Assembly: GCA_016795505.1 (NCBI GenBank)
Contig: JAEUHH010000014.1
Location: 186,001 to 250,000 of the forward strand
Reading direction: 5' to 3'
DNA from: Verrucomicrobiales bacterium
GTDB lineage: Bacteria; Verrucomicrobiota; Verrucomicrobiia; Verrucomicrobiales; DEV007
DNA: 64,000 nt
The position numbers and the translations under genes are program-made. Of this stretch, positions 1-64,000 are shown in pieces. Numbering within the stretch: position 1 is the first letter of the stretch; every line of letters begins with the position of its first letter. Under the pieces are notes generated by a model. The model worked only from the letters and a program-made list of their open reading frames with translations, was not told where the DNA came from and did not search any database.

Positions 1-42
1 CATGGTCGCCGAGGTGGCAGCCTGAGGCGCCCAATCAGGCTC
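1..42. other. Left window edge
   Basis: A plus-strand frame beginning before the window could end at the TGA at 23-25, giving a C-terminus like MVAEVAA. This stretch is too short to prove. The rest is a short convergent gap before the stop codon of the first minus-strand gene. Confidence 0.2.
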
Positions 43-1809
43 TCACCGGCTCAGGCCGGCATGCTCGCGCAGGATGCGGCGGAATTCCTCGATCGCCTTG
101 GGGTGTTTGTAGGATCCGTGATCCGTCGGGACGATGAGTTCGGACGCGGCACCCTCCTGATGGGAACTCCAGTATTCCACGACGCCATCCGAGCTGTTGG
201 GCGTGTCGCCACGGCCCCGGTCGCCGATGACGCTGTGGTAGATGACTCCCTTCCGGTAGGGTGCCTTCTCGAGGGCGGCCACCATGGGGGCACCCGGCTC
301 GAGCGACTGGACGCTGGTGACCTTTGACTGGTCGAAGGGAATCTTGAGGCCGAGATCCTGCTGGCCCATGGTGTCCAGGACGCCGGTGGTGGTGTTCAGA
401 ATGTTGGTCGGGAGCTTGGCGGCCTGGGAAATCAGGCCGGCAAAGCCCTTCTGGGCCATCTTGGCACCGCGGTGCGGGGCGGAGAAATAGATGGCCCGCT
501 TTACCGCCGGATCCGGCTCGAAAAAGACCAGCGGACGGATCTTCTCGCGGGCTTCGGGCGAGAAGGGGATCTCATCGAAAGGTTTGTCGCTGAACTGATT
601 CCACAGATGGTCGCCCATCTCCACGACCAGCGTGTGGGTGAGGATGCCGCCCATGCTGTGTCCGGCCACCACCATGTTGCGGGAGAATGGCGTCCTGCCG
701 GCAGGGTCGAAGTGCTCCCGTGCGAGCCTGAGCTGCTCGCGCAGCAGGCCGGCCGACTGGACGATGGGATAGCTGCTCGGGTAGGTGAACACCATGAACT
801 GATAGCGGCTCGACAGCTCCGGGTCCGACGTCATCTCGGGGATGATGTCGCGCCAGATGATCGGCACGGAGACGAGCCCATGAATCAGAATGACCGGGAT
901 GCGGTTGGGATCGAACGGCTCCGTGAGGAAGAGACCGGAGAGACCGGCCCGTTCGTCGGCTTTGAAGAAGCCACCCAGGCCCCACGACGCTTCATTGCGT
1001 CCTTTCAGGATGACGGCAAAGGGAGCGGAGAAGTCCGCCGCGAGCGGGAAGGTGCGGCCGCCCACGCGGGCCTGCTGCTGAAGCTGGGGCGACCGCATCG
1101 CCAGGGTGACGCGGGCCGGCTTCTTCGATCCCGGGGCCGCCGGTTGCACGGAATCGATCGTGATGGTGACCGGCAGGTGGAGGCCACGCAGCGGGTAGAA
1201 TTTCAGTTCCTCGGCGCGTTCCGGACGCTGTTCCCGGATACCCACGATGGCGGCTCCATAGCCGGCGCGGGTCTTGCGGACCATGCCTTCCTCTTCGATG
1301 GCATCCGCAGCGACCATCCGGTCAAAATAGTGCCGCTTGTAGTGGGAATCGGCCGAGAGCGCGATTTCGAATTGCTTCTCGCCACAGGACAGCAGGTAGG
1401 GGCCGTCGGTCAGGCGCCTGGGGTCGGTCGCCCAGAGTTCCGCAAAGCGTGAGAGGGAGCTGTTGTGCAGCCGGAGCAGCTCCTGCTCAGCGGGCGAGCC
1501 TGGCTTTTCCTTCAGGGCCACGAGCTGCTCGCGGGCACCGAGGGCGGCGTCGAGGTAGCAGCCGGCGGCATCCGTGAGCAGGCCCTTGGATTCCAGTTGC
1601 TTGGCGCTGGTCAGCAGGGCCACGCTGGCATCTGCGAAGGCACCGAGGACCGCAGCGGAGGTGCCGGCCGTTTTCTTCAGGAGCGCAGCCGAGCCGAGAC
1701 TCTGCTTCTCGAGCAGCCGGGAGTCGGTCTTGACCTTTACGGTCGATGAACACGAGGTGACGCCGAAAATCAGCAGGGCAGACGCGAGGGCGGTTCTGAT
1801 GGGGCTCAT
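43..1809 (-). CDS. Lipoprotein alpha/beta hydrolase (lipase/esterase type)
   Basis: A 588-residue protein. It opens with a lipoprotein signal and a lipobox-like V-T-S-C at residues 17-20, so it is probably anchored in an envelope membrane. The C-terminal half carries an alpha/beta-hydrolase fold: an oxyanion-type IPVILIHGL strand, then GHSMGG near residue 383 with the nucleophile serine, and a late TDHGSYKHP that can supply the catalytic histidine. The first 250 residues match no domain I recognise. The substrate is unknown; lipid or ester hydrolysis is inferred from the fold. It heads a same-strand series with the two secreted-protein genes upstream (1865-3112 and 3155-4402), which may act with it at the cell surface. 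Confidence 0.8.
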   Translation of the reverse strand: MSPIRTALASALLIFGVTSCSSTVKVKTDSRLLEKQSLGSAALLKKTAGTSAAVLGAFADASVALLTSAKQLESKGLLTDAAGCYLDAALGAREQLVALKEKPGSPAEQELLRLHNSSLSRFAELWATDPRRLTDGPYLLSCGEKQFEIALSADSHYKRHYFDRMVAADAIEEEGMVRKTRAGYGAAIVGIREQRPERAEELKFYPLRGLHLPVTITIDSVQPAAPGSKKPARVTLAMRSPQLQQQARVGGRTFPLAADFSAPFAVILKGRNEASWGLGGFFKADERAGLSGLFLTEPFDPNRIPVILIHGLVSVPIIWRDIIPEMTSDPELSSRYQFMVFTYPSSYPIVQSAGLLREQLRLAREHFDPAGRTPFSRNMVVAGHSMGGILTHTLVVEMGDHLWNQFSDKPFDEIPFSPEAREKIRPLVFFEPDPAVKRAIYFSAPHRGAKMAQKGFAGLISQAAKLPTNILNTTTGVLDTMGQQDLGLKIPFDQSKVTSVQSLEPGAPMVAALEKAPYRKGVIYHSVIGDRGRGDTPNSSDGVVEYWSSHQEGAASELIVPTDHGSYKHPKAIEEFRRILREHAGLSR

Positions 1810-1864
1810 GAGAGAGAGGGGAAAGGGAATCCGATGATGCAGCCTGTGGAGGGGAAGGTCAATC

Positions 1865-3112
1865 TCAGTTCGCTGGGGTGGCCGCCGAGAGGGGCTGTTT
1901 GGGGATGAGCTTGAAACCCTTTGATGAGAGTTCCCGCTGGCTCCGCTCGCTGAACTCGCCCGTCGCCACCAGGTCGGTGCCGGAGAAGCCGCCTTCGCTC
2001 TCTCCCGCCTTCAGGGCGGTCGCCACGTTGGAGGCCCCCTCGGTCCAGTAGACGCGATCGGAGTAAAGCGGCAGGATCAGCCGGCCACTCTTGCCGATGG
2101 CGACCGGGAAATTGCCAAATGCCCCCACGGCCGAGACGGCGTTGCCCGCCCGGTGATAAGCCAGCAGCAGCTCGGTGCTCCTCCGGAACATGAAGCCATG
2201 CGCCTGATCCGGAGCGGCCTGGGCGGCGTCGAGATAGGCATCCACGCCCTGGGCGGGCTTGATCTCGGCAAGCGAACGGATGATCACCGACTGGTCGGCC
2301 GGCGAATAGACATCGCTGGCGAGGAACTGGGACGCCCGTTCCTTCGGGATGCCGAGTTCCTCCAGCATCTTCACGTTTTCCTGAAAGAGCTGGGATGGCA
2401 GGGTGCGATAGACATCGTTCAGCTTCGACGCGGCTTCGCCGGCGTCGGCCGCAGCGATGATACCGTCGCCGGGTACGATGAGGCGCAGCCCGATGCCGCT
2501 GACCGCCGAGGTGCCGGCGAGCCGGCCCAGTTGCTTCTGCAGCGGCTCGTAGTCCGAGTAGGGGTCCACACCCAGCTCACGGGCCAGATCCAGCTTGGGT
2601 TCGCTGACCTTGAACCAATCCTTGATCGGGCCGCCGGTGTAATTGCCGCCTTTCTTCACCTGGTTTTCCACCGAGCTGGCCGATCGTTTGGCGATCGAGG
2701 TCAATCCCTTGGGAATGTTGAAAATGGTCTGTACGGGCTTTTTGGCCGCCCCGACGAGCGTCTTGGCGGTGCTGATGCCCTCGTCCGTGATGCCCTCGAC
2801 CGCGGCGCCGGCGAGACGTTTTTCGCGCAGCACCTCGGTGGCGTGGATCTCACGCACCCGCCGCTTGGTCATCTCGATGCCGGCGACCTCCTCGGTGCCG
2901 TGGGCGGAGGTGATCGAGAAGACGATGAGCGCCTGCTCGAACCGCGCCTCGGGGGCGATTTTGTGGAGATCACTGGAAAGCCACTCCGGTGCGAGGAAGT
3001 CGGAGGACTTCAGCGATGGCACGGTTTCATAGTCCTGTGCCCAGGCGGACAGTGCGGCGGAAAAGCCGGCGACGACGAGGCCTGCGAGCGAGCGTCCCAT
3101 TGGATGAGTCAT
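1865..3112 (-). CDS. Secreted protein of unknown function
   Basis: A 415-residue protein with a signal peptide (hydrophobic run LAGLVVAGFSAALSAWA, cleavage near residue 25). I do not recognise the family. The mature part is mainly helical and Ala/Glu/Lys-rich, with no cysteine pairs, no repeats and no evident catalytic motif. A segment around residues 195-225 (GTSAVSGIGLRLIVPGDGII) is hydrophobic and may be membrane-associated or buried. ATG at residue 5 is an equally plausible start. The gene lies 55 bp upstream of the lipase-like lipoprotein and 42 bp downstream of the barrel gene, all on one strand, so co-transcription is likely. Confidence 0.6.
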   Translation of the reverse strand: MTHPMGRSLAGLVVAGFSAALSAWAQDYETVPSLKSSDFLAPEWLSSDLHKIAPEARFEQALIVFSITSAHGTEEVAGIEMTKRRVREIHATEVLREKRLAGAAVEGITDEGISTAKTLVGAAKKPVQTIFNIPKGLTSIAKRSASSVENQVKKGGNYTGGPIKDWFKVSEPKLDLARELGVDPYSDYEPLQKQLGRLAGTSAVSGIGLRLIVPGDGIIAAADAGEAASKLNDVYRTLPSQLFQENVKMLEELGIPKERASQFLASDVYSPADQSVIIRSLAEIKPAQGVDAYLDAAQAAPDQAHGFMFRRSTELLLAYHRAGNAVSAVGAFGNFPVAIGKSGRLILPLYSDRVYWTEGASNVATALKAGESEGGFSGTDLVATGEFSERSQRELSSKGFKLIPKQPLSAATPAN

Positions 3113-3154
3113 GAGCGTGAGGGGAAGTAGGTTGGTTTGGCTGCGAAAGCGGGA

Positions 3155-4402
3155 TCAGAAATCGAGGCGGAGACCCAGATAGGGCCCCTTGGTCACCATG
3201 TCGTAGGTGAACGAGCCGGAGCTGTAATCGACGCTGAGGTAGCGGTAGCCGATCTCCATGGTGGTCCGGTCATTGAGGGCATAACCGATGGCGCCGAAGG
3301 CGTTCCAGGTCAGGTCCGAGCTCACGCCAAAGCCGCCGATGTCACCGCGGGCCACCAGATGCCAGTCTTCCCACAGCTCGCAGCGGCCGCGGAATCCGAT
3401 GAAGGGGTCCGTCCACGCCTTCGACGCGGCCACGGGATTTTTCGGCACCCGGTCGTTGATTTCCCGTTCGATCGCCTTGGCCAGGCGCTTTTCCGCCTGC
3501 TCCAACCGGCGCTCGGCTTCGCGGCGGATTCTGGCGCGCGCTTCCGCCACCGCGGCGGAAGCCTGGGCGCGGGCGGCTTCGATCTCGGCATTCACCTTGG
3601 CGCTGACATAATCGCGGATGGTGTCGCGGATCGGACCGGATTGGGAAATCCCCACGCCGAATCCCGGGTCGCCGGAGCCGATCCCGTCGTCAATGCGGTC
3701 GCGGATGGCCTCTTTCACGGCTTCCACCTTTTCATGGACGCGGTCTTCGATCTCCGACACGGCATTCGCCTTCAGGTCAGCGATTTCCGACTCCAACCGG
3801 GCCACCAGACCGGGCAGGCGGCTCTGCACCTCCTTTTTGGCGGCCTCCGAGCCGCGATCCAGAATGCGGTCCGCCAGCGTGTTGCTGACCGACCTGACAC
3901 CCGCCGGGTCCAAGGCCAGCGACAGTTCCGTGCCCATGTAGAAATAGCGGGCGCCGGCGATGATCTCCAACCGCGCCCGGTCGGACTCGTAGAAGCGGTA
4001 GGTCAGAGCCCCTTCGGCCAGCACCTGCTCGACGCTCACGGAGACGTTGGAGATCAATTGCCCGGGCGGATCGCCGCCGACGGAGGCTTTCAGATACATC
4101 CCATCGAGGATGAAGCCGAGCTTGCCGCGCCGCGCTTCCAGCGTGGCGGCGCCGATCATGTCCAGATTCTTGAGAATGTCGTCGATCCCGGCCTCGGTGT
4201 GGGTTTCGATACCGCGCACCCCGATGGTGCCGTCGATCCCCGCCAGCCAGCCGGGCATGATCATTGACACTTCCCAGCCGGGATCAGTCGCAACGACCGG
4301 CGGCTCGACGACGGCGGGCTCCTGGCCCGCGTGGACCGTCGGCTGCGGGGCGATGAGCGCGATGGACCAAAGGAGAGGGACGAATCGGGTCGGTCGGATC
4401 AT
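3155..4402 (-). CDS. Outer-membrane beta-barrel with long helical insertion
   Basis: A 415-residue protein with a signal peptide ending near HAG at residue 26. Residues about 40-165 and 315-415 look like amphipathic beta strands of a small outer-membrane barrel (FIGFRGRCELWEDWHLVARG, then GYRYLSVDYSSGSFTYDMV). The C-terminus is L-D-F, with the terminal phenylalanine typical of barrel proteins. Residues about 165-310 are instead a highly charged Ala/Glu/Arg-rich helical region with two coiled-coil stretches split by a Gly/Pro linker (GIGSGDPGFGVG). A barrel interrupted by coiled coil is unusual; the helices could reach into the periplasm or outward. The ATG directly abuts a 22-bp palindromic repeat pair at 4403-4446, leaving no normal leader. 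Confidence 0.65.
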   Translation of the reverse strand: MIRPTRFVPLLWSIALIAPQPTVHAGQEPAVVEPPVVATDPGWEVSMIMPGWLAGIDGTIGVRGIETHTEAGIDDILKNLDMIGAATLEARRGKLGFILDGMYLKASVGGDPPGQLISNVSVSVEQVLAEGALTYRFYESDRARLEIIAGARYFYMGTELSLALDPAGVRSVSNTLADRILDRGSEAAKKEVQSRLPGLVARLESEIADLKANAVSEIEDRVHEKVEAVKEAIRDRIDDGIGSGDPGFGVGISQSGPIRDTIRDYVSAKVNAEIEAARAQASAAVAEARARIRREAERRLEQAEKRLAKAIEREINDRVPKNPVAASKAWTDPFIGFRGRCELWEDWHLVARGDIGGFGVSSDLTWNAFGAIGYALNDRTTMEIGYRYLSVDYSSGSFTYDMVTKGPYLGLRLDF

Positions 4403-4446
4403 GATGAGACAGGGTTGGATCGGAGATGAAACAGGGTTGGATCGGA
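4403..4446 (-). repeat. 22-bp palindromic element, two tandem units (site A)
   Basis: Two units, 4403-4424 and 4425-4446, each GATGARACAGGGTTGGATCG plus two more bases. Read on the minus strand, the core is ACCCTGT flanked by GATC-type arms, and the last unit ends exactly at the start codon of the barrel gene (4402). The same element occurs at 17710, 25201, 36291 and 46498. Confidence 0.8.
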
Positions 4447-4480
4447 ATCCAGTTTGGCCGGGTAGGACGGGCTCGGGGTC

Positions 4481-6838
4481 TTACTTCTGCTCCACGGTCA
4501 CGTGCTGGATTTTGCCGGTAAAGGCGTTGTTGAACTGCGGATAGTCGGGCGACACGTTGGTTTCGGCATCAATACCCACGTCCGCGCCTTCGTCACCGGA
4601 AAAGGAGAAGGGTTGGGTCTTGGGGATGTGGCCCTCCGCGACTTTCTGGCCATTCACGCTGAGGATCGACTTGCCGCCCGTGCCGGGTTTCGCCTCGTCG
4701 GGGATGAACTCGTAGAGGATGGTGTGCTTGCCGGGCGGCAGGGCTGCGTCGGAGCCGATGTTGGTGCGCTCGAGGGCGAAGAAGTTGTATTCGTGGCGCG
4801 GCTTGCCGTCTTTGAAGTAGAGGGTCCAGCCGCCGAAGTAGCCGGCCTGGGCGATCACCACGCCGTTCGTCTGGCCGTCCTTGATCTCGACCACGGCCTC
4901 GACGGTGTGGTGGCGGCCTTTCACGTTGATGAAGGCGTTTTCCATCATGCCGGTCATGCCGGGATAGACAGTGAGGGACTTGCGTCCGGCCAACAGGTCG
5001 GCGCGACCGGCGATCTGCGGGTCGAAGCGCTCGCTGCGTCGGTCGTCGATCGGGAAGACGTGGTTGCGGATGCCTTCCTTTTCAAACACGGCCTGCAGTT
5101 CCTTGAGTTTCTCGGGATTCTCGGCGGCCAGGTTGTTGGACTGGCTGAAGTCCTTTTCCACGTGATACAGCTCCCAGACGTCGTCCTTGATCGGCGGCAG
5201 GGGCACCATCAGCCACGGGATGGAATGCCGGGTCGCGGCGACCCAGCCCTCGTGGTAGATGGCGCGGTTGCCGAACATTTCGAAATACTGGGTGGTGCGG
5301 CGGTCCTCCGCTCCGGCGTCGGCGGCGGCGTAGAGCATCGAGACGCCGTCCATGGGGCGCTGTTCGACGCCGTTCACGGTCTTCGGCTGCGGGATCTTCG
5401 CCGCTTCGAGCGCGGTGGGGGCGACGTCGATGACGTGGTGGAACTGGCTGCGCACGCTGCCGTCTCCCTTGATGCCCTTCGGCCAGTGCATGACCATGCC
5501 GTTGCGGGTGCCGCCAAAGTGCGAGGCCACCTGCTTGGTCCACTGGAAGGGGGTGTTGGTCGCCCAAGCCCAGCCGATCGCGTAGTGCGGGAAGGTGGTG
5601 GGACCGCCCCAAGTGTCGATGTGATCCATCATCTGCTCGGCTTTGCCGACGATGCCGTTGAGGGCCATCATCTCGTTGTAGGTGCCCTCTGGGCCGCCCT
5701 CGGCGCTGGCGCCGTTGTCGCCGACGATGTAGAAAAACAGCGTGTTCTCCAGCGCGCCGATCTGATCGAGTTGCGCGACGAGGCGACCGACTTCGTGGTC
5801 GGTGTGCTCGGCAAAGCCGGCAAAGGTCTCCATCTGTTTTTCAAACAGGCGCTTCTGTTCCGCGTTCATGTCGTCCCAAGCGGGGATCTCCTTGGGGCGG
5901 GGCGTGAGCTTCGTGTCCGGGGGGATGACGCCGAGCGTTTTCTGCCGCGCGAAGGTTTCCTCGCGCAGTTTGTCCCAACCGCCGGCGAACTGGCCTTTGT
6001 ACTTGGCGGGCCACTCCTGTGGCACATGATGCGGGGCATGCGTCGCGCCGGGTGCAAAGTAGACGTAGAAGGGCTTGTCCGGCGTCAGCGATTTCTGCGC
6101 GCTGACCCACTGGATGGCCTTGTCGGTCATGTCGGTGGTGAAGTGGTAGCCGGGTGTCTGCGGCGGCTCCACGCGGACCACGCCGTCGTAGATGGCCGGC
6201 GCCCACTGGTTGGTCTCGCCGCCGATGAAGCCGTAAAACTTGTCAAAGCCCGAGCCGGTCGGCCAGCGATCGTAGGGGCCGGAGACCGACACCTCCCAGG
6301 GCGGCGTCTCGTGGTATTTGCCGAAGGCGGCGGTGCTGAAGCCATTCTGCCGCAGGATCTCAGCCAGCGTGGTGATCTCGCGCGGGCGGATGCCGGTGTT
6401 GCCGGGGAAGCCGGTGGCCAGTTCCATGATCGCCCCCGCGTTGTTGGCGTGGTGATTGTGCCCCGTCAGCAGTGCCACCCGGGTCGGGCTGCACAGCGCG
6501 GTGGTGTGGAAGCGGTTGAACTTCAGGCCCTGCGCCGCCAGCTTATCCAGGGTCGGCATCTGGATGGGGCCGCCGAAGGCACTGCTCGCGCCGAAGCCGA
6601 TGTCGTCGATGAGCACGATGACCACATTGGGCGCTCCTGCGGGGGCTTTGACCTCGAAGCGCGGCGGGGCCTTCGCATCGCGGGCGTCGAGCGTGGTGAT
6701 GGGCTCGCGCTTGGGTTCGTGGATGGGCAGCACCGTCCGGTCGAGGGAATCGGTCGGGCTTTGGGCGGAGACGATGCCGACTGCCGCCGCGAGGAGGGCG
6801 AGCACCGGGAACGGACTGGAGTGGCGGGTGGATTTCAT
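4481..6838 (-). CDS. Secreted arylsulfatase
   Basis: A 785-residue sulfatase with an N-terminal signal peptide (FPVLALLAAAVGIVSAQ), so it acts in the periplasm or outside. NVVIVLIDDIGFG supplies the first metal-binding aspartates. LCSPTRVALLTGHN is the C-x-P-x-R sulfatase signature, whose cysteine must be converted to formylglycine by a maturase that is not in this window. GKYHE and the later DNGASAEGG and FGGTRNGM segments are further active-site elements. About 150 C-terminal residues after the sulfatase core form a beta-rich domain ending in VTVEQK. The length fits the large PAS-like arylsulfatases. It is the last gene of the minus-strand locus at 4.5-13.5 kb. Substrate not predictable. 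Confidence 0.9.
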   Translation of the reverse strand: MKSTRHSSPFPVLALLAAAVGIVSAQSPTDSLDRTVLPIHEPKREPITTLDARDAKAPPRFEVKAPAGAPNVVIVLIDDIGFGASSAFGGPIQMPTLDKLAAQGLKFNRFHTTALCSPTRVALLTGHNHHANNAGAIMELATGFPGNTGIRPREITTLAEILRQNGFSTAAFGKYHETPPWEVSVSGPYDRWPTGSGFDKFYGFIGGETNQWAPAIYDGVVRVEPPQTPGYHFTTDMTDKAIQWVSAQKSLTPDKPFYVYFAPGATHAPHHVPQEWPAKYKGQFAGGWDKLREETFARQKTLGVIPPDTKLTPRPKEIPAWDDMNAEQKRLFEKQMETFAGFAEHTDHEVGRLVAQLDQIGALENTLFFYIVGDNGASAEGGPEGTYNEMMALNGIVGKAEQMMDHIDTWGGPTTFPHYAIGWAWATNTPFQWTKQVASHFGGTRNGMVMHWPKGIKGDGSVRSQFHHVIDVAPTALEAAKIPQPKTVNGVEQRPMDGVSMLYAAADAGAEDRRTTQYFEMFGNRAIYHEGWVAATRHSIPWLMVPLPPIKDDVWELYHVEKDFSQSNNLAAENPEKLKELQAVFEKEGIRNHVFPIDDRRSERFDPQIAGRADLLAGRKSLTVYPGMTGMMENAFINVKGRHHTVEAVVEIKDGQTNGVVIAQAGYFGGWTLYFKDGKPRHEYNFFALERTNIGSDAALPPGKHTILYEFIPDEAKPGTGGKSILSVNGQKVAEGHIPKTQPFSFSGDEGADVGIDAETNVSPDYPQFNNAFTGKIQHVTVEQK

Positions 6839-6887
6839 CTGGTGGGTGGTATGGGTGGTGTCAAAAAAGAGAGGGAAAAGGCACGGA

Positions 6888-6905
6888 GCCCCGCTGCGGC
6901 GGGGC
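6888..6905 (-). terminator. Hairpin between DPRG-repeat gene and sulfatase
   Basis: The arms GCCCCGC and GCGGGGC form a 7-bp stem with a 4-nt loop, 22 bp past the stop of the upstream minus-strand gene. The T-richness after it is loose (CCTTTTCCC), so it may attenuate read-through into the sulfatase gene rather than stop it. Confidence 0.45.
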
Positions 6906-6926
6906 CGCCGGGGCGGGGCGACGGGA

Positions 6927-7421
6927 TCAGTAGGGCCTGGCGGGGATCACCGGAACGCCGTTGACGATGGTGCAGCGGGTATAGACCGGCTGGCCGTTGA
7001 TCACGTAGACGTAGTAATAGGTCCCGGAGCAGAAGTAGTAGTTCACCCCGCCAAACGGCCGGATGACATAGCCGGCGGGCAGGCCGTACATATAGCGAGC
7101 CGGATTCCGCGGATCGAAAGGACCGCGGGGGTCGAAAGGCCCACGCGGATCCAGCGGTCCACGGGGATCGAGCACCCCACGCGGGTCGGCGATGCCGCGG
7201 GGATCGGCAATGCCACGCGGGTCCAGCGGACCACGGGGATCGAGCGGACCCCGCGGGTCCAGCGCGCCGCGGGGATCGGCCAGACCGCGCGGATTGGCGG
7301 GGCGGTGACGCGGGGCGGCCTGGCCGCTGGAGACAGTCAGCGCGACCAAGGCAAGCAGGGCCAAGGCGCGTGGTGAGGCGAGACGAAGCAGGAAAGCGGG
7401 AGTCGTCGGGACTTTTTTCAT
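6927..7421 (-). CDS. Secreted protein with DPRG hexapeptide repeats
   Basis: A 164-residue protein. The start at 7421 gives a clear signal peptide (ALALLALVALTVSSGQAAP); the open frame continues far upstream but overlaps the next gene. Residues about 42-108 hold eleven tandem hexapeptides of the form DPRG-x-x (DPRGPL, DPRGIA, DPRGVL, DPRGPF; the ends diverge to NPRG and DPRN). The C-terminal 55 residues are Tyr/Val-rich with two cysteines (NYYFCSGTYYYVYVING). They resemble the YYYCNGxYY-type tail of small secreted proteins grouped under DUF6515, a comparison from memory. Function unknown; it may be an extended, charged envelope linker. It sits between the sulfatase and the DUF2092-like gene. 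Confidence 0.7.
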   Translation of the reverse strand: MKKVPTTPAFLLRLASPRALALLALVALTVSSGQAAPRHRPANPRGLADPRGALDPRGPLDPRGPLDPRGIADPRGIADPRGVLDPRGPLDPRGPFDPRGPFDPRNPARYMYGLPAGYVIRPFGGVNYYFCSGTYYYVYVINGQPVYTRCTIVNGVPVIPARPY

Positions 7422-7468
7422 GGCAGGTGGGTGGCGGGAATGGGCTCTGGGAAGAGATCGGTCGACGG

Positions 7469-8209
7469 TCAGCGGCTTTTCAGCAGGGGAGCCAGTTGCG
7501 AGCCCGCGGCGGGGCGCTTGGTGAAGAGGCTTTCGTCCACCGGGATGTTCAGTTCCCATTTTTTCAGCCGGATGTCCCAGACGGGATGGCCGGTCACATC
7601 GGTAAAGGTGAGGCGGTAGCGGCGGGGCAGCCGGTCCTTTTTGCCCACCCAGAGATCGCCGGTCAGGCCGTCCTGCACAAAATGCAGGCGGTCGCACAGC
7701 GTCAGGCCCACCCACTCGGCCTTTTCCACCGACGCTGCGGTGACGTGCCGGAAGATCTGGCCCTCCAGATCGGCCGAGAGCAGCTCCGCCACGGGCGGGC
7801 GGAAGCCAAAGCGCGCGTCCAGGGCATCGGCGAACTGTTCCACCGAGGCGGCCCGCAGCGTCACCAGGGAGTGGTGCTTCAGCTCCGGATAGATCAGGCA
7901 CAGGGTACGTCCGTCGTAGGCGATTTCGCGGGTCTCCGCGCCGGCCGGCTGGAGGGCGTGAAAGCGGTTTGGCCGCTGCACGGTGAAGGTGATCGGTCCT
8001 TTCTCATGTCCGGCACCGACTCCGAGGGCGGGATCGAGCCGATGGGATGCCGTGAGACGGATGGTCTTGGCGGTGCCGAGCTTGGCGGCCACTTCCTTGA
8101 CGAGGGCGCGGGCGGCGGGGGCAATTTCAGCGCGGGCGGGGCCGACCAGTGACAGGGTGATCAACGCGGCGGCGGCCAGGGCGGGCAGGGAGGTGGATTG
8201 CTTTTTCAC
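7469..8209 (-). CDS. Periplasmic DUF2092/LolA-like protein
   Basis: A 246-residue protein. I chose the GTG at 8209 because it is followed at once by a clean signal peptide (KKQSTSLPALAAAALITL, cleavage after GPARA); the longer frame to 8383 has no signal-like start. The mature sequence has the LolA/LolB-type half-barrel pattern: alternating strands ITFTVQRPNRFHAL, REIAYDGRTLCLIYP and GDLWVGKKDRLPRRYRLTF, with a helical lid between. This fits the predicted periplasmic family DUF2092. Such proteins probably bind a hydrophobic ligand. In this locus it may serve as the periplasmic partner of the outer-membrane protein at 8268-9053. Confidence 0.7.
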   Translation of the reverse strand: MKKQSTSLPALAAAALITLSLVGPARAEIAPAARALVKEVAAKLGTAKTIRLTASHRLDPALGVGAGHEKGPITFTVQRPNRFHALQPAGAETREIAYDGRTLCLIYPELKHHSLVTLRAASVEQFADALDARFGFRPPVAELLSADLEGQIFRHVTAASVEKAEWVGLTLCDRLHFVQDGLTGDLWVGKKDRLPRRYRLTFTDVTGHPVWDIRLKKWELNIPVDESLFTKRPAAGSQLAPLLKSR

Positions 8210-8267
8210 GGTTCTGAAAGGTTCAGGCGATGGGTCGGAGTTTTCAGGCAAAAGGCTTCCTGCCCAA

Positions 8268-9053
8268 TTATTTGGGGAATAACAGGGTGATGGCCGCACG
8301 AATGCCCCATTCGGGTCCGCCGTCGGGTCCTTCGGCGTAGTATCGTCCCCCCAGCGACGCCTGAACGGGTTGGTTCCCCACATTAAACAGCTGGGAGACG
8401 ATCACATTGAGCGGGACGTTCCACTGGTTGCGTTCCCAGTCAAGGGTGGCTTCGGCGTTGAGGGTAAAAGTTGTCTTGGCCGGGGTGATGTAGCTGACGA
8501 AGGGCTGGAGGAAGGTGGCGTTCACCTCGGTGCGGCTGTCTTCGCCGGCGAAAGACCAGAGGTGATTGGCGAGGGCGCCGTAGGTCCAGGGGCCGGCCTG
8601 TTTCAGGACGACGGCGGTGGGTCCGGCGCCCCATTTTTCGGTGCCAAGGAGGTCGTCGGTGGCGGAGGGGTAGAGGAACACGGGTCCGGCGCCGACGATC
8701 CAGCCGTTGACGGGGTCGACCGGGGAAAGGAAGAAGCTCTGCACGACATCGCCGAGGCCGGAGGCGTCGCGAATGCCGGGGGCGGGCGCTTCGGCGTCGA
8801 TGACGGGCAGGATGGTGCGGACGATGAGGTTCCACTCGTCGTCGAGGGACACGGGGATGACGGGCTGGATATTGAGGGTGAAGCGGGCGGCGTCGCTGGG
8901 CCCGATGCCGAAGTCCCAGTTCGACTGGAAGGGGACGCTGACGAGGCTGGAAACGGGATTGGCGAGTTGCTGGGCGAGATCGTCTTCGGCAGCGCCAGTG
9001 ACGGGTCCGGCGAACGGAGCGAGGGCGAGGAGCGGAAGGATGATTTTTTTCAT
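8268..9053 (-). CDS. Outer-membrane transporter-like barrel
   Basis: A 261-residue protein with a signal peptide (KKIILPLLALAPFAGPVTGA). After a short plug-like segment (DLAQQLANPVSSLVSVPFQS) the sequence is made of beta strands (FTLNIQPVIPVSLDDEWNLI, GIRAAITLLF). It ends in L-F-P-K. This matches the family of putative transporters often annotated as neuromedin U-like or phenol-degradation MetA-like outer-membrane proteins. It probably moves a small or hydrophobic compound across the outer membrane. It is 54 bp downstream of the amidohydrolase and 58 bp upstream of the DUF2092-like gene, consistent with one operon. Confidence 0.75.
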   Translation of the reverse strand: MKKIILPLLALAPFAGPVTGAAEDDLAQQLANPVSSLVSVPFQSNWDFGIGPSDAARFTLNIQPVIPVSLDDEWNLIVRTILPVIDAEAPAPGIRDASGLGDVVQSFFLSPVDPVNGWIVGAGPVFLYPSATDDLLGTEKWGAGPTAVVLKQAGPWTYGALANHLWSFAGEDSRTEVNATFLQPFVSYITPAKTTFTLNAEATLDWERNQWNVPLNVIVSQLFNVGNQPVQASLGGRYYAEGPDGGPEWGIRAAITLLFPK

Positions 9054-9107
9054 GGTCGAGGCGGAAGTTTTCGGATTTCCGTTTTCGGCCTGGCCACTGG
9101 CGTCTGA

Positions 9108-10805
9108 TCAGGGAGCGCTGTGGATGGTGCGGCCTTCTTTGATGGTTTCGAGCACCCGGATGTCCCGGATGGCGGCAGGGTCGACGGCAAGGGGATCCCG
9201 GTCGAGGATGACGAGGTCGGCGAGTTTGCCGGGGGCGAGGGTGCCTTTTGCCTTTTCCTCGCCATACTGCTCGGCGGCCCATTCGGTCATGGCCTTGAGG
9301 CCTTCATAGGCGGTGATGCGCTGATCGGGGCCGACTTCCTTGCCGGCGCGGGAGACCCGGTTGACGGCGGAGGAGAGCATCATCATCTGGTCGAGCGGCG
9401 CGACGACGAAGTCGGTGTGGTTGCTGGGGCGCAGACCGGCGTCTATGGCGTCGCGCATGGGGCTGATGTAGGCGGCCTGCTCGGGACCGCGGTTGGCGAT
9501 GTGCGCGTCGGCGAAGTAGAAGGTGTGGAGGGTGTAGAAGGAAGGGCGGATGCCGTATTTCACATATTTGGGAATGTGATCCTGCCGCATGAACTGGGTG
9601 TGGATGGTGGTGACATTCCACGGCTCGGAGACATCGTCGCCGCGGGCGAACTCGTAGGCGCTGAGGAAGGAATCGATGGCGGCGTCGCCGTTGCAGTGGA
9701 GCAGCAGTGGCACTTTCATGCGGTAAACCTTGCGCACCATCTGATTGACGAGGAGCTGGGGGAAGGTGGGTTCGCCTTTCCAGTCGGCCTGGCCGCCGGG
9801 GCCGCCGGTGAGGTAGGGGGTGGTGAAAAAGGCAGTGCGTCCCTGGGGCGAGCCGTCGATGGTGATCTTGACACCGCCGATCTTGAAGCGGTTGCGGTAG
9901 GCTCCCCATTCCGACACGGGAATGGCGGCGAGGATCTTGTCCAAGTCGGTGATGAAGGGGTAGACGACGACATCGATGAGGTTTGCCCCCGCCTCGCTGG
10001 CGCGTTTCATCGCCTGGAGCGGCCCGAGATGGGTCGCGCCGTCCTGCGCGGTCGTGATGCCGGCGGCGGCATAGAGCTTTTGGCCGGCTTTTGACCACTC
10101 GATCTCCTGCTCGGGGGTCATGGGTTCGCTCTGCTCGAAAATGGGCATGAAGGCCGTCTCCATGATGAGGCCCCAGGGCTCCTCGGTGCCGGGCTTGCGC
10201 ACGATGATGCCGCCAGGCGGCGTCTTGGTGGCGGCGGAGATGCCGTATTTCTTCAGGGCGAGCGAGTTCAGCACACCGCCATGCATGGAGACGTGGTCGA
10301 TTCGCACGGGATTATCCGGGAAGGCGGCGTCGAGGTCGTCGCGATTGAGCAGGCGACCGTCGGGCATGACGGTGTCGTCGTAGCCGTAGCCGACGATGAG
10401 TTCACCTTTCGGGATCTGCCGCTTGGTGGCGTAACGTTTCAGCTCGGCGACGATGCTGGGCACATCTTTGCCCGGTCCCGAGGGCGGCGCATAGAGCTGG
10501 CACTGGTTGGCGACCTGGAGGGAATTGTAATAGTGGCTGTGGCTGTCGATGAAGCCGGGCAGCAGTGCCTTGCCAGCGAGATCAATGAGCCGGGTGGCGT
10601 CGTCTTTGAGCGCGAGAGCTTCCGCCTTTGTCCCGGCAAAGGTGATCTTGCCCGCCTCGACCGCGAGCGCCTCGACATAGGCGGGCTCGGTCCCGGCCAT
10701 GGTGAGGATGGCGCCCCCGTGGTAGATCGTGTCTGGGGCGGCGAGGGCTCCTCCAAGCGAGAGGGATAGCAGGGCGAGCGGCAGGATCAGTTGCTTCCGA
10801 GACAT
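9108..10805 (-). CDS. Secreted amidohydrolase family 3 (YtcJ-like)
   Basis: A 565-residue metal-dependent hydrolase with a signal peptide (LILPLALLSLSLGGALA). GFIDSHSHYYNSL gives the HxH metal ligands at the start of the TIM barrel. Further metal or active-site elements are LLLHCNGDAAIDSF, TTIHTQFMRQDHIP and PSNHTDFVVAP, and the C-terminal LAPGKLADLVILDRDP is the returning beta-sandwich typical of YtcJ-type amidohydrolases. It probably cleaves an amide or carbamate bond of a small compound; the substrate is unknown. The export signal is notable because many relatives are cytoplasmic. It lies in the minus-strand sulfatase locus. Confidence 0.88.
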   Translation of the reverse strand: MSRKQLILPLALLSLSLGGALAAPDTIYHGGAILTMAGTEPAYVEALAVEAGKITFAGTKAEALALKDDATRLIDLAGKALLPGFIDSHSHYYNSLQVANQCQLYAPPSGPGKDVPSIVAELKRYATKRQIPKGELIVGYGYDDTVMPDGRLLNRDDLDAAFPDNPVRIDHVSMHGGVLNSLALKKYGISAATKTPPGGIIVRKPGTEEPWGLIMETAFMPIFEQSEPMTPEQEIEWSKAGQKLYAAAGITTAQDGATHLGPLQAMKRASEAGANLIDVVVYPFITDLDKILAAIPVSEWGAYRNRFKIGGVKITIDGSPQGRTAFFTTPYLTGGPGGQADWKGEPTFPQLLVNQMVRKVYRMKVPLLLHCNGDAAIDSFLSAYEFARGDDVSEPWNVTTIHTQFMRQDHIPKYVKYGIRPSFYTLHTFYFADAHIANRGPEQAAYISPMRDAIDAGLRPSNHTDFVVAPLDQMMMLSSAVNRVSRAGKEVGPDQRITAYEGLKAMTEWAAEQYGEEKAKGTLAPGKLADLVILDRDPLAVDPAAIRDIRVLETIKEGRTIHSAP

Positions 10806-10892
10806 GGTCGTGTTTACCAGATTGGGATCGCCACCGGCAAGTGAATTCAGCAGTGTCCGGGTAACAATTCGGGAAGTCTCGCAGATGCCCGG

Positions 10893-11855
10893 TCAGGGTT
10901 TGTAAACCGTTTTCCATTCTCCCTTCATGTCGACCACGGTCCAGCCGCGCGCGGGGGCTTCGTCGAGACCCTTGCTGAGTTTGCCAACGTGGGATTCCCG
11001 GTCGTAGGCGAACTCCCGCTCCGCATCGGTGTGGTGGACGAGCAGGCCGAAGCGCGGCCCTTCGCCGGAGGTGGTCCACTCGAGCATCTGAAAGTCCCCG
11101 TCGGAATTGCCCGCCGCGAAGATGGGTCGTCGACCGATGTGCTGGTGGATGCCGACGGGCTTGCCGGCTTTGTCGTCGATGAAGTTCAGCTCGGGCAGCT
11201 TGATGATGACTGGCTTGCCGTCGCGTACCTCATAGGCGGCCTTCAGGCTGGAGCCGATGACCTGCTCGGGCGGGATGCCGTAGACGCGCTCGGCCCAGGG
11301 ACGGATGAAGTCGATCCCGCCGCCCGAGACGATGAAGGTTTTGAAGCCATTGGCCCGCAGGTGATCGAGCAGTTCGAGCATGGGTTGGTAGACCATGTCG
11401 GTGTAGGCTTTCCCGGTGACGGGATGCTTCGCGGTGGCGAGCCAGTCGATAACGCTGGCGGCGAACTCGTCGCTGGTGAGACCGGCATGGGTGGCCGCGG
11501 CCATGGCGAGGAGACCGTGTTCCCCGCTGGCGAGGGCGCTTTTGATATCGCCTTTGAGGACCGAGGCAAAAGGTTCCTGCGTCGTCCACTCGGGATGTTG
11601 CGGAGCCAACTCCTTGATCCGGTCGAAGATATAGAAAGCCTGGAAATACATCGGCTGCTCCGCCCAGAGGCATCCGTCGTTGTCGAAGACGGCGATGCGC
11701 TCCGCAGGCGGGACGAAGTCCGGCCCCTCCTTCGTGACCTTTCCCACAAACGCGAGGATGGCCTGCTTCGGCGCGCCATCGTTCCACGAGGGCAGCGGGT
11801 CAGCGGCAGCCGCCGGCAAAGCCAGGGCAAAGAATAGGAGGGAGAGGGATCGCAT
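10893..11855 (-). CDS. Secreted HAD-family phosphatase
   Basis: A 320-residue protein with a signal peptide (SLSLLFFALALPAAAA). VFDNDGCLW near residues 57-64 is HAD motif I, with D58 as nucleophile and D60 as acid/base. FIVSGGGIDFIRPWA is motif II, and PIFAAGNSDGDFQML is motif IV with its acidic pair. The layout resembles phosphoserine-phosphatase-like HADs. Export is unusual for the superfamily and points to an extracytoplasmic phosphate ester. Two sulfatases and an amidohydrolase flank it, so it may remove phosphate from the same class of substrate. Confidence 0.85.
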   Translation of the reverse strand: MRSLSLLFFALALPAAAADPLPSWNDGAPKQAILAFVGKVTKEGPDFVPPAERIAVFDNDGCLWAEQPMYFQAFYIFDRIKELAPQHPEWTTQEPFASVLKGDIKSALASGEHGLLAMAAATHAGLTSDEFAASVIDWLATAKHPVTGKAYTDMVYQPMLELLDHLRANGFKTFIVSGGGIDFIRPWAERVYGIPPEQVIGSSLKAAYEVRDGKPVIIKLPELNFIDDKAGKPVGIHQHIGRRPIFAAGNSDGDFQMLEWTTSGEGPRFGLLVHHTDAEREFAYDRESHVGKLSKGLDEAPARGWTVVDMKGEWKTVYKP

Positions 11856-11881
11856 GGGCGGGAGCGGAGGGAAAAGCGTTT

Positions 11882-11904
11882 GCGGGGCGCACGAGGCGCC
11901 CCGC
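11882..11904 (-). terminator. GC-rich hairpin after second sulfatase gene
   Basis: A 9-bp stem (GCGGGGCGC with GCGCCCCGC) and a 5-nt loop, 18 bp past the sulfatase stop on the minus strand. It is followed by AAACGCTTTTCCC, a weak T-tract. It could end or reduce transcription before the HAD gene. Confidence 0.45.
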
Positions 11905-11921
11905 TCCGTTTGGAGGAGATC

Positions 11922-13505
11922 TTAGTGGCCTCCCGTGGTCATCCCCTTGATCTGGGATTCGAGGGTGTGGAGGCTCCAGTCGCCCGGAGTCTGGCTCGGC
12001 GGATAGTCTTTCAAGGTGAGCAGGAAACGGCTCGCGATGAGCTGCATCGGGCCGAGCACGTAGGCGCGGTCGATGTACCAGTCCTCGTAGGTGTTGGCTC
12101 CGAGCTTGGCCTTTTCGAAGGGATCGCGGCGGAGGTTGTAGAGATCCGGCGCGCGCAGTTGCACGAAGGGCTCTTTCCAGATCTGGAGGCGCTCGGCGCG
12201 GTTCTCGGCATAGACCGCCTTCCAGTCGCCGACGCGGATCGCCACGATGTGGCCGGCGTCGTCGGTGTAGATGAACTCGTTGCGCGGCGATTTTTCCGCC
12301 TTGCCGGAGAGGTAATCGAGCAGGTTGTGACCGTCGATGTGGTTCTTGTAGGTGCGGCCGTTCAGCTCGACGCCAGCGAGGAGTTTCTCCTTGATGTCGG
12401 GCGCGCCGGCGGCGGCGGCGAAGGTGGGCAGCCAGTCCTCGTGCGAGACGATGCCGTTGAGCGTGGTGCCGGCGGGGAACTTGCCGGGCCAGCGGACGAA
12501 AGCGGGCACGCGGAAGGCGCCTTCCCAATTCGAGTTCTTCTCCCCGTGGAAGGGTGTGGTGCCGGCGTCGGGCCAGGTGTTGTAGTGGGGACCGTTGTCG
12601 GTCGAGTAGAGGACGATGGTGTCTTCCGCGATGCCGAGCTCATCGACCACCTTCAGCAGTTCGCCCACATGCCGGTCGTGTTCGACCATGCCGTCGTGGT
12701 ATTCGTCACCGCTGGGGCCGCTGATGCCCTTGTTCTCTTCCTTCACGTGGGTGCGGAAGTGCATGCGGGTGGCGTTCCACCAGCAGAAGAACGGCTCGCC
12801 GGACTTGCTCTGGCGTTGGATGAATTCCTTCGCGGCGGCGAGGGTCTCCTCGTCGATCGTCTCCATGCGCTTCTTGGTGAGCGGGCCGGTGTCCTCGATG
12901 GTCTGGCCGCCTTTGCCGTCGGCTTTGCATTTCAGCACGCCGCGGGGACCGAAGGTCTCGCGGAAAGTCTTGCCGTTGGCGAGGACCATGTCGCCGGGGT
13001 AGTCGCGGTTCTCGGGCTCTTCCTCGGCATTGAGGTGGTAGAGGTTGCCGAGGAATTCATCAAAGCCGTGCATGGTGGGCAGGTGCTCGTCGCGGTCGCC
13101 CTGATGGTTCTTGCCGAACTGGCCGGTGGTGTAGCCCTGGCTTTTCAGCACCGTGGCCATGGTCACGTCGGTCATCTGCCAACCTTCCTTGGCGGCGGGC
13201 ATGCCGACCTTGGTCATGCCGCTGCGGACGGGCACGCTGCCATTGATGAAGGCGGCGCGTCCGGCGGTGCAGCTCTGCTGGCCGTAGTAGTCGGTGAAGC
13301 CCACGCCCTCGGCGGCGATGCGGTCGATGTTCGGCGTCCGGTAGCCCATCATGCCACGGTTGGTGTGGCTGATGTTCCAGGTGCCGATGTCATCGCCCCA
13401 GATGACGAGGATGTTGGGTTTTTTCTGCTGCCCGAAGGCGGCGGAACCGATCAGCGCCAGTCCGAGGACGAGCGTGAGTAGTTTGCTGGTTTGCTTTGTT
13501 TTCAT
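11922..13505 (-). CDS. Secreted arylsulfatase (second)
   Basis: A 527-residue protein. I prefer ATG 13505 because KQTSKLLTLVLGLALIGSAA follows it as a signal peptide; an ATG 16 codons upstream adds only polar residues. NILVIWGDDIG carries the metal-binding aspartates, and SCTAGRAAFINGS is the C-x-A-x-R formylglycine motif. TGQFGKNHQGD has the active-site Lys/His. STDNGPHYNTWP completes the metal site. Sequence and length differ from the sulfatase at 4481, so the two probably have different substrates. It begins the minus-strand locus that ends at that gene. Confidence 0.9.
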   Translation of the reverse strand: MKTKQTSKLLTLVLGLALIGSAAFGQQKKPNILVIWGDDIGTWNISHTNRGMMGYRTPNIDRIAAEGVGFTDYYGQQSCTAGRAAFINGSVPVRSGMTKVGMPAAKEGWQMTDVTMATVLKSQGYTTGQFGKNHQGDRDEHLPTMHGFDEFLGNLYHLNAEEEPENRDYPGDMVLANGKTFRETFGPRGVLKCKADGKGGQTIEDTGPLTKKRMETIDEETLAAAKEFIQRQSKSGEPFFCWWNATRMHFRTHVKEENKGISGPSGDEYHDGMVEHDRHVGELLKVVDELGIAEDTIVLYSTDNGPHYNTWPDAGTTPFHGEKNSNWEGAFRVPAFVRWPGKFPAGTTLNGIVSHEDWLPTFAAAAGAPDIKEKLLAGVELNGRTYKNHIDGHNLLDYLSGKAEKSPRNEFIYTDDAGHIVAIRVGDWKAVYAENRAERLQIWKEPFVQLRAPDLYNLRRDPFEKAKLGANTYEDWYIDRAYVLGPMQLIASRFLLTLKDYPPSQTPGDWSLHTLESQIKGMTTGGH

Positions 13506-13549
13506 GGTGAGTTGGCGGTATTTCGACGAGTTGCTGATGTTCCAGGGCG

Positions 13550-13942
13550 TCACGGGGCCGCCACGGGAAAGGGGGAGTGGAGCGCCCAGCGGATCGAGTC
13601 GAGCAGGGCCTCGGCATCGATGGGTTTGCGGAAAAAGGCCGCCGCGCCGGCCGATCGGGCCCGGCGCCGGGTGTCCTCATCCTCCTCGGACGTGAGCAGG
13701 ATGAAAGGCAGGCCGACCTGTCGCTGCCCGGCGAGCCGCATCAGATCGAGGATGCCGATATCGGGGAGCCGAGTGTCGGCCACGATGCAGGTCTCGCGGA
13801 GATCGGCCGTGCCAGCCAGGAATTCTCTGCCCGTGGCATAGGCCTCCCCGCCGAATCCGGCCGAGGCAAACAAACGACAAAGGGCCCGGCGGACGCTCGC
13901 GTCGCTGTCGATGAGGATGACCCTGGTTCCGTCCTGAGACAT
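13550..13942 (-). CDS. Single-domain response regulator receiver
   Basis: A 130-residue CheY-like receiver without an output domain. D12 and D14 form the acidic pocket, D56 in CIVADTRLPD is the phosphoacceptor, T84 and K106 (FFRKP) are the switch residues. It lies 79 bp after the FixJ-type regulator gene and is probably a second phosphorylation target or phosphate sink for the kinase at 14654. The C-terminus (HSPFPVAAP) runs to within 50 bp of the start of the sulfatase gene. Confidence 0.85.
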   Translation of the reverse strand: MSQDGTRVILIDSDASVRRALCRLFASAGFGGEAYATGREFLAGTADLRETCIVADTRLPDIGILDLMRLAGQRQVGLPFILLTSEEDEDTRRRARSAGAAAFFRKPIDAEALLDSIRWALHSPFPVAAP

Positions 13943-14021
13943 GCGCTCGCAGGATGCCCTCCCGGAGTGAGCGCCGCAATTGCCCTTTGGTGCATGTGGT
14001 GCCCCGACAGAGGTGCGGGCC

Positions 14022-14657
14022 TCAGACCGCCTCGGAAAAACCCGCCGCGTCGCAGAGGCGGACCAACTCCGCCACCGAGGCGACGCCCATTTTCTCCATC
14101 ACCCGGGACCGGTGGGCCTTCACGGTGCGCTCGGCGATGTCGAGACGGTCGGCGATCTGTTTGTTCAGGGCCCCCGTGATGACCCAGGCCATCGTTTCGC
14201 GTTCCCGGTCCGACAGCGTGGCGATGCGGCGGCGGATGTCTTCGGCCTGGAGAGATGCGGACAGGCGACGGCGATGGTGGTCGAGCCCCTCCGCGATGGC
14301 GGCGAGCAGATCCTCGTCGTGGATCGGTTTGGTGAGAAAGGTGATCGCCCCGCCCCGCATCGCCTGCACCGTCGCCTCGATGCTGCCGTTGCCGCTCATG
14401 AAGACGATCGAGCAGGGGCAAGCGCGCGCCATCAGGATTTCCTGCAATTCCAGCCCTCCGAGACCCGGCATCTGCAGGTCGATCAACGCACAGGCCGGTC
14501 GGGCGCCGAGGGTGGGCAGGGCGGTGAGGAAATCCTCGGCCGAGCCAAAGGTCTCCACCGCATGGCCACCCTCCCGGACCAGCCGGGACAGACTCCGGCG
14601 CACCGAGGCGTCGTCGTCGATGATGAATACCGTGGCCTCCGTGTCGTGTCGCGTCAT
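14022..14657 (-). CDS. FixJ/NarL-type response regulator
   Basis: A 211-residue protein with an N-terminal receiver (acidic pocket DDD at residues 14-16, phosphoacceptor D60 in ALIDLQMPGLGG, K110 in FLTKP). A LuxR-type helix-turn-helix at about 145-205 contains ALNKQIADRLDIAERTVKAH. Its start codon overlaps the stop of the kinase gene by 4 bp (ATGA), so the two are translationally coupled and form a two-component pair. The architecture matches FixJ/TodT-type transcription activators. No target promoter can be assigned from the sequence. Confidence 0.92.
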   Translation of the reverse strand: MTRHDTEATVFIIDDDASVRRSLSRLVREGGHAVETFGSAEDFLTALPTLGARPACALIDLQMPGLGGLELQEILMARACPCSIVFMSGNGSIEATVQAMRGGAITFLTKPIHDEDLLAAIAEGLDHHRRRLSASLQAEDIRRRIATLSDRERETMAWVITGALNKQIADRLDIAERTVKAHRSRVMEKMGVASVAELVRLCDAAGFSEAV

Positions 14658-16564
14658 GTTTCCGCTTTCGGTGCCAGTGTGGTCTTAGTCGGGGGCGTCT
14701 GGCAAGTCCCGCTTTTCCGGTCGATGGCGGGCAGGGAGATTCGGAAGACGGCCCCCGCGCCCGGCACGGCCGGCAGCGCCTCCAGCGTGCCGCCAAAACG
14801 CTCCACCAGGCCGCGGCTGATGGAAAGCCCCAGTCCGAGCCCGCCGCGAGCCGATTTGGTGGAAAAAAACGGCTCGAAAAGCTGTCCGCGGATGGTCTCC
14901 GGTATGCCCGGACCGTTGTCAGAGACATCCACCACGACCCAGTCGCCTTGGTCCGCGACCCGGATGCCGACCCGCGGCGTTTTACCCGGTTGATCTCCCT
15001 GGGATATCGCATCGAGGCCGTTCAGGACCAGATTGATGATCACCTGCTGCAGTTCCACGACGCCGGCCATGACCCGGGGCGGCTGCGGCGACGGGGTGAA
15101 TTCGACCCCGCCCTTTCGCGCCACGATCTCGCTGTTGATGAGCGCCAGCGAGTCACGGACCACGGCATTCACATCCACCGTCACCAGATCCGCCGCCGTC
15201 TCCCGCAGGAACATGGCGCGCATCCCATGGACGATGCTCCCGGCGCGCTTCGTGTCGGCGACGATGTCGTCGAGGATCTCGCCCAATTCAGTCAGGTCCG
15301 GCTGTGGCGCGCCGAGGCGCCGGCGTCCGGCCTGGGCATTGCCGAGGATGGCTGTCAGCGGTTGGTTCAGCTCGTGGGCGAGCGATCCAGACAGGGCGCC
15401 CAGCGTCGACACCCGTGCCAGCAGCGCCAGCTCGCTGCGCTGCCGGGCGGCCTCGGCCTCGGCCTCCTTTTTCGCCGTCACATCGATCGAGACACCCCGG
15501 AAAAGCACCGGCTCGCCCGCCGCATTCCGGTCGATCCGGCCCGCCGCCGCCAGCCAGCGCACCGTGCCGCCGCCTCCCGCCGGGATCATGCGAAACTCCG
15601 CCGCATACGTGCCCGTCGTATCGATGGACTCCCGCACCACCGCCCCCAGCCAGTCGCGATCGCCCTCGTGGACATGCTCCATGAATGCCTGAATACCCAG
15701 CTTCCCGGTCGGTGCGATGCCAAAGACCTCCCAGCCATCCTCCGAGATCCAGATCGAGTCCCGGGCCAGATCCCATTCCCAAAAAGCCAGTCGCCCCGCC
15801 GAGCCCGCCAGGGAAAGCCGCCGCTCACTCGTCTCGAGCGCCACCGCCAGCCGCGCCGTGCGCTGGAGCTCCCGGCTCATCTCGTAGCTGATCGCCAGCA
15901 CCATGCCGAAAAAAGGAAAGCTCACCAGCATCGGGGCGCGCAGCAGGCCGGCCGAGATCAGGCCCGTCACCGCCATTCCCACCAGGAACAGCAGCACCGT
16001 GTTCCCGCCGATCCACAGCGCCCGCCGCCGGTTGATCGTGCCCCCCCTGCGCCAGAGGCGCAGCGACGCATCGGCGACATAGAGCATCTGGCAGAGGGCC
16101 GCTGCCTGCCCGAGCCGCACCCACGGATTCTGCACCGCCTCGCCGACGATGGAGACCGTCTCACCGAGGAAAGAGACCTGCTCCACTGTCTCGATCGAGA
16201 GAAAGTGCAGGTTTCCTCCCGCCGCGTAGTTGACCACCACCGCCGCCGTGCGCAGGCCGATGGCCGTCAGCAGCAGCCAGAGCCGGCCTGTCTCGAACAG
16301 AAAATGGATGAACAGCAGACTCGCCGGCACCACGATGCCGAAGATCAGGTGGCCCAGCCGGATGATCGACAGAAAGCTCTCCGGCGACCCGCACTGCATC
16401 AGCGCCAGCTCGCAGGCTCCCAACGCGATGATCCCGAGAGCGATCACCGGAAAGACCAGATTCGGCAGCGAGCGGTAGTCCCGGCACCAGACCAGCAGGT
16501 GCATGAGCGCCAGGATCAGACAGGCTCCCATGCTCGCCGACCAGATGACCGTGATCCAGTTCAT
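14654..16564 (-). CDS. 7-TM PAS histidine kinase
   Basis: A 636-residue membrane kinase read from ATG 16564; an ATG 14 codons further upstream is less likely because the first membrane helix follows residue 2 here. Seven hydrophobic helices fill residues 1-235, like 7TM sensor kinases. A PAS domain follows (FWEWDLARDSIWISEDGWEV to FRGVSIDVTAKKEAE). Then come a HisKA H-box (SLAHELNQPLTAILGNAQA, phosphoacceptor His near 397), an N-box (NLVLNGLDAI), G1 (DNGPGIP) and G2 (GLGLGLSI). The H-box is of the FixL/TodS type. The signal sensed is unknown; a membrane-soluble ligand or the membrane state is possible. Confidence 0.9.
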   Translation of the reverse strand: MNWITVIWSASMGACLILALMHLLVWCRDYRSLPNLVFPVIALGIIALGACELALMQCGSPESFLSIIRLGHLIFGIVVPASLLFIHFLFETGRLWLLLTAIGLRTAAVVVNYAAGGNLHFLSIETVEQVSFLGETVSIVGEAVQNPWVRLGQAAALCQMLYVADASLRLWRRGGTINRRRALWIGGNTVLLFLVGMAVTGLISAGLLRAPMLVSFPFFGMVLAISYEMSRELQRTARLAVALETSERRLSLAGSAGRLAFWEWDLARDSIWISEDGWEVFGIAPTGKLGIQAFMEHVHEGDRDWLGAVVRESIDTTGTYAAEFRMIPAGGGGTVRWLAAAGRIDRNAAGEPVLFRGVSIDVTAKKEAEAEAARQRSELALLARVSTLGALSGSLAHELNQPLTAILGNAQAGRRRLGAPQPDLTELGEILDDIVADTKRAGSIVHGMRAMFLRETAADLVTVDVNAVVRDSLALINSEIVARKGGVEFTPSPQPPRVMAGVVELQQVIINLVLNGLDAISQGDQPGKTPRVGIRVADQGDWVVVDVSDNGPGIPETIRGQLFEPFFSTKSARGGLGLGLSISRGLVERFGGTLEALPAVPGAGAVFRISLPAIDRKSGTCQTPPTKTTLAPKAET

Positions 16565-16745
16565 TCGGCCCGCATCATGCCCGCGGCCGGAGGCAGCGTC
16601 AACCATCGCCGGGCGCAGGGGCGGGGCGAAGGAGGCCGGTCGGATCCCGAGTATCGGCGGATCACGCTGTAGCCGGGGCCGCTTTCAGATCAGGGCATCG
16701 GGTGCAGAGACATCTCATTTGACCGGCGGCATGCCCACCGAGCGG

Positions 16746-17354
16746 TCAGGACAGCGTGATGCTGCCGATGCGGCTCGGCTGGCCGATCTCGACATCGTTG
16801 AGCATGCCCAGAGCCTGATACTCGCGCACCTCGGGCACGGCGGGGTCGGCCAGCGGCGTCCGGTCGTGGTAGGGACTGCGCCGACTCTGGCCGATTCGGG
16901 TCCACTCCGCCGTCCCGCGGCGACGGCTGTAAATGACCACCGCGTGACACCGGCCTTTGGTGAAGGCCACTCGGATGTGGCCCCCCAACAGTGAGAGTCG
17001 CAGCACGGGGCGGAAGGTGTCCGGGTCGAAATCCGGCTGCGGAGCGGCCAACTGGAGCCGGCCCTCGGTGCCGCTGGCCCCGTAATCCGGCAGGGTGCGC
17101 CAGCGCCGGATGATCTGGCGGATCTTTGCCTCGTTGGCCCGGGTCCGGGTGGCCTCAACCGACCGGGCGCCTTTGAGGGCGGCCAGAGCCGAGTCAGCGT
17201 CCGCCATCGTCGCGATCTGCTCGTCGGCGAGGGCCTTGGCGGCCGCGATGTCCGCCGGCGAGAGCCCGAGCAGCGGCCCCATCTCGTCGATCGATTCACT
17301 CAAGTTCTTCCACCAGAGATACTTCTCGGCGCGGCGTTTCGGCATCCAGTCCAT
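16746..17354 (-). CDS. Unknown protein of a PVC-type family
   Basis: A 202-residue protein from ATG 17354 (MDWMPKRRAEKYLWWKNLSE). There is no signal peptide. The N-terminal half is helical, with the W-x-x-N-L...LGLS-x-x-D pattern. The C-terminal half is beta-rich, with a fibronectin-like run (HIRVAFTKGRCHAVVIYSRR). From memory this layout matches short hypothetical proteins that recur in Planctomycetes and Verrucomicrobia genomes, without a known function. Its upstream region is occupied by the 21-bp and 22-bp palindromic arrays starting 102 bp from the start codon, which may matter for its expression. Confidence 0.6.
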   Translation of the reverse strand: MDWMPKRRAEKYLWWKNLSESIDEMGPLLGLSPADIAAAKALADEQIATMADADSALAALKGARSVEATRTRANEAKIRQIIRRWRTLPDYGASGTEGRLQLAAPQPDFDPDTFRPVLRLSLLGGHIRVAFTKGRCHAVVIYSRRRGTAEWTRIGQSRRSPYHDRTPLADPAVPEVREYQALGMLNDVEIGQPSRIGSITLS

Positions 17355-17455
17355 GGGTGAGCTTGTTTGATGAAACCGGGCACAGCTTCCCAGAATCCCG
17401 TTCTCAGGTAAAGAGAAAATCGGAATCGGGCGAAAAATGCCGGACCTGGAGCAAA

Positions 17456-17665
17456 CAGGTCTGGACCGCACTCAGTCAGGTTGCGACCCAAAGAAACCAG
17501 GTCTGAACCAAACCATGTCAGGTCTTGACCAAATAAAATGCAGTCCAGACCGAATAGAATTCGGTCCAGACCGAAAGGTAACAGGTCCAGACCAAATTGA
17601 TTCAGGTCGCGACCTGATTAGATTCGGTCCAGACCGGAAAATATCAGGTCCAGACCGATAACGGC
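17456..17665. repeat. Ten-unit array of palindromic cores, 21-bp period
   Basis: Ten consecutive 21-bp units start at 17456 and repeat exactly every 21 bases, with a partial eleventh at 17666. Each has a core close to CAGGTCCAGACC, whose GGTC-NN-GACC part is an inverted repeat, followed by a variable A/T-rich 9-base spacer. The cores vary (TCTG, TGCG, CTTG, GCGC in the middle) but the spacing does not. The 21-bp period is two helical turns, which would place every core on the same DNA face. Confidence 0.85.
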
Positions 17666-17709
17666 CAGGTCCGGGGTTGGCGGCGTCATTCCGGGGGATG
17701 GGGCGATCC

Positions 17710-17775
17710 GATCCAACCCTGTTGGATCGGCGATCAGACCCTGTCTGATCGGAGTAGAGACCCTGTTGGATCGGG
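17710..17775. repeat. 22-bp palindromic element, three tandem units (site B)
   Basis: Units 17710-17731, 17732-17753 and 17754-17775. The first two are perfect inverted repeats, GATCCAAC-CCT-GTTGGATC and GATCAGAC-CCT-GTCTGATC: 8-bp arms, 3-nt loop, then a GG-x tail. The third has a decayed left arm (GTAGAGAC). Confidence 0.85.
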
Positions 17776-17781
17776 GCGTGG

Positions 17782-17822
17782 GACCGGCGTCACGCCGGTC
17801 GATGACTGGCAAGATGCCAGTC
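17782..17822. repeat. Two adjacent 8-bp hairpins with 3-nt loops
   Basis: 17782-17800 is GACCGGCG-TCA-CGCCGGTC. 17804-17822 is GACTGGCA-AGA-TGCCAGTC. Both are perfect. They follow the 22-bp triple by 6 bp and look like REP-type modules. No protein is encoded here. Confidence 0.7.
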
Positions 17823-18025
17823 CCATGTGGGGTGATCCCGTGGCAATCGGGTGGGGATCTGCCCCACCGGCCCATGGATGGCGGGGCATCGCGGGCTGGC
17901 CTCGGGCCACGCTCTGGCAAGCGCAACTACGGGTGGGTGGTGGTGCTACGGAAACTCCCTGCGATGGGGAATCGGCCCCGAGGCTGAGCCGGGCGGGGCG
18001 GGGCGGCGGGTGCCTGGATCGGGCG

Positions 18026-20041
18026 CTATTGGGCGACGACGAGGGCGAACTGGCACCAGAAGACGCACTCGCCGTAGGCTTCGAGCGCGGTGATCTTGTC
18101 GTTGGCGGGTCCGTCGCGGAAGGCGGTGGCCAACTGGTAGGAAAACCGGGCCGACTCGGGGATGAAGCCTAGCTGTTCCCGGCAACGCGCGGCGACTTCG
18201 CGGCAGCGACGCTCGCCCTGGTTGAGCTGGTGGCGGAGGGCGGTGGGATTGCCGAAGTCGGAGAGGGCATTGTTGGCATCGAACTGGGGGCCGAGGCAGT
18301 ACCACTTGTTGGACAGGCTGGAGAGGCGCTGGTAGGCATAGACGCCGGCGCCGAGCCCGAGCAGGGAGTCGGCGGCGGTGTGCTGGGCGGTGTCGCCCTG
18401 CTGGAGGCTGGCCGCGATGCGGGTGGCATCCATCACGCTGGTGAAGTCGCCCTCGCGCAGGGTGAGGATTTCCTCCAGTTGGGCGGGGGACATCTCGCCG
18501 TTGTCGAGCACGGGCTGGACGACGAGGGCCATGAAGTAATCCTTGGCGGCAAAGGCTGCCGACGCGTAGCCGCTGGCGAGCCGGCTGAGCACGGCGGGGT
18601 CGGCTTTTTTCTCAAGGCCCTGGGGATTGGCGAGCAGCAGGTTGCGCTCGGCGATTTCGACCTGGGAGGCGGAGAGGGAGTACCACAGGTGGGGCTGGAC
18701 GAGGGATTTGACGAGCATCTGGTAGACCTGGGGATCGTCGAGGCTGGCCTGTCCCTGGTTCACGGCTTCGAGGATCTGGGTGGCCTGACTGCGGGCGTTT
18801 TTGGCCTGATTCAGGAAGCCGTAACCCTGCACGTAGTTCGCGAGGCCGGAGATGGCGGCGATGGTGCCGTCGAGCGACTCGCCGAGGGCCTGGTCTGAGA
18901 ATCGCTGGTAGACGGTCTCCATGCGCTGCTCGACTTCGGCGCGCTGCTGGATGAGCTGGCTCATGGCATTCACGTCGCCCCGGGACAGGGGCAGGGAGAT
19001 CTCCAACTGGGCCTCGATGGCATTGAGCAGGGCGGTGGCTTCGACGTGCCGACGCCAGGCAGCGGCGACCTGGCCGCCCTGCAGGTGGCTGTCGCCGTCC
19101 GCGTAAAGCTGCTGGGCTTCGGCGATCATGGGCCGCAGGGGATCGGCGACGGCGAGCTGTCCGGCGGCCTGGTAGTCGGCGAAGGCTTGCTCGATGCGGC
19201 GACCGAGGGCCTGGCTCTGGCTGGCCCAGTGCCCGACATCCTGGGTCAGGGAGGCGCGGACGGCGGGGTCCAGCTCCATGTCGCGCTCATCGACCGGGGT
19301 GGGGCGATCGAGGGGTTTTCCGGTGAGGAACTCGTAGGCGTCCCAGAGATCGCGGATCTCGACGACTTCGAGGCCGAGGGCGCGGCCGAAGTCGTTCACA
19401 TCGACGAGTTGCTGGCTTTTCAGGTCCATGCTCATGCGGTTCCCGATGGGATAGCCGAAGCGTTTGAACCCTTTGGCGGCGGCGCCCTGCATTTTCTGGG
19501 GGATGCCGCCGACCGGGCCGGCGGTGCCGTCCTGGTTGACCGCGCCGGTCATGGTGGAGTCGGCGCGCACGTCGTCTCCGCGCAGCAGGGCGGTGAAGGT
19601 GGCGGTCATGAGCATGCCGGCGGAAGGACCGTCGACAAGTCCGCCGAGGTCGAGCATGAAGCGGGCGTCGGCGATGTCCATCTCGAGCACGGAGCAGGCA
19701 TTGAGCGCGGCCATCCAGGCGGCACCGACGAACTGCTGTCCGGTGCCGCTGGAGAACTGCTGGGTGACGCCGACGGAGGGCCGACTGCGGGTATTGGGCT
19801 CGACGATGAGCAGGCAGGGGCTGGTGCCGCCGGTGGGCGGGTCGCCATCGGCAAAATAAACCGCGTGGACTTCGGCTTCGCGCCTCTGGGTGACGGCGGT
19901 GGGCGAGGCGGCGGGCTCGGCCGGGCCGGGTGTTTGGGTATCGCCGATGAGTTTTCCGAGCAATCCGCCTCCCGACTGGGCGGATGCGGGGAGCGCGGCG
20001 AGAATGATGGGGAGGGAAAGGAGGCAGAGGCGCAGTTTCAT
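18026..20041 (-). CDS. Secreted Lon-type (S16) protease domain protein
   Basis: A 671-residue protein starting at 20041, with a signal peptide (CLLSLPIILAALPASA). Residues about 55-230 resemble the proteolytic domain of Lon: LVDGPSAGMLM carries the serine (S140) and GGIPQKMQGAAAKG the lysine (K183). They are 43 residues apart, as are S679 and K722 of E. coli Lon. There is no AAA+ ATPase domain. The remaining 440 residues are helical and unassigned, with YADGDSHLQGGQVAAAWRRH suggesting TPR-like packing. The signal peptide implies an ATP-independent, Lon-like peptidase in the periplasm. It follows the lipocalin-like gene by 34 bp and miaB on the same strand. Confidence 0.8.
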   Translation of the reverse strand: MKLRLCLLSLPIILAALPASAQSGGGLLGKLIGDTQTPGPAEPAASPTAVTQRREAEVHAVYFADGDPPTGGTSPCLLIVEPNTRSRPSVGVTQQFSSGTGQQFVGAAWMAALNACSVLEMDIADARFMLDLGGLVDGPSAGMLMTATFTALLRGDDVRADSTMTGAVNQDGTAGPVGGIPQKMQGAAAKGFKRFGYPIGNRMSMDLKSQQLVDVNDFGRALGLEVVEIRDLWDAYEFLTGKPLDRPTPVDERDMELDPAVRASLTQDVGHWASQSQALGRRIEQAFADYQAAGQLAVADPLRPMIAEAQQLYADGDSHLQGGQVAAAWRRHVEATALLNAIEAQLEISLPLSRGDVNAMSQLIQQRAEVEQRMETVYQRFSDQALGESLDGTIAAISGLANYVQGYGFLNQAKNARSQATQILEAVNQGQASLDDPQVYQMLVKSLVQPHLWYSLSASQVEIAERNLLLANPQGLEKKADPAVLSRLASGYASAAFAAKDYFMALVVQPVLDNGEMSPAQLEEILTLREGDFTSVMDATRIAASLQQGDTAQHTAADSLLGLGAGVYAYQRLSSLSNKWYCLGPQFDANNALSDFGNPTALRHQLNQGERRCREVAARCREQLGFIPESARFSYQLATAFRDGPANDKITALEAYGECVFWCQFALVVAQ

Positions 20042-20075
20042 GGGCGGTATGGGTGGCCGGCGGGGCGGGGTCACT

Positions 20076-21674
20076 TCACTGGTTGGGCTGCTCGCGGGCG
20101 CGCTCGAAGACATTTTCCGAGCCGTCGCCGCCGCGCAGGGTCAGGCTGTCGGCGGCAACCTGATATTGGGCGACGGCGTTCCAAGTGCCGTTGTAGAGGT
20201 AGAGCACGGCCTGTTTGGCGCACCAATGGCTCTGCTCGATGGCGGTCTGCTCCTGGGTGCGGAAGGCCTGCTCGGTGCCGAAGAGATAGGTGCCATCCTC
20301 GGCGAGGACCAGGATCGATGGCTCGCGGTCCAGGTAGGTGCCGGCGGTGCCGTTGCTGTCGAAGTCGACCCGGTATTTCTCCGGCAGGATCCAGACTCCC
20401 ACCAGGGCTGGCTCGATGGTGCCCGGTGCCTGTCCAGTCGGTGCGGGAACGGGGGCCGGCGCCGGGGCGGGTCCGGGCTGAGTGGTGGATGCGGCGGGAT
20501 CGGGCTGCCGGGCGAGGCTCACCTGCCCGGTGCCGAAGTCGATGCTCAGGGTGTTGGGATCGACCAGCCGGATCGGGAAGGCGGCCTCCTGCTGATTTCC
20601 GATCGGGAGCGTGTAGAGCACGCCGTCGGCGATGCGGTAGGTGCCTTCGTTCTGCTGGACGGGGGCATTCTGCGGGGCGAGCCGGATGCCGTAGTTCGCA
20701 TCGTCGTAAAAGGCGAGGGTCATGGCGATGGTGCCCTCCAGGATGCCGCTCCACACCCCGATCAGGGGATTGGCCGGCATGGCGGCCGGTGTCTGGCCCG
20801 CCGGAGCCGGCTGAGGCGCCTGGGGAGACGGTGCGGGCTGGCCGGGCGAGGCCGGCGGCGGCAGATTGATCACCAGACCGCCGCCGGGCAGCCCCGGGAC
20901 CGCCGGCGGGGCGGGGGGTGTGGCGGCGGGGCTGTCGACGAGCGCAAGTACGGCGGTCTCGTCGCCATCCTGGATCGTCATCTGGGTGGCGCTGTCGAGT
21001 CGGTAGGCGATCTCGGTCTCGGCGGTCGATCCCCGGGGTTTCAAAAACAGCCGGCTTTCCTCCCGGCGGTAGGTGCCGGTCACGATCTGCCGTTTTCCGC
21101 CCTGGCCGACGGCCATTTCGTAGGAGCCATCCGGGCCCAGGGTGAGCTCGATCTCTGATCCGGCCAGGGTGCCGCGCCATTTGCCGACCACGGTGGCGGC
21201 ACTCTCGCGATGCAGCACCATTTCATTGCCGCCGAGGGTCAGGGAGAGCCGTTCGCCCTCAATGTGGGCGGCGGCACGGGTCGCGGCGCTGGCTTCCGCT
21301 CCGTCGGCACGGAGGACCAGGGTGTCGCCGGTGAATTCGTAGGTGCCCGACTCGCTGAGTTTACGGCCAAGTTGCTCCACATCGAGCCGGTAACGGCCAT
21401 CGTCGGCGAGGGCGAGGCGGGTGACGTTCCCACCACTCTGGCTGGTGCTCCAGATGCCCACCTCGGGCGCCGCGGTGCCGGCCTCCGGGGTGGTCAGGAC
21501 CTGCTGGAGGAGGGACGAGGTCTTTTTCGGCTTTTCCCCGACGAGCTTGCCGAGGGGCGAGGAGCGGACGGTGGGATTGAGTTCGGCCTCGGCTTGGGAG
21601 CGGGCGTCTCCCGGCGGGGTGAGCAGCAGCAGCGACAGGATGAGGGCGAGTGGGTGCGACGGTGGCTGGCTCAT
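20076..21674 (-). CDS. Secreted protein with repeated lipocalin-like domains
   Basis: A 532-residue protein from ATG 21674, with a signal peptide (LALILSLLLLTPPGDA). It contains at least four beta-rich blocks, each opening with a G-x-W motif (VGIWSTS, VGKWRGT, IGVWSGI, VGVWILP). Each then runs through a G-x-Y strand (GTYEFTGDTLVLR, GSYEMAVG, GTYRIADG, GTYLFGTE), a pattern seen in lipocalin-like small barrels. Two Pro/Ala/Gln-rich linkers separate the blocks. Function unknown; ligand or polymer binding is possible. It lies between miaB and the Lon-like protease and probably works with the latter. Confidence 0.6.
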   Translation of the reverse strand: MSQPPSHPLALILSLLLLTPPGDARSQAEAELNPTVRSSPLGKLVGEKPKKTSSLLQQVLTTPEAGTAAPEVGIWSTSQSGGNVTRLALADDGRYRLDVEQLGRKLSESGTYEFTGDTLVLRADGAEASAATRAAAHIEGERLSLTLGGNEMVLHRESAATVVGKWRGTLAGSEIELTLGPDGSYEMAVGQGGKRQIVTGTYRREESRLFLKPRGSTAETEIAYRLDSATQMTIQDGDETAVLALVDSPAATPPAPPAVPGLPGGGLVINLPPPASPGQPAPSPQAPQPAPAGQTPAAMPANPLIGVWSGILEGTIAMTLAFYDDANYGIRLAPQNAPVQQNEGTYRIADGVLYTLPIGNQQEAAFPIRLVDPNTLSIDFGTGQVSLARQPDPAASTTQPGPAPAPAPVPAPTGQAPGTIEPALVGVWILPEKYRVDFDSNGTAGTYLDREPSILVLAEDGTYLFGTEQAFRTQEQTAIEQSHWCAKQAVLYLYNGTWNAVAQYQVAADSLTLRGGDGSENVFERAREQPNQ

Positions 21675-21755
21675 GGGGCGGAGACTTCGCGCCAAGATGG
21701 CCGGAGGCAGCGGAAAAATCGACCGGAAAACGGCCCGCAGCGCGAAATCGCGCAA

Positions 21756-23117
21756 TCAGTGTAAAACCGCGGTCCCGTAGAGGGTGTGGCCGGTCGTCTC
21801 GGTGATGTCGACATCGATCAGCTCGCCGGCGAGCCGGTCGGCATTTCCCTCGAAGATGACGATGCGATTGGTGCGGGTGCGGCCACTGAGTCTCGACGCA
21901 TTGGTCTTGCTGGGGCCTTCGCAGAGCACTTCCTGGCGCTGGCCGACGAAGGCGAGGTTCTGCTGCAGCGCGATGGCATCGACGAGGGCGAGCAGGTCCT
22001 GGTTGCGCTCTTCTTTCACCCGCTCGGGCAACTGGTCATCCATCTCGGCCGCGGGGGTGTCCTTGCGGGGGGAGTAACGGAAGACGAAGGCGTTGGCGAA
22101 CTGCACCCGCTCGACCACCTTCTTTGTTTCCAGATAGTCCTCCTCGGTCTCGCCGGGGAATCCCACGATGATGTCCGTGGTGATGGCGATGCCGGGGCGG
22201 GCGGCCTTCATTTTGTCGCAGATCTCGACGAATTTTTCCGATTTATAGGGCCGGTGCATGCGCCGCAGGATGCGGTCGGAGCCGCTCTGCATGGGGAAAT
22301 GGACGTGATCCACCAGCTTGGGCAGGTAAGTGAAGGCCTGGATCAGATCGTCCTTGTACCCGATGGGGTGGGGCGAGGTGAAGCGGATCCGGCGGATGCC
22401 CTCGATCTCATGCACGGCTTCGAGCAATTGGACAAAGGGGCTCCTGCCATCCACGGCGGGAAACTCGTGGCGCCCGTAGAGATTCACGATCTGGCCGAGC
22501 AGCGTCACCTCCCGCACCCCGTGGTCGGCGAGGCGCCGACATTCGTCCACGATCTCGGCGATGGGGCGGCCGCGCTCCGGGCCGCGGGTGTAGGGCACGA
22601 TGCAGAAGGTGCACTTCATGTTGCAGCCCTGCATGATGCTGACGAATTCGCTGACGCCATGGGGCTTGTCGAGGTGGTCGCGGATGGTGTTCTGCGAGTC
22701 GGCTTCCTCCTCGATGTCGACGATGGGCACCCGCAGGTCGTCCATCTGCGCCTCCTCCTTGCGGCGCATGATCTCGACCACGTGATCGACGACGCGGTGG
22801 TATTTCTGCGTGCCGGCGACGAGATCGAGGTGGGGGATCTGGTCGAGCAGTTCCTCCCCCCGGCTTTGGGCCATGCAGCCCATGAACCCATAAACCATGT
22901 GGGGGCGGGTGCGGCGGTGCCGACCGAGCTGCCCCATATTTCCCAGCGCCTTCTGCTCGGCCTGGTCGCGGACGGAGCAGGTGTTGATCAGGATGACGTC
23001 CGCCTCGTCGGTGGATCGCGTCAGGGTAAAGCCCCGCTCGACGAACATGCGCGCGACTTGTTCGGAGTCGCGCTCATTCATCTGACAGCCGTAGGTTTTG
23101 AGATAGACTTTCGGCAT
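21756..23117 (-). CDS. miaB: tRNA-2-methylthio-N6-dimethylallyladenosine synthase MiaB
   Basis: A 453-residue radical-SAM methylthiotransferase that modifies A37 of tRNAs reading UNN codons. The N-terminal domain has the auxiliary-cluster cysteines C11 (TYGCQMNERDSE), C47 (INTCSVRDQAEQKA) and C81 (GFMGCMAQ). The radical-SAM motif is C165-x3-C169-x2-C172 (QGCNMKCTFC), followed by PYTRGPERGRP. A TRAM domain closes the protein. ATG 23117 gives the family's usual MPKVYLKTYGCQMN start; the frame upstream is non-homologous. It is the first gene of the minus-strand series with the two secreted proteins, an unexpected partnership that may be only positional. Confidence 0.96.
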   Translation of the reverse strand: MPKVYLKTYGCQMNERDSEQVARMFVERGFTLTRSTDEADVILINTCSVRDQAEQKALGNMGQLGRHRRTRPHMVYGFMGCMAQSRGEELLDQIPHLDLVAGTQKYHRVVDHVVEIMRRKEEAQMDDLRVPIVDIEEEADSQNTIRDHLDKPHGVSEFVSIMQGCNMKCTFCIVPYTRGPERGRPIAEIVDECRRLADHGVREVTLLGQIVNLYGRHEFPAVDGRSPFVQLLEAVHEIEGIRRIRFTSPHPIGYKDDLIQAFTYLPKLVDHVHFPMQSGSDRILRRMHRPYKSEKFVEICDKMKAARPGIAITTDIIVGFPGETEEDYLETKKVVERVQFANAFVFRYSPRKDTPAAEMDDQLPERVKEERNQDLLALVDAIALQQNLAFVGQRQEVLCEGPSKTNASRLSGRTRTNRIVIFEGNADRLAGELIDVDITETTGHTLYGTAVLH

Positions 23118-23255
23118 GGCGGGCCGGTCGGGTGACGTGGGGGCGGACAGTAAGCGGCTTTTGCCGCGGAGACAAGCAGACGCGATCACCAGCGGGTACG
23201 CGGCGGGGGAAATGCCGGTGCCTCCCGAGAGCTGGTCGTGGGGAGCGGCGAGGGC

Positions 23256-24209
23256 TCAGGCGTCGCGCAGCCACCGGCGGCATTCCGCTTCGGTCTCGAA
23301 GAAAAGGAGCGCCTCCCCGAAAGCCAGCAGTTTCTCCTCCGGCAGGCGGCGCAGCTTCGGCTCCGCGGTTTTTGCCAAGCCGGGGAACTTCCGCTCCAGC
23401 AATCGCAAGGCGAAGGCCAGTTCGCCCTCGGAACGGCCTTCCTCAAGACCTTTCAGCTTGCCGAGTTCGACAAAGGGATTGAGCAACTGTGGCATGGGTG
23501 CGAGGGCGGGTTCTTCGAGGGAGAGCATACGCACACGGCGCTCCAACTGCAAGAGCTGCTCGCCCTCCAGAGGCGTGTAATGGCGGACAAAGGCCGACGC
23601 GGCGTCCAGTTCCGCCGGAGTCAGGCGCTGCCGGAGGGCTTCGGCCAGCGTCGAGACGATCGCATCGACTTGCTGCTCGGGGCGCAGCTTCATCAGGGCG
23701 GTCAGGGCGAGTGCGGCGACATTGGCGCTCTCCAGATGGGGCCGGGGATCCATGCGGCGGAAATGCAACACCGGGCATTTCACCTGAATGCCCGCCGCTT
23801 TCCCGAATTTCCACGACAGGGAGCCGGGCTGGCGGGTCTCCGGCTTCGGATACGTGAGCAGCAGCACGGGCATCACCGGCATGTGGTAGCGGATGGCATC
23901 CCGCAGAGCATACTCTCCGATCCTCGCCAGAGCGTGGGTCTCGGGGCGATTCTGGCTTTCGATGTGAATCAGGAAGGCGGTGTCGCGATCCTGCCACTTC
24001 ACCTTTACCAGCAGGTCCCCCGAGCGCCGGGGCCGTTTGCCGGACCGGGGATGCTCCTTGTCGAGATACTCCGCCGCCGAGAAATCCGCAAAGCCGAGCA
24101 CCTCGGGCACGAACGCGCGGAAGAACTCCGGCAGCAGGCGCGCCTGCGACAGCAGATCCTTGATCAGATCGTCATGCGTGGGCGGCTTGTCTGATTCGCT
24201 CGATTTCAT
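23256..24209 (-). CDS. Rpn/YhgA-type PD-(D/E)XK nuclease family protein
   Basis: A 317-residue protein from ATG 24209. It opens with THDDLIKDLLSQARLLPEFF and continues with the Rpn/transposase-YhgA-like nuclease fold: GDLLVKVKWQ and TAFLIHIESQNRPE carry the D...E-x-Q residues of the PD-(D/E)XK core. The C-terminal part (LLLERKFPGL, LEEGRSEGELA) matches the DUF4351-type helical tail. E. coli Rpn proteins are DNA endonucleases that promote RecA-independent recombination; that role is inferred here. It is divergent from the XerC/D gene with 85 bp between the starts. No transposon ends were seen. Confidence 0.75.
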   Translation of the reverse strand: MKSSESDKPPTHDDLIKDLLSQARLLPEFFRAFVPEVLGFADFSAAEYLDKEHPRSGKRPRRSGDLLVKVKWQDRDTAFLIHIESQNRPETHALARIGEYALRDAIRYHMPVMPVLLLTYPKPETRQPGSLSWKFGKAAGIQVKCPVLHFRRMDPRPHLESANVAALALTALMKLRPEQQVDAIVSTLAEALRQRLTPAELDAASAFVRHYTPLEGEQLLQLERRVRMLSLEEPALAPMPQLLNPFVELGKLKGLEEGRSEGELAFALRLLERKFPGLAKTAEPKLRRLPEEKLLAFGEALLFFETEAECRRWLRDA

Positions 24210-24294
24210 CACCAGTCTGACCGATACTCTGGGAGAATCCGGAAAATGCCAAGCCCGATTCCGCCGGCCGGACTGGCCCGGCGACCTCAGCCGT

Positions 24295-25185
24295 ATGCAC
24301 GCCGCCATCGATACCTTCATCCTCTACCTCGCCACCGAGCGCGGGCTGTCGGAGAACTATCAGCTCTCCACCCGACAGTCGCTGGAGGACTTCGCCACCT
24401 GGGCGGAGAAAGAGTGCGGCGTCACCGAGCCGGGAGCCGTGACGATCGACCAGCTCACCGCCTTTCTCGCCGGGCGCAAACGCGACGGGCTGGCCGCCTC
24501 CAGCCTGCGCCTCATCGTCATCGCGCTGAAGATCTTCTTCCGCTTTCTCGCTGCCCGAAAGTTCCTCGCGGAGGATGTCGCCGCGCGCCTCGACTCTCCG
24601 CGCCTGGAGCGTTATCTCCCCGAGACCCTCAACGAGCCGGGCGTGCGGCAACTGCTCGAGTCGATCGACCCGTTTCAGCCGCTCGGCCGCCGCGACCGGG
24701 CCATGCTGGAGCTGCTCTATGCCAGCGGTCTGCGCGTGTCCGAGCTGACGAATGCCCGCCTGGAGGCCCTGCACCTCGACGAGGGCGTGATCCGCGTGAC
24801 CGGCAAGGGCAACAAAACCCGGATCGTTCCGGTCGGTTCCGTCGCCTGCGCCGCGATCCGCGATTATCTGGATTACGAGCGGCCGAATCTGGTCGGGCGG
24901 AAGACCGGCAGCCACGTTTTCCTCAACATCCGCGGCGGCCGGCTGACCACCCAGCGCGTCTGGCAGATCGTCAAGGAGCGGGCCAAGCTCGCCGGCATCG
25001 ACACGAATGTCTACCCGCACCTGCTGCGCCACTCCTTTGCCACCCATCTGCTGGGCAATGGCGCCGACCTGCGCATCATCCAGGAGTTGCTGGGGCACGC
25101 CGACATCGCGACGACCCAGATCTACACCCACGTCGATCAGAAGCGCCTGCGGCAGGTCCACCGGCAGTTCCACCCCCGCGGCTGA
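24295..25185 (+). CDS. xerD: Tyrosine recombinase XerC/XerD
   Basis: A 296-residue tyrosine recombinase of normal Xer length. Residues 1-85 are the SAM-like core-binding domain. All catalytic residues are present: R147 (SGLRVSEL), K171 (TGKGNKTR), H242 and R245 (HLLRHSFATHLL), H268 (LGHADI) and the nucleophile Y277 (TQIYTHV). It probably resolves chromosome dimers at dif with FtsK, which is in the same window at 33293. XerC or XerD cannot be separated without comparison. I took ATG 24295; an open frame extends upstream with no homology. It ends 15 bp before a 22-bp palindromic repeat pair. Confidence 0.93.
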   Translation: MHAAIDTFILYLATERGLSENYQLSTRQSLEDFATWAEKECGVTEPGAVTIDQLTAFLAGRKRDGLAASSLRLIVIALKIFFRFLAARKFLAEDVAARLDSPRLERYLPETLNEPGVRQLLESIDPFQPLGRRDRAMLELLYASGLRVSELTNARLEALHLDEGVIRVTGKGNKTRIVPVGSVACAAIRDYLDYERPNLVGRKTGSHVFLNIRGGRLTTQRVWQIVKERAKLAGIDTNVYPHLLRHSFATHLLGNGADLRIIQELLGHADIATTQIYTHVDQKRLRQVHRQFHPRG

Positions 25186-25200
25186 GGCGGGAGTGTTTCT

Positions 25201-25244
25201 GATCAGACAGGGTATGATCTCCGATCAGACCCTGTTTCATCGGA
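25201..25244. repeat. 22-bp palindromic element, two tandem units (site C)
   Basis: Units 25201-25222 (GATCAGACAGGGTATGATCT plus CC) and 25223-25244 (GATCAGACCCTGTTTCATCG plus GA). The two units carry the asymmetric core in opposite orientations. They lie between the stop codon of the recombinase and the tetR promoter. Confidence 0.8.
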
Positions 25245-25298
25245 ATCCGGCGGGGAGAGAAGCCCGAAAAATCGATCCGGGGGCCTTTCTATTTGCGA

Positions 25299-25320
25299 AA
25301 ACTGAATCCTCATTCAGTTT
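25299..25320. promoter_or_regulatory. Probable TetR operator
   Basis: A perfect inverted repeat: AAACTGAAT (25299-25307) and ATTCAGTTT (25312-25320), separated by CCTC. It ends 15 bp before the tetR start codon, the usual place for TetR-family autoregulation. Repression would cover the downstream efflux genes. Confidence 0.75.
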
Positions 25321-25335
25321 CTGTGTTCCAGCCTC

Positions 25336-25992
25336 ATGAGTTCTCCCATCGAAGCGATCGATCCGCCGGTTGAGTCCGCTGCCGCCCGGCGGCGGGAGCG
25401 GGACCGCGCCCTGCGGGAGGCGGATTTTCTCTCGGCGGCGGAGGAGTTGTTTGCGCAGAAGGGTTTTCACGGCGCCAGCATGGAGGAGATCGCGGCGGCG
25501 GCGGGCTATGGGACCGGGACGCTGTATTTGTATTTCAAATCGAAGCGCGATCTCTATCAGCGGCTCGTCCAGTGTCGTCACGAGGCCTATCTGGCCGGCT
25601 TGCGGGCGGCAGTGGCGGCGGAGAACCGGCCCGCCGACCGGCTCCGGGCGGCAGTGCGCTATCTGTTCGGCTTTTTCCGGCGGGAACGGCGCTTCCTGGC
25701 GATCTATGTGTCGGAATTCCTCTCCAAACACGACCGCCTCTCGGCCGGCCTCGGGGAATCCGGACATTCGCAGAAAGCCGAGTGCCACCTGGTGCTGGAG
25801 TCGGTGGTCCGGGACGGCATCGCCATGGGCGACATCCGTGCGCTGGATCCGGACCTCATCCTCGCGACTCTGGATGGCCTCTCCGAGTCGCTGCTCCCGT
25901 ATGCGGTGCTCCGCGGTGAAGCCGACATCGATTCGGCGGAACGAATGATGCTCCACGTCGTCGAGAGCGCCTTTTTGGTTTCCGAACCGTAA
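25336..25992 (+). CDS. TetR-family repressor of an RND efflux operon
   Basis: A 218-residue protein. The N-terminal helix-turn-helix lies at about residues 28-75 (FLSAAEELFAQKGFHGASME, then GYGTGTLYLYFKSKRDLYQ), a strong TetR signature. The rest is the variable all-helical ligand domain. It is the first gene of a plus-strand set with the membrane fusion protein 18 bp downstream and the RND pump, so it most likely represses them until an inducer binds. The palindrome at 25299-25320 is its likely operator. Confidence 0.93.
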   Translation: MSSPIEAIDPPVESAAARRRERDRALREADFLSAAEELFAQKGFHGASMEEIAAAAGYGTGTLYLYFKSKRDLYQRLVQCRHEAYLAGLRAAVAAENRPADRLRAAVRYLFGFFRRERRFLAIYVSEFLSKHDRLSAGLGESGHSQKAECHLVLESVVRDGIAMGDIRALDPDLILATLDGLSESLLPYAVLRGEADIDSAERMMLHVVESAFLVSEP

Positions 25993-26010
25993 TCTGATTT
26001 TTTTCCCAGC

Positions 26011-27111
26011 ATGAAGTCATCGATCCCACCACTCTGTATGGCCGTCGCCTGCGCCGCTTTTCTGGCCGGCTGTGGCAAGCCTCCCGGTCCCCAAGGCCCG
26101 CCCGAGGGCATGGCCATGCCGGTCATTGCCGCCAAGGTGCAGCGCAAGCCGCTGGAGGAGCGTCTCCCGCTGGTCGGCAGCCTGCAACCGAAGGAGGACA
26201 TCCGCGTGCTGAGCGAGGCCGATGCCCGGATCGAAAAGATCGGTTTTCAGCCCGGCGAGACGGTCGAGGCGGGTCATGTGCTGTTCGAGCTCGATTCGCG
26301 CCGCCAGCAGGCCATGCTCGCCGAGGGGGAGGCCCGGCTGGCTCTGGCGCAGTCGGAGCTGAAGCGCGGCGAGGAATTGCTGGCCAGCAAGACGATCCCC
26401 GAGCAGGAGATCGAACGGCTCCGGGCCGCGGCTCTGGCCGCGGAGGCCCAGGTGAAATTGCTCAAAGCCGAGCTGGAGGACCTCACCATCAAGGCGCCTT
26501 TCCGCGGGGCGGTGTCGGACCGGCAGGTCAGCGTGGGGCAGTTCGTCCGCCGAGGTGACGAGTTGGTGCTGCTGATCCAGACCGATCCGCTGGAGTTGGT
26601 CTTTCAGGTCCCCGAGCGCTACGTGGGCCAGATCCGGCTGGGGCAGCAGATCCAGCTCGGCATCGTGGCGTTTCCCGACGAGAAGTTCGCGGGCGAGGTC
26701 GGCTATGTCTCGCCGAAACTGGACGAGACGTCGCGCACCCTGCTGGTGAAAGTGTTCCTGAAGAATGCCGACGGCCGCCTGCGGGCGGGCATGTTCGGCT
26801 CGGTGGATCTGACCTTCCGCGCCAAGGACGACGCCCTGATCCTGCCGCAGACCGCCGTGCTCAACGATGCCGACCAGATCTATGTGGTCGCGGTCGATGC
26901 CGAGAACAAGGCGGCTTTCAAGCCGGTGAAAACAGGGCTCCAGCTCGCCGGCCAGGTCGAGATCGTGGAAGGCCTCGCCGAGGGAGACATCGTCGTCGTC
27001 GAGGGTTACCAAAAGCTTGGCCCCGGCTCCCCGGTGATGTTCGCGCCCGATTCGGCCCAATATGGCGTCGAACCAACGCCCCCGCCTGCGGCGGGAAACC
27101 CGAAATCCTAA
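26011..27111 (+). CDS. RND efflux membrane fusion lipoprotein
   Basis: A 366-residue HlyD/AcrA-type adaptor. The signal peptide ends in a lipobox (FLAGC, C21), so it is lipid-anchored in the periplasm. LPLVGSLQPKEDIRVLSEAD begins the barrel-sandwich domain, and residues about 100-155 form the alpha-hairpin (LALAQSELKRGEELLASKTI). LTIKAPFRGAVSDRQVSVGQ is the second lipoyl half-motif. The beta-barrel and membrane-proximal domains follow. It bridges the RND pump to an outer-membrane channel, but no TolC-like gene is nearby. Confidence 0.93.
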   Translation: MKSSIPPLCMAVACAAFLAGCGKPPGPQGPPEGMAMPVIAAKVQRKPLEERLPLVGSLQPKEDIRVLSEADARIEKIGFQPGETVEAGHVLFELDSRRQQAMLAEGEARLALAQSELKRGEELLASKTIPEQEIERLRAAALAAEAQVKLLKAELEDLTIKAPFRGAVSDRQVSVGQFVRRGDELVLLIQTDPLELVFQVPERYVGQIRLGQQIQLGIVAFPDEKFAGEVGYVSPKLDETSRTLLVKVFLKNADGRLRAGMFGSVDLTFRAKDDALILPQTAVLNDADQIYVVAVDAENKAAFKPVKTGLQLAGQVEIVEGLAEGDIVVVEGYQKLGPGSPVMFAPDSAQYGVEPTPPPAAGNPKS

Positions 27112-27245
27112 GCTCTCAATCCGAAACAGATTCCAAACTTAAATGATCAATGCTTCAAGCGACGACTGACGTTTCTGTATTTCCTCATTCCGTCATTTGA
27201 AGTTGTTAAGGATTTAGAGCTTAGAAATTAGAAATCTCTTTCCAG

Positions 27246-30200
27246 ATGGGTTCCTCCTTTTTTGAAATCTGCGTCCGCCGCCCGGTGATGACGACCATGA
27301 TGAGCCTCGCGCTCATGGTGTTCGGCGGGATCAGCCTGACTCGCCTGCCGGTGCGCGAGCTGCCGGATGCGGACCCGATCATCGTGAACATTCTCACGCT
27401 CTATCCCGGTGCCAGTGCCGAAGTGGTGGAGTCGGAGATCACCCAGCGACTGGAGGAGGCGATCAGCAGCGCCTCGGGCATCAAGCAGATCCTCAGCGAG
27501 AGCCGGGAGGAGGGCAGTGTGATCAATGTGGAGTTCATCCAGGGCACTGATGAGGATGTGGCCGCCCAGGAAGTCCGCGACCGCGTCGCGCGGGTGCGCG
27601 GCGAGCTGCCCGACGACGTGGAAGAGCCCGTGGTGGCGAAGCAGGATGCCAGCGCGCGGCCCATCATCTGGATCGCGTTTTTCTCGGACCGTTTCAACAC
27701 CCAGCAACTTTCCCAAATCGCCGAGGAGCAGGTGAAGGACCGGTTGCAGACGGTGCCCGGCGTGAGCCAGGTCATTCTGGGTGGCGAAAAGCGCTGGGCG
27801 ATGCGCCTCTGGCTCGACTCCGCCCGCATGGCGGCCCGCGGGGTCGCCGTGCTCGATGTGGAGCGGGCCCTGCGCACCCAGAGTGTCGAACTGCCGAGCG
27901 GCCGGGTGGAAAACCTCGACCGCGAACTCACCATCCAGACGCGCGGCCAGCTCCAGACCGCCGAGGAGTTCAATCGTCTCATCATCCGGCAGGACGGGAA
28001 CTCGGTGGTCCGGCTGGAGGATATTGGCTACGCCGAGGAAGGCGTCGAGGACGAGCGGGTCGTGGCCCGGTTCAAGGGCCAACCGTCCATCGGTCTCGGC
28101 ATCGTGCGCCAGTCGCGGGCCAACACGCTCGATGTCGCCCGCGGGGTGAAGTCGCGCATGGATGAGATCGCGCCGCTGCTGCCGGATGGCATCCAGTATG
28201 AATTTCCCTACGACGAGTCCATCTACGTTGAAAAAGCCGTTCACGAGGTGGTCGAGACGCTCTTCATCGCCTTCGGCCTGGTGGTGCTGACCATTTTCAT
28301 TTTCCTCCGCGACCTGAGATCGACCATCATCCCCGCCGTCACCGTGCCGGTCTCGGTGCTGGCCACTTTCGGCCTGCTCTATCTGCTGGGATACTCGGTG
28401 AACATCTTCACCCTGCTCGCCCTGGTGCTGGCGATCGGGATCGTGGTGGACGACGCCATCGTGGTGCTGGAGAACATTTTCCGGCACATCGAGGCCGGCG
28501 ACACGCCGATGGAGGCCTCGCTCAAGACGATGCGGGAGATCGCCTTTGCCATCGTCACCATCACCCTATCGCTGGTCGCGGTGTTCCTGCCGCTCGCCTT
28601 TGTCGGCGGGCTCACCGGCAAGCTGCTCATCGAATTCGCCGTCGCTCTCGCCGGCTCGGTCGTCTTCTCCGCTTTTGTCGCGCTGACCCTGTCGCCGATG
28701 ATCAGCGCGCGGATCCTGAGGTCCAAGTCCGAGGAAAAACACGGCCGGGTCTTTGCCTGGTTCGAGCGGCGCTTCGACAAGCTGGCCGCGCGCTACGAGC
28801 GCGTGCTCGGCTGGTCGCTCAATCACCGTGCCGCCGTCGTGGTCCTCGCCGGCGGCCTGATGGCGTTGACCGTCTATTTCTTCCAGAACCTCGAGCAGGA
28901 GTTCCTGCCCGAGGAGGACAAGGGCCGATTCCTCGCCATCGCCATCACGCCCCAAGGTTCCACACCCGACTACACGGACCGCATGATGCGGCAGATGGAG
29001 GAGATCGCGGGCCAGACTTCGGAGCTGACCGGCTACTTCTCCGCCGTCGCCCTGCCTTTCAACGGTCCTGGCGACCCCACCCAGGGCTTCATGTTCATGC
29101 GTCTGGCGGAAGGCGAGCGACGCGCCCTCCGCGATGTCGTCGGCGGGCCGACGGGGCTCGGCGCCCGGTTCATCACCGAGGTCGAAGGGGCGATCGCGAT
29201 TCCCATTCTGCCGAAGGCGGTCGATCTCGGCATCAGTCAGCCCTATGAGCTGGTCCTGACGCATACCGACATCGATGAGATGTACGCCTTTTCCCAGCAA
29301 CTCATGAACCGCCTGCGGCAGGAGGGCTTTCTGGCCAACGTCCGCGCCTCCATGGAGCTGACCAAGCCCGAGCTGGACCTGCGCGTCGATCGCGACCGCG
29401 CCGGGGTGCTGAATGTCTCGGTCGCCGACATTTCCCGCACCCTTCAGATCCTCTTCGGGGGCCAGGACCTCGCCGACATCAAGCAGCGCGGGCGGCAGTT
29501 CGAGGTCGTCGTCCAGTTGAAGCGCGACCGCCGCCTCACGCCGTCGGACCTGGACCGCATCTATGTGCCGGACCGGAATGGAAAGCTTGTGCAGCTCAGC
29601 AATCTCGTCAGCGTGGAGACGGGCGCCGGGCCGAACCGCATCGAGCGCTACAACCGCCAGCGCAGCACCACCATCCAGGGCACGCCCGTCGGTGTGCCGC
29701 TGGGAACGGCGATGGCGCGCACCGAAGAGATCCTGAAGGAAATGCTGCCGCCCGGTCACGGCTACACCTGGAAGGGTGAGTCGCAGAACCTGCGTGACAG
29801 CTCCGGGGAAATCTGGTTTTTCCTCGGCATGGCCATTGTGGTCGTATATATGGTGCTGGCGGCGCAGTTCGAGAGCTTCGTGCACCCGTTTACCGTGATG
29901 CTTGCCCTGCCGCTGGCGTTCCTCGGGGCCTTCGGCCTGCTTTATGGGCTGTCCTGGGTGAACCACTTTGGCACCAACTTCTTCGGCTGGGCCAACTACG
30001 CCCCGGATCCGCCCGAGATCGCCCACACGCTGTCGAAGATCGTTCCCCGCATCCCGTCGATGAATCTGAATATCTTCAGTCAGGTCGGCTTGGTCCTGCT
30101 GGTGGGGTTGGTGACGAAGAACTCCATCCTCCTCGTCGAATTCGCCAATCAGGAGCGCGCCCGCGGTCTCGATGCCAAAGCGGCCATGCTCAATGCCGGC

Positions 30201-30434
30201 AAGATCCGCCTGCGGCCCATCCTGATGACCAGCTTCGCGACCATTGCCGGCATCCTGCCCATCGCCATCGGCCTGGGCGCCTCCGGCGAGGCCCGCCGCC
30301 CCCTCGGGGTGGTGGCCGTCGGTGGCATGGTGACGAGCACGATTCTGACTCTGGTGGTCATCCCGGTGATTTACACGCTGTTTTCGCGAATGACGAAGGA
30401 ACCGGAAGGAACGGTCGAGGCCCTGCCGAAGTGA
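27246..30434 (+). CDS. RND efflux transporter (AcrB/MexB-type)
   Basis: A 1062-residue inner-membrane proton/drug antiporter. It opens with FFEICVRRPVMTTMMSLALM, the typical RND start with TM1, and has the two large periplasmic loops and about 12 membrane helices. The TM4 region LALVLAIGIVVDDAIVVLEN has the conserved aspartate pair of the proton relay. TKNSILLVEFAN in TM10 is another family landmark. The length matches HAE1-type pumps. It is preceded by 134 bp of A/T-rich DNA after the fusion-protein gene, unusual inside such an operon, so it may have its own promoter. Confidence 0.95.
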   Translation: MGSSFFEICVRRPVMTTMMSLALMVFGGISLTRLPVRELPDADPIIVNILTLYPGASAEVVESEITQRLEEAISSASGIKQILSESREEGSVINVEFIQGTDEDVAAQEVRDRVARVRGELPDDVEEPVVAKQDASARPIIWIAFFSDRFNTQQLSQIAEEQVKDRLQTVPGVSQVILGGEKRWAMRLWLDSARMAARGVAVLDVERALRTQSVELPSGRVENLDRELTIQTRGQLQTAEEFNRLIIRQDGNSVVRLEDIGYAEEGVEDERVVARFKGQPSIGLGIVRQSRANTLDVARGVKSRMDEIAPLLPDGIQYEFPYDESIYVEKAVHEVVETLFIAFGLVVLTIFIFLRDLRSTIIPAVTVPVSVLATFGLLYLLGYSVNIFTLLALVLAIGIVVDDAIVVLENIFRHIEAGDTPMEASLKTMREIAFAIVTITLSLVAVFLPLAFVGGLTGKLLIEFAVALAGSVVFSAFVALTLSPMISARILRSKSEEKHGRVFAWFERRFDKLAARYERVLGWSLNHRAAVVVLAGGLMALTVYFFQNLEQEFLPEEDKGRFLAIAITPQGSTPDYTDRMMRQMEEIAGQTSELTGYFSAVALPFNGPGDPTQGFMFMRLAEGERRALRDVVGGPTGLGARFITEVEGAIAIPILPKAVDLGISQPYELVLTHTDIDEMYAFSQQLMNRLRQEGFLANVRASMELTKPELDLRVDRDRAGVLNVSVADISRTLQILFGGQDLADIKQRGRQFEVVVQLKRDRRLTPSDLDRIYVPDRNGKLVQLSNLVSVETGAGPNRIERYNRQRSTTIQGTPVGVPLGTAMARTEEILKEMLPPGHGYTWKGESQNLRDSSGEIWFFLGMAIVVVYMVLAAQFESFVHPFTVMLALPLAFLGAFGLLYGLSWVNHFGTNFFGWANYAPDPPEIAHTLSKIVPRIPSMNLNIFSQVGLVLLVGLVTKNSILLVEFANQERARGLDAKAAMLNAGKIRLRPILMTSFATIAGILPIAIGLGASGEARRPLGVVAVGGMVTSTILTLVVIPVIYTLFSRMTKEPEGTVEALPK

Positions 30435-30623
30435 AGACCCGGCGATGGCCGGATGGTTAAAGGATGAGGGGAAAGCTGACCCCGGCCACAACTGCGAACC
30501 GGGCTTTCCCGTCATCCCGCCGAAAAAAAGGGTGGGTCGGGCGGCTTTTTTTGGTATGGAACAGCCGTGACCGGTTGCCGGCTGCCGATGGGCTCCGGTT
30601 GGTTCCCTCAACGCTCCTCCGCC

Positions 30624-31916
30624 ATGTCCGATCTGACGAAATCCGCTTCCCTGGAACAGCCCTGGTATCGGGGCATCACGCGCTATGAATGGCTCGTGCT
30701 GATCATCGCGTCGGCGGGATGGGTCTTCGATGTCTATGAGGGGCAGATTTTCAATCTGACGCGCAACCAACTGCTGCAGGATATCCTGGGAGTGGAGCCG
30801 GGCCATCCCGACATCAAGAAATACGGGGACCGGCTGCTGGGGATCTTCCTGCTGGGCGGGATGTTCGGCGGACTGCTCTTTGGCTCGCTGGCGGACAAAT
30901 ACGGGCGCCGGCCGATGATGATCTGGACGATCCTGATGTATTCCATTTTCTCAGGCCTCACCTATTTCGCCACCAGTCTGGAGCAGGTGATGGTGCTGCG
31001 CTTTCTGGTGGCGATGGGCATCGGAGGGGAATGGGCGGTGGCGGCGGCACTGGTGTCGGAGGTGTTCCCGACCCGGGCGCGGGCCCAGGCATCTGGCATC
31101 TTCCACGCAACCTCGGTGATCGGGACCTGGCTGGCGACACTGGCGGCGATGTGGGTGGAGTCGGACTGGCGATACGCCTACCTGATCGGCGTGCTGCCGG
31201 CGCTGCTGATCCTGTGGGTGCGGGCGACGGTGAAGGAGCCCGAAAAATGGGAGCAGGCTCGTCAGGCTGGGACGCAAAAGAACCGCGGCAGCCTGAAGGA
31301 ACTGCTGACCAAGCCCCTGTGGGCCAAACACGCGCTGCTGGCCATGTGTCTGGCGGCGGTGGGTCTGGGGACGTTTTGGGCGCTGGTGGTGGCGGGGCAG
31401 GATCTCGCCTATCACCGGATGCTGCAGGATGGCGTGGAGGAAAAGGTGGCGGTGGAAAAGGCGAAGTTTGCCTACGGCATCGTGCAGACGCTGGGCGGCG
31501 GAATCGGCCTGGTGCTGTTCGGTCCCATAGCGGCCCGGATCGGGCGGAAGCGCGCGTTCATCCTCTATCACGTGGGAGCAGCCATCATCGTGCCGGTGAC
31601 CTGTTTCGTGCCGCAGAGCTATGGGATGCTGCTGGCGTTCCTCCCGGTGTTCGGCTTTTTCACCCTCGGGATGCACGCCGGCTATGCGGTGTATTTCCCC
31701 GAGCTGTTCCCGAGCCATCTCCGGGCGACGGGCACCAGTTTTGGCTTCAACGGCGGCCGAATGCTGGCGTTTTCGGTGCTGTGGTATGTGGCTCCCTGGC
31801 TGAAAGGCCAGATGGCGCTGCCGCTGGCGCTGACGTGGCTGGGCGGGCTCTTTCTCGTCGGTGTGCTGCTGATGGCGGTGCTGCCAGAGACGAAGGGCAA
31901 GGATCTGCCGGAGTAG
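30624..31916 (+). CDS. MFS transporter (MHS/sugar-porter type)
   Basis: A 430-residue, 12-TM major facilitator. The loop 2-3 motif appears as GSLADKYGRRPMM, the loop 8-9 version as ARIGRKRAF, and VLPETKGKDLPE is the PETKG signature after TM12 of the MHS and sugar-porter families. The first periplasmic loop (EGQIFNLTRNQLLQDILGVE) is long. The substrate is probably an organic acid or sugar, taken up with H+. I chose ATG 30624 because upstream residues are not membrane- or family-like. It is preceded by 190 bp with no clear promoter and runs convergently into the RodZ-like gene. Confidence 0.88.
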   Translation: MSDLTKSASLEQPWYRGITRYEWLVLIIASAGWVFDVYEGQIFNLTRNQLLQDILGVEPGHPDIKKYGDRLLGIFLLGGMFGGLLFGSLADKYGRRPMMIWTILMYSIFSGLTYFATSLEQVMVLRFLVAMGIGGEWAVAAALVSEVFPTRARAQASGIFHATSVIGTWLATLAAMWVESDWRYAYLIGVLPALLILWVRATVKEPEKWEQARQAGTQKNRGSLKELLTKPLWAKHALLAMCLAAVGLGTFWALVVAGQDLAYHRMLQDGVEEKVAVEKAKFAYGIVQTLGGGIGLVLFGPIAARIGRKRAFILYHVGAAIIVPVTCFVPQSYGMLLAFLPVFGFFTLGMHAGYAVYFPELFPSHLRATGTSFGFNGGRMLAFSVLWYVAPWLKGQMALPLALTWLGGLFLVGVLLMAVLPETKGKDLPE

Positions 31917-31934
31917 ACGAGGCAAAGGCGTGGG

Positions 31935-31971
31935 GCGGGAAAGTCCGTCCGCCGCAGGCGCGCTTTCCCGC
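31935..31971. terminator. Convergent-gap hairpin
   Basis: GCGGGAAAG (31935-31943) pairs with CTTTCCCGC (31963-31971), a perfect 9-bp stem around a 19-nt loop that folds further. It lies between the stops of two convergent genes. There is no T-tract, so its role as a bidirectional terminator is inferred from position. Confidence 0.45.
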
Positions 31972-31998
31972 ATCGGGAAGCGCAGAGGGGGCCAACGA

Positions 31999-33252
31999 TC
32001 ACTCCTCGAGCGGACGCGGAAAGCGGTTCCGCGGATCGACGAAAGATTCCTGTTTCGCCTTGCCCTTGGTGCCCTTGGTGGGTTGGGCGACCGGCGGATC
32101 TTCCGGTTCGTCGGGATCGGATTCCGGTTTCGTTTCCGGTTCTTCGGGATTGTCGGCCGGAGCCGGTTCCGTCGGAATGGCGATGGGCACGGCGATCAGT
32201 GGAGTGGCCCGGAGCGGCTGCGGCGTGGGGTTGGCCGGGGTCGCGGTCGGCGGGGCGGGGGGAGTCGTCTGGCTGGCGGCGGCGGGAGTCATGCCGGGCG
32301 GCAGGTCAGCCGCAGCGGGAGCAGGCTCGGCCGCGGTCACAGCCGACGGCGCATCGGATGAGGCGGGCGCTGGCTCCGGCTGGGGCTCCTCCGAAAGTTC
32401 GGTGGAATCGGACGGCACGGCGCGCAGAGGCGAGGCTTGCGGCGGCTTGGCCGGCTCCGGCTCGGTGTTGTGGCCGGTGGGAATGGGGGTGGCAGACTTG
32501 GCGGGTGTCGTGACGGCGGCGATCTTTGGCGCGGAATCAGCTGGTTTTTCCGCGGGAGCGACGGCAGATGCGGCGGTGGAGGGACGGGGTTTTGCCGCGT
32601 CGAGCACCCAATCGGCGGCGACGGGCTTGTTGGCGAGGCTGGGTTCTCCCTCCTCCTTTTCTGACTGAGAGGCTGCCGGAGCCTCGGCGGCGACCACCGG
32701 GGCCGATGGCTCGGCGGTAGGGGGCACGGCGGCCTGAGTGCCGATCTCCTGACGGGTGGCTTCGGCGATGGCTTTTGCCTTGGAGGTGACCTCGTCGATG
32801 GATTGCGCGTCCTTGCCCAGATACCAGAGCACCGGAATGCCGACGACCAGGGCGACGACTACGAGACCCAGCAGCAGGGGGGCGAGACCGGGCGATTCCC
32901 GCCGGACCGGAGCGGCTGGTGCCGTGTCGCGCCGCGCGGTGGTCCGGGGGCTGGCGGCAGAGGCCGTGGCTGAGCTCAGCGTGGGCAGGATGGCGGATGA
33001 TGACAGGCGTCGCTCGCTGCCGTTTTCAAAAAATTGAAGTGCATCCCTGGCGTCCACACCCAGGTAGCGGCTGTAGAGGGAAAGGAAACTCTTGGCGTAG
33101 GTGGCGCTGGCAAAACCCGAGTAGTCGTCGTTTTCCAGACCGCGGAGGTAGTGGGCATGGATGCGCGTCTCAAAGGCAGCATCCTCTATGGTCATGCCTT
33201 TGGATTCGCGCGCTGCCCGCAGGCGCGGGCCGATCGTGTCCAGATCCGTCAT
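31999..33252 (-). CDS. RodZ-like HTH transmembrane protein
   Basis: A 417-residue protein from ATG 33252. The N-terminal helix-turn-helix (LRAARESKGMTIEDAAFETR, then YLRGLENDDYSGF and AKSFLSLYSRYLGVD) is the RodZ-type HTH_25 domain that contacts MreB in the family. One membrane helix follows (LLLGLVVVALVVGIPVLWYL, about residues 122-141). The periplasmic part is about 270 residues of Pro/Ala/Glu-rich low-complexity sequence, without the DUF4115 beta domain of many RodZ proteins. It may link cell shape and division. It lies 40 bp after ftsK on the same strand, so joint expression is likely. Confidence 0.75.
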   Translation of the reverse strand: MTDLDTIGPRLRAARESKGMTIEDAAFETRIHAHYLRGLENDDYSGFASATYAKSFLSLYSRYLGVDARDALQFFENGSERRLSSSAILPTLSSATASAASPRTTARRDTAPAAPVRRESPGLAPLLLGLVVVALVVGIPVLWYLGKDAQSIDEVTSKAKAIAEATRQEIGTQAAVPPTAEPSAPVVAAEAPAASQSEKEEGEPSLANKPVAADWVLDAAKPRPSTAASAVAPAEKPADSAPKIAAVTTPAKSATPIPTGHNTEPEPAKPPQASPLRAVPSDSTELSEEPQPEPAPASSDAPSAVTAAEPAPAAADLPPGMTPAAASQTTPPAPPTATPANPTPQPLRATPLIAVPIAIPTEPAPADNPEEPETKPESDPDEPEDPPVAQPTKGTKGKAKQESFVDPRNRFPRPLEE

Positions 33253-33292
33253 TACTTCCCGATTCACCGGGAAGCGTTCCCGGCCGGGGAAC

Positions 33293-36073
33293 TTACTCGT
33301 AGGAGTCCGAAAGATCGACCAAAATTTCGCGCGGTTTCGCGCCATCGCCGGGTCCGATGAAGCCGCGCTGCTCGAGGATGTCGATCATGCGGGCCGCCCG
33401 GGTGTAGCCGAGGCGCAGGCGGCGCTGCAGCAGGGAGGTGGAGGCCTTTTTCTCCTGCAAAACGACCTCGAGGCACTTTTCCAGCATGTCCTCATCGGCT
33501 TCGGAGATTTCCTCGTCGTCCTCGCCGCCTTCTCCGTCGATGGACTTCTGAATGCCCGACTCGAACTGTGGCCCGCCCTGACTGGCACAGGCCTCGACCA
33601 CATCCTGGATCTCGTCATCCAGGATCAGGGCGCCCTGAGCGCGGACCAGTTGCGAGCAGCCCGGGGGCAGATAGAGCATGTCGCCCTTTCCGACGAGGCG
33701 GTCGGCGCCCGGGGCGTCGAGGATGACGCGGCTGTCGATCTTCGACGACACCTGGAAGGCGATGCGGGAGGGGATGTTGGCCTTGATGATGCCGGTGACG
33801 ACATCGGCGCGCGGCGTCTGGGTGGCGACGATGAGATGGATGCCGGCGGCACGGGCTTTCTGGGCGATCCGGGCGATGGCGGTCTCGACATCGGCCGGGG
33901 CCGTCTGCATGAGGTCGGCCAACTCGTCGATGATGACGATGATGTAGGGCAGATGGTCGGGCACCTCGTCCTCGTCGGAGCCGGCTGGGCTCAGACCGCG
34001 GGGCGGCAGCGACAGCTCGGCGGCGATGAGTTCGTCCTCCTCGTCTCCATCGTCGGCGCTGCCGGTGAGGTGGAAATCGGACATCTCCGCGTAGTCGTCG
34101 TTGATCTTGACGGCATGGGCCGCCAGGACCGGCTCGGCCAGTTCTTCCTCCACGGCTTCATCGGCGAGACTGTCGATGATGAGCGGCTCCGCCGGCACGA
34201 CAGGAGTAGATTTGACGCGGCTTTTGGCGGGGGCGGCGACCGACTCGGCGGCGGCGGCGGCGGCTTCGCGCTTGGCTTTGTTCCGGCTGTTGAAGCCGTC
34301 GAAATTCCGCGTGCCGAGCTTGGCGAACATCGCGTAGCGCCGCTCCATCTCGTTGATCACCCAGCGCAGGGCCAGCAGGACCTTCTTCGGATCCGTGACC
34401 ACGGGGATCACCATGTGCGGCAGCTTGTTGTAGAGCTGCATTTCGACCACCTTCGGGTCGATCATGATGAAGCGCAGCTCATCCGGCGTGAAGCGGTAAA
34501 GCAGACTCGCGACGATGGAATTGATGCAGACCGACTTGCCGCTCCCGGTGGCTCCGGCGACGAGCAGGTGGGGCATGGAGGCCAGGTCGCCGACGATGAC
34601 ATGTCCATACACGTCCTTCCCGAGGGCGAGCGGGATGCGGGCCTTCGACTTGCAGAAGGCATCGTCTTCGAACAACTCGCGCAGCGTCACGAGGACCTTG
34701 TCGGAATTGGCGATCTCGATCCCGACGGTGTCCTTGCCGGGGATGGGTGCGAGGATGTGGATGCGCTCGGCCTTGGTGGCGCGGGCGAGGTCGGCTTCCA
34801 GCGAGGTGATGCGGCTGACGCGCAGGCCGGGCTTCGGATAGACCTCGTAGCGGGTGATGGTGGGGCCCTTGGTGATGTCGCCGGGGCTCACCTCCACCCC
34901 GAAGGTGGCGAGCGTGTCGATGATGGTACGCTGGAGATCGAGCAACCCGTGGGTGTCGGTGGGCTTGGTGTCGCCGGGCTCGGTGTAGCGGAGGATGTCC
35001 AGACTGGGCAACTCGTAGTTTTCAAAACTGCCCGTGCTGCTGATCAGGCTGACGCCGTCGGCCTTGTCTTCCTTCTTCTTTTTCCGATGCTGGGCAAACA
35101 GGGCGGAGGCGTCGATGACGACCTCGCCGTCGGCTTTGCGCTTCGGCTGGGAGGCATCGATGATCTTTGGCTCCGGCAGGGAGGGCTCCAGCGGCAACTC
35201 CATCTCCTCGACCTTGGATGGCACGGGGCTGGGATCAAACTCCGGGGCTGGCACCACTTTCTCCCGCGGACCGGAGCGGCGGGCATTGCCCCGGTTCACC
35301 GGACCGCCGGCGGCGCCGCGCGTGGCCATGGCGGCGGCTTCGACGCCCTCGTCGCCCCATTTGCGGATGAGCTGGCGGCTGCGGTGGGCGAGCGCCTCGG
35401 CGATCTCGTGGCGTCGCTCGATCTGGTCCTGGATCCGGTCCCGGACCATCCGGGCAAAGCGGAACGGATGAATGCCCGTGATGACGATGAGGCTGACTGC
35501 ATAAGTCACGCTGGTGACGATGCAGGCGCCGACGGTGCCGACTCCGCGGCTTTCCAGAAAGGTGCTCAGGTAGCCGAAGAATCCGCCCGCGCTGCGCGGC
35601 AGATTGTAGCGCTGCGGCCAGTCGTGGAAAAACGACGACTGGTACTCGATCAGGCTGGCCGCCGATATGACCAGCGCCGCGAGGGCGAGATAATTCCGGC
35701 TGTGGAAAGGCCGCGCGCCGGTGAGCACCTGCACGCCCCACCAGGCGATCACGGCCGGCAGCAGATAGCTGGCGGCGCCGAAAATGAAGTAAAGCCAGCC
35801 GGCCACGATGGCGCCGAGGGGGCCAATAAAATTCGTGACCACCTTCTCCTCCGTGGCGGTGACGCTGAACGGCACCCAACTCGGGAGATCGCGCGGCGTG
35901 TAGGAGACGAGGGCCAGGAAAAGCATCACGGCCATGCCGCCCATCACGATGGCGACCCCTTCATGGAAGGGGTAGGGACCGGTCGGCGCATTCTGGTCCC
36001 GGCTGGGGCCGCGTCGGCGGGCCCGGGGAGCGCTGGTGGGCGAGGTGGGGCTGGAAATGCTCTTGCCTGCCAT
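33293..36073 (-). CDS. ftsK: DNA translocase FtsK/SpoIIIE
   Basis: A 926-residue septal DNA pump. Four hydrophobic helices anchor it (GVAIVMGGMAVMLFLALVSY, then GAIVAGWLYFIFGAASYLLP and two more). A short linker leads to the motor. Walker A is VAGATGSGKSVCIN near residue 505 and Walker B is YIIVIIDELADLM near 710. The winged-helix gamma domain is at the C-terminus (STSLLQRRLRLGYTRAARMI). Between the Walker motifs there is an acidic, Ala-rich insertion of about 100 residues, far longer than the usual loop. It works with XerC/D at dif; a Xer recombinase is encoded at 24295. Confidence 0.95.
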   Translation of the reverse strand: MAGKSISSPTSPTSAPRARRRGPSRDQNAPTGPYPFHEGVAIVMGGMAVMLFLALVSYTPRDLPSWVPFSVTATEEKVVTNFIGPLGAIVAGWLYFIFGAASYLLPAVIAWWGVQVLTGARPFHSRNYLALAALVISAASLIEYQSSFFHDWPQRYNLPRSAGGFFGYLSTFLESRGVGTVGACIVTSVTYAVSLIVITGIHPFRFARMVRDRIQDQIERRHEIAEALAHRSRQLIRKWGDEGVEAAAMATRGAAGGPVNRGNARRSGPREKVVPAPEFDPSPVPSKVEEMELPLEPSLPEPKIIDASQPKRKADGEVVIDASALFAQHRKKKKEDKADGVSLISSTGSFENYELPSLDILRYTEPGDTKPTDTHGLLDLQRTIIDTLATFGVEVSPGDITKGPTITRYEVYPKPGLRVSRITSLEADLARATKAERIHILAPIPGKDTVGIEIANSDKVLVTLRELFEDDAFCKSKARIPLALGKDVYGHVIVGDLASMPHLLVAGATGSGKSVCINSIVASLLYRFTPDELRFIMIDPKVVEMQLYNKLPHMVIPVVTDPKKVLLALRWVINEMERRYAMFAKLGTRNFDGFNSRNKAKREAAAAAAESVAAPAKSRVKSTPVVPAEPLIIDSLADEAVEEELAEPVLAAHAVKINDDYAEMSDFHLTGSADDGDEEDELIAAELSLPPRGLSPAGSDEDEVPDHLPYIIVIIDELADLMQTAPADVETAIARIAQKARAAGIHLIVATQTPRADVVTGIIKANIPSRIAFQVSSKIDSRVILDAPGADRLVGKGDMLYLPPGCSQLVRAQGALILDDEIQDVVEACASQGGPQFESGIQKSIDGEGGEDDEEISEADEDMLEKCLEVVLQEKKASTSLLQRRLRLGYTRAARMIDILEQRGFIGPGDGAKPREILVDLSDSYE

Positions 36074-36290
36074 GTCGAAACGGTAGTCGGTGGTCAGAGG
36101 GGCTCAAAGGGGAGGGGATTCACCCGCGGGTTCGTCGGGGAGAAGAACTGGCTTTCTTATAAATTCCAGAATGAATGAGAGGTCTATTCGGGCGAGAAAA
36201 ATGATAGCCTCCGCAATAATTTCGATCAACGAATATCTTGGATTTCTTTAAGTTCTCAAAATTTCGGTTATTTTCCCGGTTCGGCTTTCC

Positions 36291-36334
36291 GATCCAACCC
36301 TGTTGCATCTCCGCATGAACCCTGTCCGATCGTT
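36291..36334. repeat. 22-bp palindromic element, two tandem units (site D)
   Basis: Units 36291-36312 and 36313-36334. The second is degenerate on its left arm and contains the manA start codon at 36315, so the first six codons of manA derive from the repeat. Confidence 0.75.
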
Positions 36335-37289
36335 TTCCGAGCCCTTCGTTTTCAGTCCCCTCTACCAGGTGCGCGTCTGGGGAGGGCGGGATCTGGAGCG
36401 GGTCTTTGGCCGGCAACTGCCCGACCCGGATCAACCCTACGGCGAGGCCTGGGAGCTCTCCGACCGACCGGAGGCGATGAGCCGGCTGGTCTCCGGACCC
36501 GCCGATTGGGTCGGGCGGACGCTCGGCGATCTCTGGCGGGAGCCGGATGTCGCCCTCCGCGAGGCGATGTTCGGCCCGGGGGCGCCCGGGGCGGGGCCGT
36601 TTCCGCTGCTTTTCAAGATTCTCGACGCTCGCGAGCGGCTGTCGCTACAGGTGCATCCCCCGGCTTCGGAGGCGTCGGCGCTGGGCGGCGAGCCGAAAAC
36701 CGAGATCTGGTACATTGCCGCTGCGGCTGATGGGGCGGAGCTATACGCCGGGGTCACGGCGGGCACGACGCGGGAGCGTTTCGAAGAGGCGCTGACCGAT
36801 GGCTCGGCCGAGCGTTGGGTGCATCGCATCCCGGTGAAAGCGGGCGATTTTCTTTTCGTTCCGAGCGGTCGGCTCCATGCGATCGGGGCCGGCTTGCTGA
36901 TTTTTGAGATTCAGCAAAACAGCGACACGACCTACCGCGTCTATGACTGGAATCGGCTGGGGCTGGACGGGCGTCCGCGCGAGTTGCACGTGGCGGAGTC
37001 GATGCGCTGCATCGATTTCTCCGACGTGGAGCCGGGCTGCGGGCATCCCGACGGGTCGCGGCTGGCGGCGTGCGACTACTTCCAGGTGGAGCGGCACACC
37101 GGCGAGCGCCTGCCGCTGCCAGCGGATCGGCCGGTGGTGGTGACGGTGGTCTCGGGAACGGCGCGGCTGGGAGCGGGAGAGCGGGTTTTCCGCGCGGGGG
37201 ACTCGTTCTTGGTGCCGGCCAGTTGGCTCGGGCCGAAAACGATCGTTGCTTCTGGCGGGCCGGTGACGGTCCTGACGACCACGTGGTGA
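36315..37289 (+). CDS. manA: Mannose-6-phosphate isomerase, class I
   Basis: A 324-residue zinc enzyme interconverting mannose-6-phosphate and fructose-6-phosphate. The family start FVFSPLYQVRVWGGRDLERV is at residues 10-29. LSLQVHPPAS supplies the Gln and His zinc ligands, TEIWYI the glutamate, and SGRLHAIGAGLLIFEIQQNS the last histidine with the NSDTTYRVYDWNR signature. I chose ATG 36315; an ATG four codons upstream is possible. The residues MNPVRS are encoded by a 22-bp repeat unit and are probably a non-native extension. Its product feeds mannose and GDP-mannose metabolism. Confidence 0.92.
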   Translation: MNPVRSFSEPFVFSPLYQVRVWGGRDLERVFGRQLPDPDQPYGEAWELSDRPEAMSRLVSGPADWVGRTLGDLWREPDVALREAMFGPGAPGAGPFPLLFKILDARERLSLQVHPPASEASALGGEPKTEIWYIAAAADGAELYAGVTAGTTRERFEEALTDGSAERWVHRIPVKAGDFLFVPSGRLHAIGAGLLIFEIQQNSDTTYRVYDWNRLGLDGRPRELHVAESMRCIDFSDVEPGCGHPDGSRLAACDYFQVERHTGERLPLPADRPVVVTVVSGTARLGAGERVFRAGDSFLVPASWLGPKTIVASGGPVTVLTTTW

Positions 37290-37300
37290 TCCGGAGGGGC

Positions 37301-37984
37301 TCAGCGGCCGCCGAAAATCGCCGACCCGACCCGCACCAGCGTCGCGCCCTCCTCGATGGCCATTTCATAGTCCTGGCTCATGCCCATGGACAACTCGGGC
37401 AGGGGTCGCCCACCGCGCGACTCCAGCTCCCCGCGCAGCGTGCAAAGCCGGGCAAAATGGGCGCGGGTGCGCGTGGGATCGCTTTCGATCGGCAGGATGG
37501 TCATCAATCCCCGGACGTCGAGGTGGGGCAGGGCGACCAAGTCCTCGAAGTCGGCGCGCAGAGCATCGGGGGCGTAGCCGTATTTGGCGTCATCGTTGCC
37601 GATATTGACTTGAAGCAGGATCCGCGGCCGGCAGGACAGCTCGGAGGCGACGCGGTCGATCTGCCGAGCGCGCTCGAGAGAGTCGACGGTCTCGATCCAG
37701 TGGAACAGCGGCAGCGCCTTGCGGATTTTGTTCGACTGGAGGTGGCCGATGAGGTGCCACTCCAGATCGGCCGGCAGAAGGGGGATTTTTTCGAGGCCCT
37801 CCTGCACCTTGTTTTCTCCAAAGACCCGCTGGCCAGCGGCGACGGCCTCGGCCACGGCGGCGGGGGGAAAGGTCTTGCTGACGGCGACGAGGGTGACAGC
37901 TTCGGCAGGACGACCGGAGCGGGCGGCAGCGGCGGCGATGCGCTGGCGCACCGAGTCGAGGGCGTCGGCGATGGAGGTGGGCAT
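37301..37984 (-). CDS. YggS-family PLP homeostasis protein
   Basis: A 227-residue PLP-binding protein of normal length. ATG 37984 starts MPTSIADALDSVRQRIAAAA. VTLVAVSKTFP carries the Schiff-base lysine. FGENKVQEGLEKI and WHLIGHLQSNKIRKAL are the family signatures. SMGMSQDYEMAIEEGATLVR binds the cofactor phosphate. The protein has no catalytic activity of its own and balances free PLP and amino-acid pools. It is convergent with manA, 11 bp away. Confidence 0.95.
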   Translation of the reverse strand: MPTSIADALDSVRQRIAAAAARSGRPAEAVTLVAVSKTFPPAAVAEAVAAGQRVFGENKVQEGLEKIPLLPADLEWHLIGHLQSNKIRKALPLFHWIETVDSLERARQIDRVASELSCRPRILLQVNIGNDDAKYGYAPDALRADFEDLVALPHLDVRGLMTILPIESDPTRTRAHFARLCTLRGELESRGGRPLPELSMGMSQDYEMAIEEGATLVRVGSAIFGGR

Positions 37985-38072
37985 GGTGGGCGGGTGGTTG
38001 GGACGGTGAGGGCAAAAGGTGGGCGAGATCGGCCCTTGTGCAAAGCGGAAGCGGACCTTTAGTGGGCGCACC

Positions 38073-38711
38073 ATGAGAAAATCCCTGACCTGTCTGCTGT
38101 TTCTCCTCACCGCGTCCCTGGCTGCCGCCGCCGAGCCCGTGGTTCTCTTCGACGGATCGCATCTCGATGCCTGGACGATGGACAAAGCCGGTGCCTGGGT
38201 CGCAAAAGACGGCGAACTCCAACCGGCTGAGAATGGTGCGGGTGGCTACCTCTGGACGAAGGAGAAATTCGGCGATTTCACCCTCACGCTGGAATTCAAA
38301 ATGTCGAAAGACTGCAACAGCGGCGTCTTTTTCCGCACCGATCCCAAGAATCCGGTGCAGGGCGGCTACGAGATCCAGGTGATGGACACGGCGGCGAAGC
38401 CGGACCTCGGCAAGCACGACTGCGGCGCGCTGTATGACGCGCTGGCGCCGAGCGTGAATGCCGCCAAGCCGGCTGGCGAATGGAACGCGATGACGATCGT
38501 GTGCAAAGGTCCCAAGGTAACCGTGGTGTTGAACGGAAAGACGGTGGTCGATGCCGATCTGGACCAGTGGACCACGGCCAATCGCAATCCGGACGGCTCG
38601 CCGAACAAGTTCAAGACTGCGCTGAAGGACCTGCCGCGGGTCAATCACATTGGCCTGCAATATCATGGGCATCCCGTGTGGTTCCGGGCGATCCGACTGG
38701 TGCCCAACTGA
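38073..38711 (+). CDS. Secreted DUF1080 protein (3-keto-disaccharide hydrolase type)
   Basis: A 212-residue secreted protein from ATG 38073, with the signal peptide KSLTCLLFLLTASLAAAA. The mature part is a single concanavalin-like jelly roll of the DUF1080 family: VVLFDGSHLDAWTM, ENGAGGYLWTKEKFGDFTLT, CNSGVFFRTD, GYEIQVMDT and VNHIGLQYHGHPVWFRAIRL are all family landmarks. Relatives hydrolyse 3-keto-glycosides or bind carbohydrate, and they are very abundant in Verrucomicrobia and Planctomycetes. The specific substrate is unknown. Its upstream region is shared with the divergent YggS-family gene. Confidence 0.92.
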   Translation: MRKSLTCLLFLLTASLAAAAEPVVLFDGSHLDAWTMDKAGAWVAKDGELQPAENGAGGYLWTKEKFGDFTLTLEFKMSKDCNSGVFFRTDPKNPVQGGYEIQVMDTAAKPDLGKHDCGALYDALAPSVNAAKPAGEWNAMTIVCKGPKVTVVLNGKTVVDADLDQWTTANRNPDGSPNKFKTALKDLPRVNHIGLQYHGHPVWFRAIRLVPN

Positions 38712-38761
38712 TAGAGTAGGCAGCGGGGCTGATTTTTCCCACCTTTCATCCAACTCGCTCG

Positions 38762-39430
38762 ATGGCCGGGACAATGACGCGCAAGGCGGTGATCTTCGAT
38801 CTCGACGGCACCCTGCTGGACACGCTGGGAGACATCGCCGCGGCGGGCAATGCCGTGCTGCGCAAGCGCGGTCTGCCCGAGCACCCGGTGGACGCTTTCC
38901 GGCAATTTGTCGGCGGTGGCATGGCAAATCTGGCGCGGCGGATTTTTCCTCCCGACCGGCAGCCGGCCGACGGACCCGAGCACGACAGTGCGCTCGCGGA
39001 CTACAAGGCGGAGTATGCGACCCGTTGGCGCGACAGCACGGTGCCCTACGACGGCATTCCCGAACTGCTGGACGCCCTCGTGGAGCGGGAGGTAGCCCTG
39101 GCAGTGGTGTCGAACAAGGCCCAGATTTTCACCGAGCAGTGCATCGATGCCTACCTGGGGAACTGGCCCTGGCAGGTGGTGTTCGGCCAGCGCGAGGGCA
39201 TTCCCCACAAGCCCGATCCGGCCGGGGCGACGGAGGCCGCCGCGCGACTCGGCGTGGCGCCAGAGGCGTGCCTTTTCGTGGGGGATTCCGGCGTCGACAT
39301 GGAGACCGGCCGCCGGGCGGGAATGGAGCCAGTCGGCGTGCTGTGGGGCTTCCGGGGCGAAGCCGAACTGCGCGAGCGCGGCGCGGCGGGCCTGATCCGG
39401 CATCCGCTGGAGTTGCTCGACTGGCTGTGA
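38762..39430 (+). CDS. gph: Phosphoglycolate phosphatase-like HAD hydrolase
   Basis: A 222-residue HAD subfamily IA phosphatase. Motif I is IFDLDGTLLDTLGDIAAAGN, including the D-x-D nucleophile pair. FVGGGMANLARRI lies in the cap. VVSNKAQIF is motif II, the lysine in HKPDPAGA is motif III, and FVGDSGVDMETGRRAGM is motif IV. It dephosphorylates 2-phosphoglycolate or a similar small phosphate ester. ATG 38774 (MTRKAVIF) is an equally good start. It is convergent with the MBL-fold gene. Confidence 0.85.
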   Translation: MAGTMTRKAVIFDLDGTLLDTLGDIAAAGNAVLRKRGLPEHPVDAFRQFVGGGMANLARRIFPPDRQPADGPEHDSALADYKAEYATRWRDSTVPYDGIPELLDALVEREVALAVVSNKAQIFTEQCIDAYLGNWPWQVVFGQREGIPHKPDPAGATEAAARLGVAPEACLFVGDSGVDMETGRRAGMEPVGVLWGFRGEAELRERGAAGLIRHPLELLDWL

Positions 39431-39449
39431 CGATTTTGGGGGAGGCTAA

Positions 39450-40094
39450 CTAAAATTCCTGAAGGAACGGATTCGAGGCCCTTTCCCGTCCGATGGTGGT
39501 TTCCGGGCCATGTCCGGGGAAGACGCGGGTCGCATCGGGGAGGCGGAAGAGCTTTTCCCGGATGCCCTCCAGCAACAGACCGTGGTTGCCATGGGGAAAA
39601 TCGGTTCGCCCGATCCCGCCGCGGAACAGGACATCGCCGCCAAAAAGCAGGGGCACGGGGAGTTCGTCGGCCGAGTCCGCCGGACGCGGCCGGTAGCAGA
39701 GGCTGTCGGGCGAGTGGCCCGGCACGTGGTCCAATGGGATGATCAGCCCGGCCAGATGGATTTCCCGCTCCCCGGCCAGGACGCGGTCCACGGAAAAGGG
39801 ATCCAGTTCGAAGGGCCAGCCGATCGTTTCCTTCAGCAGCGTCTCAAGCGTGAGGTTGGCATCGGGCGGCGAGTGGGCCCAGATGGGACAGCCAAAGCGT
39901 TCGCGGACGGCCGCGGCATCGATGACGTGGTCGTAGTGCAGGTGCGTGAGTAGCAGGCCGTCGGGGGCCAGGCCGAGCGATTCCAGCCAGTCTGCGACGC
40001 CCTCCGGCGCGTCGATGAGCAGCCGGCCGCCGGGGTGGGTGATCAGGTAGCCGTTGGTCTGGAAATAGCCGCCGGTGTGGACATCGATTTTCAT
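39450..40094 (-). CDS. MBL-fold metallohydrolase (glyoxalase II type)
   Basis: A 214-residue metallo-beta-lactamase-fold protein from ATG 40094. LLTHLHYDHVIDA is the H-x-H-x-D-H zinc motif. HVPGHSPDSLCY supplies the next histidine, FGGDVLFRGGIGRTDFP the bridging aspartate, and VFPGHGPETTIGRE the last histidine. This matches hydroxyacylglutathione-hydrolase-like enzymes, which usually cleave thioesters. Probably cytoplasmic, as no signal peptide is seen. It is divergent from prc with a 156-bp shared upstream region. Confidence 0.9.
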   Translation of the reverse strand: MKIDVHTGGYFQTNGYLITHPGGRLLIDAPEGVADWLESLGLAPDGLLLTHLHYDHVIDAAAVRERFGCPIWAHSPPDANLTLETLLKETIGWPFELDPFSVDRVLAGEREIHLAGLIIPLDHVPGHSPDSLCYRPRPADSADELPVPLLFGGDVLFRGGIGRTDFPHGNHGLLLEGIREKLFRLPDATRVFPGHGPETTIGRERASNPFLQEF

Positions 40095-40250
40095 GGGTGG
40101 TGGGCGTTGGGGGCGTATTCCTGACAGAGACACCGCAGACGCGCCACAATTAACTTTTACCGGCCGGAGGTTGCGTGTTATTCTCCGAGGCTGCCGGGCG
40201 AAAGGCTCCGTTTTGCGCCCGGAAGATCCCGCATCCTGCCTACGTTCCCC

Positions 40251-42686
40251 ATGTTTCGGTCTCTTCCTGCCGCCACCATCCGCCGCACCAGCCGCGGAAT
40301 GGCCACCCTCATCCTCGCCGCCGCCGCGCTTTCCGTGACTCCCGCCGCGCGGGCACAGACCGACTATGGCGAGATCGCCCTGCGGGTCACCGAGATGCTG
40401 GAGGAGGAGCACTACCTGCGCCAGTCCTTCGATGACAAGATGTCAGAGCGCCTGCTGGATATCTACATCGAATACCTCGATTTTGGCCGCGTATACTTCA
40501 CCCAGGAGGACATCGACCGGTTTTACAGCGAGTACCGCACCACCCTCGACGACGGCATCCGAAACCGCGAGATCGGGGCCGCCTACGACATCTACGGCAT
40601 CTACAAGGAGCGCGTCCGCTCCCGCGTGGCTCTGGTGAAGGAATTGCTCGACAAGAAGGACGAGTTTCACTTCGACTCGGATCGCTCCGTGCAAATCAGC
40701 CGGAAGGACTCCCCGTGGTTCAAGGATGGCAAAGACTACGAGGACAAATGGCACGATCTCATCGAGGCCGAGGTCCTGCAGGAAACCCTGCGCCGCGAGG
40801 CTGCGGATCGAGCCAAGCGTGAGAAGGAATCCAAGGTGAAGGAAATCCGCCCCCTCGATTCCGAAGCCAAGCCCGAAGCCGGTGCCGCGCCGAAGGCCGC
40901 GCCCGACGCCGACGCTTCCAGCGAGGAAAAGGACGACGCCGCCAAAGTGGCTGAAACCCCAGCCGCCACCAAAGGCGAAAAGAAGGAGGAAACGCCCCAG
41001 GAGATCATCCTCAAGCGCTACGACCGCATCCTCGACAGTGTGAACGACAACGACGCGGAAGACGTTGCCGTCATGTTCATCAAGTCCCTGTCGCGCGCCT
41101 ACGATCCACACTCGGAGTATTTCTCCCAGTCGCAATACGACAATTTCCGCATCCAGATGAACAAGTCGCTGGAGGGCATCGGCGCCATGCTCCAGGAGGA
41201 AGAGGACGGCAGCGCCTCCATCCAGGGCCTCGTCGTTGGTGGTCCCGCCCACAAAGCCGGTGAGTTGCAGGTGCTGGATCGCATTGTCGGCGTTGGTCAG
41301 AGCCAGGACGGCGAAATGGTCGACACCATCGGGATGAAGTTGAACGATGTGGTCGATCTCATCCGCGGCGAAAAAGGCAGCGTCGTCCGTCTCAAGGTGA
41401 TCCCGGCCGATGCTCCTGCCGGCTCCCAAACCAAGGAAATCTCCATCGTCCGTGACAAGGTGGATCTGAAGGACAGCCTCGCGTCCGCCGAGTTGATCGA
41501 AACCAAGGACGAAGCCGGCAAGCCGCTCAAACTCGGCTGGATCAATCTCCTCTCGTTCTACAGCGACATGGATGGCGGTCAGACCAGCACCACTGCCGAT
41601 GTGCAGCGGCTGGTGAATCGCCTGATGCGCGAAGGCATGCAGGGCCTCGTCGTGGATCTGCGCGACAATGGCGGCGGCTCGCTCGAGGAAGCCATCAACA
41701 TGACCGGCTTGTTCATTCCCCGCGGACCCGTGGTGCAGTCCCGCGACTGGGAGGGGCGCGTGGATTTCAAGGAATCACGCAACAAGGACGCCCTTTGGAG
41801 CGGGCCGCTCGTGGTCCTGACGAATCACTCCAGTGCCTCGGCCAGCGAAATTTTTGCGGCCGCGCTTCAGGACTATCGCCGCGCACTGATCGTCGGCGAA
41901 TCGTCCACTTTCGGCAAAGGCACCGTGCAGCAGCTCCGCCCGGTCCAGGCCGCCCGCCTGCTGCTGCCTTTCCGCGGCGCTGGCGTGCAGAATGGAGCCC
42001 TGAAACTCACCATTCAGACATTCTTCCGCATCGATGGGACCTCGACCCAACTTCACGGGGTCATTCCCGAGCTCATGCTCCCGTCCACCAATGATGTCCT
42101 CGATATCGGCGAGGACGCCCTGACCCACCCGCTCAAGGTCGATCCAATCGATCCCCAGCCTTACGAAAAGGTGGCCAAGGAGCCATTCCCCATCGATGCC
42201 CTCACCGCCCGCATGAAGCAGCGCATCGGCCAGGATCAGGAATTCAAATACGTCCTCGAAGACATCACTGAGGCCAAGAAGCGCATCGAGGAAAACCTCG
42301 TCTCCATCAATCGGGCCACCCGCGAGGCGGAGACCGCCGAACTCGAAGCCAAGCGCGACGCCCGCAAGGCCGAGCGGATCGAACGCTTTGCCAAGGTTCG
42401 CGAGGCGGAAAAAGGCCTTTTCACCGTTTACGCCCTGACCCAGGACAATGTGAATCAGGAAAAGCTGCCCCTGCGCTCCGAGATTTCCGACGAGGAATCC
42501 AGCGGCATGATGATGGGCAAGAAAAAGAAGGAAGAGCAGGAAGAGGAAGACGCCTTGGAGTATCCCCACGGCTTCGATCCCTACAAGCGCGAGACGTTGA
42601 ATATCCTCGTCGACTTCATCGCCGCCCAGACTTCCGACAAGCCCCTGACCACCACCGTCACGCCTCCCGCGACCGTGAAGAACTGA
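40251..42686 (+). CDS. prc: C-terminal processing protease Prc/Tsp
   Basis: An 811-residue periplasmic serine protease of family S41A. Its signal peptide is MATLILAAAALSVTPAARAQ. The N-terminal Tsp-type helical domain includes DFGRVYFTQEDIDRF. A Lys/Glu/Ala-rich insertion (about residues 190-250) separates it from AYDPHSEYFS and the PDZ domain (about 305-385). The catalytic core has VVDLRDNGGGSLEEAI, S530 in NHSSASASEIF and K556 in STFGKGT. A charged, Lys/Glu-rich C-terminus (KKKKEEQEEEDALE) follows. It trims envelope proteins and cell-wall enzymes. There is no terminator before the repeat mosaic that follows. Confidence 0.95.
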   Translation: MFRSLPAATIRRTSRGMATLILAAAALSVTPAARAQTDYGEIALRVTEMLEEEHYLRQSFDDKMSERLLDIYIEYLDFGRVYFTQEDIDRFYSEYRTTLDDGIRNREIGAAYDIYGIYKERVRSRVALVKELLDKKDEFHFDSDRSVQISRKDSPWFKDGKDYEDKWHDLIEAEVLQETLRREAADRAKREKESKVKEIRPLDSEAKPEAGAAPKAAPDADASSEEKDDAAKVAETPAATKGEKKEETPQEIILKRYDRILDSVNDNDAEDVAVMFIKSLSRAYDPHSEYFSQSQYDNFRIQMNKSLEGIGAMLQEEEDGSASIQGLVVGGPAHKAGELQVLDRIVGVGQSQDGEMVDTIGMKLNDVVDLIRGEKGSVVRLKVIPADAPAGSQTKEISIVRDKVDLKDSLASAELIETKDEAGKPLKLGWINLLSFYSDMDGGQTSTTADVQRLVNRLMREGMQGLVVDLRDNGGGSLEEAINMTGLFIPRGPVVQSRDWEGRVDFKESRNKDALWSGPLVVLTNHSSASASEIFAAALQDYRRALIVGESSTFGKGTVQQLRPVQAARLLLPFRGAGVQNGALKLTIQTFFRIDGTSTQLHGVIPELMLPSTNDVLDIGEDALTHPLKVDPIDPQPYEKVAKEPFPIDALTARMKQRIGQDQEFKYVLEDITEAKKRIEENLVSINRATREAETAELEAKRDARKAERIERFAKVREAEKGLFTVYALTQDNVNQEKLPLRSEISDEESSGMMMGKKKKEEQEEEDALEYPHGFDPYKRETLNILVDFIAAQTSDKPLTTTVTPPATVKN

Positions 42687-43790
42687 TTCGGTTCGTCGGC
42701 GATCGTTGGAAGGGTGTCGCCAGAGGTTTCCTCGGGCCATTCGGCTCGGCGCCCCTCTTTGTGGGGCTCCGCAGCGGCCAAAATGGGGCTTCGTACCGCC
42801 CACTTCGAGCCGGAGGCTCGACGGAAATAAGCCGGTGGCGCCAGCCACCGGAAACCGTCTCAAAATCAAAGAGCGCCCCGGAGGGGCGCCAACCTGCGGA
42901 CGCCGGGTGTGGGTGGCTGCCGTGGAAACCCATCCGCCGCCCCTGCCGGGGCGGACGGGTATTGGTGGACCGGAACCCGGTGGCTGTCGCCACCGGCTTA
43001 TTTCCGCGAAGCCTCCGTCTCCGTCTCCGGAAGATGGGCCTACGGCAGCTCGACCGCCGCAGAAGATGGGCCGACGGAAGATCTCGCAACTCGAAGACTG
43101 GCCCGAAAACAAGTGAGGCGGTCCGCCAAAACCCACCGGGACCGCAGGCGTCCCGCCTGCCCCGGAGCCCATGGTGGTTGGTCGGGGTTGCTGGGCCCAC
43201 CAAGACGCCTGTCGTCCCGGAGTGTTATCCTTTCCCTTCGAGCATCACGCGACATTCCCTGGCATTCGGTTCTGCAAAAGTTCCTGCGTTCTCCCATCAA
43301 CCGACCGTCACCTCGCATCACAACGTGCTCATCACCCGGCATCCACCCACTTCGAGCCGGAGGCTCGACGGAAATAAGCCGGTGGCGCCAGCCACCGGAA
43401 ACCGCCCCAAAATCAAAGAGCGCCCCGGAGGGGCGCCAACCTGCGGACGCCGGGTGTGGGTGGCTGCCGTGGAAACCCACCGGGACCGCAGGCGTCCCGC
43501 CTGCCCCAGAGCTCATGGTGGTTGGTCGGGGCTGCTGGGCCCACCAAGACGCCTGTCGTCCCGGAGTGTTATCCTTTCCCTTCGAGCATCACGCGACATT
43601 CCCTGGCCCGGAACCCGGTGGCTGTCGCCACCGGCTCATCGCCGCGAAGCCTCCGGCTCCGTCCCCGGAAGATGGGCCTCCGCGGAAGATGATCGCCCCG
43701 GAAGACAGGCGCCTCAGAAGCTCGACTGCCAACAGAAGCTCGACCGCCAACAGAAGCTCGACCGCCAACAGAAGCTCAGGCACTGCCGTC
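42687..43790. repeat. 1.1-kb mosaic of duplicated hairpin modules
   Basis: No gene is credible here. Three modules occur twice: X at 42799-42932 and 43346-43479 (134 bp, nearly identical), Y at 43131-43263 and 43475-43607 (133 bp), Z at about 42970-43041 and 43608-43679 (72 bp). Each is built of short hairpins, such as CCGGTGGC-GCCA-GCCACCGG, GCGCCCC-GGAG-GGGCGC and GCAGGCG-TCC-CGCCTGC. The module order differs between the halves (X-Z-Y and X-Y-Z). Open frames on both strands simply translate the repeats. Confidence 0.85.
43715..43768. repeat. 18-bp tandem repeat, three units plus partial
   Basis: Units CAGAAGCTCGACYGCCAA at 43715, 43733 and 43751, with a partial fourth to 43778. It ends 12 bp before the stop of the barrel gene. 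The units are almost identical, so the expansion is recent. Confidence 0.85.
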
Positions 43791-45005
43791 TCAGAATGAC
43801 GTGCTTGCGGCCACGCTCACCCGGTGACGGTCGTAGTCGCGGGAATTGTCATCCGACGAGTAGTCGGAAAATTGATAGCCCGTGGTGAGGTCCAGATTCG
43901 GCAGCAACGCGTAGGTGACTTCGGCATGGGCCTGCAGGCCGCGCTCCGAGACATCGGCCGCCGAGCCGGATCCTTCCAGTTGGCTGTCCACGTAAGCCAC
44001 ACCTGCCGAGGCGCCGAGGCGATCATTGAGGCGGTGTGTCACCGTCACCCCGGTTCGGACCGAGTAGCGGTGGTCAAAGCCAAACACCTCGTTGTTCTCC
44101 AGCCCCGCGCGGGCCAGCCAGCGCAGCGAGGTCGCGTCGGTCAGTTGATAGAGCAGCGAGGCCTCCGCGTAGGGCTTCCAGATGCCCGCCAGCGCGTCGT
44201 AGTCGCGATACTCGGCGCCACCCAGCAAAGTCAGCAGGGCCGCATCGCCAAACTGCTGGTCCACGCCGGCCAGCACATGATGCGAGGTCGAGTCCAGCGC
44301 CACATTGTCGTAGTTCGTCACGCCGAACCGGTACTCCGCTTTGGCCGTGGTCTGTTCATTCCACGCAAATCGCAGTTGCTGCCCGACGGTGTGGGAAAAG
44401 CGGTCCTCCGTCTGTGCCAGGCGACCCGACTCGAAGCCGATGCCTTCCGCCGTGTAGCTGGTCACCGACGTGAGCCGGTTGGTCAGGCTCAGCCACAGCG
44501 CCGCGCGGTTGTAGAAGTAAAGGTATTGGTCGTCGCGCAGGGCCGAGGAGGCCGCGACCATGAAGTCCGGCTCCACCTCCCAGGCGATCATGGCATTGTT
44601 CGTCATGCTCACCCGATTGTCGAAGCGGTGGGCAAAATCGGCATTGAGCCGGGAATTGTAGACCATGTCATCCAGCGTGCCGCCACCGGCCTCCTGTTTC
44701 AGACCGGCAAAGGAAAAGCGCAGGTCGAACCGCGTGTGCGGCGTCACGTAGGCATAGCGGAGCGAGGCCCGACCGCCGTAAAACGCGGTCTTCTCCCGGG
44801 CGGCGCCGGGTGCGGTGTTCGCATTGCTGTCATATCCAGCCCAGGCGCCGAAGGCGACCTTCAGGGGAATGGCCTTGGTCACCTTGGACCCTTCGTTTCC
44901 GATCCCCAGCAGCCCTTGCGCGATCGAATCGACCGGCGGGACGGCCGCAACAACAGCCGCCACGGCCAATAGGCCGCTGAAAAAGGGAAAGGAAGAGGCG
45001 CGCAT
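43791..45005 (-). CDS. Outer-membrane beta-barrel protein
   Basis: A 404-residue protein with a signal peptide (FFSGLLAVAAVVAAVPPV). After about 45 residues the sequence is a chain of amphipathic strands rich in Tyr, Phe and Arg (FGAWAGYDSNANTAP, ASLRYAYVTPHTRFDLRFSF, KAEYRFGVTNYDNVAL). It ends ASTSF with the terminal phenylalanine of barrels. It resembles BBP2/PelB-type barrels found next to exopolysaccharide export genes, but no such cluster is present. The function is probably structural or a pore. A strongly A/T-rich region lies immediately upstream (45020-45085), likely its promoter. Confidence 0.75.
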   Translation of the reverse strand: MRASSFPFFSGLLAVAAVVAAVPPVDSIAQGLLGIGNEGSKVTKAIPLKVAFGAWAGYDSNANTAPGAAREKTAFYGGRASLRYAYVTPHTRFDLRFSFAGLKQEAGGGTLDDMVYNSRLNADFAHRFDNRVSMTNNAMIAWEVEPDFMVAASSALRDDQYLYFYNRAALWLSLTNRLTSVTSYTAEGIGFESGRLAQTEDRFSHTVGQQLRFAWNEQTTAKAEYRFGVTNYDNVALDSTSHHVLAGVDQQFGDAALLTLLGGAEYRDYDALAGIWKPYAEASLLYQLTDATSLRWLARAGLENNEVFGFDHRYSVRTGVTVTHRLNDRLGASAGVAYVDSQLEGSGSAADVSERGLQAHAEVTYALLPNLDLTTGYQFSDYSSDDNSRDYDRHRVSVAASTSF

Positions 45006-45110
45006 AGCAGGTCGGAGTTCCAGATTTTATGGGAATTATAACAAAGTTTTCAATCTCGGCAATTTTTAATTAACTATTTTTAAATTTTTTGCTCAATCTC
45101 CGGCCAAATG

Positions 45111-45138
45111 AAAAACCCGCGCCCTTGCGGACGCGGGT
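45111..45138 (-). terminator. Rho-independent terminator of the 45206-46039 gene
   Basis: On the minus strand, ACCCGCG and CGCGGGT form a 7-bp stem with a 10-nt loop, followed directly by TTTTT. It lies 68 bp past the stop codon and separates this gene from the barrel gene downstream. Confidence 0.75.
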
Positions 45139-45205
45139 CTCTCGGGTGTCGGTTTGGTGTGGTGATGAAAACAGACGGGACCGAATGGAAGCGGGCGGGA
45201 GAGCC

Positions 45206-46039
45206 TCAGGAATCCTGGTTCGGCGCGGGAATGCCGCCAAAGGGCGAGCTGAAATAGAGATCGATCGGTTGATCCACCTCCGGCAATGAAGGCAGCGCCA
45301 GCACCGGCAGGCCCCGGCTGAAAAAGCCCTTCTTGGTCGCCTTTTCCTCTTCCAGCGGTGGCGGGGGGATGATTTTTTCACCCGCATCCGGAGCCCCGGC
45401 GGTCGCGAGATCGGAAGGCTTGTCGACCACGCCGTCGTGGAGCAGCTCCCACGGGCCATCGTCATTCTGGCCGTCGATATTCAGATACGGATTGTCGCCA
45501 GCGGCAGCGGCGGCGATCTGCGGGTCCGTGGCGGGAGCCGGAGCCGGCTTGGGTTTCGGAGTAGGCGCCGGCGCGGGAGCCGGGATCGGCGCCGGGGCCT
45601 GCACCGGAGAATTCGCGACCTCCCAGGCCGGCTTCGATGCCGGATCGGCCGGTTTCAGGCGCGGCGTCTTTTCATCAAAAGCATCGGCAAAGGCCGCCCG
45701 CACCGAGTCTGCGTACTTCGGCGAGGCCGATACCGCCGATTCGGCGATCTCCGGGGCCTGCTTCGGGGCATTGGTCACGGCCACATAGACGATCTTCTTC
45801 ACCGTGTCGGCATCCGCCTTGCTGGCTTCGATCGCCGTCTTCACCAGCGAGCCGACGCAGTGACCGCCGTTGGCAATCACCGCGTCCTCCAGCAGCGTCA
45901 GGACGTGGCCGGGCGCCGATTCCACGTTTTTCCGCAGTTGGTCGACAACCGGGCGGCAATCGATTTCCTCCGCGGCCACACAGACGGCGGGAAGCGACAG
46001 CAGGGCGACCGCGAGGGCGGAACGGGTCAGAGTTTTCAT
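45206..46039 (-). CDS. Secreted Pro/Ala-rich protein of unknown function
   Basis: A 277-residue protein from ATG 46039 with the signal peptide SALAVALLSLPAVCVAA. The mature N-terminal half is helical and contains two cysteines (EIDCRPVVDQ and GGHCVGSLVK), which may pair. It carries two similar helical repeats around AAIEASKADADTVKK and AAFADAFDEK. A Pro/Ala/Lys linker (about residues 145-170) leads to an acidic C-terminus that ends SSPFGGIPAPNQDS. I do not recognise the family. A good terminator follows and the tRNA-Gly gene is upstream on the same strand. Confidence 0.6.
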   Translation of the reverse strand: MKTLTRSALAVALLSLPAVCVAAEEIDCRPVVDQLRKNVESAPGHVLTLLEDAVIANGGHCVGSLVKTAIEASKADADTVKKIVYVAVTNAPKQAPEIAESAVSASPKYADSVRAAFADAFDEKTPRLKPADPASKPAWEVANSPVQAPAPIPAPAPAPTPKPKPAPAPATDPQIAAAAAGDNPYLNIDGQNDDGPWELLHDGVVDKPSDLATAGAPDAGEKIIPPPPLEEEKATKKGFFSRGLPVLALPSLPEVDQPIDLYFSSPFGGIPAPNQDS

Positions 46040-46122
46040 GATCAGCGGGCGGATGGGCTCGTCCCGGAGAGGGATCAAGCCGGCAAAACGGGGAGATGTC
46101 TCGATGAGATGAAGCGAAAAAG

Positions 46123-46196
<74 letters not shown>

Positions 46197-46204
46197 AGCC
46201 TCAT

Positions 46205-46236
46205 CGAGAATATTACAGAAATTATGATAATTTCAA
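46205..46236 (-). promoter_or_regulatory. Possible tRNA-Gly promoter
   Basis: On the minus strand, TTGAAA and TAATAT occur with a 15-bp spacer, ending about 13 bp before the tRNA 5' end, in a strongly A/T-rich stretch. The spacer is shorter than ideal. Confidence 0.35.
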
Positions 46237-46497
46237 TAAACTTTTTAAGTTTTTGAAATTTCATGGCCCGGAAGCCTTCCATTTCTGCACTGTTCTCCCT
46301 CCCGTTGCCGGGTGGATCAGCCGCGCTGTAAGCGGTAGTAAAGCGCGAAATTGGTTCGTGCCAACCGGTTTTTCCGCCCTCCCGAACCCGGAACCGGGGA
46401 GGGGAGAAAAATCGGCGCCGGCTTGCACTTGCGGTTGTGGGGCGAGCCAAAGCCTCTACAATTATCGCCCGTCGGGCGCGGCCATTGGCGCGATCCC

Positions 46498-46541
46498 GAT
46501 GCAACAGGGTTGGATCTCCGATCAGACAGGGTCTCATCGGA
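46498..46541. repeat. 22-bp palindromic element, two tandem units (site E)
   Basis: Units 46498-46519 (GATGCAACAGGGTTGGATCT plus CC) and 46520-46541 (GATCAGACAGGGTCTCATCG plus GA), 80 bp before the aconitase start. Confidence 0.8.
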
Positions 46542-46558
46542 ATCCAGCCTAAAACAGA

Positions 46559-46608
46559 TTCCTGTTCAATCCTGTTAATCCTGTCCAAAAATCCCGTTAA
46601 TCCTGTCG
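46559..46608. repeat. AATCCTGTT-type short tandem repeat
   Basis: Degenerate 9-13-base units built on CCTGTTAAT: CCTGTTCAAT, CCTGTTAAT, CCTGTCCAAAAAT, CCCGTTAAT, CCTGT. The last ends 12 bp before the aconitase start codon, so it lies in its leader. Confidence 0.65.
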
Positions 46609-46620
46609 CCCATCCCACCC

Positions 46621-49404
<2,784 letters not shown>

Positions 49405-49422
49405 ACTACACGGACCGGCGCT

Positions 49423-50415
49423 TCAGGGGGCGGGACGTTCGTCCGGCCGGCTGAAGCCGTCGATCACGTTGCCCTCGCCATCATCCCGCACCGATCGCGC
49501 CCCGGGCGGAGTGAACCGGTTTTCCGCGACGACGTTGTCGTTCGCGAAATCGCGGTTGTCGAGGCTGCTGCCGAAGGGATAGCCATCGTCGAGGTGACAG
49601 TAGGTCCGCCGTCCGTTCCGTGATCCGAGCCAGATCGCGTAGTCGCGGAAGCCGAGAGTGGAGAGGGCGAAGTCGTTGTCGCGGATGATGTTTTCCCGCG
49701 GAGTCTGGTGCCGTACCGTGCCGCCTTCCCCGCAGTTCCGGTAGAGGTAGATGCCTCCATGATCGATCCGCTCGAAGCGGTTGCCTTCGATGCGGTTCTT
49801 CGCGGAGCCATCGACGCAGATCACTTCCCGGTAGCATTTTACGGCGAAGTCATTGTTGCGGATTGTGTGGTTTCCACTCTCGGCGTCGAGGTAGATGGCA
49901 CCGGCGACGCTCCAGCCGGTGAAAACACAGTCCTCGATCGTGGCTTCGGTTGTGCCCGGCGCGAGGTAGATGGGCATGGCGCGCTCTGCCACGATCTCGA
50001 GATGGGAGATCACGACACCCCACGGGGCCGCTTCGCGGGCGCGTCCTGTGTGTCCGAGGCGGGTCGAAGACTCCCTCACGCCCTCCGCTTCTCCGTTCCG
50101 CCCGAGACCGATGACACGGATGGAGCCTCGCAGCTTTCCGTTCCTGATGACCACTCCGTCCGGCCGTTCCCAGCGACCGTCCTTCCATTCCGATTGAATG
50201 ACGATCTCCGTGAGACGGCCTTCGTTGATCCAACCTCCGCCGCCGTCGAGGATGTGTCCACGGCCGGCGCCGCCGGAGATGATGAGGCGCTGGCTCTCCG
50301 GCCGGGGAGAGAACTGCTTCATGAATGCCGATGGCGAGATCAGATAAAAGATCGCCGCTGCCAGGACGAGAGTCGACAGACAGACGACAAGCAGCTTCCA
50401 ACGACGAGCTTTCAT
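49423..50415 (-). CDS. Right-handed beta-helix protein, membrane-anchored
   Basis: A 330-residue protein from ATG 50415. The N-terminal hydrophobic segment (KLLVVCLSTLVLAAAIFYLI) is a signal anchor. The rest shows parallel beta-helix (NosD/pectate-lyase-like) rungs, with repeated short strands closing on Asn/Gly turns: TIEDCVFTGWS, HTIRNNDFAVK, NRIEGNRFERID, NIIRDNDFAL and NVVAENRFTPP. Such folds often bind or cleave polysaccharide. No catalytic residues are certain. It is followed upstream by two small unknown genes on the same strand. Confidence 0.7.
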   Translation of the reverse strand: MKARRWKLLVVCLSTLVLAAAIFYLISPSAFMKQFSPRPESQRLIISGGAGRGHILDGGGGWINEGRLTEIVIQSEWKDGRWERPDGVVIRNGKLRGSIRVIGLGRNGEAEGVRESSTRLGHTGRAREAAPWGVVISHLEIVAERAMPIYLAPGTTEATIEDCVFTGWSVAGAIYLDAESGNHTIRNNDFAVKCYREVICVDGSAKNRIEGNRFERIDHGGIYLYRNCGEGGTVRHQTPRENIIRDNDFALSTLGFRDYAIWLGSRNGRRTYCHLDDGYPFGSSLDNRDFANDNVVAENRFTPPGARSVRDDGEGNVIDGFSRPDERPAP

Positions 50416-50429
50416 GGCATTAGCCGCAT

Positions 50430-50810
50430 TCAAGGTTCCTCCTGCGGAGGTCGAGCTTCCCTCAGGAGCTCGGACCGTTTGAAGTCCCAAGCCACCTGAA
50501 TGCCAAAGAGCAATAGCAATCCGTAGCCGAGTATGGGTGGTACGATGCTGTCTCCGGGAGGCTCGAAGTCAGTGGCAAGATAAACCATGCCGATTGTCGC
50601 CGCCGCCAGCATCCAGGCGATACGAAGCGACTTTGGCGGCGGGCACGGCGCTGCGGCGGCCCTCGGAACGTAGTAGGTCAGGAGGCCGAGTCCTAGGACC
50701 CCGAAACAGATGACGTCGGGTGTCCGATACAGCAGCAATACAGACAAAAAACAAAGAGCACGCGAAACGATGACCCGGGTGCTCGATTCTGTGGTGGGGG
50801 CGTCTTGCAT
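50430..50810 (-). CDS. Small membrane protein, unknown
   Basis: A 126-residue protein from ATG 50810; an ATG 30 codons upstream is possible. At least three membrane helices can be seen: LCFLSVLLLYRTPDVICFGV continuing to GLGLLTYYV, LRIAWMLAAATIGMVYLA, and ILGYGLLLLFGIQVAW. The C-terminus is cytoplasmic-like (KRSELLREARPPQEEP). I do not recognise the family. It lies 14 bp upstream of the beta-helix gene on the same strand. Confidence 0.5.
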   Translation of the reverse strand: MQDAPTTESSTRVIVSRALCFLSVLLLYRTPDVICFGVLGLGLLTYYVPRAAAAPCPPPKSLRIAWMLAAATIGMVYLATDFEPPGDSIVPPILGYGLLLLFGIQVAWDFKRSELLREARPPQEEP

Positions 50811-50927
50811 GGGATCGGTGGAATGGTTGCCAGAAGCATGAACGAGACGCAGCATAAGTGCGAGGAGGGAATCGAGGAAGCTTCCTGGTGAACCGGGCAA
50901 GCTCGATATTCTCCATGAACTCCCGGC

Positions 50928-51203
50928 TCAGGGTTCCGAAGGTCCGGCATCCGGCAATTCCTCGAAAAGCTCGCGCCAGATTTCCAGATCCTCGCCATCG
51001 GAAATGTCCCAGACGCGGTGTTGGGTGGTGCCGGGAACGGAAAAGAAGTAACCCGTGTATTCGTCGTAGCGGCTCCAGGCATCGTTGAGGTAGACGAGCA
51101 CTTCGCCTTCCTGGAAACGATCGCGCAGTGCGTCGAAGTCGCGCCGCACCCGGTAGCGGCGTCCCTCCGTGAATGGAGTGGTTCTCCAAGGGCGGATTTC
51201 CAT
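50928..51203 (-). CDS. Small protein, DUF3601-like
   Basis: A 91-residue protein from ATG 51203 (MEIRPWRTTPFTEGRRYRVR). The pattern G-x-x-Y-R-V...F...G-E-x-L-x-Y-L...Y-D-E-Y-T-G resembles the short SH3-like DUF3601 domain, a weak resemblance from memory. The protein is acidic at its C-terminus (LEIWRELFEELPDAGPSEP). No signal peptide. Function unknown. Confidence 0.5.
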   Translation of the reverse strand: MEIRPWRTTPFTEGRRYRVRRDFDALRDRFQEGEVLVYLNDAWSRYDEYTGYFFSVPGTTQHRVWDISDGEDLEIWRELFEELPDAGPSEP

Positions 51204-51681
51204 GATGAGAGATGGGTTGGCGTGGGAAGTCGGTTCGCTGCACGCGATCCGTTGTTGTCCGGTCTTTGCAACGGACCCGCCGCGGGGAAATGACGGCGAT
51301 GTACTCTTCATCCATCCCAAATGCCCCCCTTCGAGGCAAGGAATTTTGAAAGTCCCCGCAAGCACCGATGCGAGTGATCCGTGAACTCCAGGACCGGATG
51401 GCCATACGAGGGTTGAGAATCAAATGCGAGAGTCGCCGAACCTTGGCGTCGCGATCTGGGAAGAGGTCCCGACTCCCTTCAAATGGATGAATCTGACGAG
51501 GTTGGAACAGGTCCGCAAAGAATTTGGCATCCTGACAAAGCCCGGTGCGATGCGGTCTGGAGGCCAAACTTGGAAAAAATTCGCGAAAATTTCCCAGTTG
51601 GCACGGCGGGTGCTTTTTCGGAAGCGAACCAGTGAGCAAGAGCTTCTTTTTGAGTCGCTTGTGAACCAACCCAAAAAACTA
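51204..51681. other. 478-bp region upstream of the ammonium transporter
   Basis: No gene supported. The frame running into the transporter gene from 51424 lacks transporter homology and contains the sigma-54 promoter at 51598, so it is leader DNA. The 51204-51420 part also serves as upstream region of the small minus-strand gene. Confidence 0.6.
51598..51614 (+). promoter_or_regulatory. Sigma-54 promoter of the ammonium transporter gene
   Basis: TTGGCACGGCGGGTGCT: the -24 element TTGGCAC with GG, and the -12 element with GC, exactly 12 bp apart as in the consensus TTGGCACG-N4-TTGCW. The predicted start site is near 51625, leaving a leader of about 57 nt before the start codon at 51682. It fits nitrogen-dependent control by NtrC-like activators, none of which is in this window. 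Confidence 0.75.
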
Positions 51682-53070
51682 ATGAGAGATACATTCAACC
51701 TGAAAACCTTGTTGTTGGCGGCCCTCGTGGCGATGCCACTGATGTTTGGAAACCTCGTCGCCCAGGAGGCGGCCGCACCGGCCGAGGCGGCTCCCGCCGC
51801 CGAAGAGGCCCCGGCATACGCGACTTACGATGATTTCAAGGCGGGACCGGAATATGCCGGTTTCCTCGCCAACAACCTCTGGATCATGATCGCCGCGGCG
51901 CTCGTGTTCCTCATGCACCTCGGGTTTGCCACGGTCGAGTCCGGCCTTTGCCAGAGCAAGAATACAACGAACATTCTCTTCAAGAACGTGTTCATCGTCT
52001 GCATCGGCGCCCTCGGTTACATGTTCTACGGGTTCAACGCCATGTATCCGGGTTGGGAAGCCGGTGTTTCCAAGGACTTCTTCGCTTTCGGTTCCCCCAT
52101 CGCGAATGGATTCGATGACGCGGGTCTTGTCGCGAACATGACATCCGCCTATGGCACCGGCCCGATGACCTACTGGACCGATTTCATCTTCCAGGCCATG
52201 TTCGCCGCCACCGCCGCCACGATTGTTTCCGGCGCCGTCGCCGAGCGCGTCAAGTTGGGCAGCTTCATGATCTACGCGACCGTGCTAGTGACCTTCTTCT
52301 ACCCGATCACGGGTTCCTGGAAGTGGGGCTACGGATGGCTGAACACGATGGGCTTCCACGATTTCGCCGGTTCCACCCTCGTTCACGCTTTCGGTGGTTT
52401 CGCCGCCCTCGCCGCGGTGATCGTCCTCGGTCCCCGCAAGGGCAAATACACGAAGGAAGGCCTCAAGCCGATCCTTCCCCACAGTCTCCCGCTCGCCACG
52501 ATCGGGGTATTCCTCCTCTTCCTCGGCTGGTTCGGATTCAACGGTGGTTCGGTGCTCTCGGCCGATCCCCAGTCCGTCTCCCGCGTCTTCGTGACGACGG
52601 CGATGGCCGGTTTCGCGGGTGGCATCACCGCCATGCTCACCTCTTGGGGTGTCCTGAAGAAGCCGGATCTTTCGATGACCCTGAACGGTATGCTCGCCGG
52701 TCTCGTCGGCATCACGGCTGGTGCCGATGACATCGCTCCCTTTGGAGCGGTCGCGACTGGTGCCATCGCCGGTGTCATCGTGGTCTTCGCCGTGATTTTC
52801 TTCGACAAGATCAAGATCGACGATCCGGTCGGTGCGATTTCCGTCCACGGGGTTTGCGGGATCTTCGGGACGCTTGCTCCCGCGATCTTCGGAACGAAGT
52901 CGTTCGGGGTCCAGCTCATCGGCACCCTCTCGGTCTCGGCCTTCGCTTTCATCGCCTCATTTGTCCTCTTCTTCCTCCTCAAGATCACCCTCGGTGTCCG
53001 TGTGAGCGCTGAAGAGGAACACGAGGGTCTTGATGTGGCCGAGCACGGCACGCCCGCCTACCACATCTGA
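51682..53070 (+). CDS. amtB: Ammonium transporter Amt
   Basis: A 462-residue Amt/Mep channel. It has an N-terminal signal peptide (LLLAALVAMPLMFGNLVAQ) before a short Ala/Glu-rich linker, then 11 predicted membrane helices. Landmarks are NLWIMIAAALVFLMHLGFAT, VESGLCQSKNTTNI, FHDFAGSTLVHAFGGFAALA (the first pore histidine) and GAISVHGVCGIFGTLAPAIF (the second pore histidine). A charged cytoplasmic tail (SAEEEHEGLDVAEHG) follows. It takes up ammonium when nitrogen is scarce. I chose ATG 51682 because the upstream frame holds the promoter. No glnK gene is adjacent. Confidence 0.95.
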   Translation: MRDTFNLKTLLLAALVAMPLMFGNLVAQEAAAPAEAAPAAEEAPAYATYDDFKAGPEYAGFLANNLWIMIAAALVFLMHLGFATVESGLCQSKNTTNILFKNVFIVCIGALGYMFYGFNAMYPGWEAGVSKDFFAFGSPIANGFDDAGLVANMTSAYGTGPMTYWTDFIFQAMFAATAATIVSGAVAERVKLGSFMIYATVLVTFFYPITGSWKWGYGWLNTMGFHDFAGSTLVHAFGGFAALAAVIVLGPRKGKYTKEGLKPILPHSLPLATIGVFLLFLGWFGFNGGSVLSADPQSVSRVFVTTAMAGFAGGITAMLTSWGVLKKPDLSMTLNGMLAGLVGITAGADDIAPFGAVATGAIAGVIVVFAVIFFDKIKIDDPVGAISVHGVCGIFGTLAPAIFGTKSFGVQLIGTLSVSAFAFIASFVLFFLLKITLGVRVSAEEEHEGLDVAEHGTPAYHI

Positions 53071-53109
53071 TCCGCGATCCGGATTCGTCCGGCATCTGAT
53101 TCCAACCGG

Positions 53110-53138
53110 GCGGCGGAGAGCGATCTCCGCCGCTTTTT
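53110..53138 (+). terminator. Rho-independent terminator after amtB
   Basis: GCGGCGGAGA and TCTCCGCCGC form a perfect 10-bp stem with a GCGA loop, followed by TTTTT. It lies 40 bp after the amtB stop, a strong intrinsic terminator. Confidence 0.92.
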
Positions 53139-53211
53139 CGTACCCGGAAGGGTCCCGTCCCGGGGGCCTGACAAAAAACAAAGGTTCACGAATCGGATCT
53201 CGACACCTCCG

Positions 53212-53745
53212 GTGGCGATCCTTATAGTTCCCACCGTGCAAGAGTACGCCTACATTCACGACGAGGACGACATCCCGGCTCCCCTCCTGGAAGTCCCCTT
53301 CCTCGAAGCCTTTTCCAAGGATCATCTCGATCAGGTCCTCCATGCTTCCGCTTTCATCGAATGCGAGCCGGGCGACGTGATCATCGCCGAGGGCGACGAG
53401 GCCTCGCGCATTTTCATTCTCCTCGCCGGCGAAGTCGCCGTGGTGAAGGGGGACAAACAGCTCGTGCGGATGAACCACGCCGGCGACATCTTCGGCGAAC
53501 TCGCCGCCCTCGAAGACGAAGTGCGCTCGGCCTCAGTCGTGGCGGTGAAGGATTCCTTCTGCCTCGCGGTGGATCAGAAATTCCTCGAGCACATCATGCC
53601 AAAGGATGACAATCCGGCCTTCTACGCCTGTCTCTACGAATTCATCGCCAAGTTGACGACGAAGCGCCTCAAGGCCACGTCGCAGTATCTCGCGATCCTC
53701 GACGAGGAGTTGCAGCAACTCCGCGACGCGCTCGCGGCGAAGTGA
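53212..53745 (+). CDS. Cyclic nucleotide-binding domain protein
   Basis: A 177-residue protein from GTG 53212; GTG 53236 (MQEYAYIHDED) is also possible. It is a single CRP-type cNMP-binding fold: FIECEPGDVIIAEGDEASRI, then FILLAGEVAVVK, NHAGDIFGELAALEDEVRSA with the phosphate-binding segment, and a helical tail (LYEFIAKLTTKRLKATSQYL). There is no HTH, so it is not a transcription factor of the CRP type. It may act as a cyclic-nucleotide or small-ligand sensor. A strong terminator separates it from amtB, so it likely has its own promoter. Confidence 0.85.
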   Translation: MAILIVPTVQEYAYIHDEDDIPAPLLEVPFLEAFSKDHLDQVLHASAFIECEPGDVIIAEGDEASRIFILLAGEVAVVKGDKQLVRMNHAGDIFGELAALEDEVRSASVVAVKDSFCLAVDQKFLEHIMPKDDNPAFYACLYEFIAKLTTKRLKATSQYLAILDEELQQLRDALAAK

Positions 53746-53773
53746 GGCGGTAAACGCACGGTATTCCCGGCTT

Positions 53774-53799
53774 GCCCGCCGTGCCGGAGCGCGGCGGGC
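53774..53799. terminator. Convergent hairpin between cNMP and helicase genes
   Basis: GCCCGCCG and CGGCGGGC make an 8-bp stem with a 10-nt loop, between two convergent stops. There is no T-tract; the terminator role is inferred from position. Confidence 0.4.
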
Positions 53800-53810
53800 G
53801 TGGATCCGGC

Positions 53811-56800
53811 TCACTTCATCGCCAGTTCGGGCATGGGCTCGACGGCCTGGCCGTTGCTGAAGAGGAACTTGAGGTCCTCGAGCTCCAGATTCCGGGTGAA
53901 GCCTTCCTCGCCGAGGACGCCGGTCATCATCGCGCTCTTCTGCTGCTGCAGGATGCGGATCTTCTCCTCGACGGAATCGCGCATGAGGAGCCGGTAGGCG
54001 TTCACGCGGCTCTCCTGGCCGATCCGGTGACAACGGTCGATCGCCTGGTTTTCCACAGCGGGGTTCCACCAGGGATCGTAGAGGATGACATAGCTGGCGG
54101 AGGTCAGGTTCAGACCGCTGCCGCCGGCTTTCAGGGAAAGGAGGAAAACCTTCGCCTCCTTCGATTCCTGGAAGTCGCTGATGACCTCGTGACGGTTCTT
54201 GGTCTGGCCGGTGAGGTAGCTGTAGGGGCGTTCGCGGTCCTCGAGCTCTTCCTTGATGATGTCGAGCATGGAAACGAACTGCGAGAAAACGAGCACCTTG
54301 TGGCCTTCCTCGTGGAGCTGGTCGAGCAGGTAGAAGAGGGCGTTGAGCTTGGCGCTTTCCTCGTAGCGGTATTTCGCATCGATGAGGCCCGGGTGACAGC
54401 AGATCTGCCGCAGGCGCATGAGCCCCTGGAGGATGACGAAGCTGTTCTTGCGCAGGCTCTCGTCGTTCTCGATGCCAAGGAGGACTTTCTGGATGCGTTC
54501 GAGCTCGGCGCGGTAGAGCTTCTGCTGGGTGTCCTCCATCTCGCTGAAGACGTCCTCTTCGATCTTGGGCGGCAGGTCGAGGGCGACCTCGCCCTTGGTG
54601 CGGCGGAGGAGGAAGGGGCGGAGACGGGCGGTGAGGCGCGTCTGGGAGTGGCCGTCCTTCCGCTTGTCGAAATTGTCGCGGAAGTATTTCCGATCCCCGA
54701 GGATGCCGGGCATCGCGAAACTCATGAGGCTCCAGACGTCGAGGAGGCGGTTCTCGATCGGCGTCCCGGTGAGGACGAGGCGGTTGCTGCCGGCGAGGGC
54801 CCGGGCGGCTTTGGCGGCCTTGGAATCGGGGTTCTTGATCTGCTGGCCTTCGTCGAGAATCATCCCGAGCCATTCGATGCCCTTCAATTCGTCGGCGCAG
54901 GTACGGAGCTGGCTGTAGTTCAGCACGAGCAGGTCGATGTCCTTGCCGAGGCGGTCCACCTCGAGCTCGACCTTGTTGCGCAGCACCTGCACGCGGATCG
55001 AAGGCGAGGCTTTCTTCACTTCATCGGCCCAGACATCGAGGACCGATTTCGGACAGACGACGAGGCTCGGCGGGGCTTGGTCGCCGCTTTCCTCGCGCAG
55101 CCAGAGCAGCCAGGTGAGGGCCTGGATCGTTTTTCCGAGACCCATGTCGTCGGCGAGGATGCCGCCGAAGCGGTTCGTCGCGAGGTAGGCGAGGAAGTGG
55201 AAACCCTCGATCTGGTAGGGCCGGAGATTGACGTTGAGCCCCGGTGGGATCTCCGGGCGGACCTGGAGCTTGAGACTGCGGGCGCGGGTGGAAATCTTTT
55301 CCCAGGCCGCTGCGTCGAAAACCTCCTTGGCGGCCGGCTCGGCGAGCTGCAGGGCGTGGAGGCGGTGGACTTCCCCGGTGAGATCGAAGGGATCGAGCCC
55401 GATGCGGGAGACGGCCTCGGCCTGCTCTTCACTCAGATTCATCTTCAGGCGCAGCCAGCCGCCACGCTCCATCCTGACAAACTGACCACGGGCCTGGACA
55501 AGGGCGCGGATTTCTTCCTGGGAGAGGTCCATGCCCTCGACCTTCACGACGACCTTCAGGTCGAACCAATCGATCTCCTGATCGACCACCTCGAAGGAGA
55601 CCTGGGCCTCGACCGGGTCGGCCTGGAGCGTGGCGAGATCGGCGTCGGCGATGATCTCGATCCCCTCGGGGAGCGATTCGAGCCATTCGGCGTACTTCTC
55701 GGGGAAATTCTTCGTCACCCGGGCGCGGTAACAGCCGAGGTTTCCGTCGAAGGTCGGCTGCATCGGGGCGATGAGACGTCCGACCCGGCGCTGCAGGCCC
55801 CGGTCATACCGGAAGATGTGATCGGCGTCGCCCTTGGGATGTTTCACGATCTCCCAGCCCTCGCGGCCGAGCACCTCCTCGCGGCTCTCGTCGGCGTTGA
55901 CCGCGCTGATCTTCATCAACATGTGTTCGCTCGAAGCGGCGGTCGCTCCGGCGGAGATGCCGAGATTGAAAAGAATGCGGAGCGGCTCCTCGCGGATCTT
56001 GTTTTCCAACGTGGCGGGGAGATCGGAGCCGAGACGGAAGAGGAAGGCGACGCCCGATTCACTCTCGATGACGGAGCGGGGAATGACGACTCGGGGGTCG
56101 ATCAGGGTTTCGCCGCGCGCCCAATGCTCGGGACCGCGGAAGACCCATTCATCGCTCATGTAGAGCGCCTCGTCGCCGGGGAGGAGGCGCACGGTGTGGG
56201 AAAGATCCTCGCCCTTGCCGGTGACGAGCTGCAGCTCGTAGTCGTCCGAACCCATCGAGTCGGGACGGCAGACCCAGCGCAGCGGTTCCTCGCTGAGGCG
56301 GAAGGGCTGCTCGTCGAGATTCACGATGAGACCTTCCAGCTCGCGCTGGTGGAAGAGCCGGTTGAGGAGGCGGCAGTTTTCGATGCGGTCGAGACCGAGT
56401 CCGCCATCGTTCGAGTCCTCCTTGGCCGCGGCATGGATGAATTTGCTCCAGAGGATCTCGGAGGCGGCGCTCATGCGGAGGCCGCCGTTCGTGTAGCGTT
56501 CCTCGAGGCGGGCGAACTGTTCGGCATCGGCGATGCGCTCGTAGGTCGTCGCCGCTCCCAGGCGCACCATGAGGCGGGCCTCGCGGGTGCTGATGCGCAG
56601 ACGGAAATCGACCGGCTCCACCGATTCCTCCGGTGGCCGCTTTTCAAAGACCTCCACCTGGTAGCGCCACTCGCTCTCTTCGCGTCGCTTTTCCCACGAA
56701 GACATTTTTTCGCGGGTCCAGTCGCGGTCGGTGATCACTTCGAGGAAGGCGGGGAGGGGATAATTCCCCTTCTCGAAGGCGTAGGCGATGTAATTCCAGA

Positions 56801-57317
56801 ATTCGACGATGTCCTTCGGCGGACTGGGCCAGAGGATGAGGGGATCGAAGGACTCGACGGGCCAGCGGGGATTGAGGCGGACGAGATCGGAGTCGAAGAT
56901 CTCGCGCTCGAGCTCGAAGCGGCGGAAGCGTCGCTCGATTTTGCCGAGGTATTCATCCTCTTCGCCGGTGAGGCCCCGGCCGAGTTTCTCCTCGATCACT
57001 TCGGTGAGGGATTTTTCCCCGACTTCGTTCGGAGCCTCGGGCAGATCGCCTTTGCGGGCGACCTTCTCCAACATCGTCGCGTAGAGCGCGGCACGACCTG
57101 AATCGCTCTTGTCATCGGCTTCGCCGACCCATTCGTTGCCCTGGAGTTGGATGCGCGTACGGCAGGCCCAATCCTCGTCCTCGACGCGGCCCTGGATGAG
57201 GAGGTGATTGCCAAAAATCTGGGTGACCGCTCCCTCTTTGTGGAGTCGCTGGCCTTCTTTTTTTTCGTCGTTGGAGAATGAATTGAGAAAGTCGAGCGTC
57301 GCGCGGTCTACGTTCAT
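53811..57317 (-). CDS. SNF2-family helicase
   Basis: A 1168-residue ATP-dependent DNA translocase. Residues 1-100 look like a degenerate SWIM region. About 600 residues of bacterial SNF2 N-terminal sequence follow. The motor starts at LRPYQIEGFHFLAYL, with Walker A DDMGLGKTIQALTW, motif II MILDEGQQIKN (DEGQ rather than DEAH), motif III LTGTPIENRLLD, and the C-terminal lobe with LSLKAGGSGLNLTSA and DRCHRIGQESRVNAYRLL. It probably remodels DNA-protein complexes such as stalled RNA polymerase, or acts in repair. It is divergent from the TPR gene across a 459-bp region. Confidence 0.95.
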   Translation of the reverse strand: MNVDRATLDFLNSFSNDEKKEGQRLHKEGAVTQIFGNHLLIQGRVEDEDWACRTRIQLQGNEWVGEADDKSDSGRAALYATMLEKVARKGDLPEAPNEVGEKSLTEVIEEKLGRGLTGEEDEYLGKIERRFRRFELEREIFDSDLVRLNPRWPVESFDPLILWPSPPKDIVEFWNYIAYAFEKGNYPLPAFLEVITDRDWTREKMSSWEKRREESEWRYQVEVFEKRPPEESVEPVDFRLRISTREARLMVRLGAATTYERIADAEQFARLEERYTNGGLRMSAASEILWSKFIHAAAKEDSNDGGLGLDRIENCRLLNRLFHQRELEGLIVNLDEQPFRLSEEPLRWVCRPDSMGSDDYELQLVTGKGEDLSHTVRLLPGDEALYMSDEWVFRGPEHWARGETLIDPRVVIPRSVIESESGVAFLFRLGSDLPATLENKIREEPLRILFNLGISAGATAASSEHMLMKISAVNADESREEVLGREGWEIVKHPKGDADHIFRYDRGLQRRVGRLIAPMQPTFDGNLGCYRARVTKNFPEKYAEWLESLPEGIEIIADADLATLQADPVEAQVSFEVVDQEIDWFDLKVVVKVEGMDLSQEEIRALVQARGQFVRMERGGWLRLKMNLSEEQAEAVSRIGLDPFDLTGEVHRLHALQLAEPAAKEVFDAAAWEKISTRARSLKLQVRPEIPPGLNVNLRPYQIEGFHFLAYLATNRFGGILADDMGLGKTIQALTWLLWLREESGDQAPPSLVVCPKSVLDVWADEVKKASPSIRVQVLRNKVELEVDRLGKDIDLLVLNYSQLRTCADELKGIEWLGMILDEGQQIKNPDSKAAKAARALAGSNRLVLTGTPIENRLLDVWSLMSFAMPGILGDRKYFRDNFDKRKDGHSQTRLTARLRPFLLRRTKGEVALDLPPKIEEDVFSEMEDTQQKLYRAELERIQKVLLGIENDESLRKNSFVILQGLMRLRQICCHPGLIDAKYRYEESAKLNALFYLLDQLHEEGHKVLVFSQFVSMLDIIKEELEDRERPYSYLTGQTKNRHEVISDFQESKEAKVFLLSLKAGGSGLNLTSASYVILYDPWWNPAVENQAIDRCHRIGQESRVNAYRLLMRDSVEEKIRILQQQKSAMMTGVLGEEGFTRNLELEDLKFLFSNGQAVEPMPELAMK

Positions 57318-57535
57318 ACGGAGGGGAAAAGGAGGAGGGAGGGAGGGTAAAATCGATGCGGGATCAGAGGCCGAAGCCCGCCTCGCAGGAGACGGAAACG
57401 ATCGCCGAAAGAGCCGGAGCGCCGCGAAAGAGGGCGGGTAACTTGGCCCACGCGAGGAAGCCCGTCAACCGGTCGCTTTTGGTGAGGGCGGAGGGAGAAA
57501 TCGCTTGCGCAATCGCGATGCCCGAGAAGTCGGCG

Positions 57536-57560
57536 CGGGGCTCCGGATGCCCCGTTTTTT
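57536..57560 (+). terminator. Terminator-like hairpin in the TPR gene leader
   Basis: CGGGGC and GCCCCG form a 6-bp stem with a 7-nt loop, directly followed by TTTTTT. It lies 217 bp before the downstream start codon and no plus-strand gene precedes it, so it may act as an attenuator. Confidence 0.6.
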
Positions 57561-57632
57561 CTCGAAATTGCGAGCGGGAAAAATCTGTCGAAAAAAGGAG
57601 TGCATCGAAATCCCTTTTCTGATAAAAGCTCC

Positions 57633-57653
57633 CTCCCGGTCGCGCTCCGGGAG
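57633..57653 (+). repeat. Second leader hairpin
   Basis: CTCCCGG and CCGGGAG form a perfect 7-bp stem around a 7-nt loop, 73 bp downstream of the terminator-like hairpin. No T-tract follows. Confidence 0.5.
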
Positions 57654-57776
57654 CGAAAACGGAGTCGTCCTCCCAGCCCGGACCACCCCATTTTTCCTCT
57701 TGGCGATCGGGAGAATCGACTGCATCGTTCCCCGCGGACGCAGGTCCGCAAAACCCACGCGATACAAGACAGTTAC

Positions 57777-60098
57777 ATGAGAAAAACGAACGGCCTTGCC
57801 CAAAGACCGTGCGCGAGCTTGCTCGCGTGTTTTGTCATGTTTGCGATTTCCGTGACGGGTGCCTTCGTGCCGACCCGTCTCGCAGCGCAGGAGGGCCTCG
57901 ATCCGTCCGAGATCTGGTATCGCGGTTTCCTCCTCGTCCAGGCGGCCCAGGATCTCGAGTCGAAAGGAAAGGCGCTCGAAGCCCTCAACAAGCTGAACGA
58001 GGCCAAACCGCTCTACGATCACCTCGCCCAGAATTTTCCCGACTTCCAGCCCGAGATCGTGCGCGAACGACGCCACCTCATCGCCGAAAAGCGCGACGAA
58101 TTGAGGGCTTCGATGCGACAAGCGGCGGCACCTGCCCCCGCTCCCGCTTCCGGAGCAACGGCACCTTCTTTGCCCAACGCGGGGCAGCCGCCGCGCGCTC
58201 TCGCGATCGCCCCGCCGCCGCTACCCGGTACCGAAGTTGCTCCGGGCGATTTCGGAGGTGCGCCGCGTGGTGGCTCGATGGAAATCAGCGAAGAGGAAGG
58301 CGAGTTCGCTTTGCCGACCTGGAACGAAGGAGCCAGCCAGGCCCTGCCGCGGGAAGGGAACGCCCCCATTCCCGGCATGCCCCGGGTGGAGAACCGCAGC
58401 GCGGGTGCGGTCGGCGCGATCGCCAATTCACTCCACGATGATCTCTCCCGCAAGGATGCCTTGATCAGCTGGCTCAACGAAGACAACCAGAGGATCCGCA
58501 ACGAGCTGAAGCAACGCGAGCAGCTCCTCCAACACGTCAATGCAGAGCTCGCGCGGACTCGGGCCAGCCGTGAGGAATTGATGAAGCGCGTCGCCGCGGC
58601 CGAAGCCGGTGGAGGCGGAATCGAAGCGCAACAGCGCATTGATCAGCTCAAAACGCTTCTCCGCGATGCCACCGAGCAACTCGAAGCCGCCACCGAACGC
58701 AATGAGCAGCTTGTCGCCTCGATGGAACAAGCGCAGCAGGAGATGGAAAAGATGCGCACCCGCATGGGTGAACTCGAGCGCGAGCGCGACAATCTCCTCG
58801 AGGTGGTGCAGGGCGGCGGCAACGGCGGTAAAGCCCTCAAGGAGTTGATGGATCGCAACCGCGACCTCGCCGCCCAACTCGACCGGGCCGAGCAACTCGC
58901 GGAGAGCCTTTCCGAGCTGAACAAGGAGAAGGACGATGACATCGCCCTCCTCAAGACGGAAATCACCCGCATCAAGCTGGAGCGCGATCAACTCCTCACC
59001 GAAAACGAACGTCACCAACAGAGCATCGAAGAGCTGCAGAACAAGCTCGAGATGCTCTCTGACGGTCTCACCGCCGAAGACAAGGCGGCTCTCGCCAATG
59101 CCACTCCGGTGGAGCGTCAGGAGAACGAGTTGCTGCGCTCGATGGTGCTGAAGCAACTCCGCCGTCAGGCGCAGATGAAGCAGGCCAAGGAATTGCTCCT
59201 TTCCCAGCTCGATCGTCTCGGGGCACGTTCCGATGTCCTCCTCGGTCTGGTCGAGGATATGGCCCGCGGCTCGAAACTGACGGACGAGGAAAAGGCGCTC
59301 TTCAAGGCTCCGCAGTTCGAAGAAATCATCGCCGCCGCGACGGAATCACCGGATGAGGGGAAAGAACCCGTCGCTGCCGCGGGGGCCGAGGCGGGATCGG
59401 GAGACGAAGCCGGAAGCGGCGAAGCCGTCATGACCGCGACCCTCGTTGCCGCTGGAAAAGCTCCCGGAGGGGTCAGCCTCGACGGGGTCATCGAGAAGCA
59501 GAAACTCACCGTCGAACTGGCCCAGATCGACAAAGCCGCTCGCCTTGACTTCAAGGAAGGTCGTTACGCCGAGGCGGAATCGGGCTTCCTCGAGTATCTC
59601 CGCTACCTCCCGCAGAACGTTCCTTGCCTCTGCAATCTCGGCGTGCTGAAGATCACGATGAAAAACTATTCCGAGGCTGAGTATTACCTCGAGAAAGCGA
59701 TCGCCATCGATGAAAAGAGCGGTCTCGCCCATTACCTGCTCGGGCGCACCTACTTCCTTCAGGACAAGCTCGACGAAGCCCTCGAGAAACTCGAGACCGG
59801 ACTCACCTTCGATCCGCAGAATGCGAAAGCCCACAACTGCGTCGGCGTCATCTCCACCCGCAAGGGCTGGGTCGATCGCGCGCAGCGTGCCTTCGTCAAC
59901 GCCGTCTCGATCGATCCCGAATACGGCGACGCGCACTTCAATCTCGCCGTCCTCCACGCCACGAAGGAGCAGCCCGATGCGAACGAGGCCGGCAAACACT
60001 ATTTCCGCGCCCTCCACCTCGGCGTCCCCCGCGATGCCACGATCGAAGGTTTCCTGAAGGAAGCCGAGGAAGCTGGTGGCGCGGTGGGGATGCGTTGA
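57777..60098 (+). CDS. Secreted coiled-coil/TPR protein
   Basis: A 773-residue protein from ATG 57777 with the signal peptide ASLLACFVMFAISVTGAFVP. After a helical block and a Pro/Ala/Gly linker (about residues 110-190), residues about 220-450 form a long, highly charged coiled coil (LHDDLSRKDALISWLNEDNQ, then ELERERDNLLEVVQ). A linker leads to three or more TPR units at about 615-745: AGRYAEAESGFLEYLRYLP-type helices, then YSEAEYYLEKAIAIDEKSGL, LDEALEKLETGLTFDPQNAK and AQRAFVNAVSIDPEYGDAHF. It is likely a periplasmic scaffold. Function unknown. Confidence 0.75.
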   Translation: MRKTNGLAQRPCASLLACFVMFAISVTGAFVPTRLAAQEGLDPSEIWYRGFLLVQAAQDLESKGKALEALNKLNEAKPLYDHLAQNFPDFQPEIVRERRHLIAEKRDELRASMRQAAAPAPAPASGATAPSLPNAGQPPRALAIAPPPLPGTEVAPGDFGGAPRGGSMEISEEEGEFALPTWNEGASQALPREGNAPIPGMPRVENRSAGAVGAIANSLHDDLSRKDALISWLNEDNQRIRNELKQREQLLQHVNAELARTRASREELMKRVAAAEAGGGGIEAQQRIDQLKTLLRDATEQLEAATERNEQLVASMEQAQQEMEKMRTRMGELERERDNLLEVVQGGGNGGKALKELMDRNRDLAAQLDRAEQLAESLSELNKEKDDDIALLKTEITRIKLERDQLLTENERHQQSIEELQNKLEMLSDGLTAEDKAALANATPVERQENELLRSMVLKQLRRQAQMKQAKELLLSQLDRLGARSDVLLGLVEDMARGSKLTDEEKALFKAPQFEEIIAAATESPDEGKEPVAAAGAEAGSGDEAGSGEAVMTATLVAAGKAPGGVSLDGVIEKQKLTVELAQIDKAARLDFKEGRYAEAESGFLEYLRYLPQNVPCLCNLGVLKITMKNYSEAEYYLEKAIAIDEKSGLAHYLLGRTYFLQDKLDEALEKLETGLTFDPQNAKAHNCVGVISTRKGWVDRAQRAFVNAVSIDPEYGDAHFNLAVLHATKEQPDANEAGKHYFRALHLGVPRDATIEGFLKEAEEAGGAVGMR

Positions 60099-60118
60099 TC
60101 CCGCGGTTTCCCCGCACG

Positions 60119-60376
60119 TCACGGCTCGATCCCGTGCTCCCGGAGGAAAGGCACGAGTTCGTCGACGCCGAAGTCGGCGAGGAGGAGATCGCCGTAGGTC
60201 AAGGTCGGCGCCTTGCCTTGGCCGGAGATCTCTCGCATCTCGTCGTATTTCGAAGGGTCGGCATAGACGTCGATCGTTTCAAAGGAGTAGCCGTTTTTTT
60301 TCAGCCACGCCACCGCGTCGACGCACCAGGGACAGCCGGGTTTGATGTAGACCTTGAGGAGGGGATTGTCTGCCAT
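60119..60376 (-). CDS. Glutaredoxin
   Basis: An 85-residue glutaredoxin from ATG 60376. The dithiol site is C15-P-W-C18 (YIKPGCPWCVDAVAW) and KAPTLTYGDLLLADFGVD has the cis-proline and glutathione-binding part. The CPWC site is a variant of the usual CPYC. It reduces disulfides with glutathione or a similar thiol. It lies 34 bp upstream of the TraB-type gene's stop and is convergent with the TPR gene. Confidence 0.9.
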   Translation of the reverse strand: MADNPLLKVYIKPGCPWCVDAVAWLKKNGYSFETIDVYADPSKYDEMREISGQGKAPTLTYGDLLLADFGVDELVPFLREHGIEP

Positions 60377-60410
60377 GATCCAGCATCGGCCACCGGAGGC
60401 CGATCGCAAG

Positions 60411-61316
60411 TCATCGCTCGCCTTCTTTCAACTGCGTCACCTCCAGCCCCTTTTCGCGGAGCAGATCGACGACGCTTTCCTCCCCCACGAGGTGCGCCGC
60501 GCCCACGAGAAACATCACGTCACGATCCGTGGCGAGCGCCTTTTCGATTTCCGGGATCCAGTTGCGGTTGCGTTGGACGAGGAGAATGTCGCGCAGCTCT
60601 TCGGAAAACGTTTCGCTCTCTCCGATCACATCGGCCAGGTCAGTGGCTTGGCCCGTTTTCCAGGCTGCGGTGATGGCGTCGAGGGTTTTCTCGCTTTCGG
60701 GCAGCTCATCGAGCGTCCCGTTGATCAGTTCCTCGATCTGGGGGGGCTCGAAGCGGTTCAAGCGCGAGATCTGGTAGGCGATCGTCTCGAGGCCCCGGCT
60801 GGGTTTCTTGTCCTTCACGCTCTTCGCGAAATAGGTCATCTCCAGACCCAGTTCCGGCTTGGCTCCCACCCTTGACGCTTCGAACGAGGAGAGGAGGAGG
60901 AAGACCATCCCGGGCGTGTAGGTCTCGAAAAAATCTTCCGGCATGCCGCGGTCCTTCAGATAAGAGCGGAGCCTCGTCATCGTCGCGTCGTTGAAGCGAT
61001 CGGAGAGCTGCTCGCCCTGCGGCAGGGACCCGAGTTCCCGCATTTCCGCCGCCGTCTCCGGCCGCATCATCGTCGCCATGTCGATTTCGAAGACAATCTC
61101 CTCCGCTTCCGCATAGACCCGGTCGAAGGCGGCGGGGATTGGCAGATCCTTCTCCCGGAGAAGGTGGACCGATCCCGCGAGGAATACCGTCGAATCCGCA
61201 TCGGAGACTTTCCAAACCGGAGCCATCGCCGCCTCGTCGGCCTTGAGCAAGGCTCCCGCGGGGGGAGAAAAGGCGAGACAGAGGGCAAGACTGAGGGCAA
61301 AACGACGGGAATTCAT
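60411..61316 (-). CDS. TraB/GumN family secreted protein
   Basis: A 301-residue protein from ATG 61316 with the signal peptide RFALSLALCLAFSPPAGAL. VFLAGSVHLLREKDLPIP and VGAAHLVGEESVVDLL carry the G-S-x-H and G-x-x-H motifs of the TraB/GumN (PrgY) fold, and IVFEIDMAT the acidic residue. These are thought to form a metal-dependent hydrolase or protease site, as in TIKI enzymes. It is in the periplasm or membrane-bound and may degrade peptides or pheromone-like signals. It shares a 91-bp upstream region with the divergent VCBS gene. Confidence 0.88.
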   Translation of the reverse strand: MNSRRFALSLALCLAFSPPAGALLKADEAAMAPVWKVSDADSTVFLAGSVHLLREKDLPIPAAFDRVYAEAEEIVFEIDMATMMRPETAAEMRELGSLPQGEQLSDRFNDATMTRLRSYLKDRGMPEDFFETYTPGMVFLLLSSFEASRVGAKPELGLEMTYFAKSVKDKKPSRGLETIAYQISRLNRFEPPQIEELINGTLDELPESEKTLDAITAAWKTGQATDLADVIGESETFSEELRDILLVQRNRNWIPEIEKALATDRDVMFLVGAAHLVGEESVVDLLREKGLEVTQLKEGER

Positions 61317-61407
61317 GGTGACGGATCGCGTGAGCGAAGGCGGCGTGACAAGCCGCTTGGGAAATGCTTGCATTGAAGCGCATCCCGTCCCGCCTCTCCA
61401 GTCTGAA

Positions 61408-62541
61408 ATGAAACCCCCCGTCCTTTTCGCCGTTCTTGTCTCCCTCCCCGGCCTTTCGACCTTCTCGGCGGAATGGAAAAAGCATCCCGTCGTCTCCGCA
61501 GGCCACACCAATACCGCCGTCGCCGCTGATTACACTGGCGAGGGAAAGATCGATGTCATCAGCAGCTCCGCGGGCAAAGTGAGCCTCTACGTCGCCCCCG
61601 ATTGGCGCGAGGTCGTGCTGCACCGCTTTCCCAAGCTCGGGGCCAATTGCATCCACAGCGAGACCTGGGACATCGACGGAGACGGCGATACCGACTGGAT
61701 CGGCAGCGAGGCCTGGGGCAAACCTTTCTGGCTTGAGAATCCGGGCGACGGGTCGGGCGCTTGGGCCGCGCGCATCGTCGACCATGAGATCAAGGGCATC
61801 CATTGCCTTCTCAAAGCCGATGTCGACCAGGACGGAAAGCTCGACGTCATCATCAACAACTTCGAGCCCGAGGGCGTCCTCGCCGACTCGATCGCGTGGT
61901 TTCGTGCGCCGAAGGATCTGAAAACGGCCGGGCAATGGGAGCGTTTTGTTTTTGCCGACCGCGACGCCCGCGGTGGCAGCCATTATTTCGGATTCGGCGA
62001 TGTGAATGGCGACGGATGGGGTGATATCTCCGTCGGAGCGAAGGGAGCTCCTTTCGCGGACGGGAACTGGTTCGCCTTTTGGACGAATCCCGGACCGGAA
62101 GGCGTGACGAAACCGTGGCAGAAAACCCTCCTCGCCGAAAACCAGCTTGCTGCGACGAACATCCTGCCCGGTGATCTCAACGGGGACGGGAAGGTCGACT
62201 TCTTCGCCTCGCGCGGTCACAGCCAGGGCATCCTCTGGTTCGAGGCACCGGAGTGGAAACTCCACGAGATCGATGCGGAGATGAAATCGCCCCACAGTCT
62301 CGTCCTTGCCGATCTCGATGGTGATGGAGATCTCGACGGGGCCACCTGCGGCTACGAAAGCAAGGTCGTGGCGATCTACCGGAACGATGGCAAAGGAAAC
62401 TTCACCAAGGAAGTGCTCGATGAAAACCAGGAGTCCTACGACCTGCGTGCCATCGACATGGACGGCGACGGCGACCTCGATTTGCTCAACGCCGGCCGCG
62501 CCAGCGGGAATGTGGCGTGGTATGAGAATCCGATAAAGTAG
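61408..62541 (+). CDS. Secreted VCBS/FG-GAP repeat protein
   Basis: A 377-residue protein from ATG 61408 with the signal peptide VLFAVLVSLPGLSTFSA. The mature sequence is a likely seven-bladed propeller with six Ca-binding D-x-D-x-D/N-G-like turns: DIDGDGDTD, DVDQDGKLD, DVNGDGWGD, DLNGDGKVD, DLDGDGDLD and DMDGDGDLD. Such proteins are very common in Verrucomicrobia and Planctomycetes; the role, binding or recognition, is unknown. Its stop codon is the first three bases of the palindromic module at 62539-62594. Confidence 0.88.
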   Translation: MKPPVLFAVLVSLPGLSTFSAEWKKHPVVSAGHTNTAVAADYTGEGKIDVISSSAGKVSLYVAPDWREVVLHRFPKLGANCIHSETWDIDGDGDTDWIGSEAWGKPFWLENPGDGSGAWAARIVDHEIKGIHCLLKADVDQDGKLDVIINNFEPEGVLADSIAWFRAPKDLKTAGQWERFVFADRDARGGSHYFGFGDVNGDGWGDISVGAKGAPFADGNWFAFWTNPGPEGVTKPWQKTLLAENQLAATNILPGDLNGDGKVDFFASRGHSQGILWFEAPEWKLHEIDAEMKSPHSLVLADLDGDGDLDGATCGYESKVVAIYRNDGKGNFTKEVLDENQESYDLRAIDMDGDGDLDLLNAGRASGNVAWYENPIK

Positions 62542-62594
62542 AAGCGGCGTCTCGCCGCTTATTTCCGAAAACAAGCGGCGGGACGCCGCTTCTA
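62539..62594. repeat. Nested palindromic module at convergent gene ends
   Basis: TAGAAGCGGCGTC (62539-62551) pairs with GACGCCGCTTCTA (62582-62594), and inside it CGCCGCTT pairs with AAGCGGCG around ATTTCCGAAAAC. The outer arm contains the VCBS gene's stop codon, and the module fills the gap to trpG. It shares the CGGAAATAAGC motif with the 42.8-43.7 kb modules. It could terminate transcription in both directions. Confidence 0.8.
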
Positions 62595-62596
62595 CC

Positions 62597-63160
62597 TCAC
62601 AACTCCAAAAAATTCTTCAGGATCGTTTTCCCCGAAGCCGTGAGGATCGACTCGGGGTGAAACTGCACGCCATAGACCTTTTTCTCCTTGTGGCGGAGTC
62701 CCATGATTTCGCCCTCGGCTGTCTCGGCGGTGATCTCAAGGCAGTCGGGCAAGGTGTCGCGCTTCACGATGAGGGAATGATAGCGCGTCGCCTCGAACGG
62801 CGACTCGATCCCTTTGAAAAGATCCTCGCCATTGTGGAGGATCGGAGAGGTTTTCCCGTGCATGAGCCGATCGGCCCGCACCACGTCGCCGCCGTAGACC
62901 TCGCCCATGCATTGGTGGCCGAGGCAGACGCCGAAGATCGGGATCTCGCCGCCGAAGGTGCGGATGACGTCGCAACTGATGCCCGCCTCGGTCGGCGTGC
63001 AGGGTCCCGGCGAGACACAGATGCGCTCGGGTGCCATCGCGCGGATCTCGTCGATCGTGATCTGGTCGTTGCGATGCACGACGAGATCGGCCCCCAATTC
63101 GCCGAAGTATTGGACGAGGTTGTAGGTGAAGGAGTCGTAGTTGTCGATGACGAGGAGCAT
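62597..63160 (-). CDS. trpG: Anthranilate/aminodeoxychorismate synthase glutaminase subunit
   Basis: A 187-residue class-I glutamine amidotransferase of standard length. [20 protein letters not shown] is the family start, [12 protein letters not shown] the oxyanion region, [16 protein letters not shown] carries the nucleophile cysteine, and [12 protein letters not shown] gives the His/Glu of the triad. It supplies ammonia to TrpE or PabB, for tryptophan or folate synthesis; pabA is an equally likely name, and one subunit may serve both. The gene is 34 bp downstream of the kinase gene on the same strand. Confidence 0.93.
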
Positions 63161-63194
63161 GGGACGGGGAAGCTACGGCGAGCCGGGGCGCGGG

Positions 63195-63809
63195 TCAAAC
63201 GGAAGGGGCGGGTGGGCGGAGCTGCCGGTGAGCGCGGAGCAGGGTCTCCAGCAAGGCCCCTTCCGCCACGACCGGGATCACGTCGATGGGCACGAGGTCG
63301 CCCGCCTCGTCGATGAAGAGATTCGAGCCGCCGACGTCAAAGATCGCGAGGTGATCGTCGGGGCGGAACCAGGTCGCCTCGCAGAGCCGCACCAATCCCC
63401 GCGCATTCATGAATCCGGCGATCTCGCGTTCGCTCGCATTCCGACCCGCGATGAAAGGCTGCGAGGTCACGATGCAGAAGCGCCCTTCCCATTCGCAGAA
63501 TCCCTCCAGCCGGTTCAGTCCGGGATAAAGCAGGTTGCCGAGGAAGAGACGCTGGAAGTATTGCGAGGGCGTGGCCGGCAGCACGCCGAACCAGTCGCTG
63601 ATCATGCCCGAGACGACGTCGAGCGGAGTGGGAAAGAGGCCGTAGCCGGCACCGCGGGTGATTTTGAAGACCCAGTCCTGGGTGCCGTATCCGAAGAGAT
63701 CGTGTTCCCGCCGGCCTCGGTGAAAGCGACCGAGGGCCCCGGGATCGACCCAAAGCTTCCGTTGTTCAGCGAATTCTCTGAGGACCCCGATCTCGCGTTC
63801 GCTATTCAC
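63195..63809 (-). CDS. Polyvalent-type protein kinase-like protein
   Basis: A 204-residue protein starting at GTG 63809, whose bases overlap the TGA of the upstream gene (GTGA). The sequence looks like the small kinase fold described for polyvalent proteins: WVFKITRGAGYGLFP may hold the ATP-binding lysine, CIVTSQPFIAGRNASEREIA is a family-like segment, and LAIFDVGGSNLFIDEAGDLV contains the catalytic-loop-like D...N pattern. This family match is from memory. The frame runs on past the GTG, but its N-terminal extension overlaps the neighbouring gene. It may phosphorylate a partner encoded by that gene; function is unknown. Confidence 0.65.
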   Translation of the reverse strand: MNSEREIGVLREFAEQRKLWVDPGALGRFHRGRREHDLFGYGTQDWVFKITRGAGYGLFPTPLDVVSGMISDWFGVLPATPSQYFQRLFLGNLLYPGLNRLEGFCEWEGRFCIVTSQPFIAGRNASEREIAGFMNARGLVRLCEATWFRPDDHLAIFDVGGSNLFIDEAGDLVPIDVIPVVAEGALLETLLRAHRQLRPPAPSV

Positions 63810-64000
63810 TCGGAATCGTTCAGCCGTCCAAGGCTGCGATCGATCTGCCGGGTTTTCTCTTCCCAGGACATCAATCGCTGCGAGGAGAAGACCCTCTCCG
63901 CCTCCTCGCGGGAGACCAAGGGGATCACGGGGCGGACCGTCGTCGTCCCTTCGGACACTTTCGGGCTGTCGTTCTCCGTCCATTCGGGGTAGCTGCCATC
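63806..64000 (-). CDS. C-terminal part of a gene upstream of the kinase (truncated by window)
   Basis: The last 64 residues of a minus-strand protein entering at the right edge, ending RSLGRLNDSE before the TGA at 63806. The visible part is charged and helical (LVSREEAERVFSSQRLMSWE, then EKTRQIDRSLGRL) and has no family I can name. Coding is inferred from the open frame, its plausible composition and the 4-bp overlap with the kinase start, which implies translational coupling. Confidence 0.6.
   Translation of the reverse strand, partial: DGSYPEWTENDSPKVSEGTTTVRPVIPLVSREEAERVFSSQRLMSWEEKTRQIDRSLGRLNDSE

Follow-up and report, generated by a model that had tools for sequence, protein, structure and literature searches.

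Operators of XRE (Cro/CI-type) repressors in lambda-like phages are palindromes placed about two helix turns apart, to which dimers bind cooperatively. Plasmid iterons and partition centromeres are tandem protein-binding sites in helical phase, and in CRISPR arrays, which are accompanied by cas genes, repeats of ~20-40 bp alternate with unique spacers of about the same size. REP and REPIN sequences are short intergenic palindromes which occur many times per genome and are linked to RAYT transposases (PMC3733652, PMC3116915). The palindromic amphipathic repeat coding element (PARCEL) is protein-coding and has a unit of 25 residues (PMC2996958). The array presented here lies in a window of 64 kb (the whole stretch of DNA that was analysed) upstream of a gene that we call gene A. 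Our literature searches found no description of such arrays, and the class to which it belongs, arrays with a period of 21 bp before one rare gene family, is apparently undescribed.

A motif scan of the window detected ten GGTC-NN-GACC cores starting at 17458 + 21k, from 17458 to 17647. The earlier note had placed ten cores at intervals of exactly 21 bp in 17456-17665, and the scan confirmed them with a span close to that one (Table 1), which extends to 17443-17671 if the half-sites at both ends are included. Seven of the ten cores match GGTCNNGACC perfectly and the other three have one mismatch each. The GC content is 68% for the array core and 31% for the spacers compared to 64% for the window. 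Between units we observed a mean pairwise identity of 93% across the arms and of 44% across the spacers, where composition alone would give 32%; the spacers are nearly random in sequence. None of them contains an indel and all have the same length across the ten units, which bears out the statement that the spacer sequence varies while the spacing does not. With repeats of 10 bp and spacers of 11 bp the array does not match the dimensions of a CRISPR. We also searched the 6.5-Mb genome for further arrays with the same core and found the window array to be unique; the other matches of two cores at 21 bp were isolated pairs. The isolated core is not enriched genome-wide either, as its 14-bp form has 22 matches outside the array compared to 15 for a control pattern, which is a point against reading the cores as operators.

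Table 1. Coordinates of the array, of gene A and of other features of the window.
Feature	Position	Strand
Ten GGTC-NN-GACC cores with 11-bp A/T-rich spacers, exact 21-bp steps	17458..17656	.
Starts of the ten cores	17458, 17479, 17500, 17521, 17542, 17563, 17584, 17605, 17626, 17647	
Half-site GACC, in register, gene-proximal end of the array	17443..17446	.
Half-site GGTC, in register, gene-distal end of the array	17668..17671	.
Gene A, 202 aa, downstream of the array, uncharacterised patchily distributed family	16746..17354	-
Leader of gene A from its start codon to the array, presumably with promoter and 5' untranslated region	17355..17442	-
Open frame across the array	17437-17661	+
FixL/FixJ-like pair, the regulators nearest to the array	14022-16606	
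Gene with a partial Lon_C match, its 3' end on the other side of the array	18026-20113	-
Three 22-bp palindromes (CGATCCAACCCTGTTGGATCGG type) adjoining the array	17709-17774	
Units related to the 22-bp palindromes	near 4403-4446 and 46492-46532	
Two Acido-Lenti-1 small RNAs	42806-42851 and 43353-43398	-
Imperfect 18/36/72-bp tandem repeat	7120-7294	

We interpret the window array as a row of operators to which a dimeric regulator binds cooperatively and whose two-turn spacing is under selection, and assign this reading a probability of about 0.6. A dimeric helix-turn-helix protein would recognise the GGTC-NN-GACC dyad. As the sites recur every 21 bp, that is every two turns of B-DNA, successive dimers would be located on the same face of the helix and could bind cooperatively along ~200-230 bp, and the strip bound in this way would control the transcription of gene A. 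Protein binding, cooperativity and an effect on transcription are what we infer, and so is the regulator that would act on the window copy; the arrays are probably docking strips for gene regulators. The dyads are in helical phase and the array is located upstream, with its nearest half-site ~90 bp from the start codon of gene A, as an operator array would be. The likeness to the Cro/CI-type operators consists in palindromic sites about two turns apart and in the XRE genes found beside several sister arrays. The differences are the number of sites (about ten or more, compared to two or three in the phages), the exact 21-bp step, the locus-specific cores with many of them per genome, and a window copy with putative binding and without a linked XRE gene.

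The symmetry of the cores was evaluated by column permutation. For the window core we obtained p=0.003, and of 24 measurable arrays 13 reached p<=0.02 and 16 reached p<=0.05. Palindromic cores of other arrays include GGTAnnnnTACC (L319), CCAATTGG (L321), GACGTC (L312), GGAGnnnnCTCC (L307), AGTAGCGCTACT (L221) and AACCnCnCGGTT (L327). Across ten arrays, left and right half-sites showed no covariation within units. Half-sites that drift independently around a consensus fit a protein dimer and not a hairpin or cruciform, and we rejected the latter for this reason. The columns of the window repeat are unequally conserved (p=0.005), and the same is true for several other arrays. The inequality is not significant in every array, which is a point against the operator reading; some of the arrays concerned contain steps of 20 or 22 bp, so that a fixed register is blurred in them.

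The lack of covariation in the ten arrays also distinguishes them from REP hairpins. Like REP and REPIN sequences, the arrays consist of short intergenic palindromes, are present many times per genome and have a patchy linked gene family. However, each array has a core of its own whereas REP is one dispersed sequence, and the units are arranged head-to-tail with a fixed step of 21 bp. Gene A matched nothing above chance in Pfam, NCBIfam and PHROGs and hence no transposase family, unlike RAYT. We found neither a dispersed palindrome nor compensatory change nor a linked transposase, and therefore do not count the array among the REP/RAYT elements. In the 22-bp palindromes, three of which adjoin the array (Table 1), the arms change in a seemingly compensatory manner. 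In this they resemble REP-type hairpins and differ from the 21-bp array.

The loci of homologs of gene A also carry 21-bp arrays. We sampled ~0.86 Mb of the window's own genome, in which one stretch was selected for its family gene, and relatives on a smaller scale. In the own-genome sample 21 bp was the commonest array period, and the periods 20 and 22 were absent. The core sequence differs from array to array in the own genome and in the relatives, and the 21-bp period is common to over 20 arrays whose cores are unrelated. A few of the period-21 matches are located inside coding sequence. Of the 20 family loci whose upstream sequence was long enough, 18 have a period-21 array (z>=7) in the 1 kb before the family gene; not all of these loci are independent (L305 and L322 have the same array). 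The respective counts were 0 of 21 for the downstream flanks of the family genes and 16 of 1,140 for random 1-kb windows. That the window array is one locus of a class with locus-specific cores upstream of family genes is well supported. Arrays of the same period also precede other genes, for example those of an M32 peptidase, a NirDL-like regulator and a DUF1501 protein, and their occurrence before such unrelated genes is a further point against the operator reading.

These results bear on several expectations of the earlier note. It had read the constant spacing as selection for two-turn phasing; the arrays with unrelated cores and a common period argue for this part, and the binding by which such selection would act is putative. 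Conservation in relatives extends to the 21-bp period and the upstream position and does not extend to the core sequence, which is different at each locus. The same array at many unrelated positions with variable spacing was to count against the proposal: the core of the window array occurs as an array only once, and period-21 arrays with other cores are present at many places. One of these, in the own genome (L218, 17067-17340), has A/T-rich CAAAA...TTTTG cores and is degenerate like the window array. Heptamer arrays (period 7) are a second class of tandem repeats and were observed in the own genome and in the relative G038 (L212, 13956-14100; L231, 39-180; L239, 12309-12430).

A spacing that is kept across arrays of unrelated sequence, together with the A/T-rich spacers of the window array, could also be attributed to a structural element, in which phasing, spacers and palindromes shape or position the DNA for a nucleoid protein that reads its geometry and no particular sequence. 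However, many arrays are built of units that are not rich in A/T (GC 0.5-0.8), and a protein that reads structure alone would have no need of the specific core which every array retains. We consider this explanation improbable. Still less credible is a role as iterons of a replication origin or in partition; the earlier note had allowed for an origin-like or partition-like site. Spacing and A/T-rich spacers are iteron-like, and iterons and centromeres are likewise tandem sites (putative ones here) in helical phase. However, an origin or partition function is very unlikely because the arrays recur at many places of the genome and on large contigs, where they precede members of one gene family as well as other genes. 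Furthermore, in family scans the genes immediately adjoining the window array gave matches to families of histidine kinases, response regulators, Lon-like and NlpE-like proteins and none to a Rep or Par family.

The comparison of paralogous loci illustrates how the arrays change. In the relative G054, a 164-bp flank of the loci L305 and L321 is 98% identical up to the start of the array, and beyond the array the homology returns at 87%. The two arrays between these homologous flanks have 16-17 units each and are unrelated in sequence. The loci L303, L307 and L310 of G201 have common flanking segments as well, and the sequences after these segments differ. The sequence of the putative operators thus differs between loci and is replaced fast, and the 21-bp step is conserved. 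Wholesale replacement between flanks that are 98% identical is what one would expect of a minisatellite, that is of a 21-bp unit which is tandemly duplicated, expands, decays and is replaced, with palindromes and position as by-products and without any regulator. The nearly identical units in several arrays (L305, L300 and L254) and the uniform column conservation in some degenerate arrays are in line with such a process. It would have to yield a period of 21 bp for unrelated units and, in the own genome, no array of a neighbouring period, to retain a dyad-symmetric core in degenerate arrays and exact spacing in the window array despite nearly random spacers, and to associate the arrays with the upstream flanks of one family of genes. 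We therefore judge the minisatellite explanation unlikely, though less so than the structural one.

Candidates for the protein that reads the arrays were found beside some of the sister arrays. In five loci an XRE-type helix-turn-helix gene is located 142-258 bp beyond the array. Pfam identified the domain in three of these loci (L339, L341 and L343), and a local profile, seeded with the three sequences and with consensus sequences, added L336 and L342, the latter of which Pfam did not recognise. L340 and L355 each carry a truncated helix-turn-helix gene at the contig end, and these fragments cluster with the five genes, which brings the number of loci to seven. These two loci have the same array and the same fragment, and the remaining loci differ in both. 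In all sequence scanned with the local profile there were only three other helix-turn-helix matches. We infer that the adjoining XRE-type regulator is the natural reader of the array in several sister loci. We detected no extra copies of the cores at the promoters of the helix-turn-helix genes, and beside the window array, as in most other family loci, no XRE gene was found; both results count against the operator reading. The regulator of the window array may be encoded elsewhere. The dyads, the independent half-sites, the upstream position and the XRE neighbours speak in favour of the proposal that the sites serve a dimeric regulator.

The XRE neighbours raise a further possibility, which we put forward tentatively and with more doubt than belief: the loci may be diversifying cassettes, in which a fast-changing XRE-type regulator and its own 21-bp-phased array stand before the same gene set and change together. 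The gene set would comprise a small Trp-rich ORF, a helical/beta protein and in several loci a further conserved protein. The joint change would keep the many copies within a genome insulated from each other. On this view the window copy, which has no regulator gene beside it, would be a reduced one. If the operator reading is true, the arrays offer a natural set of pairs of DNA-binding protein and operator array with a fixed two-turn geometry and many specificities, and the co-evolution of regulator and site becomes directly testable. An upstream 21-bp array would then also be a genomic marker for an uncharacterised multi-copy gene family. The period-21 arrays in these genomes merit a systematic census.

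The core itself also occurs in other bacteria, where we found 64 loci with at least three copies of GGTCNNGACC at a spacing of 20-22 bp. Most of them are plain tandem repeats, many inside long open frames. As none of the 64 loci has a member of the gene A family or a closely adjacent XRE gene, we treated them as unrelated to the window array. Viral contigs contained pairs of the core, with a third near-match in one case. Synteny within the genus was uninformative, as the flanking genes are without a close counterpart there.

Since 21 bp also equal seven codons, the earlier note had considered a translated heptapeptide repeat as a competing view. The open plus-strand frame on which that view was based is present as claimed, and several other period-21 arrays likewise have one or more frames free of stops. 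However, in a simulation that kept the cores and drew random spacers of equal composition, half the arrays had one open frame or more, so that such a frame is expected by chance (P=0.50). In the conserved GGT and GAC codons the third positions are invariant and other positions vary, which is the opposite of what coding sequence shows. Stops interrupt all three frames of the array on the strand of gene A, and some arrays include steps of 20 or 22 bp. We rejected the coding explanation and regard a short protein with a seven-codon unit as extremely improbable. PARCEL elements are similar in that they are dyad-symmetric tandem repeats with a patchy distribution. The array differs in its unit of 21 bp and its lack of a coding signature, and with the chance-level open frame and the invariant third positions we do not assign it to the PARCEL type.

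Gene A has the start and length given in the earlier note (Table 1). We found no match to a sigma-70-like promoter in its leader. A profile search of the PDB yielded no relative of the family above chance, and the AlphaFold model, computed from the single sequence without an alignment, reached a pLDDT of 48; at this low confidence, the N-terminus is predicted to be helical and the C-terminus to be of beta structure. Downstream of gene A we observed a histidine kinase and FixJ-like response regulators, one of which, at 14022-14657, is of the LuxR type. Among 388 genomes drawn evenly from the phylum, the profile detected the family in six, with 1 to 12 matches each. It was not found in IMG/VR, nor in PLSDB plasmids and INPHARED phages with one sister protein as the query, nor in the search of genome contigs for related loci with gene A alone as the query. 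In several loci the order downstream of the array is a small Trp-rich ORF, the family gene and a second conserved family gene. In ten loci (L336-L355) this second conserved small protein (MPFDP...) follows the family gene, and some of its copies contain collagen-like GPPGPQG stretches. Elsewhere in the window there is an imperfect tandem repeat, and two Acido-Lenti-1 small RNAs were found ~550 bp apart, both with matches just above the Rfam gathering score.

Follow-up and report, generated by a model that had tools for sequence, protein, structure and literature searches.

A predicted exported Lon-type protease domain without an ATPase, with a helical C-terminal region, in a Verrucomicrobiales bacterium

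The gene designated P0001 lies on the minus strand of the window, which is the whole 64,000-nucleotide stretch of DNA analyzed. We interpreted its product as an exported, motor-less Lon-type Ser-Lys protease that would cut without ATP, with a helical region that would bind substrates or assemble the enzyme, and its gene as probably acquired horizontally. The probability of this reading was put at about two in three. The activity, oligomeric state and substrate of the protein are what we infer. The features concerned are as follows.

18026..20041, minus strand, stop included: P0001, predicted exported Lon-type (S16) P-domain protein of 671 aa (ORF, Pfam and phmmer)
19979..20041, minus strand: predicted signal peptide of P0001, residues 1-21 (by eye; cleavage at an A-x-A site ahead of Q22)
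19307..19876, minus strand: P domain of P0001, approximately residues 56-245 (Pfam match at 137-205 and model of residues 50-253)
19622..19624, minus strand: putative catalytic Ser140 of P0001, corresponding to S679 of E. coli Lon (phmmer alignment; S in 14 of 14 family members)
19493..19495, minus strand: putative catalytic Lys183 of P0001, corresponding to K722 of E. coli Lon (phmmer alignment; K in 14 of 14 family members)
18029..19306, minus strand: C-terminal region of P0001, residues 246-671, all helical by low-confidence prediction, no Pfam family, homologous within the family
20076..21674, minus strand: P0002, putative exported protein with NlpE/TIGR03066-type beta domains, upstream of P0001 and co-directional, 34 bp before it

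The P0001 reading frame runs from M1 at 20041 to the stop codon at 18026-18028, the same coordinates as in the first-pass annotation of this DNA. An alternative in-frame ATG is possible at 20113; by eye, the signal peptide starts from 20041. This peptide, MKLRLCLLSLPIILAALPASA, would be cleaved before QS, and the signal sequence with its A-x-A site, as judged by eye, agreed with the one proposed earlier. It is followed by a Pro/Ala-rich linker, the P domain and 426 residues predicted to be helical. This suggested that P0001 is exported through Sec to the periplasm.

The Pfam model Lon_C (PF05362) matched residues 137-205 of P0001 with 36.7 bits (cut-off 21.1; E 4.3e-9), and it matched all 14 members of the family described below at E <= 0.01. 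In phmmer, P0001 found the E. coli Lon structures 1rr9_A (E 1.1e-7) and 6u5z_A (E 7.9e-7). The family profile matched Lon in the PDB at E 2.3e-18, and profile-profile comparison with the LonA of kin genomes gave E 5.5e-17 over 124 columns. These columns are confined to the second half of the P domain; the first half was not alignable. The matches confirmed a Lon-type P domain in P0001 far above chance.

The DGPSAG motif supplies S140 and the GGIPQKMQG motif K183, 43 residues apart. Both were aligned by phmmer with S679 and K722 of E. coli Lon, as had been proposed from the sequence. The Ser, the Lys, T165, D137 and the 43-residue spacing were invariant in the alignment columns of all 14 family members. 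On the other hand, the position after TG, which is Glu in LonA, was A, T or S in all 14, and this counts against our reading.

The claim that Walker motifs are lacking also stood. No GxxxxGK[ST] pattern (Walker A) was found anywhere in the P0001 sequence, and the Pfam scan, run on P0001 and on the 14 members, gave no AAA family. The Lon equivalogs of NCBIfam (TIGR00763, TIGR00764, TIGR02902 and TIGR02903) gave P0001 19.8-37 bits, against cut-offs of 516.6-723.3.

Residues 50-253 were modeled template-free from three alignment rows (from the window and the Chloroflexota relative L005), with a pLDDT of 65 and a pTM of 0.64. By blocks, pLDDT was mostly 58-93 in the second half and low (33-63) in the first. 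With Foldseek, the PDB yielded 141 matches (E <= 0.001), the best 50 listed being all Lon or BrxL. VIA-align superimposed residues 6-195 of the model on E. coli Lon 593-775 (Z 9.8, rmsd 3.8, 157 aligned), and its best 50 listed entries all belonged to the Lon superfamily (Lon, BrxL, RadA). A Lon P-domain topology, named beforehand as the feature to look for, was present in the predicted structure by both programs, at low confidence for the first half.

The full-length model was poor (pLDDT 44). With it, the best Foldseek match had an E of 0.25 and no Lon was among the 50 matches listed; in VIA-align, Lon P domains (Z 8.7) were mixed in with helical rows. A fold for the helical region was sought in those rows (designed repeats, PhoU, BAR) and rejected, for such matches may reflect mere common helix packing.

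Fourteen members of the P0001 family were found, nine in Verrucomicrobiota (its own phylum) and five in Chloroflexota. The assignment of the own phylum came from a marker, a Verru_Chthon_A protein encoded in this genome (TIGR02600, 456 bits, cut-off 332.3); the model hit 1 of 39 genomes of the phylum, namely this one, and 0 of 14 controls. A search of 190 relatives gave matches in 76, mostly weak and to other P-domain proteins including Lon; one protein (G097) was kept besides the P0001 gene itself. A scan of genome contigs added one relative, L005, from an Anaerolineae (Chloroflexota) MAG, with 49% identity over the P domain. The search of 387 genomes of the own phylum yielded 53 matches, of which eight were kept (E <= 3.4e-27, own genome counted), and that of 400 genomes of the L005 phylum yielded 92, of which five were kept (E <= 3.0e-41, that of L005 counted). 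In both searches, the remaining matches were mostly weak ones to P domains. All 14 members make up the alignment used here (A4).

By eye, most members carry a signal sequence or a lipobox. In Chloroflexota, lipoboxes were seen in L085, L086 and L087, and in the first frame of the L005 gene, which has a frame break; L088 has a plain signal sequence. This suggested that most Chloroflexota members may be lipid-anchored surface proteins.

The C-terminal helical regions of the two subclades matched each other at E 7.2e-6 (174 columns), and the family is therefore defined over its full length. Pfam and NCBIfam have no model for the family as a whole; those matching all 14 members are Lon-type and cover only the P domain. 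Viral contigs contained no P0001 homologue, and a second search there gave 51 pattern stretches, none of which was confirmed. The single plasmid record that matched was an annotated Lon. P0001 belongs to a rare, undescribed family common to two bacterial phyla.

The placement of Lon P domains beside AAA+ domains in the cytoplasm, assumed in the first-pass annotation, was too narrow. YlbL of B. subtilis and SepM of streptococci belong to the S16 proteases, are exported and have no ATPase, and each acts on a single substrate: one pheromone for SepM, YneA for YlbL (PMC6051672, PMC11197336). MtaLonC, a hexamer of the Lon P-domain type, breaks down unfolded proteins processively and needs no ATP (PMC3391209). 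In a 2008 survey, 39 of 117 S16 proteins already consisted of Lon_C alone and one was PDZ-Lon_C (PMC2605481), so motor-less P domains as such were known.

YlbL and SepM (Firmicutes, Actinobacteria) resemble P0001 in a P domain placed outside the cytoplasm, a Ser-Lys dyad and the lack of an ATPase. They differ in their PDZ domain and in a membrane segment at the N-terminus, whereas P0001 has the P domain first and then about 420 helical residues. No PDZ was found in the Pfam scan of P0001 or the 14 members, and P0001 scored 24.5 bits with the SepM/YlbL model NF041438 (cut-off 200). The putative catalytic residues of YlbL are needed in vivo, but the protein purified without its membrane segment had no protease activity in vitro, according to the available text (PMC6051672). 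An isolated exported P domain may thus need a partner or the membrane.

LonC (MtaLonC, or TTC1975 peptidase; PDB 4fwd and others) is an ATP-independent S16 protease on unfolded proteins, and P0001 would by analogy share the independence of ATP. P0001 differs from MtaLonC, whose large N-terminal part includes a degenerate AAA-like module, and whose export is not reported in the available part of PMC3391209. No such module precedes the P domain of P0001, where only about 35 residues separate it from the signal peptide. The family profile matched a LonC structure weakly (E 0.004). LonA and LonB share the P domain and the catalytic dyad; P0001 is without their N domain and AAA+ module, and is predicted to be exported.

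Archaeal COG1750 proteins may be relatives of the family; if true, this would lower its novelty. Nothing on COG1750 was found in the open-licence PMC literature searched. We take tg2111 of Thermococcus gammatolerans to be linked to COG1750/S16. It resembles P0001 in its annotation, as a putative extracellular archaeal serine protease (PMC2718504). Exported S16 proteases as such are known already; the architecture of P0001, an exported P domain with a helical region, was found undescribed in the open-licence PMC literature searched.

In the mechanism that we prefer, P0001 would be exported by Sec, and its P domain would cut through the Ser-Lys dyad without ATP, probably as a ring-like oligomer, as in Lon biochemistry. 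Cutting without ATP would limit its substrates to flexible, unfolded or specifically presented polypeptides. From its place in the layout, the fused region of about 420 aa may replace the AAA+ and N domains of Lon (or the PDZ of YlbL and SepM), binding substrates or assembling the enzyme.

The model would be a fused version of the CtpA-LbcA arrangement of Pseudomonas aeruginosa, in which a helical-repeat lipoprotein presents substrates to a periplasmic protease (PMC11021448, available part), with protease and helical adaptor in one chain. The two differ in that CtpA is an unrelated S41 protease and its adaptor is a separate lipoprotein. An ATP-independent, secreted S16-like peptidase with a helical region had been suggested at first pass. 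The P domain, the predicted export, the missing ATPase and the helices held; the independence of ATP is soundly reasoned. Envelope quality control, the role then suggested, is just one possible role, and general clearance and the processing of a specific partner were not separated by the evidence.

The alternative that survives best, although unlikely, is that P0001 is a narrow processing protease that acts on one exported partner, such as P0002, to mature or inactivate it, in the manner of SepM and YlbL with their single substrates. P0002, which appears by eye to be exported, is a candidate partner or substrate, and its spacing and strand suggest a possible operon with P0001. Both are rare in kin when the own genome is counted: P0002 had a relative in 1 of 57 genomes (its own, and none of the 56 others), and the P0001 family was present in 2 of the 190 relatives. 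Against it, among the neighbors seen at the other family loci, which differ (a Sel1-repeat gene in 2 of 12 and a protein-kinase gene in 2 of 12), no partner is conserved. A short motif, LGKL[IV]G[DE], shared after the signal peptides of P0001 and P0002 was dropped, as 2248 of 20000 shuffled N-termini reached its alignment score. As a DNA pattern, it matched the genome only at these two places (control 0), but it had been chosen post hoc.

At the other loci, the protein-kinase gene is divergent from the family gene in L081 and L083, among 12 loci read. An exported Sel1-repeat gene directly follows the S16 gene in L082 (1861-4044) and L084 (1582-3765), with Pfam run on L082 only; its product is a candidate separate adaptor.

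P domains that do not cut exist: those of RadA and BrxL, which are among the fold matches, are not known to have protease activity. That the P domain of P0001 has lost its cutting activity, like that of RadA, and that the protein serves for binding or as a scaffold through its helical part is conceivable but improbable. A degenerate paralogue in the second exported group described below (GPAAA for GPSAA) speaks for it. Against it, the Ser, the Lys and their spacing are kept in 14 of 14 diverged members, which is not expected of a dead site. Least probable is that the signal peptide, judged by eye and with an alternative in-frame start upstream, was misread and that P0001 acts in the cytoplasm beside an AAA+ partner: lipoboxes stand at the same place in members from another phylum (Chloroflexota), the N-terminal residues ahead of the P domain are not conserved in other respects (top-residue fraction 0.252, vs 0.535 in the P domain), and no AAA gene was recognized directly beside P0001 within the window.

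Returning to the exported protease, its gene is rare, being absent from 3 of 3 congeners (86-90% complete) besides its presence in only two of the 190 relatives, and was thus probably acquired. In the tree, P0001 joined L007 (97/96). This pair grouped with the five rows from Chloroflexota (93/86, not starred); the seven remaining Verrucomicrobiota rows lay elsewhere. The simplest explanation is horizontal transfer, which is probable, not proven. The GC and GC3 of the gene were not outstanding.

The gene before P0002 is miaB (NCBIfam TIGR01574), conserved in the congeners (84%). The P0002-P0001 pair was not beside miaB there: no window match was found for about 7 kb in G001 and about 2.6 kb in G003, and the G002 contig ends. 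A DUF4351 ORF (window 23256-24320) separates miaB from a tyrosine-recombinase-like gene (identified by eye); in all three congeners (G001-G003) these two genes adjoin, with no such ORF between them. This ORF is a second lineage-specific insertion adjoining miaB.

A Lon_C search of 40 genomes of the same taxonomic family gave 83 matches: 20 LonA, P0001 and 62 others. All 62 were read, 10 of them from the loci of that search itself, and signal sequences were called by a simple hydrophobicity rule. Nineteen, spread over 15 of the 40 genomes, have DGPSA, a signal sequence by the rule and no Walker A ahead of the domain. Two more with DGPSA failed the rule, one of which (L125) has a lipobox by eye. 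Five of the remaining 41 passed it: two were false, with internal starts (L121, L138), and three were exported relatives without the exact motif (the first gene of L126, L154 and L158). This second exported group amounts to 19 to 21 proteins in these 40 close-kin genomes.

In the tree it formed a group of its own next to LonA (74/92; 8 of 21 included). Shared ancestry of its C-terminal region with the helical region of P0001 was looked for and not found (probability 0.2, E 0.31).

At L126 (G025:C443; record 4291-4506 and 5891-6142), the degenerate paralogue stands directly before an intact exported P-domain gene, possibly as an active/inactive protease pair. L154 and L158 have GESFS instead of DGPSA and keep the GGxxxK stretch.

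Lon is the textbook example of proteolysis coupled to an ATP motor in the cytoplasm. We suggest tentatively, at slightly less than even odds, that exported motor-less Lon-type proteases form a broad, unrecognized layer of ATP-free proteolysis outside it. This layer would consist of a rare helical-adaptor family common to Verrucomicrobiota and Chloroflexota by gene transfer, and a separate Verrucomicrobiales radiation that has a C-terminal region of its own, with degenerate paralogues adjacent. The cutting domain of Lon would then have been repeatedly detached, exported and re-partnered, an example of rewiring where ATP is unavailable. The proteins found, with an invariant dyad and soluble domains, are a defined set for the study of ATP-free Lon chemistry and of envelope proteolysis in little-studied phyla.

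Directly downstream of P0001 (window 17522-17677) is an array of a 21-bp unit with GGTCCAGACC-like boxes. A unit of 21-22 bp near GATCNRACAGGGTYKGATCGG occurs at window 17708-17774, 4403-4445, 25201-25241, 36289-36309 and 46498-46540, frequently in tandem or in facing pairs about 22 bp apart. It had 11 matches in the window against 0.11 expected, and its 16-base core had 274 exact matches in the genome (reversed control 0). The GATCNRACAGGGTYKGATCGG-like unit is an interspersed repeat of the host genome.
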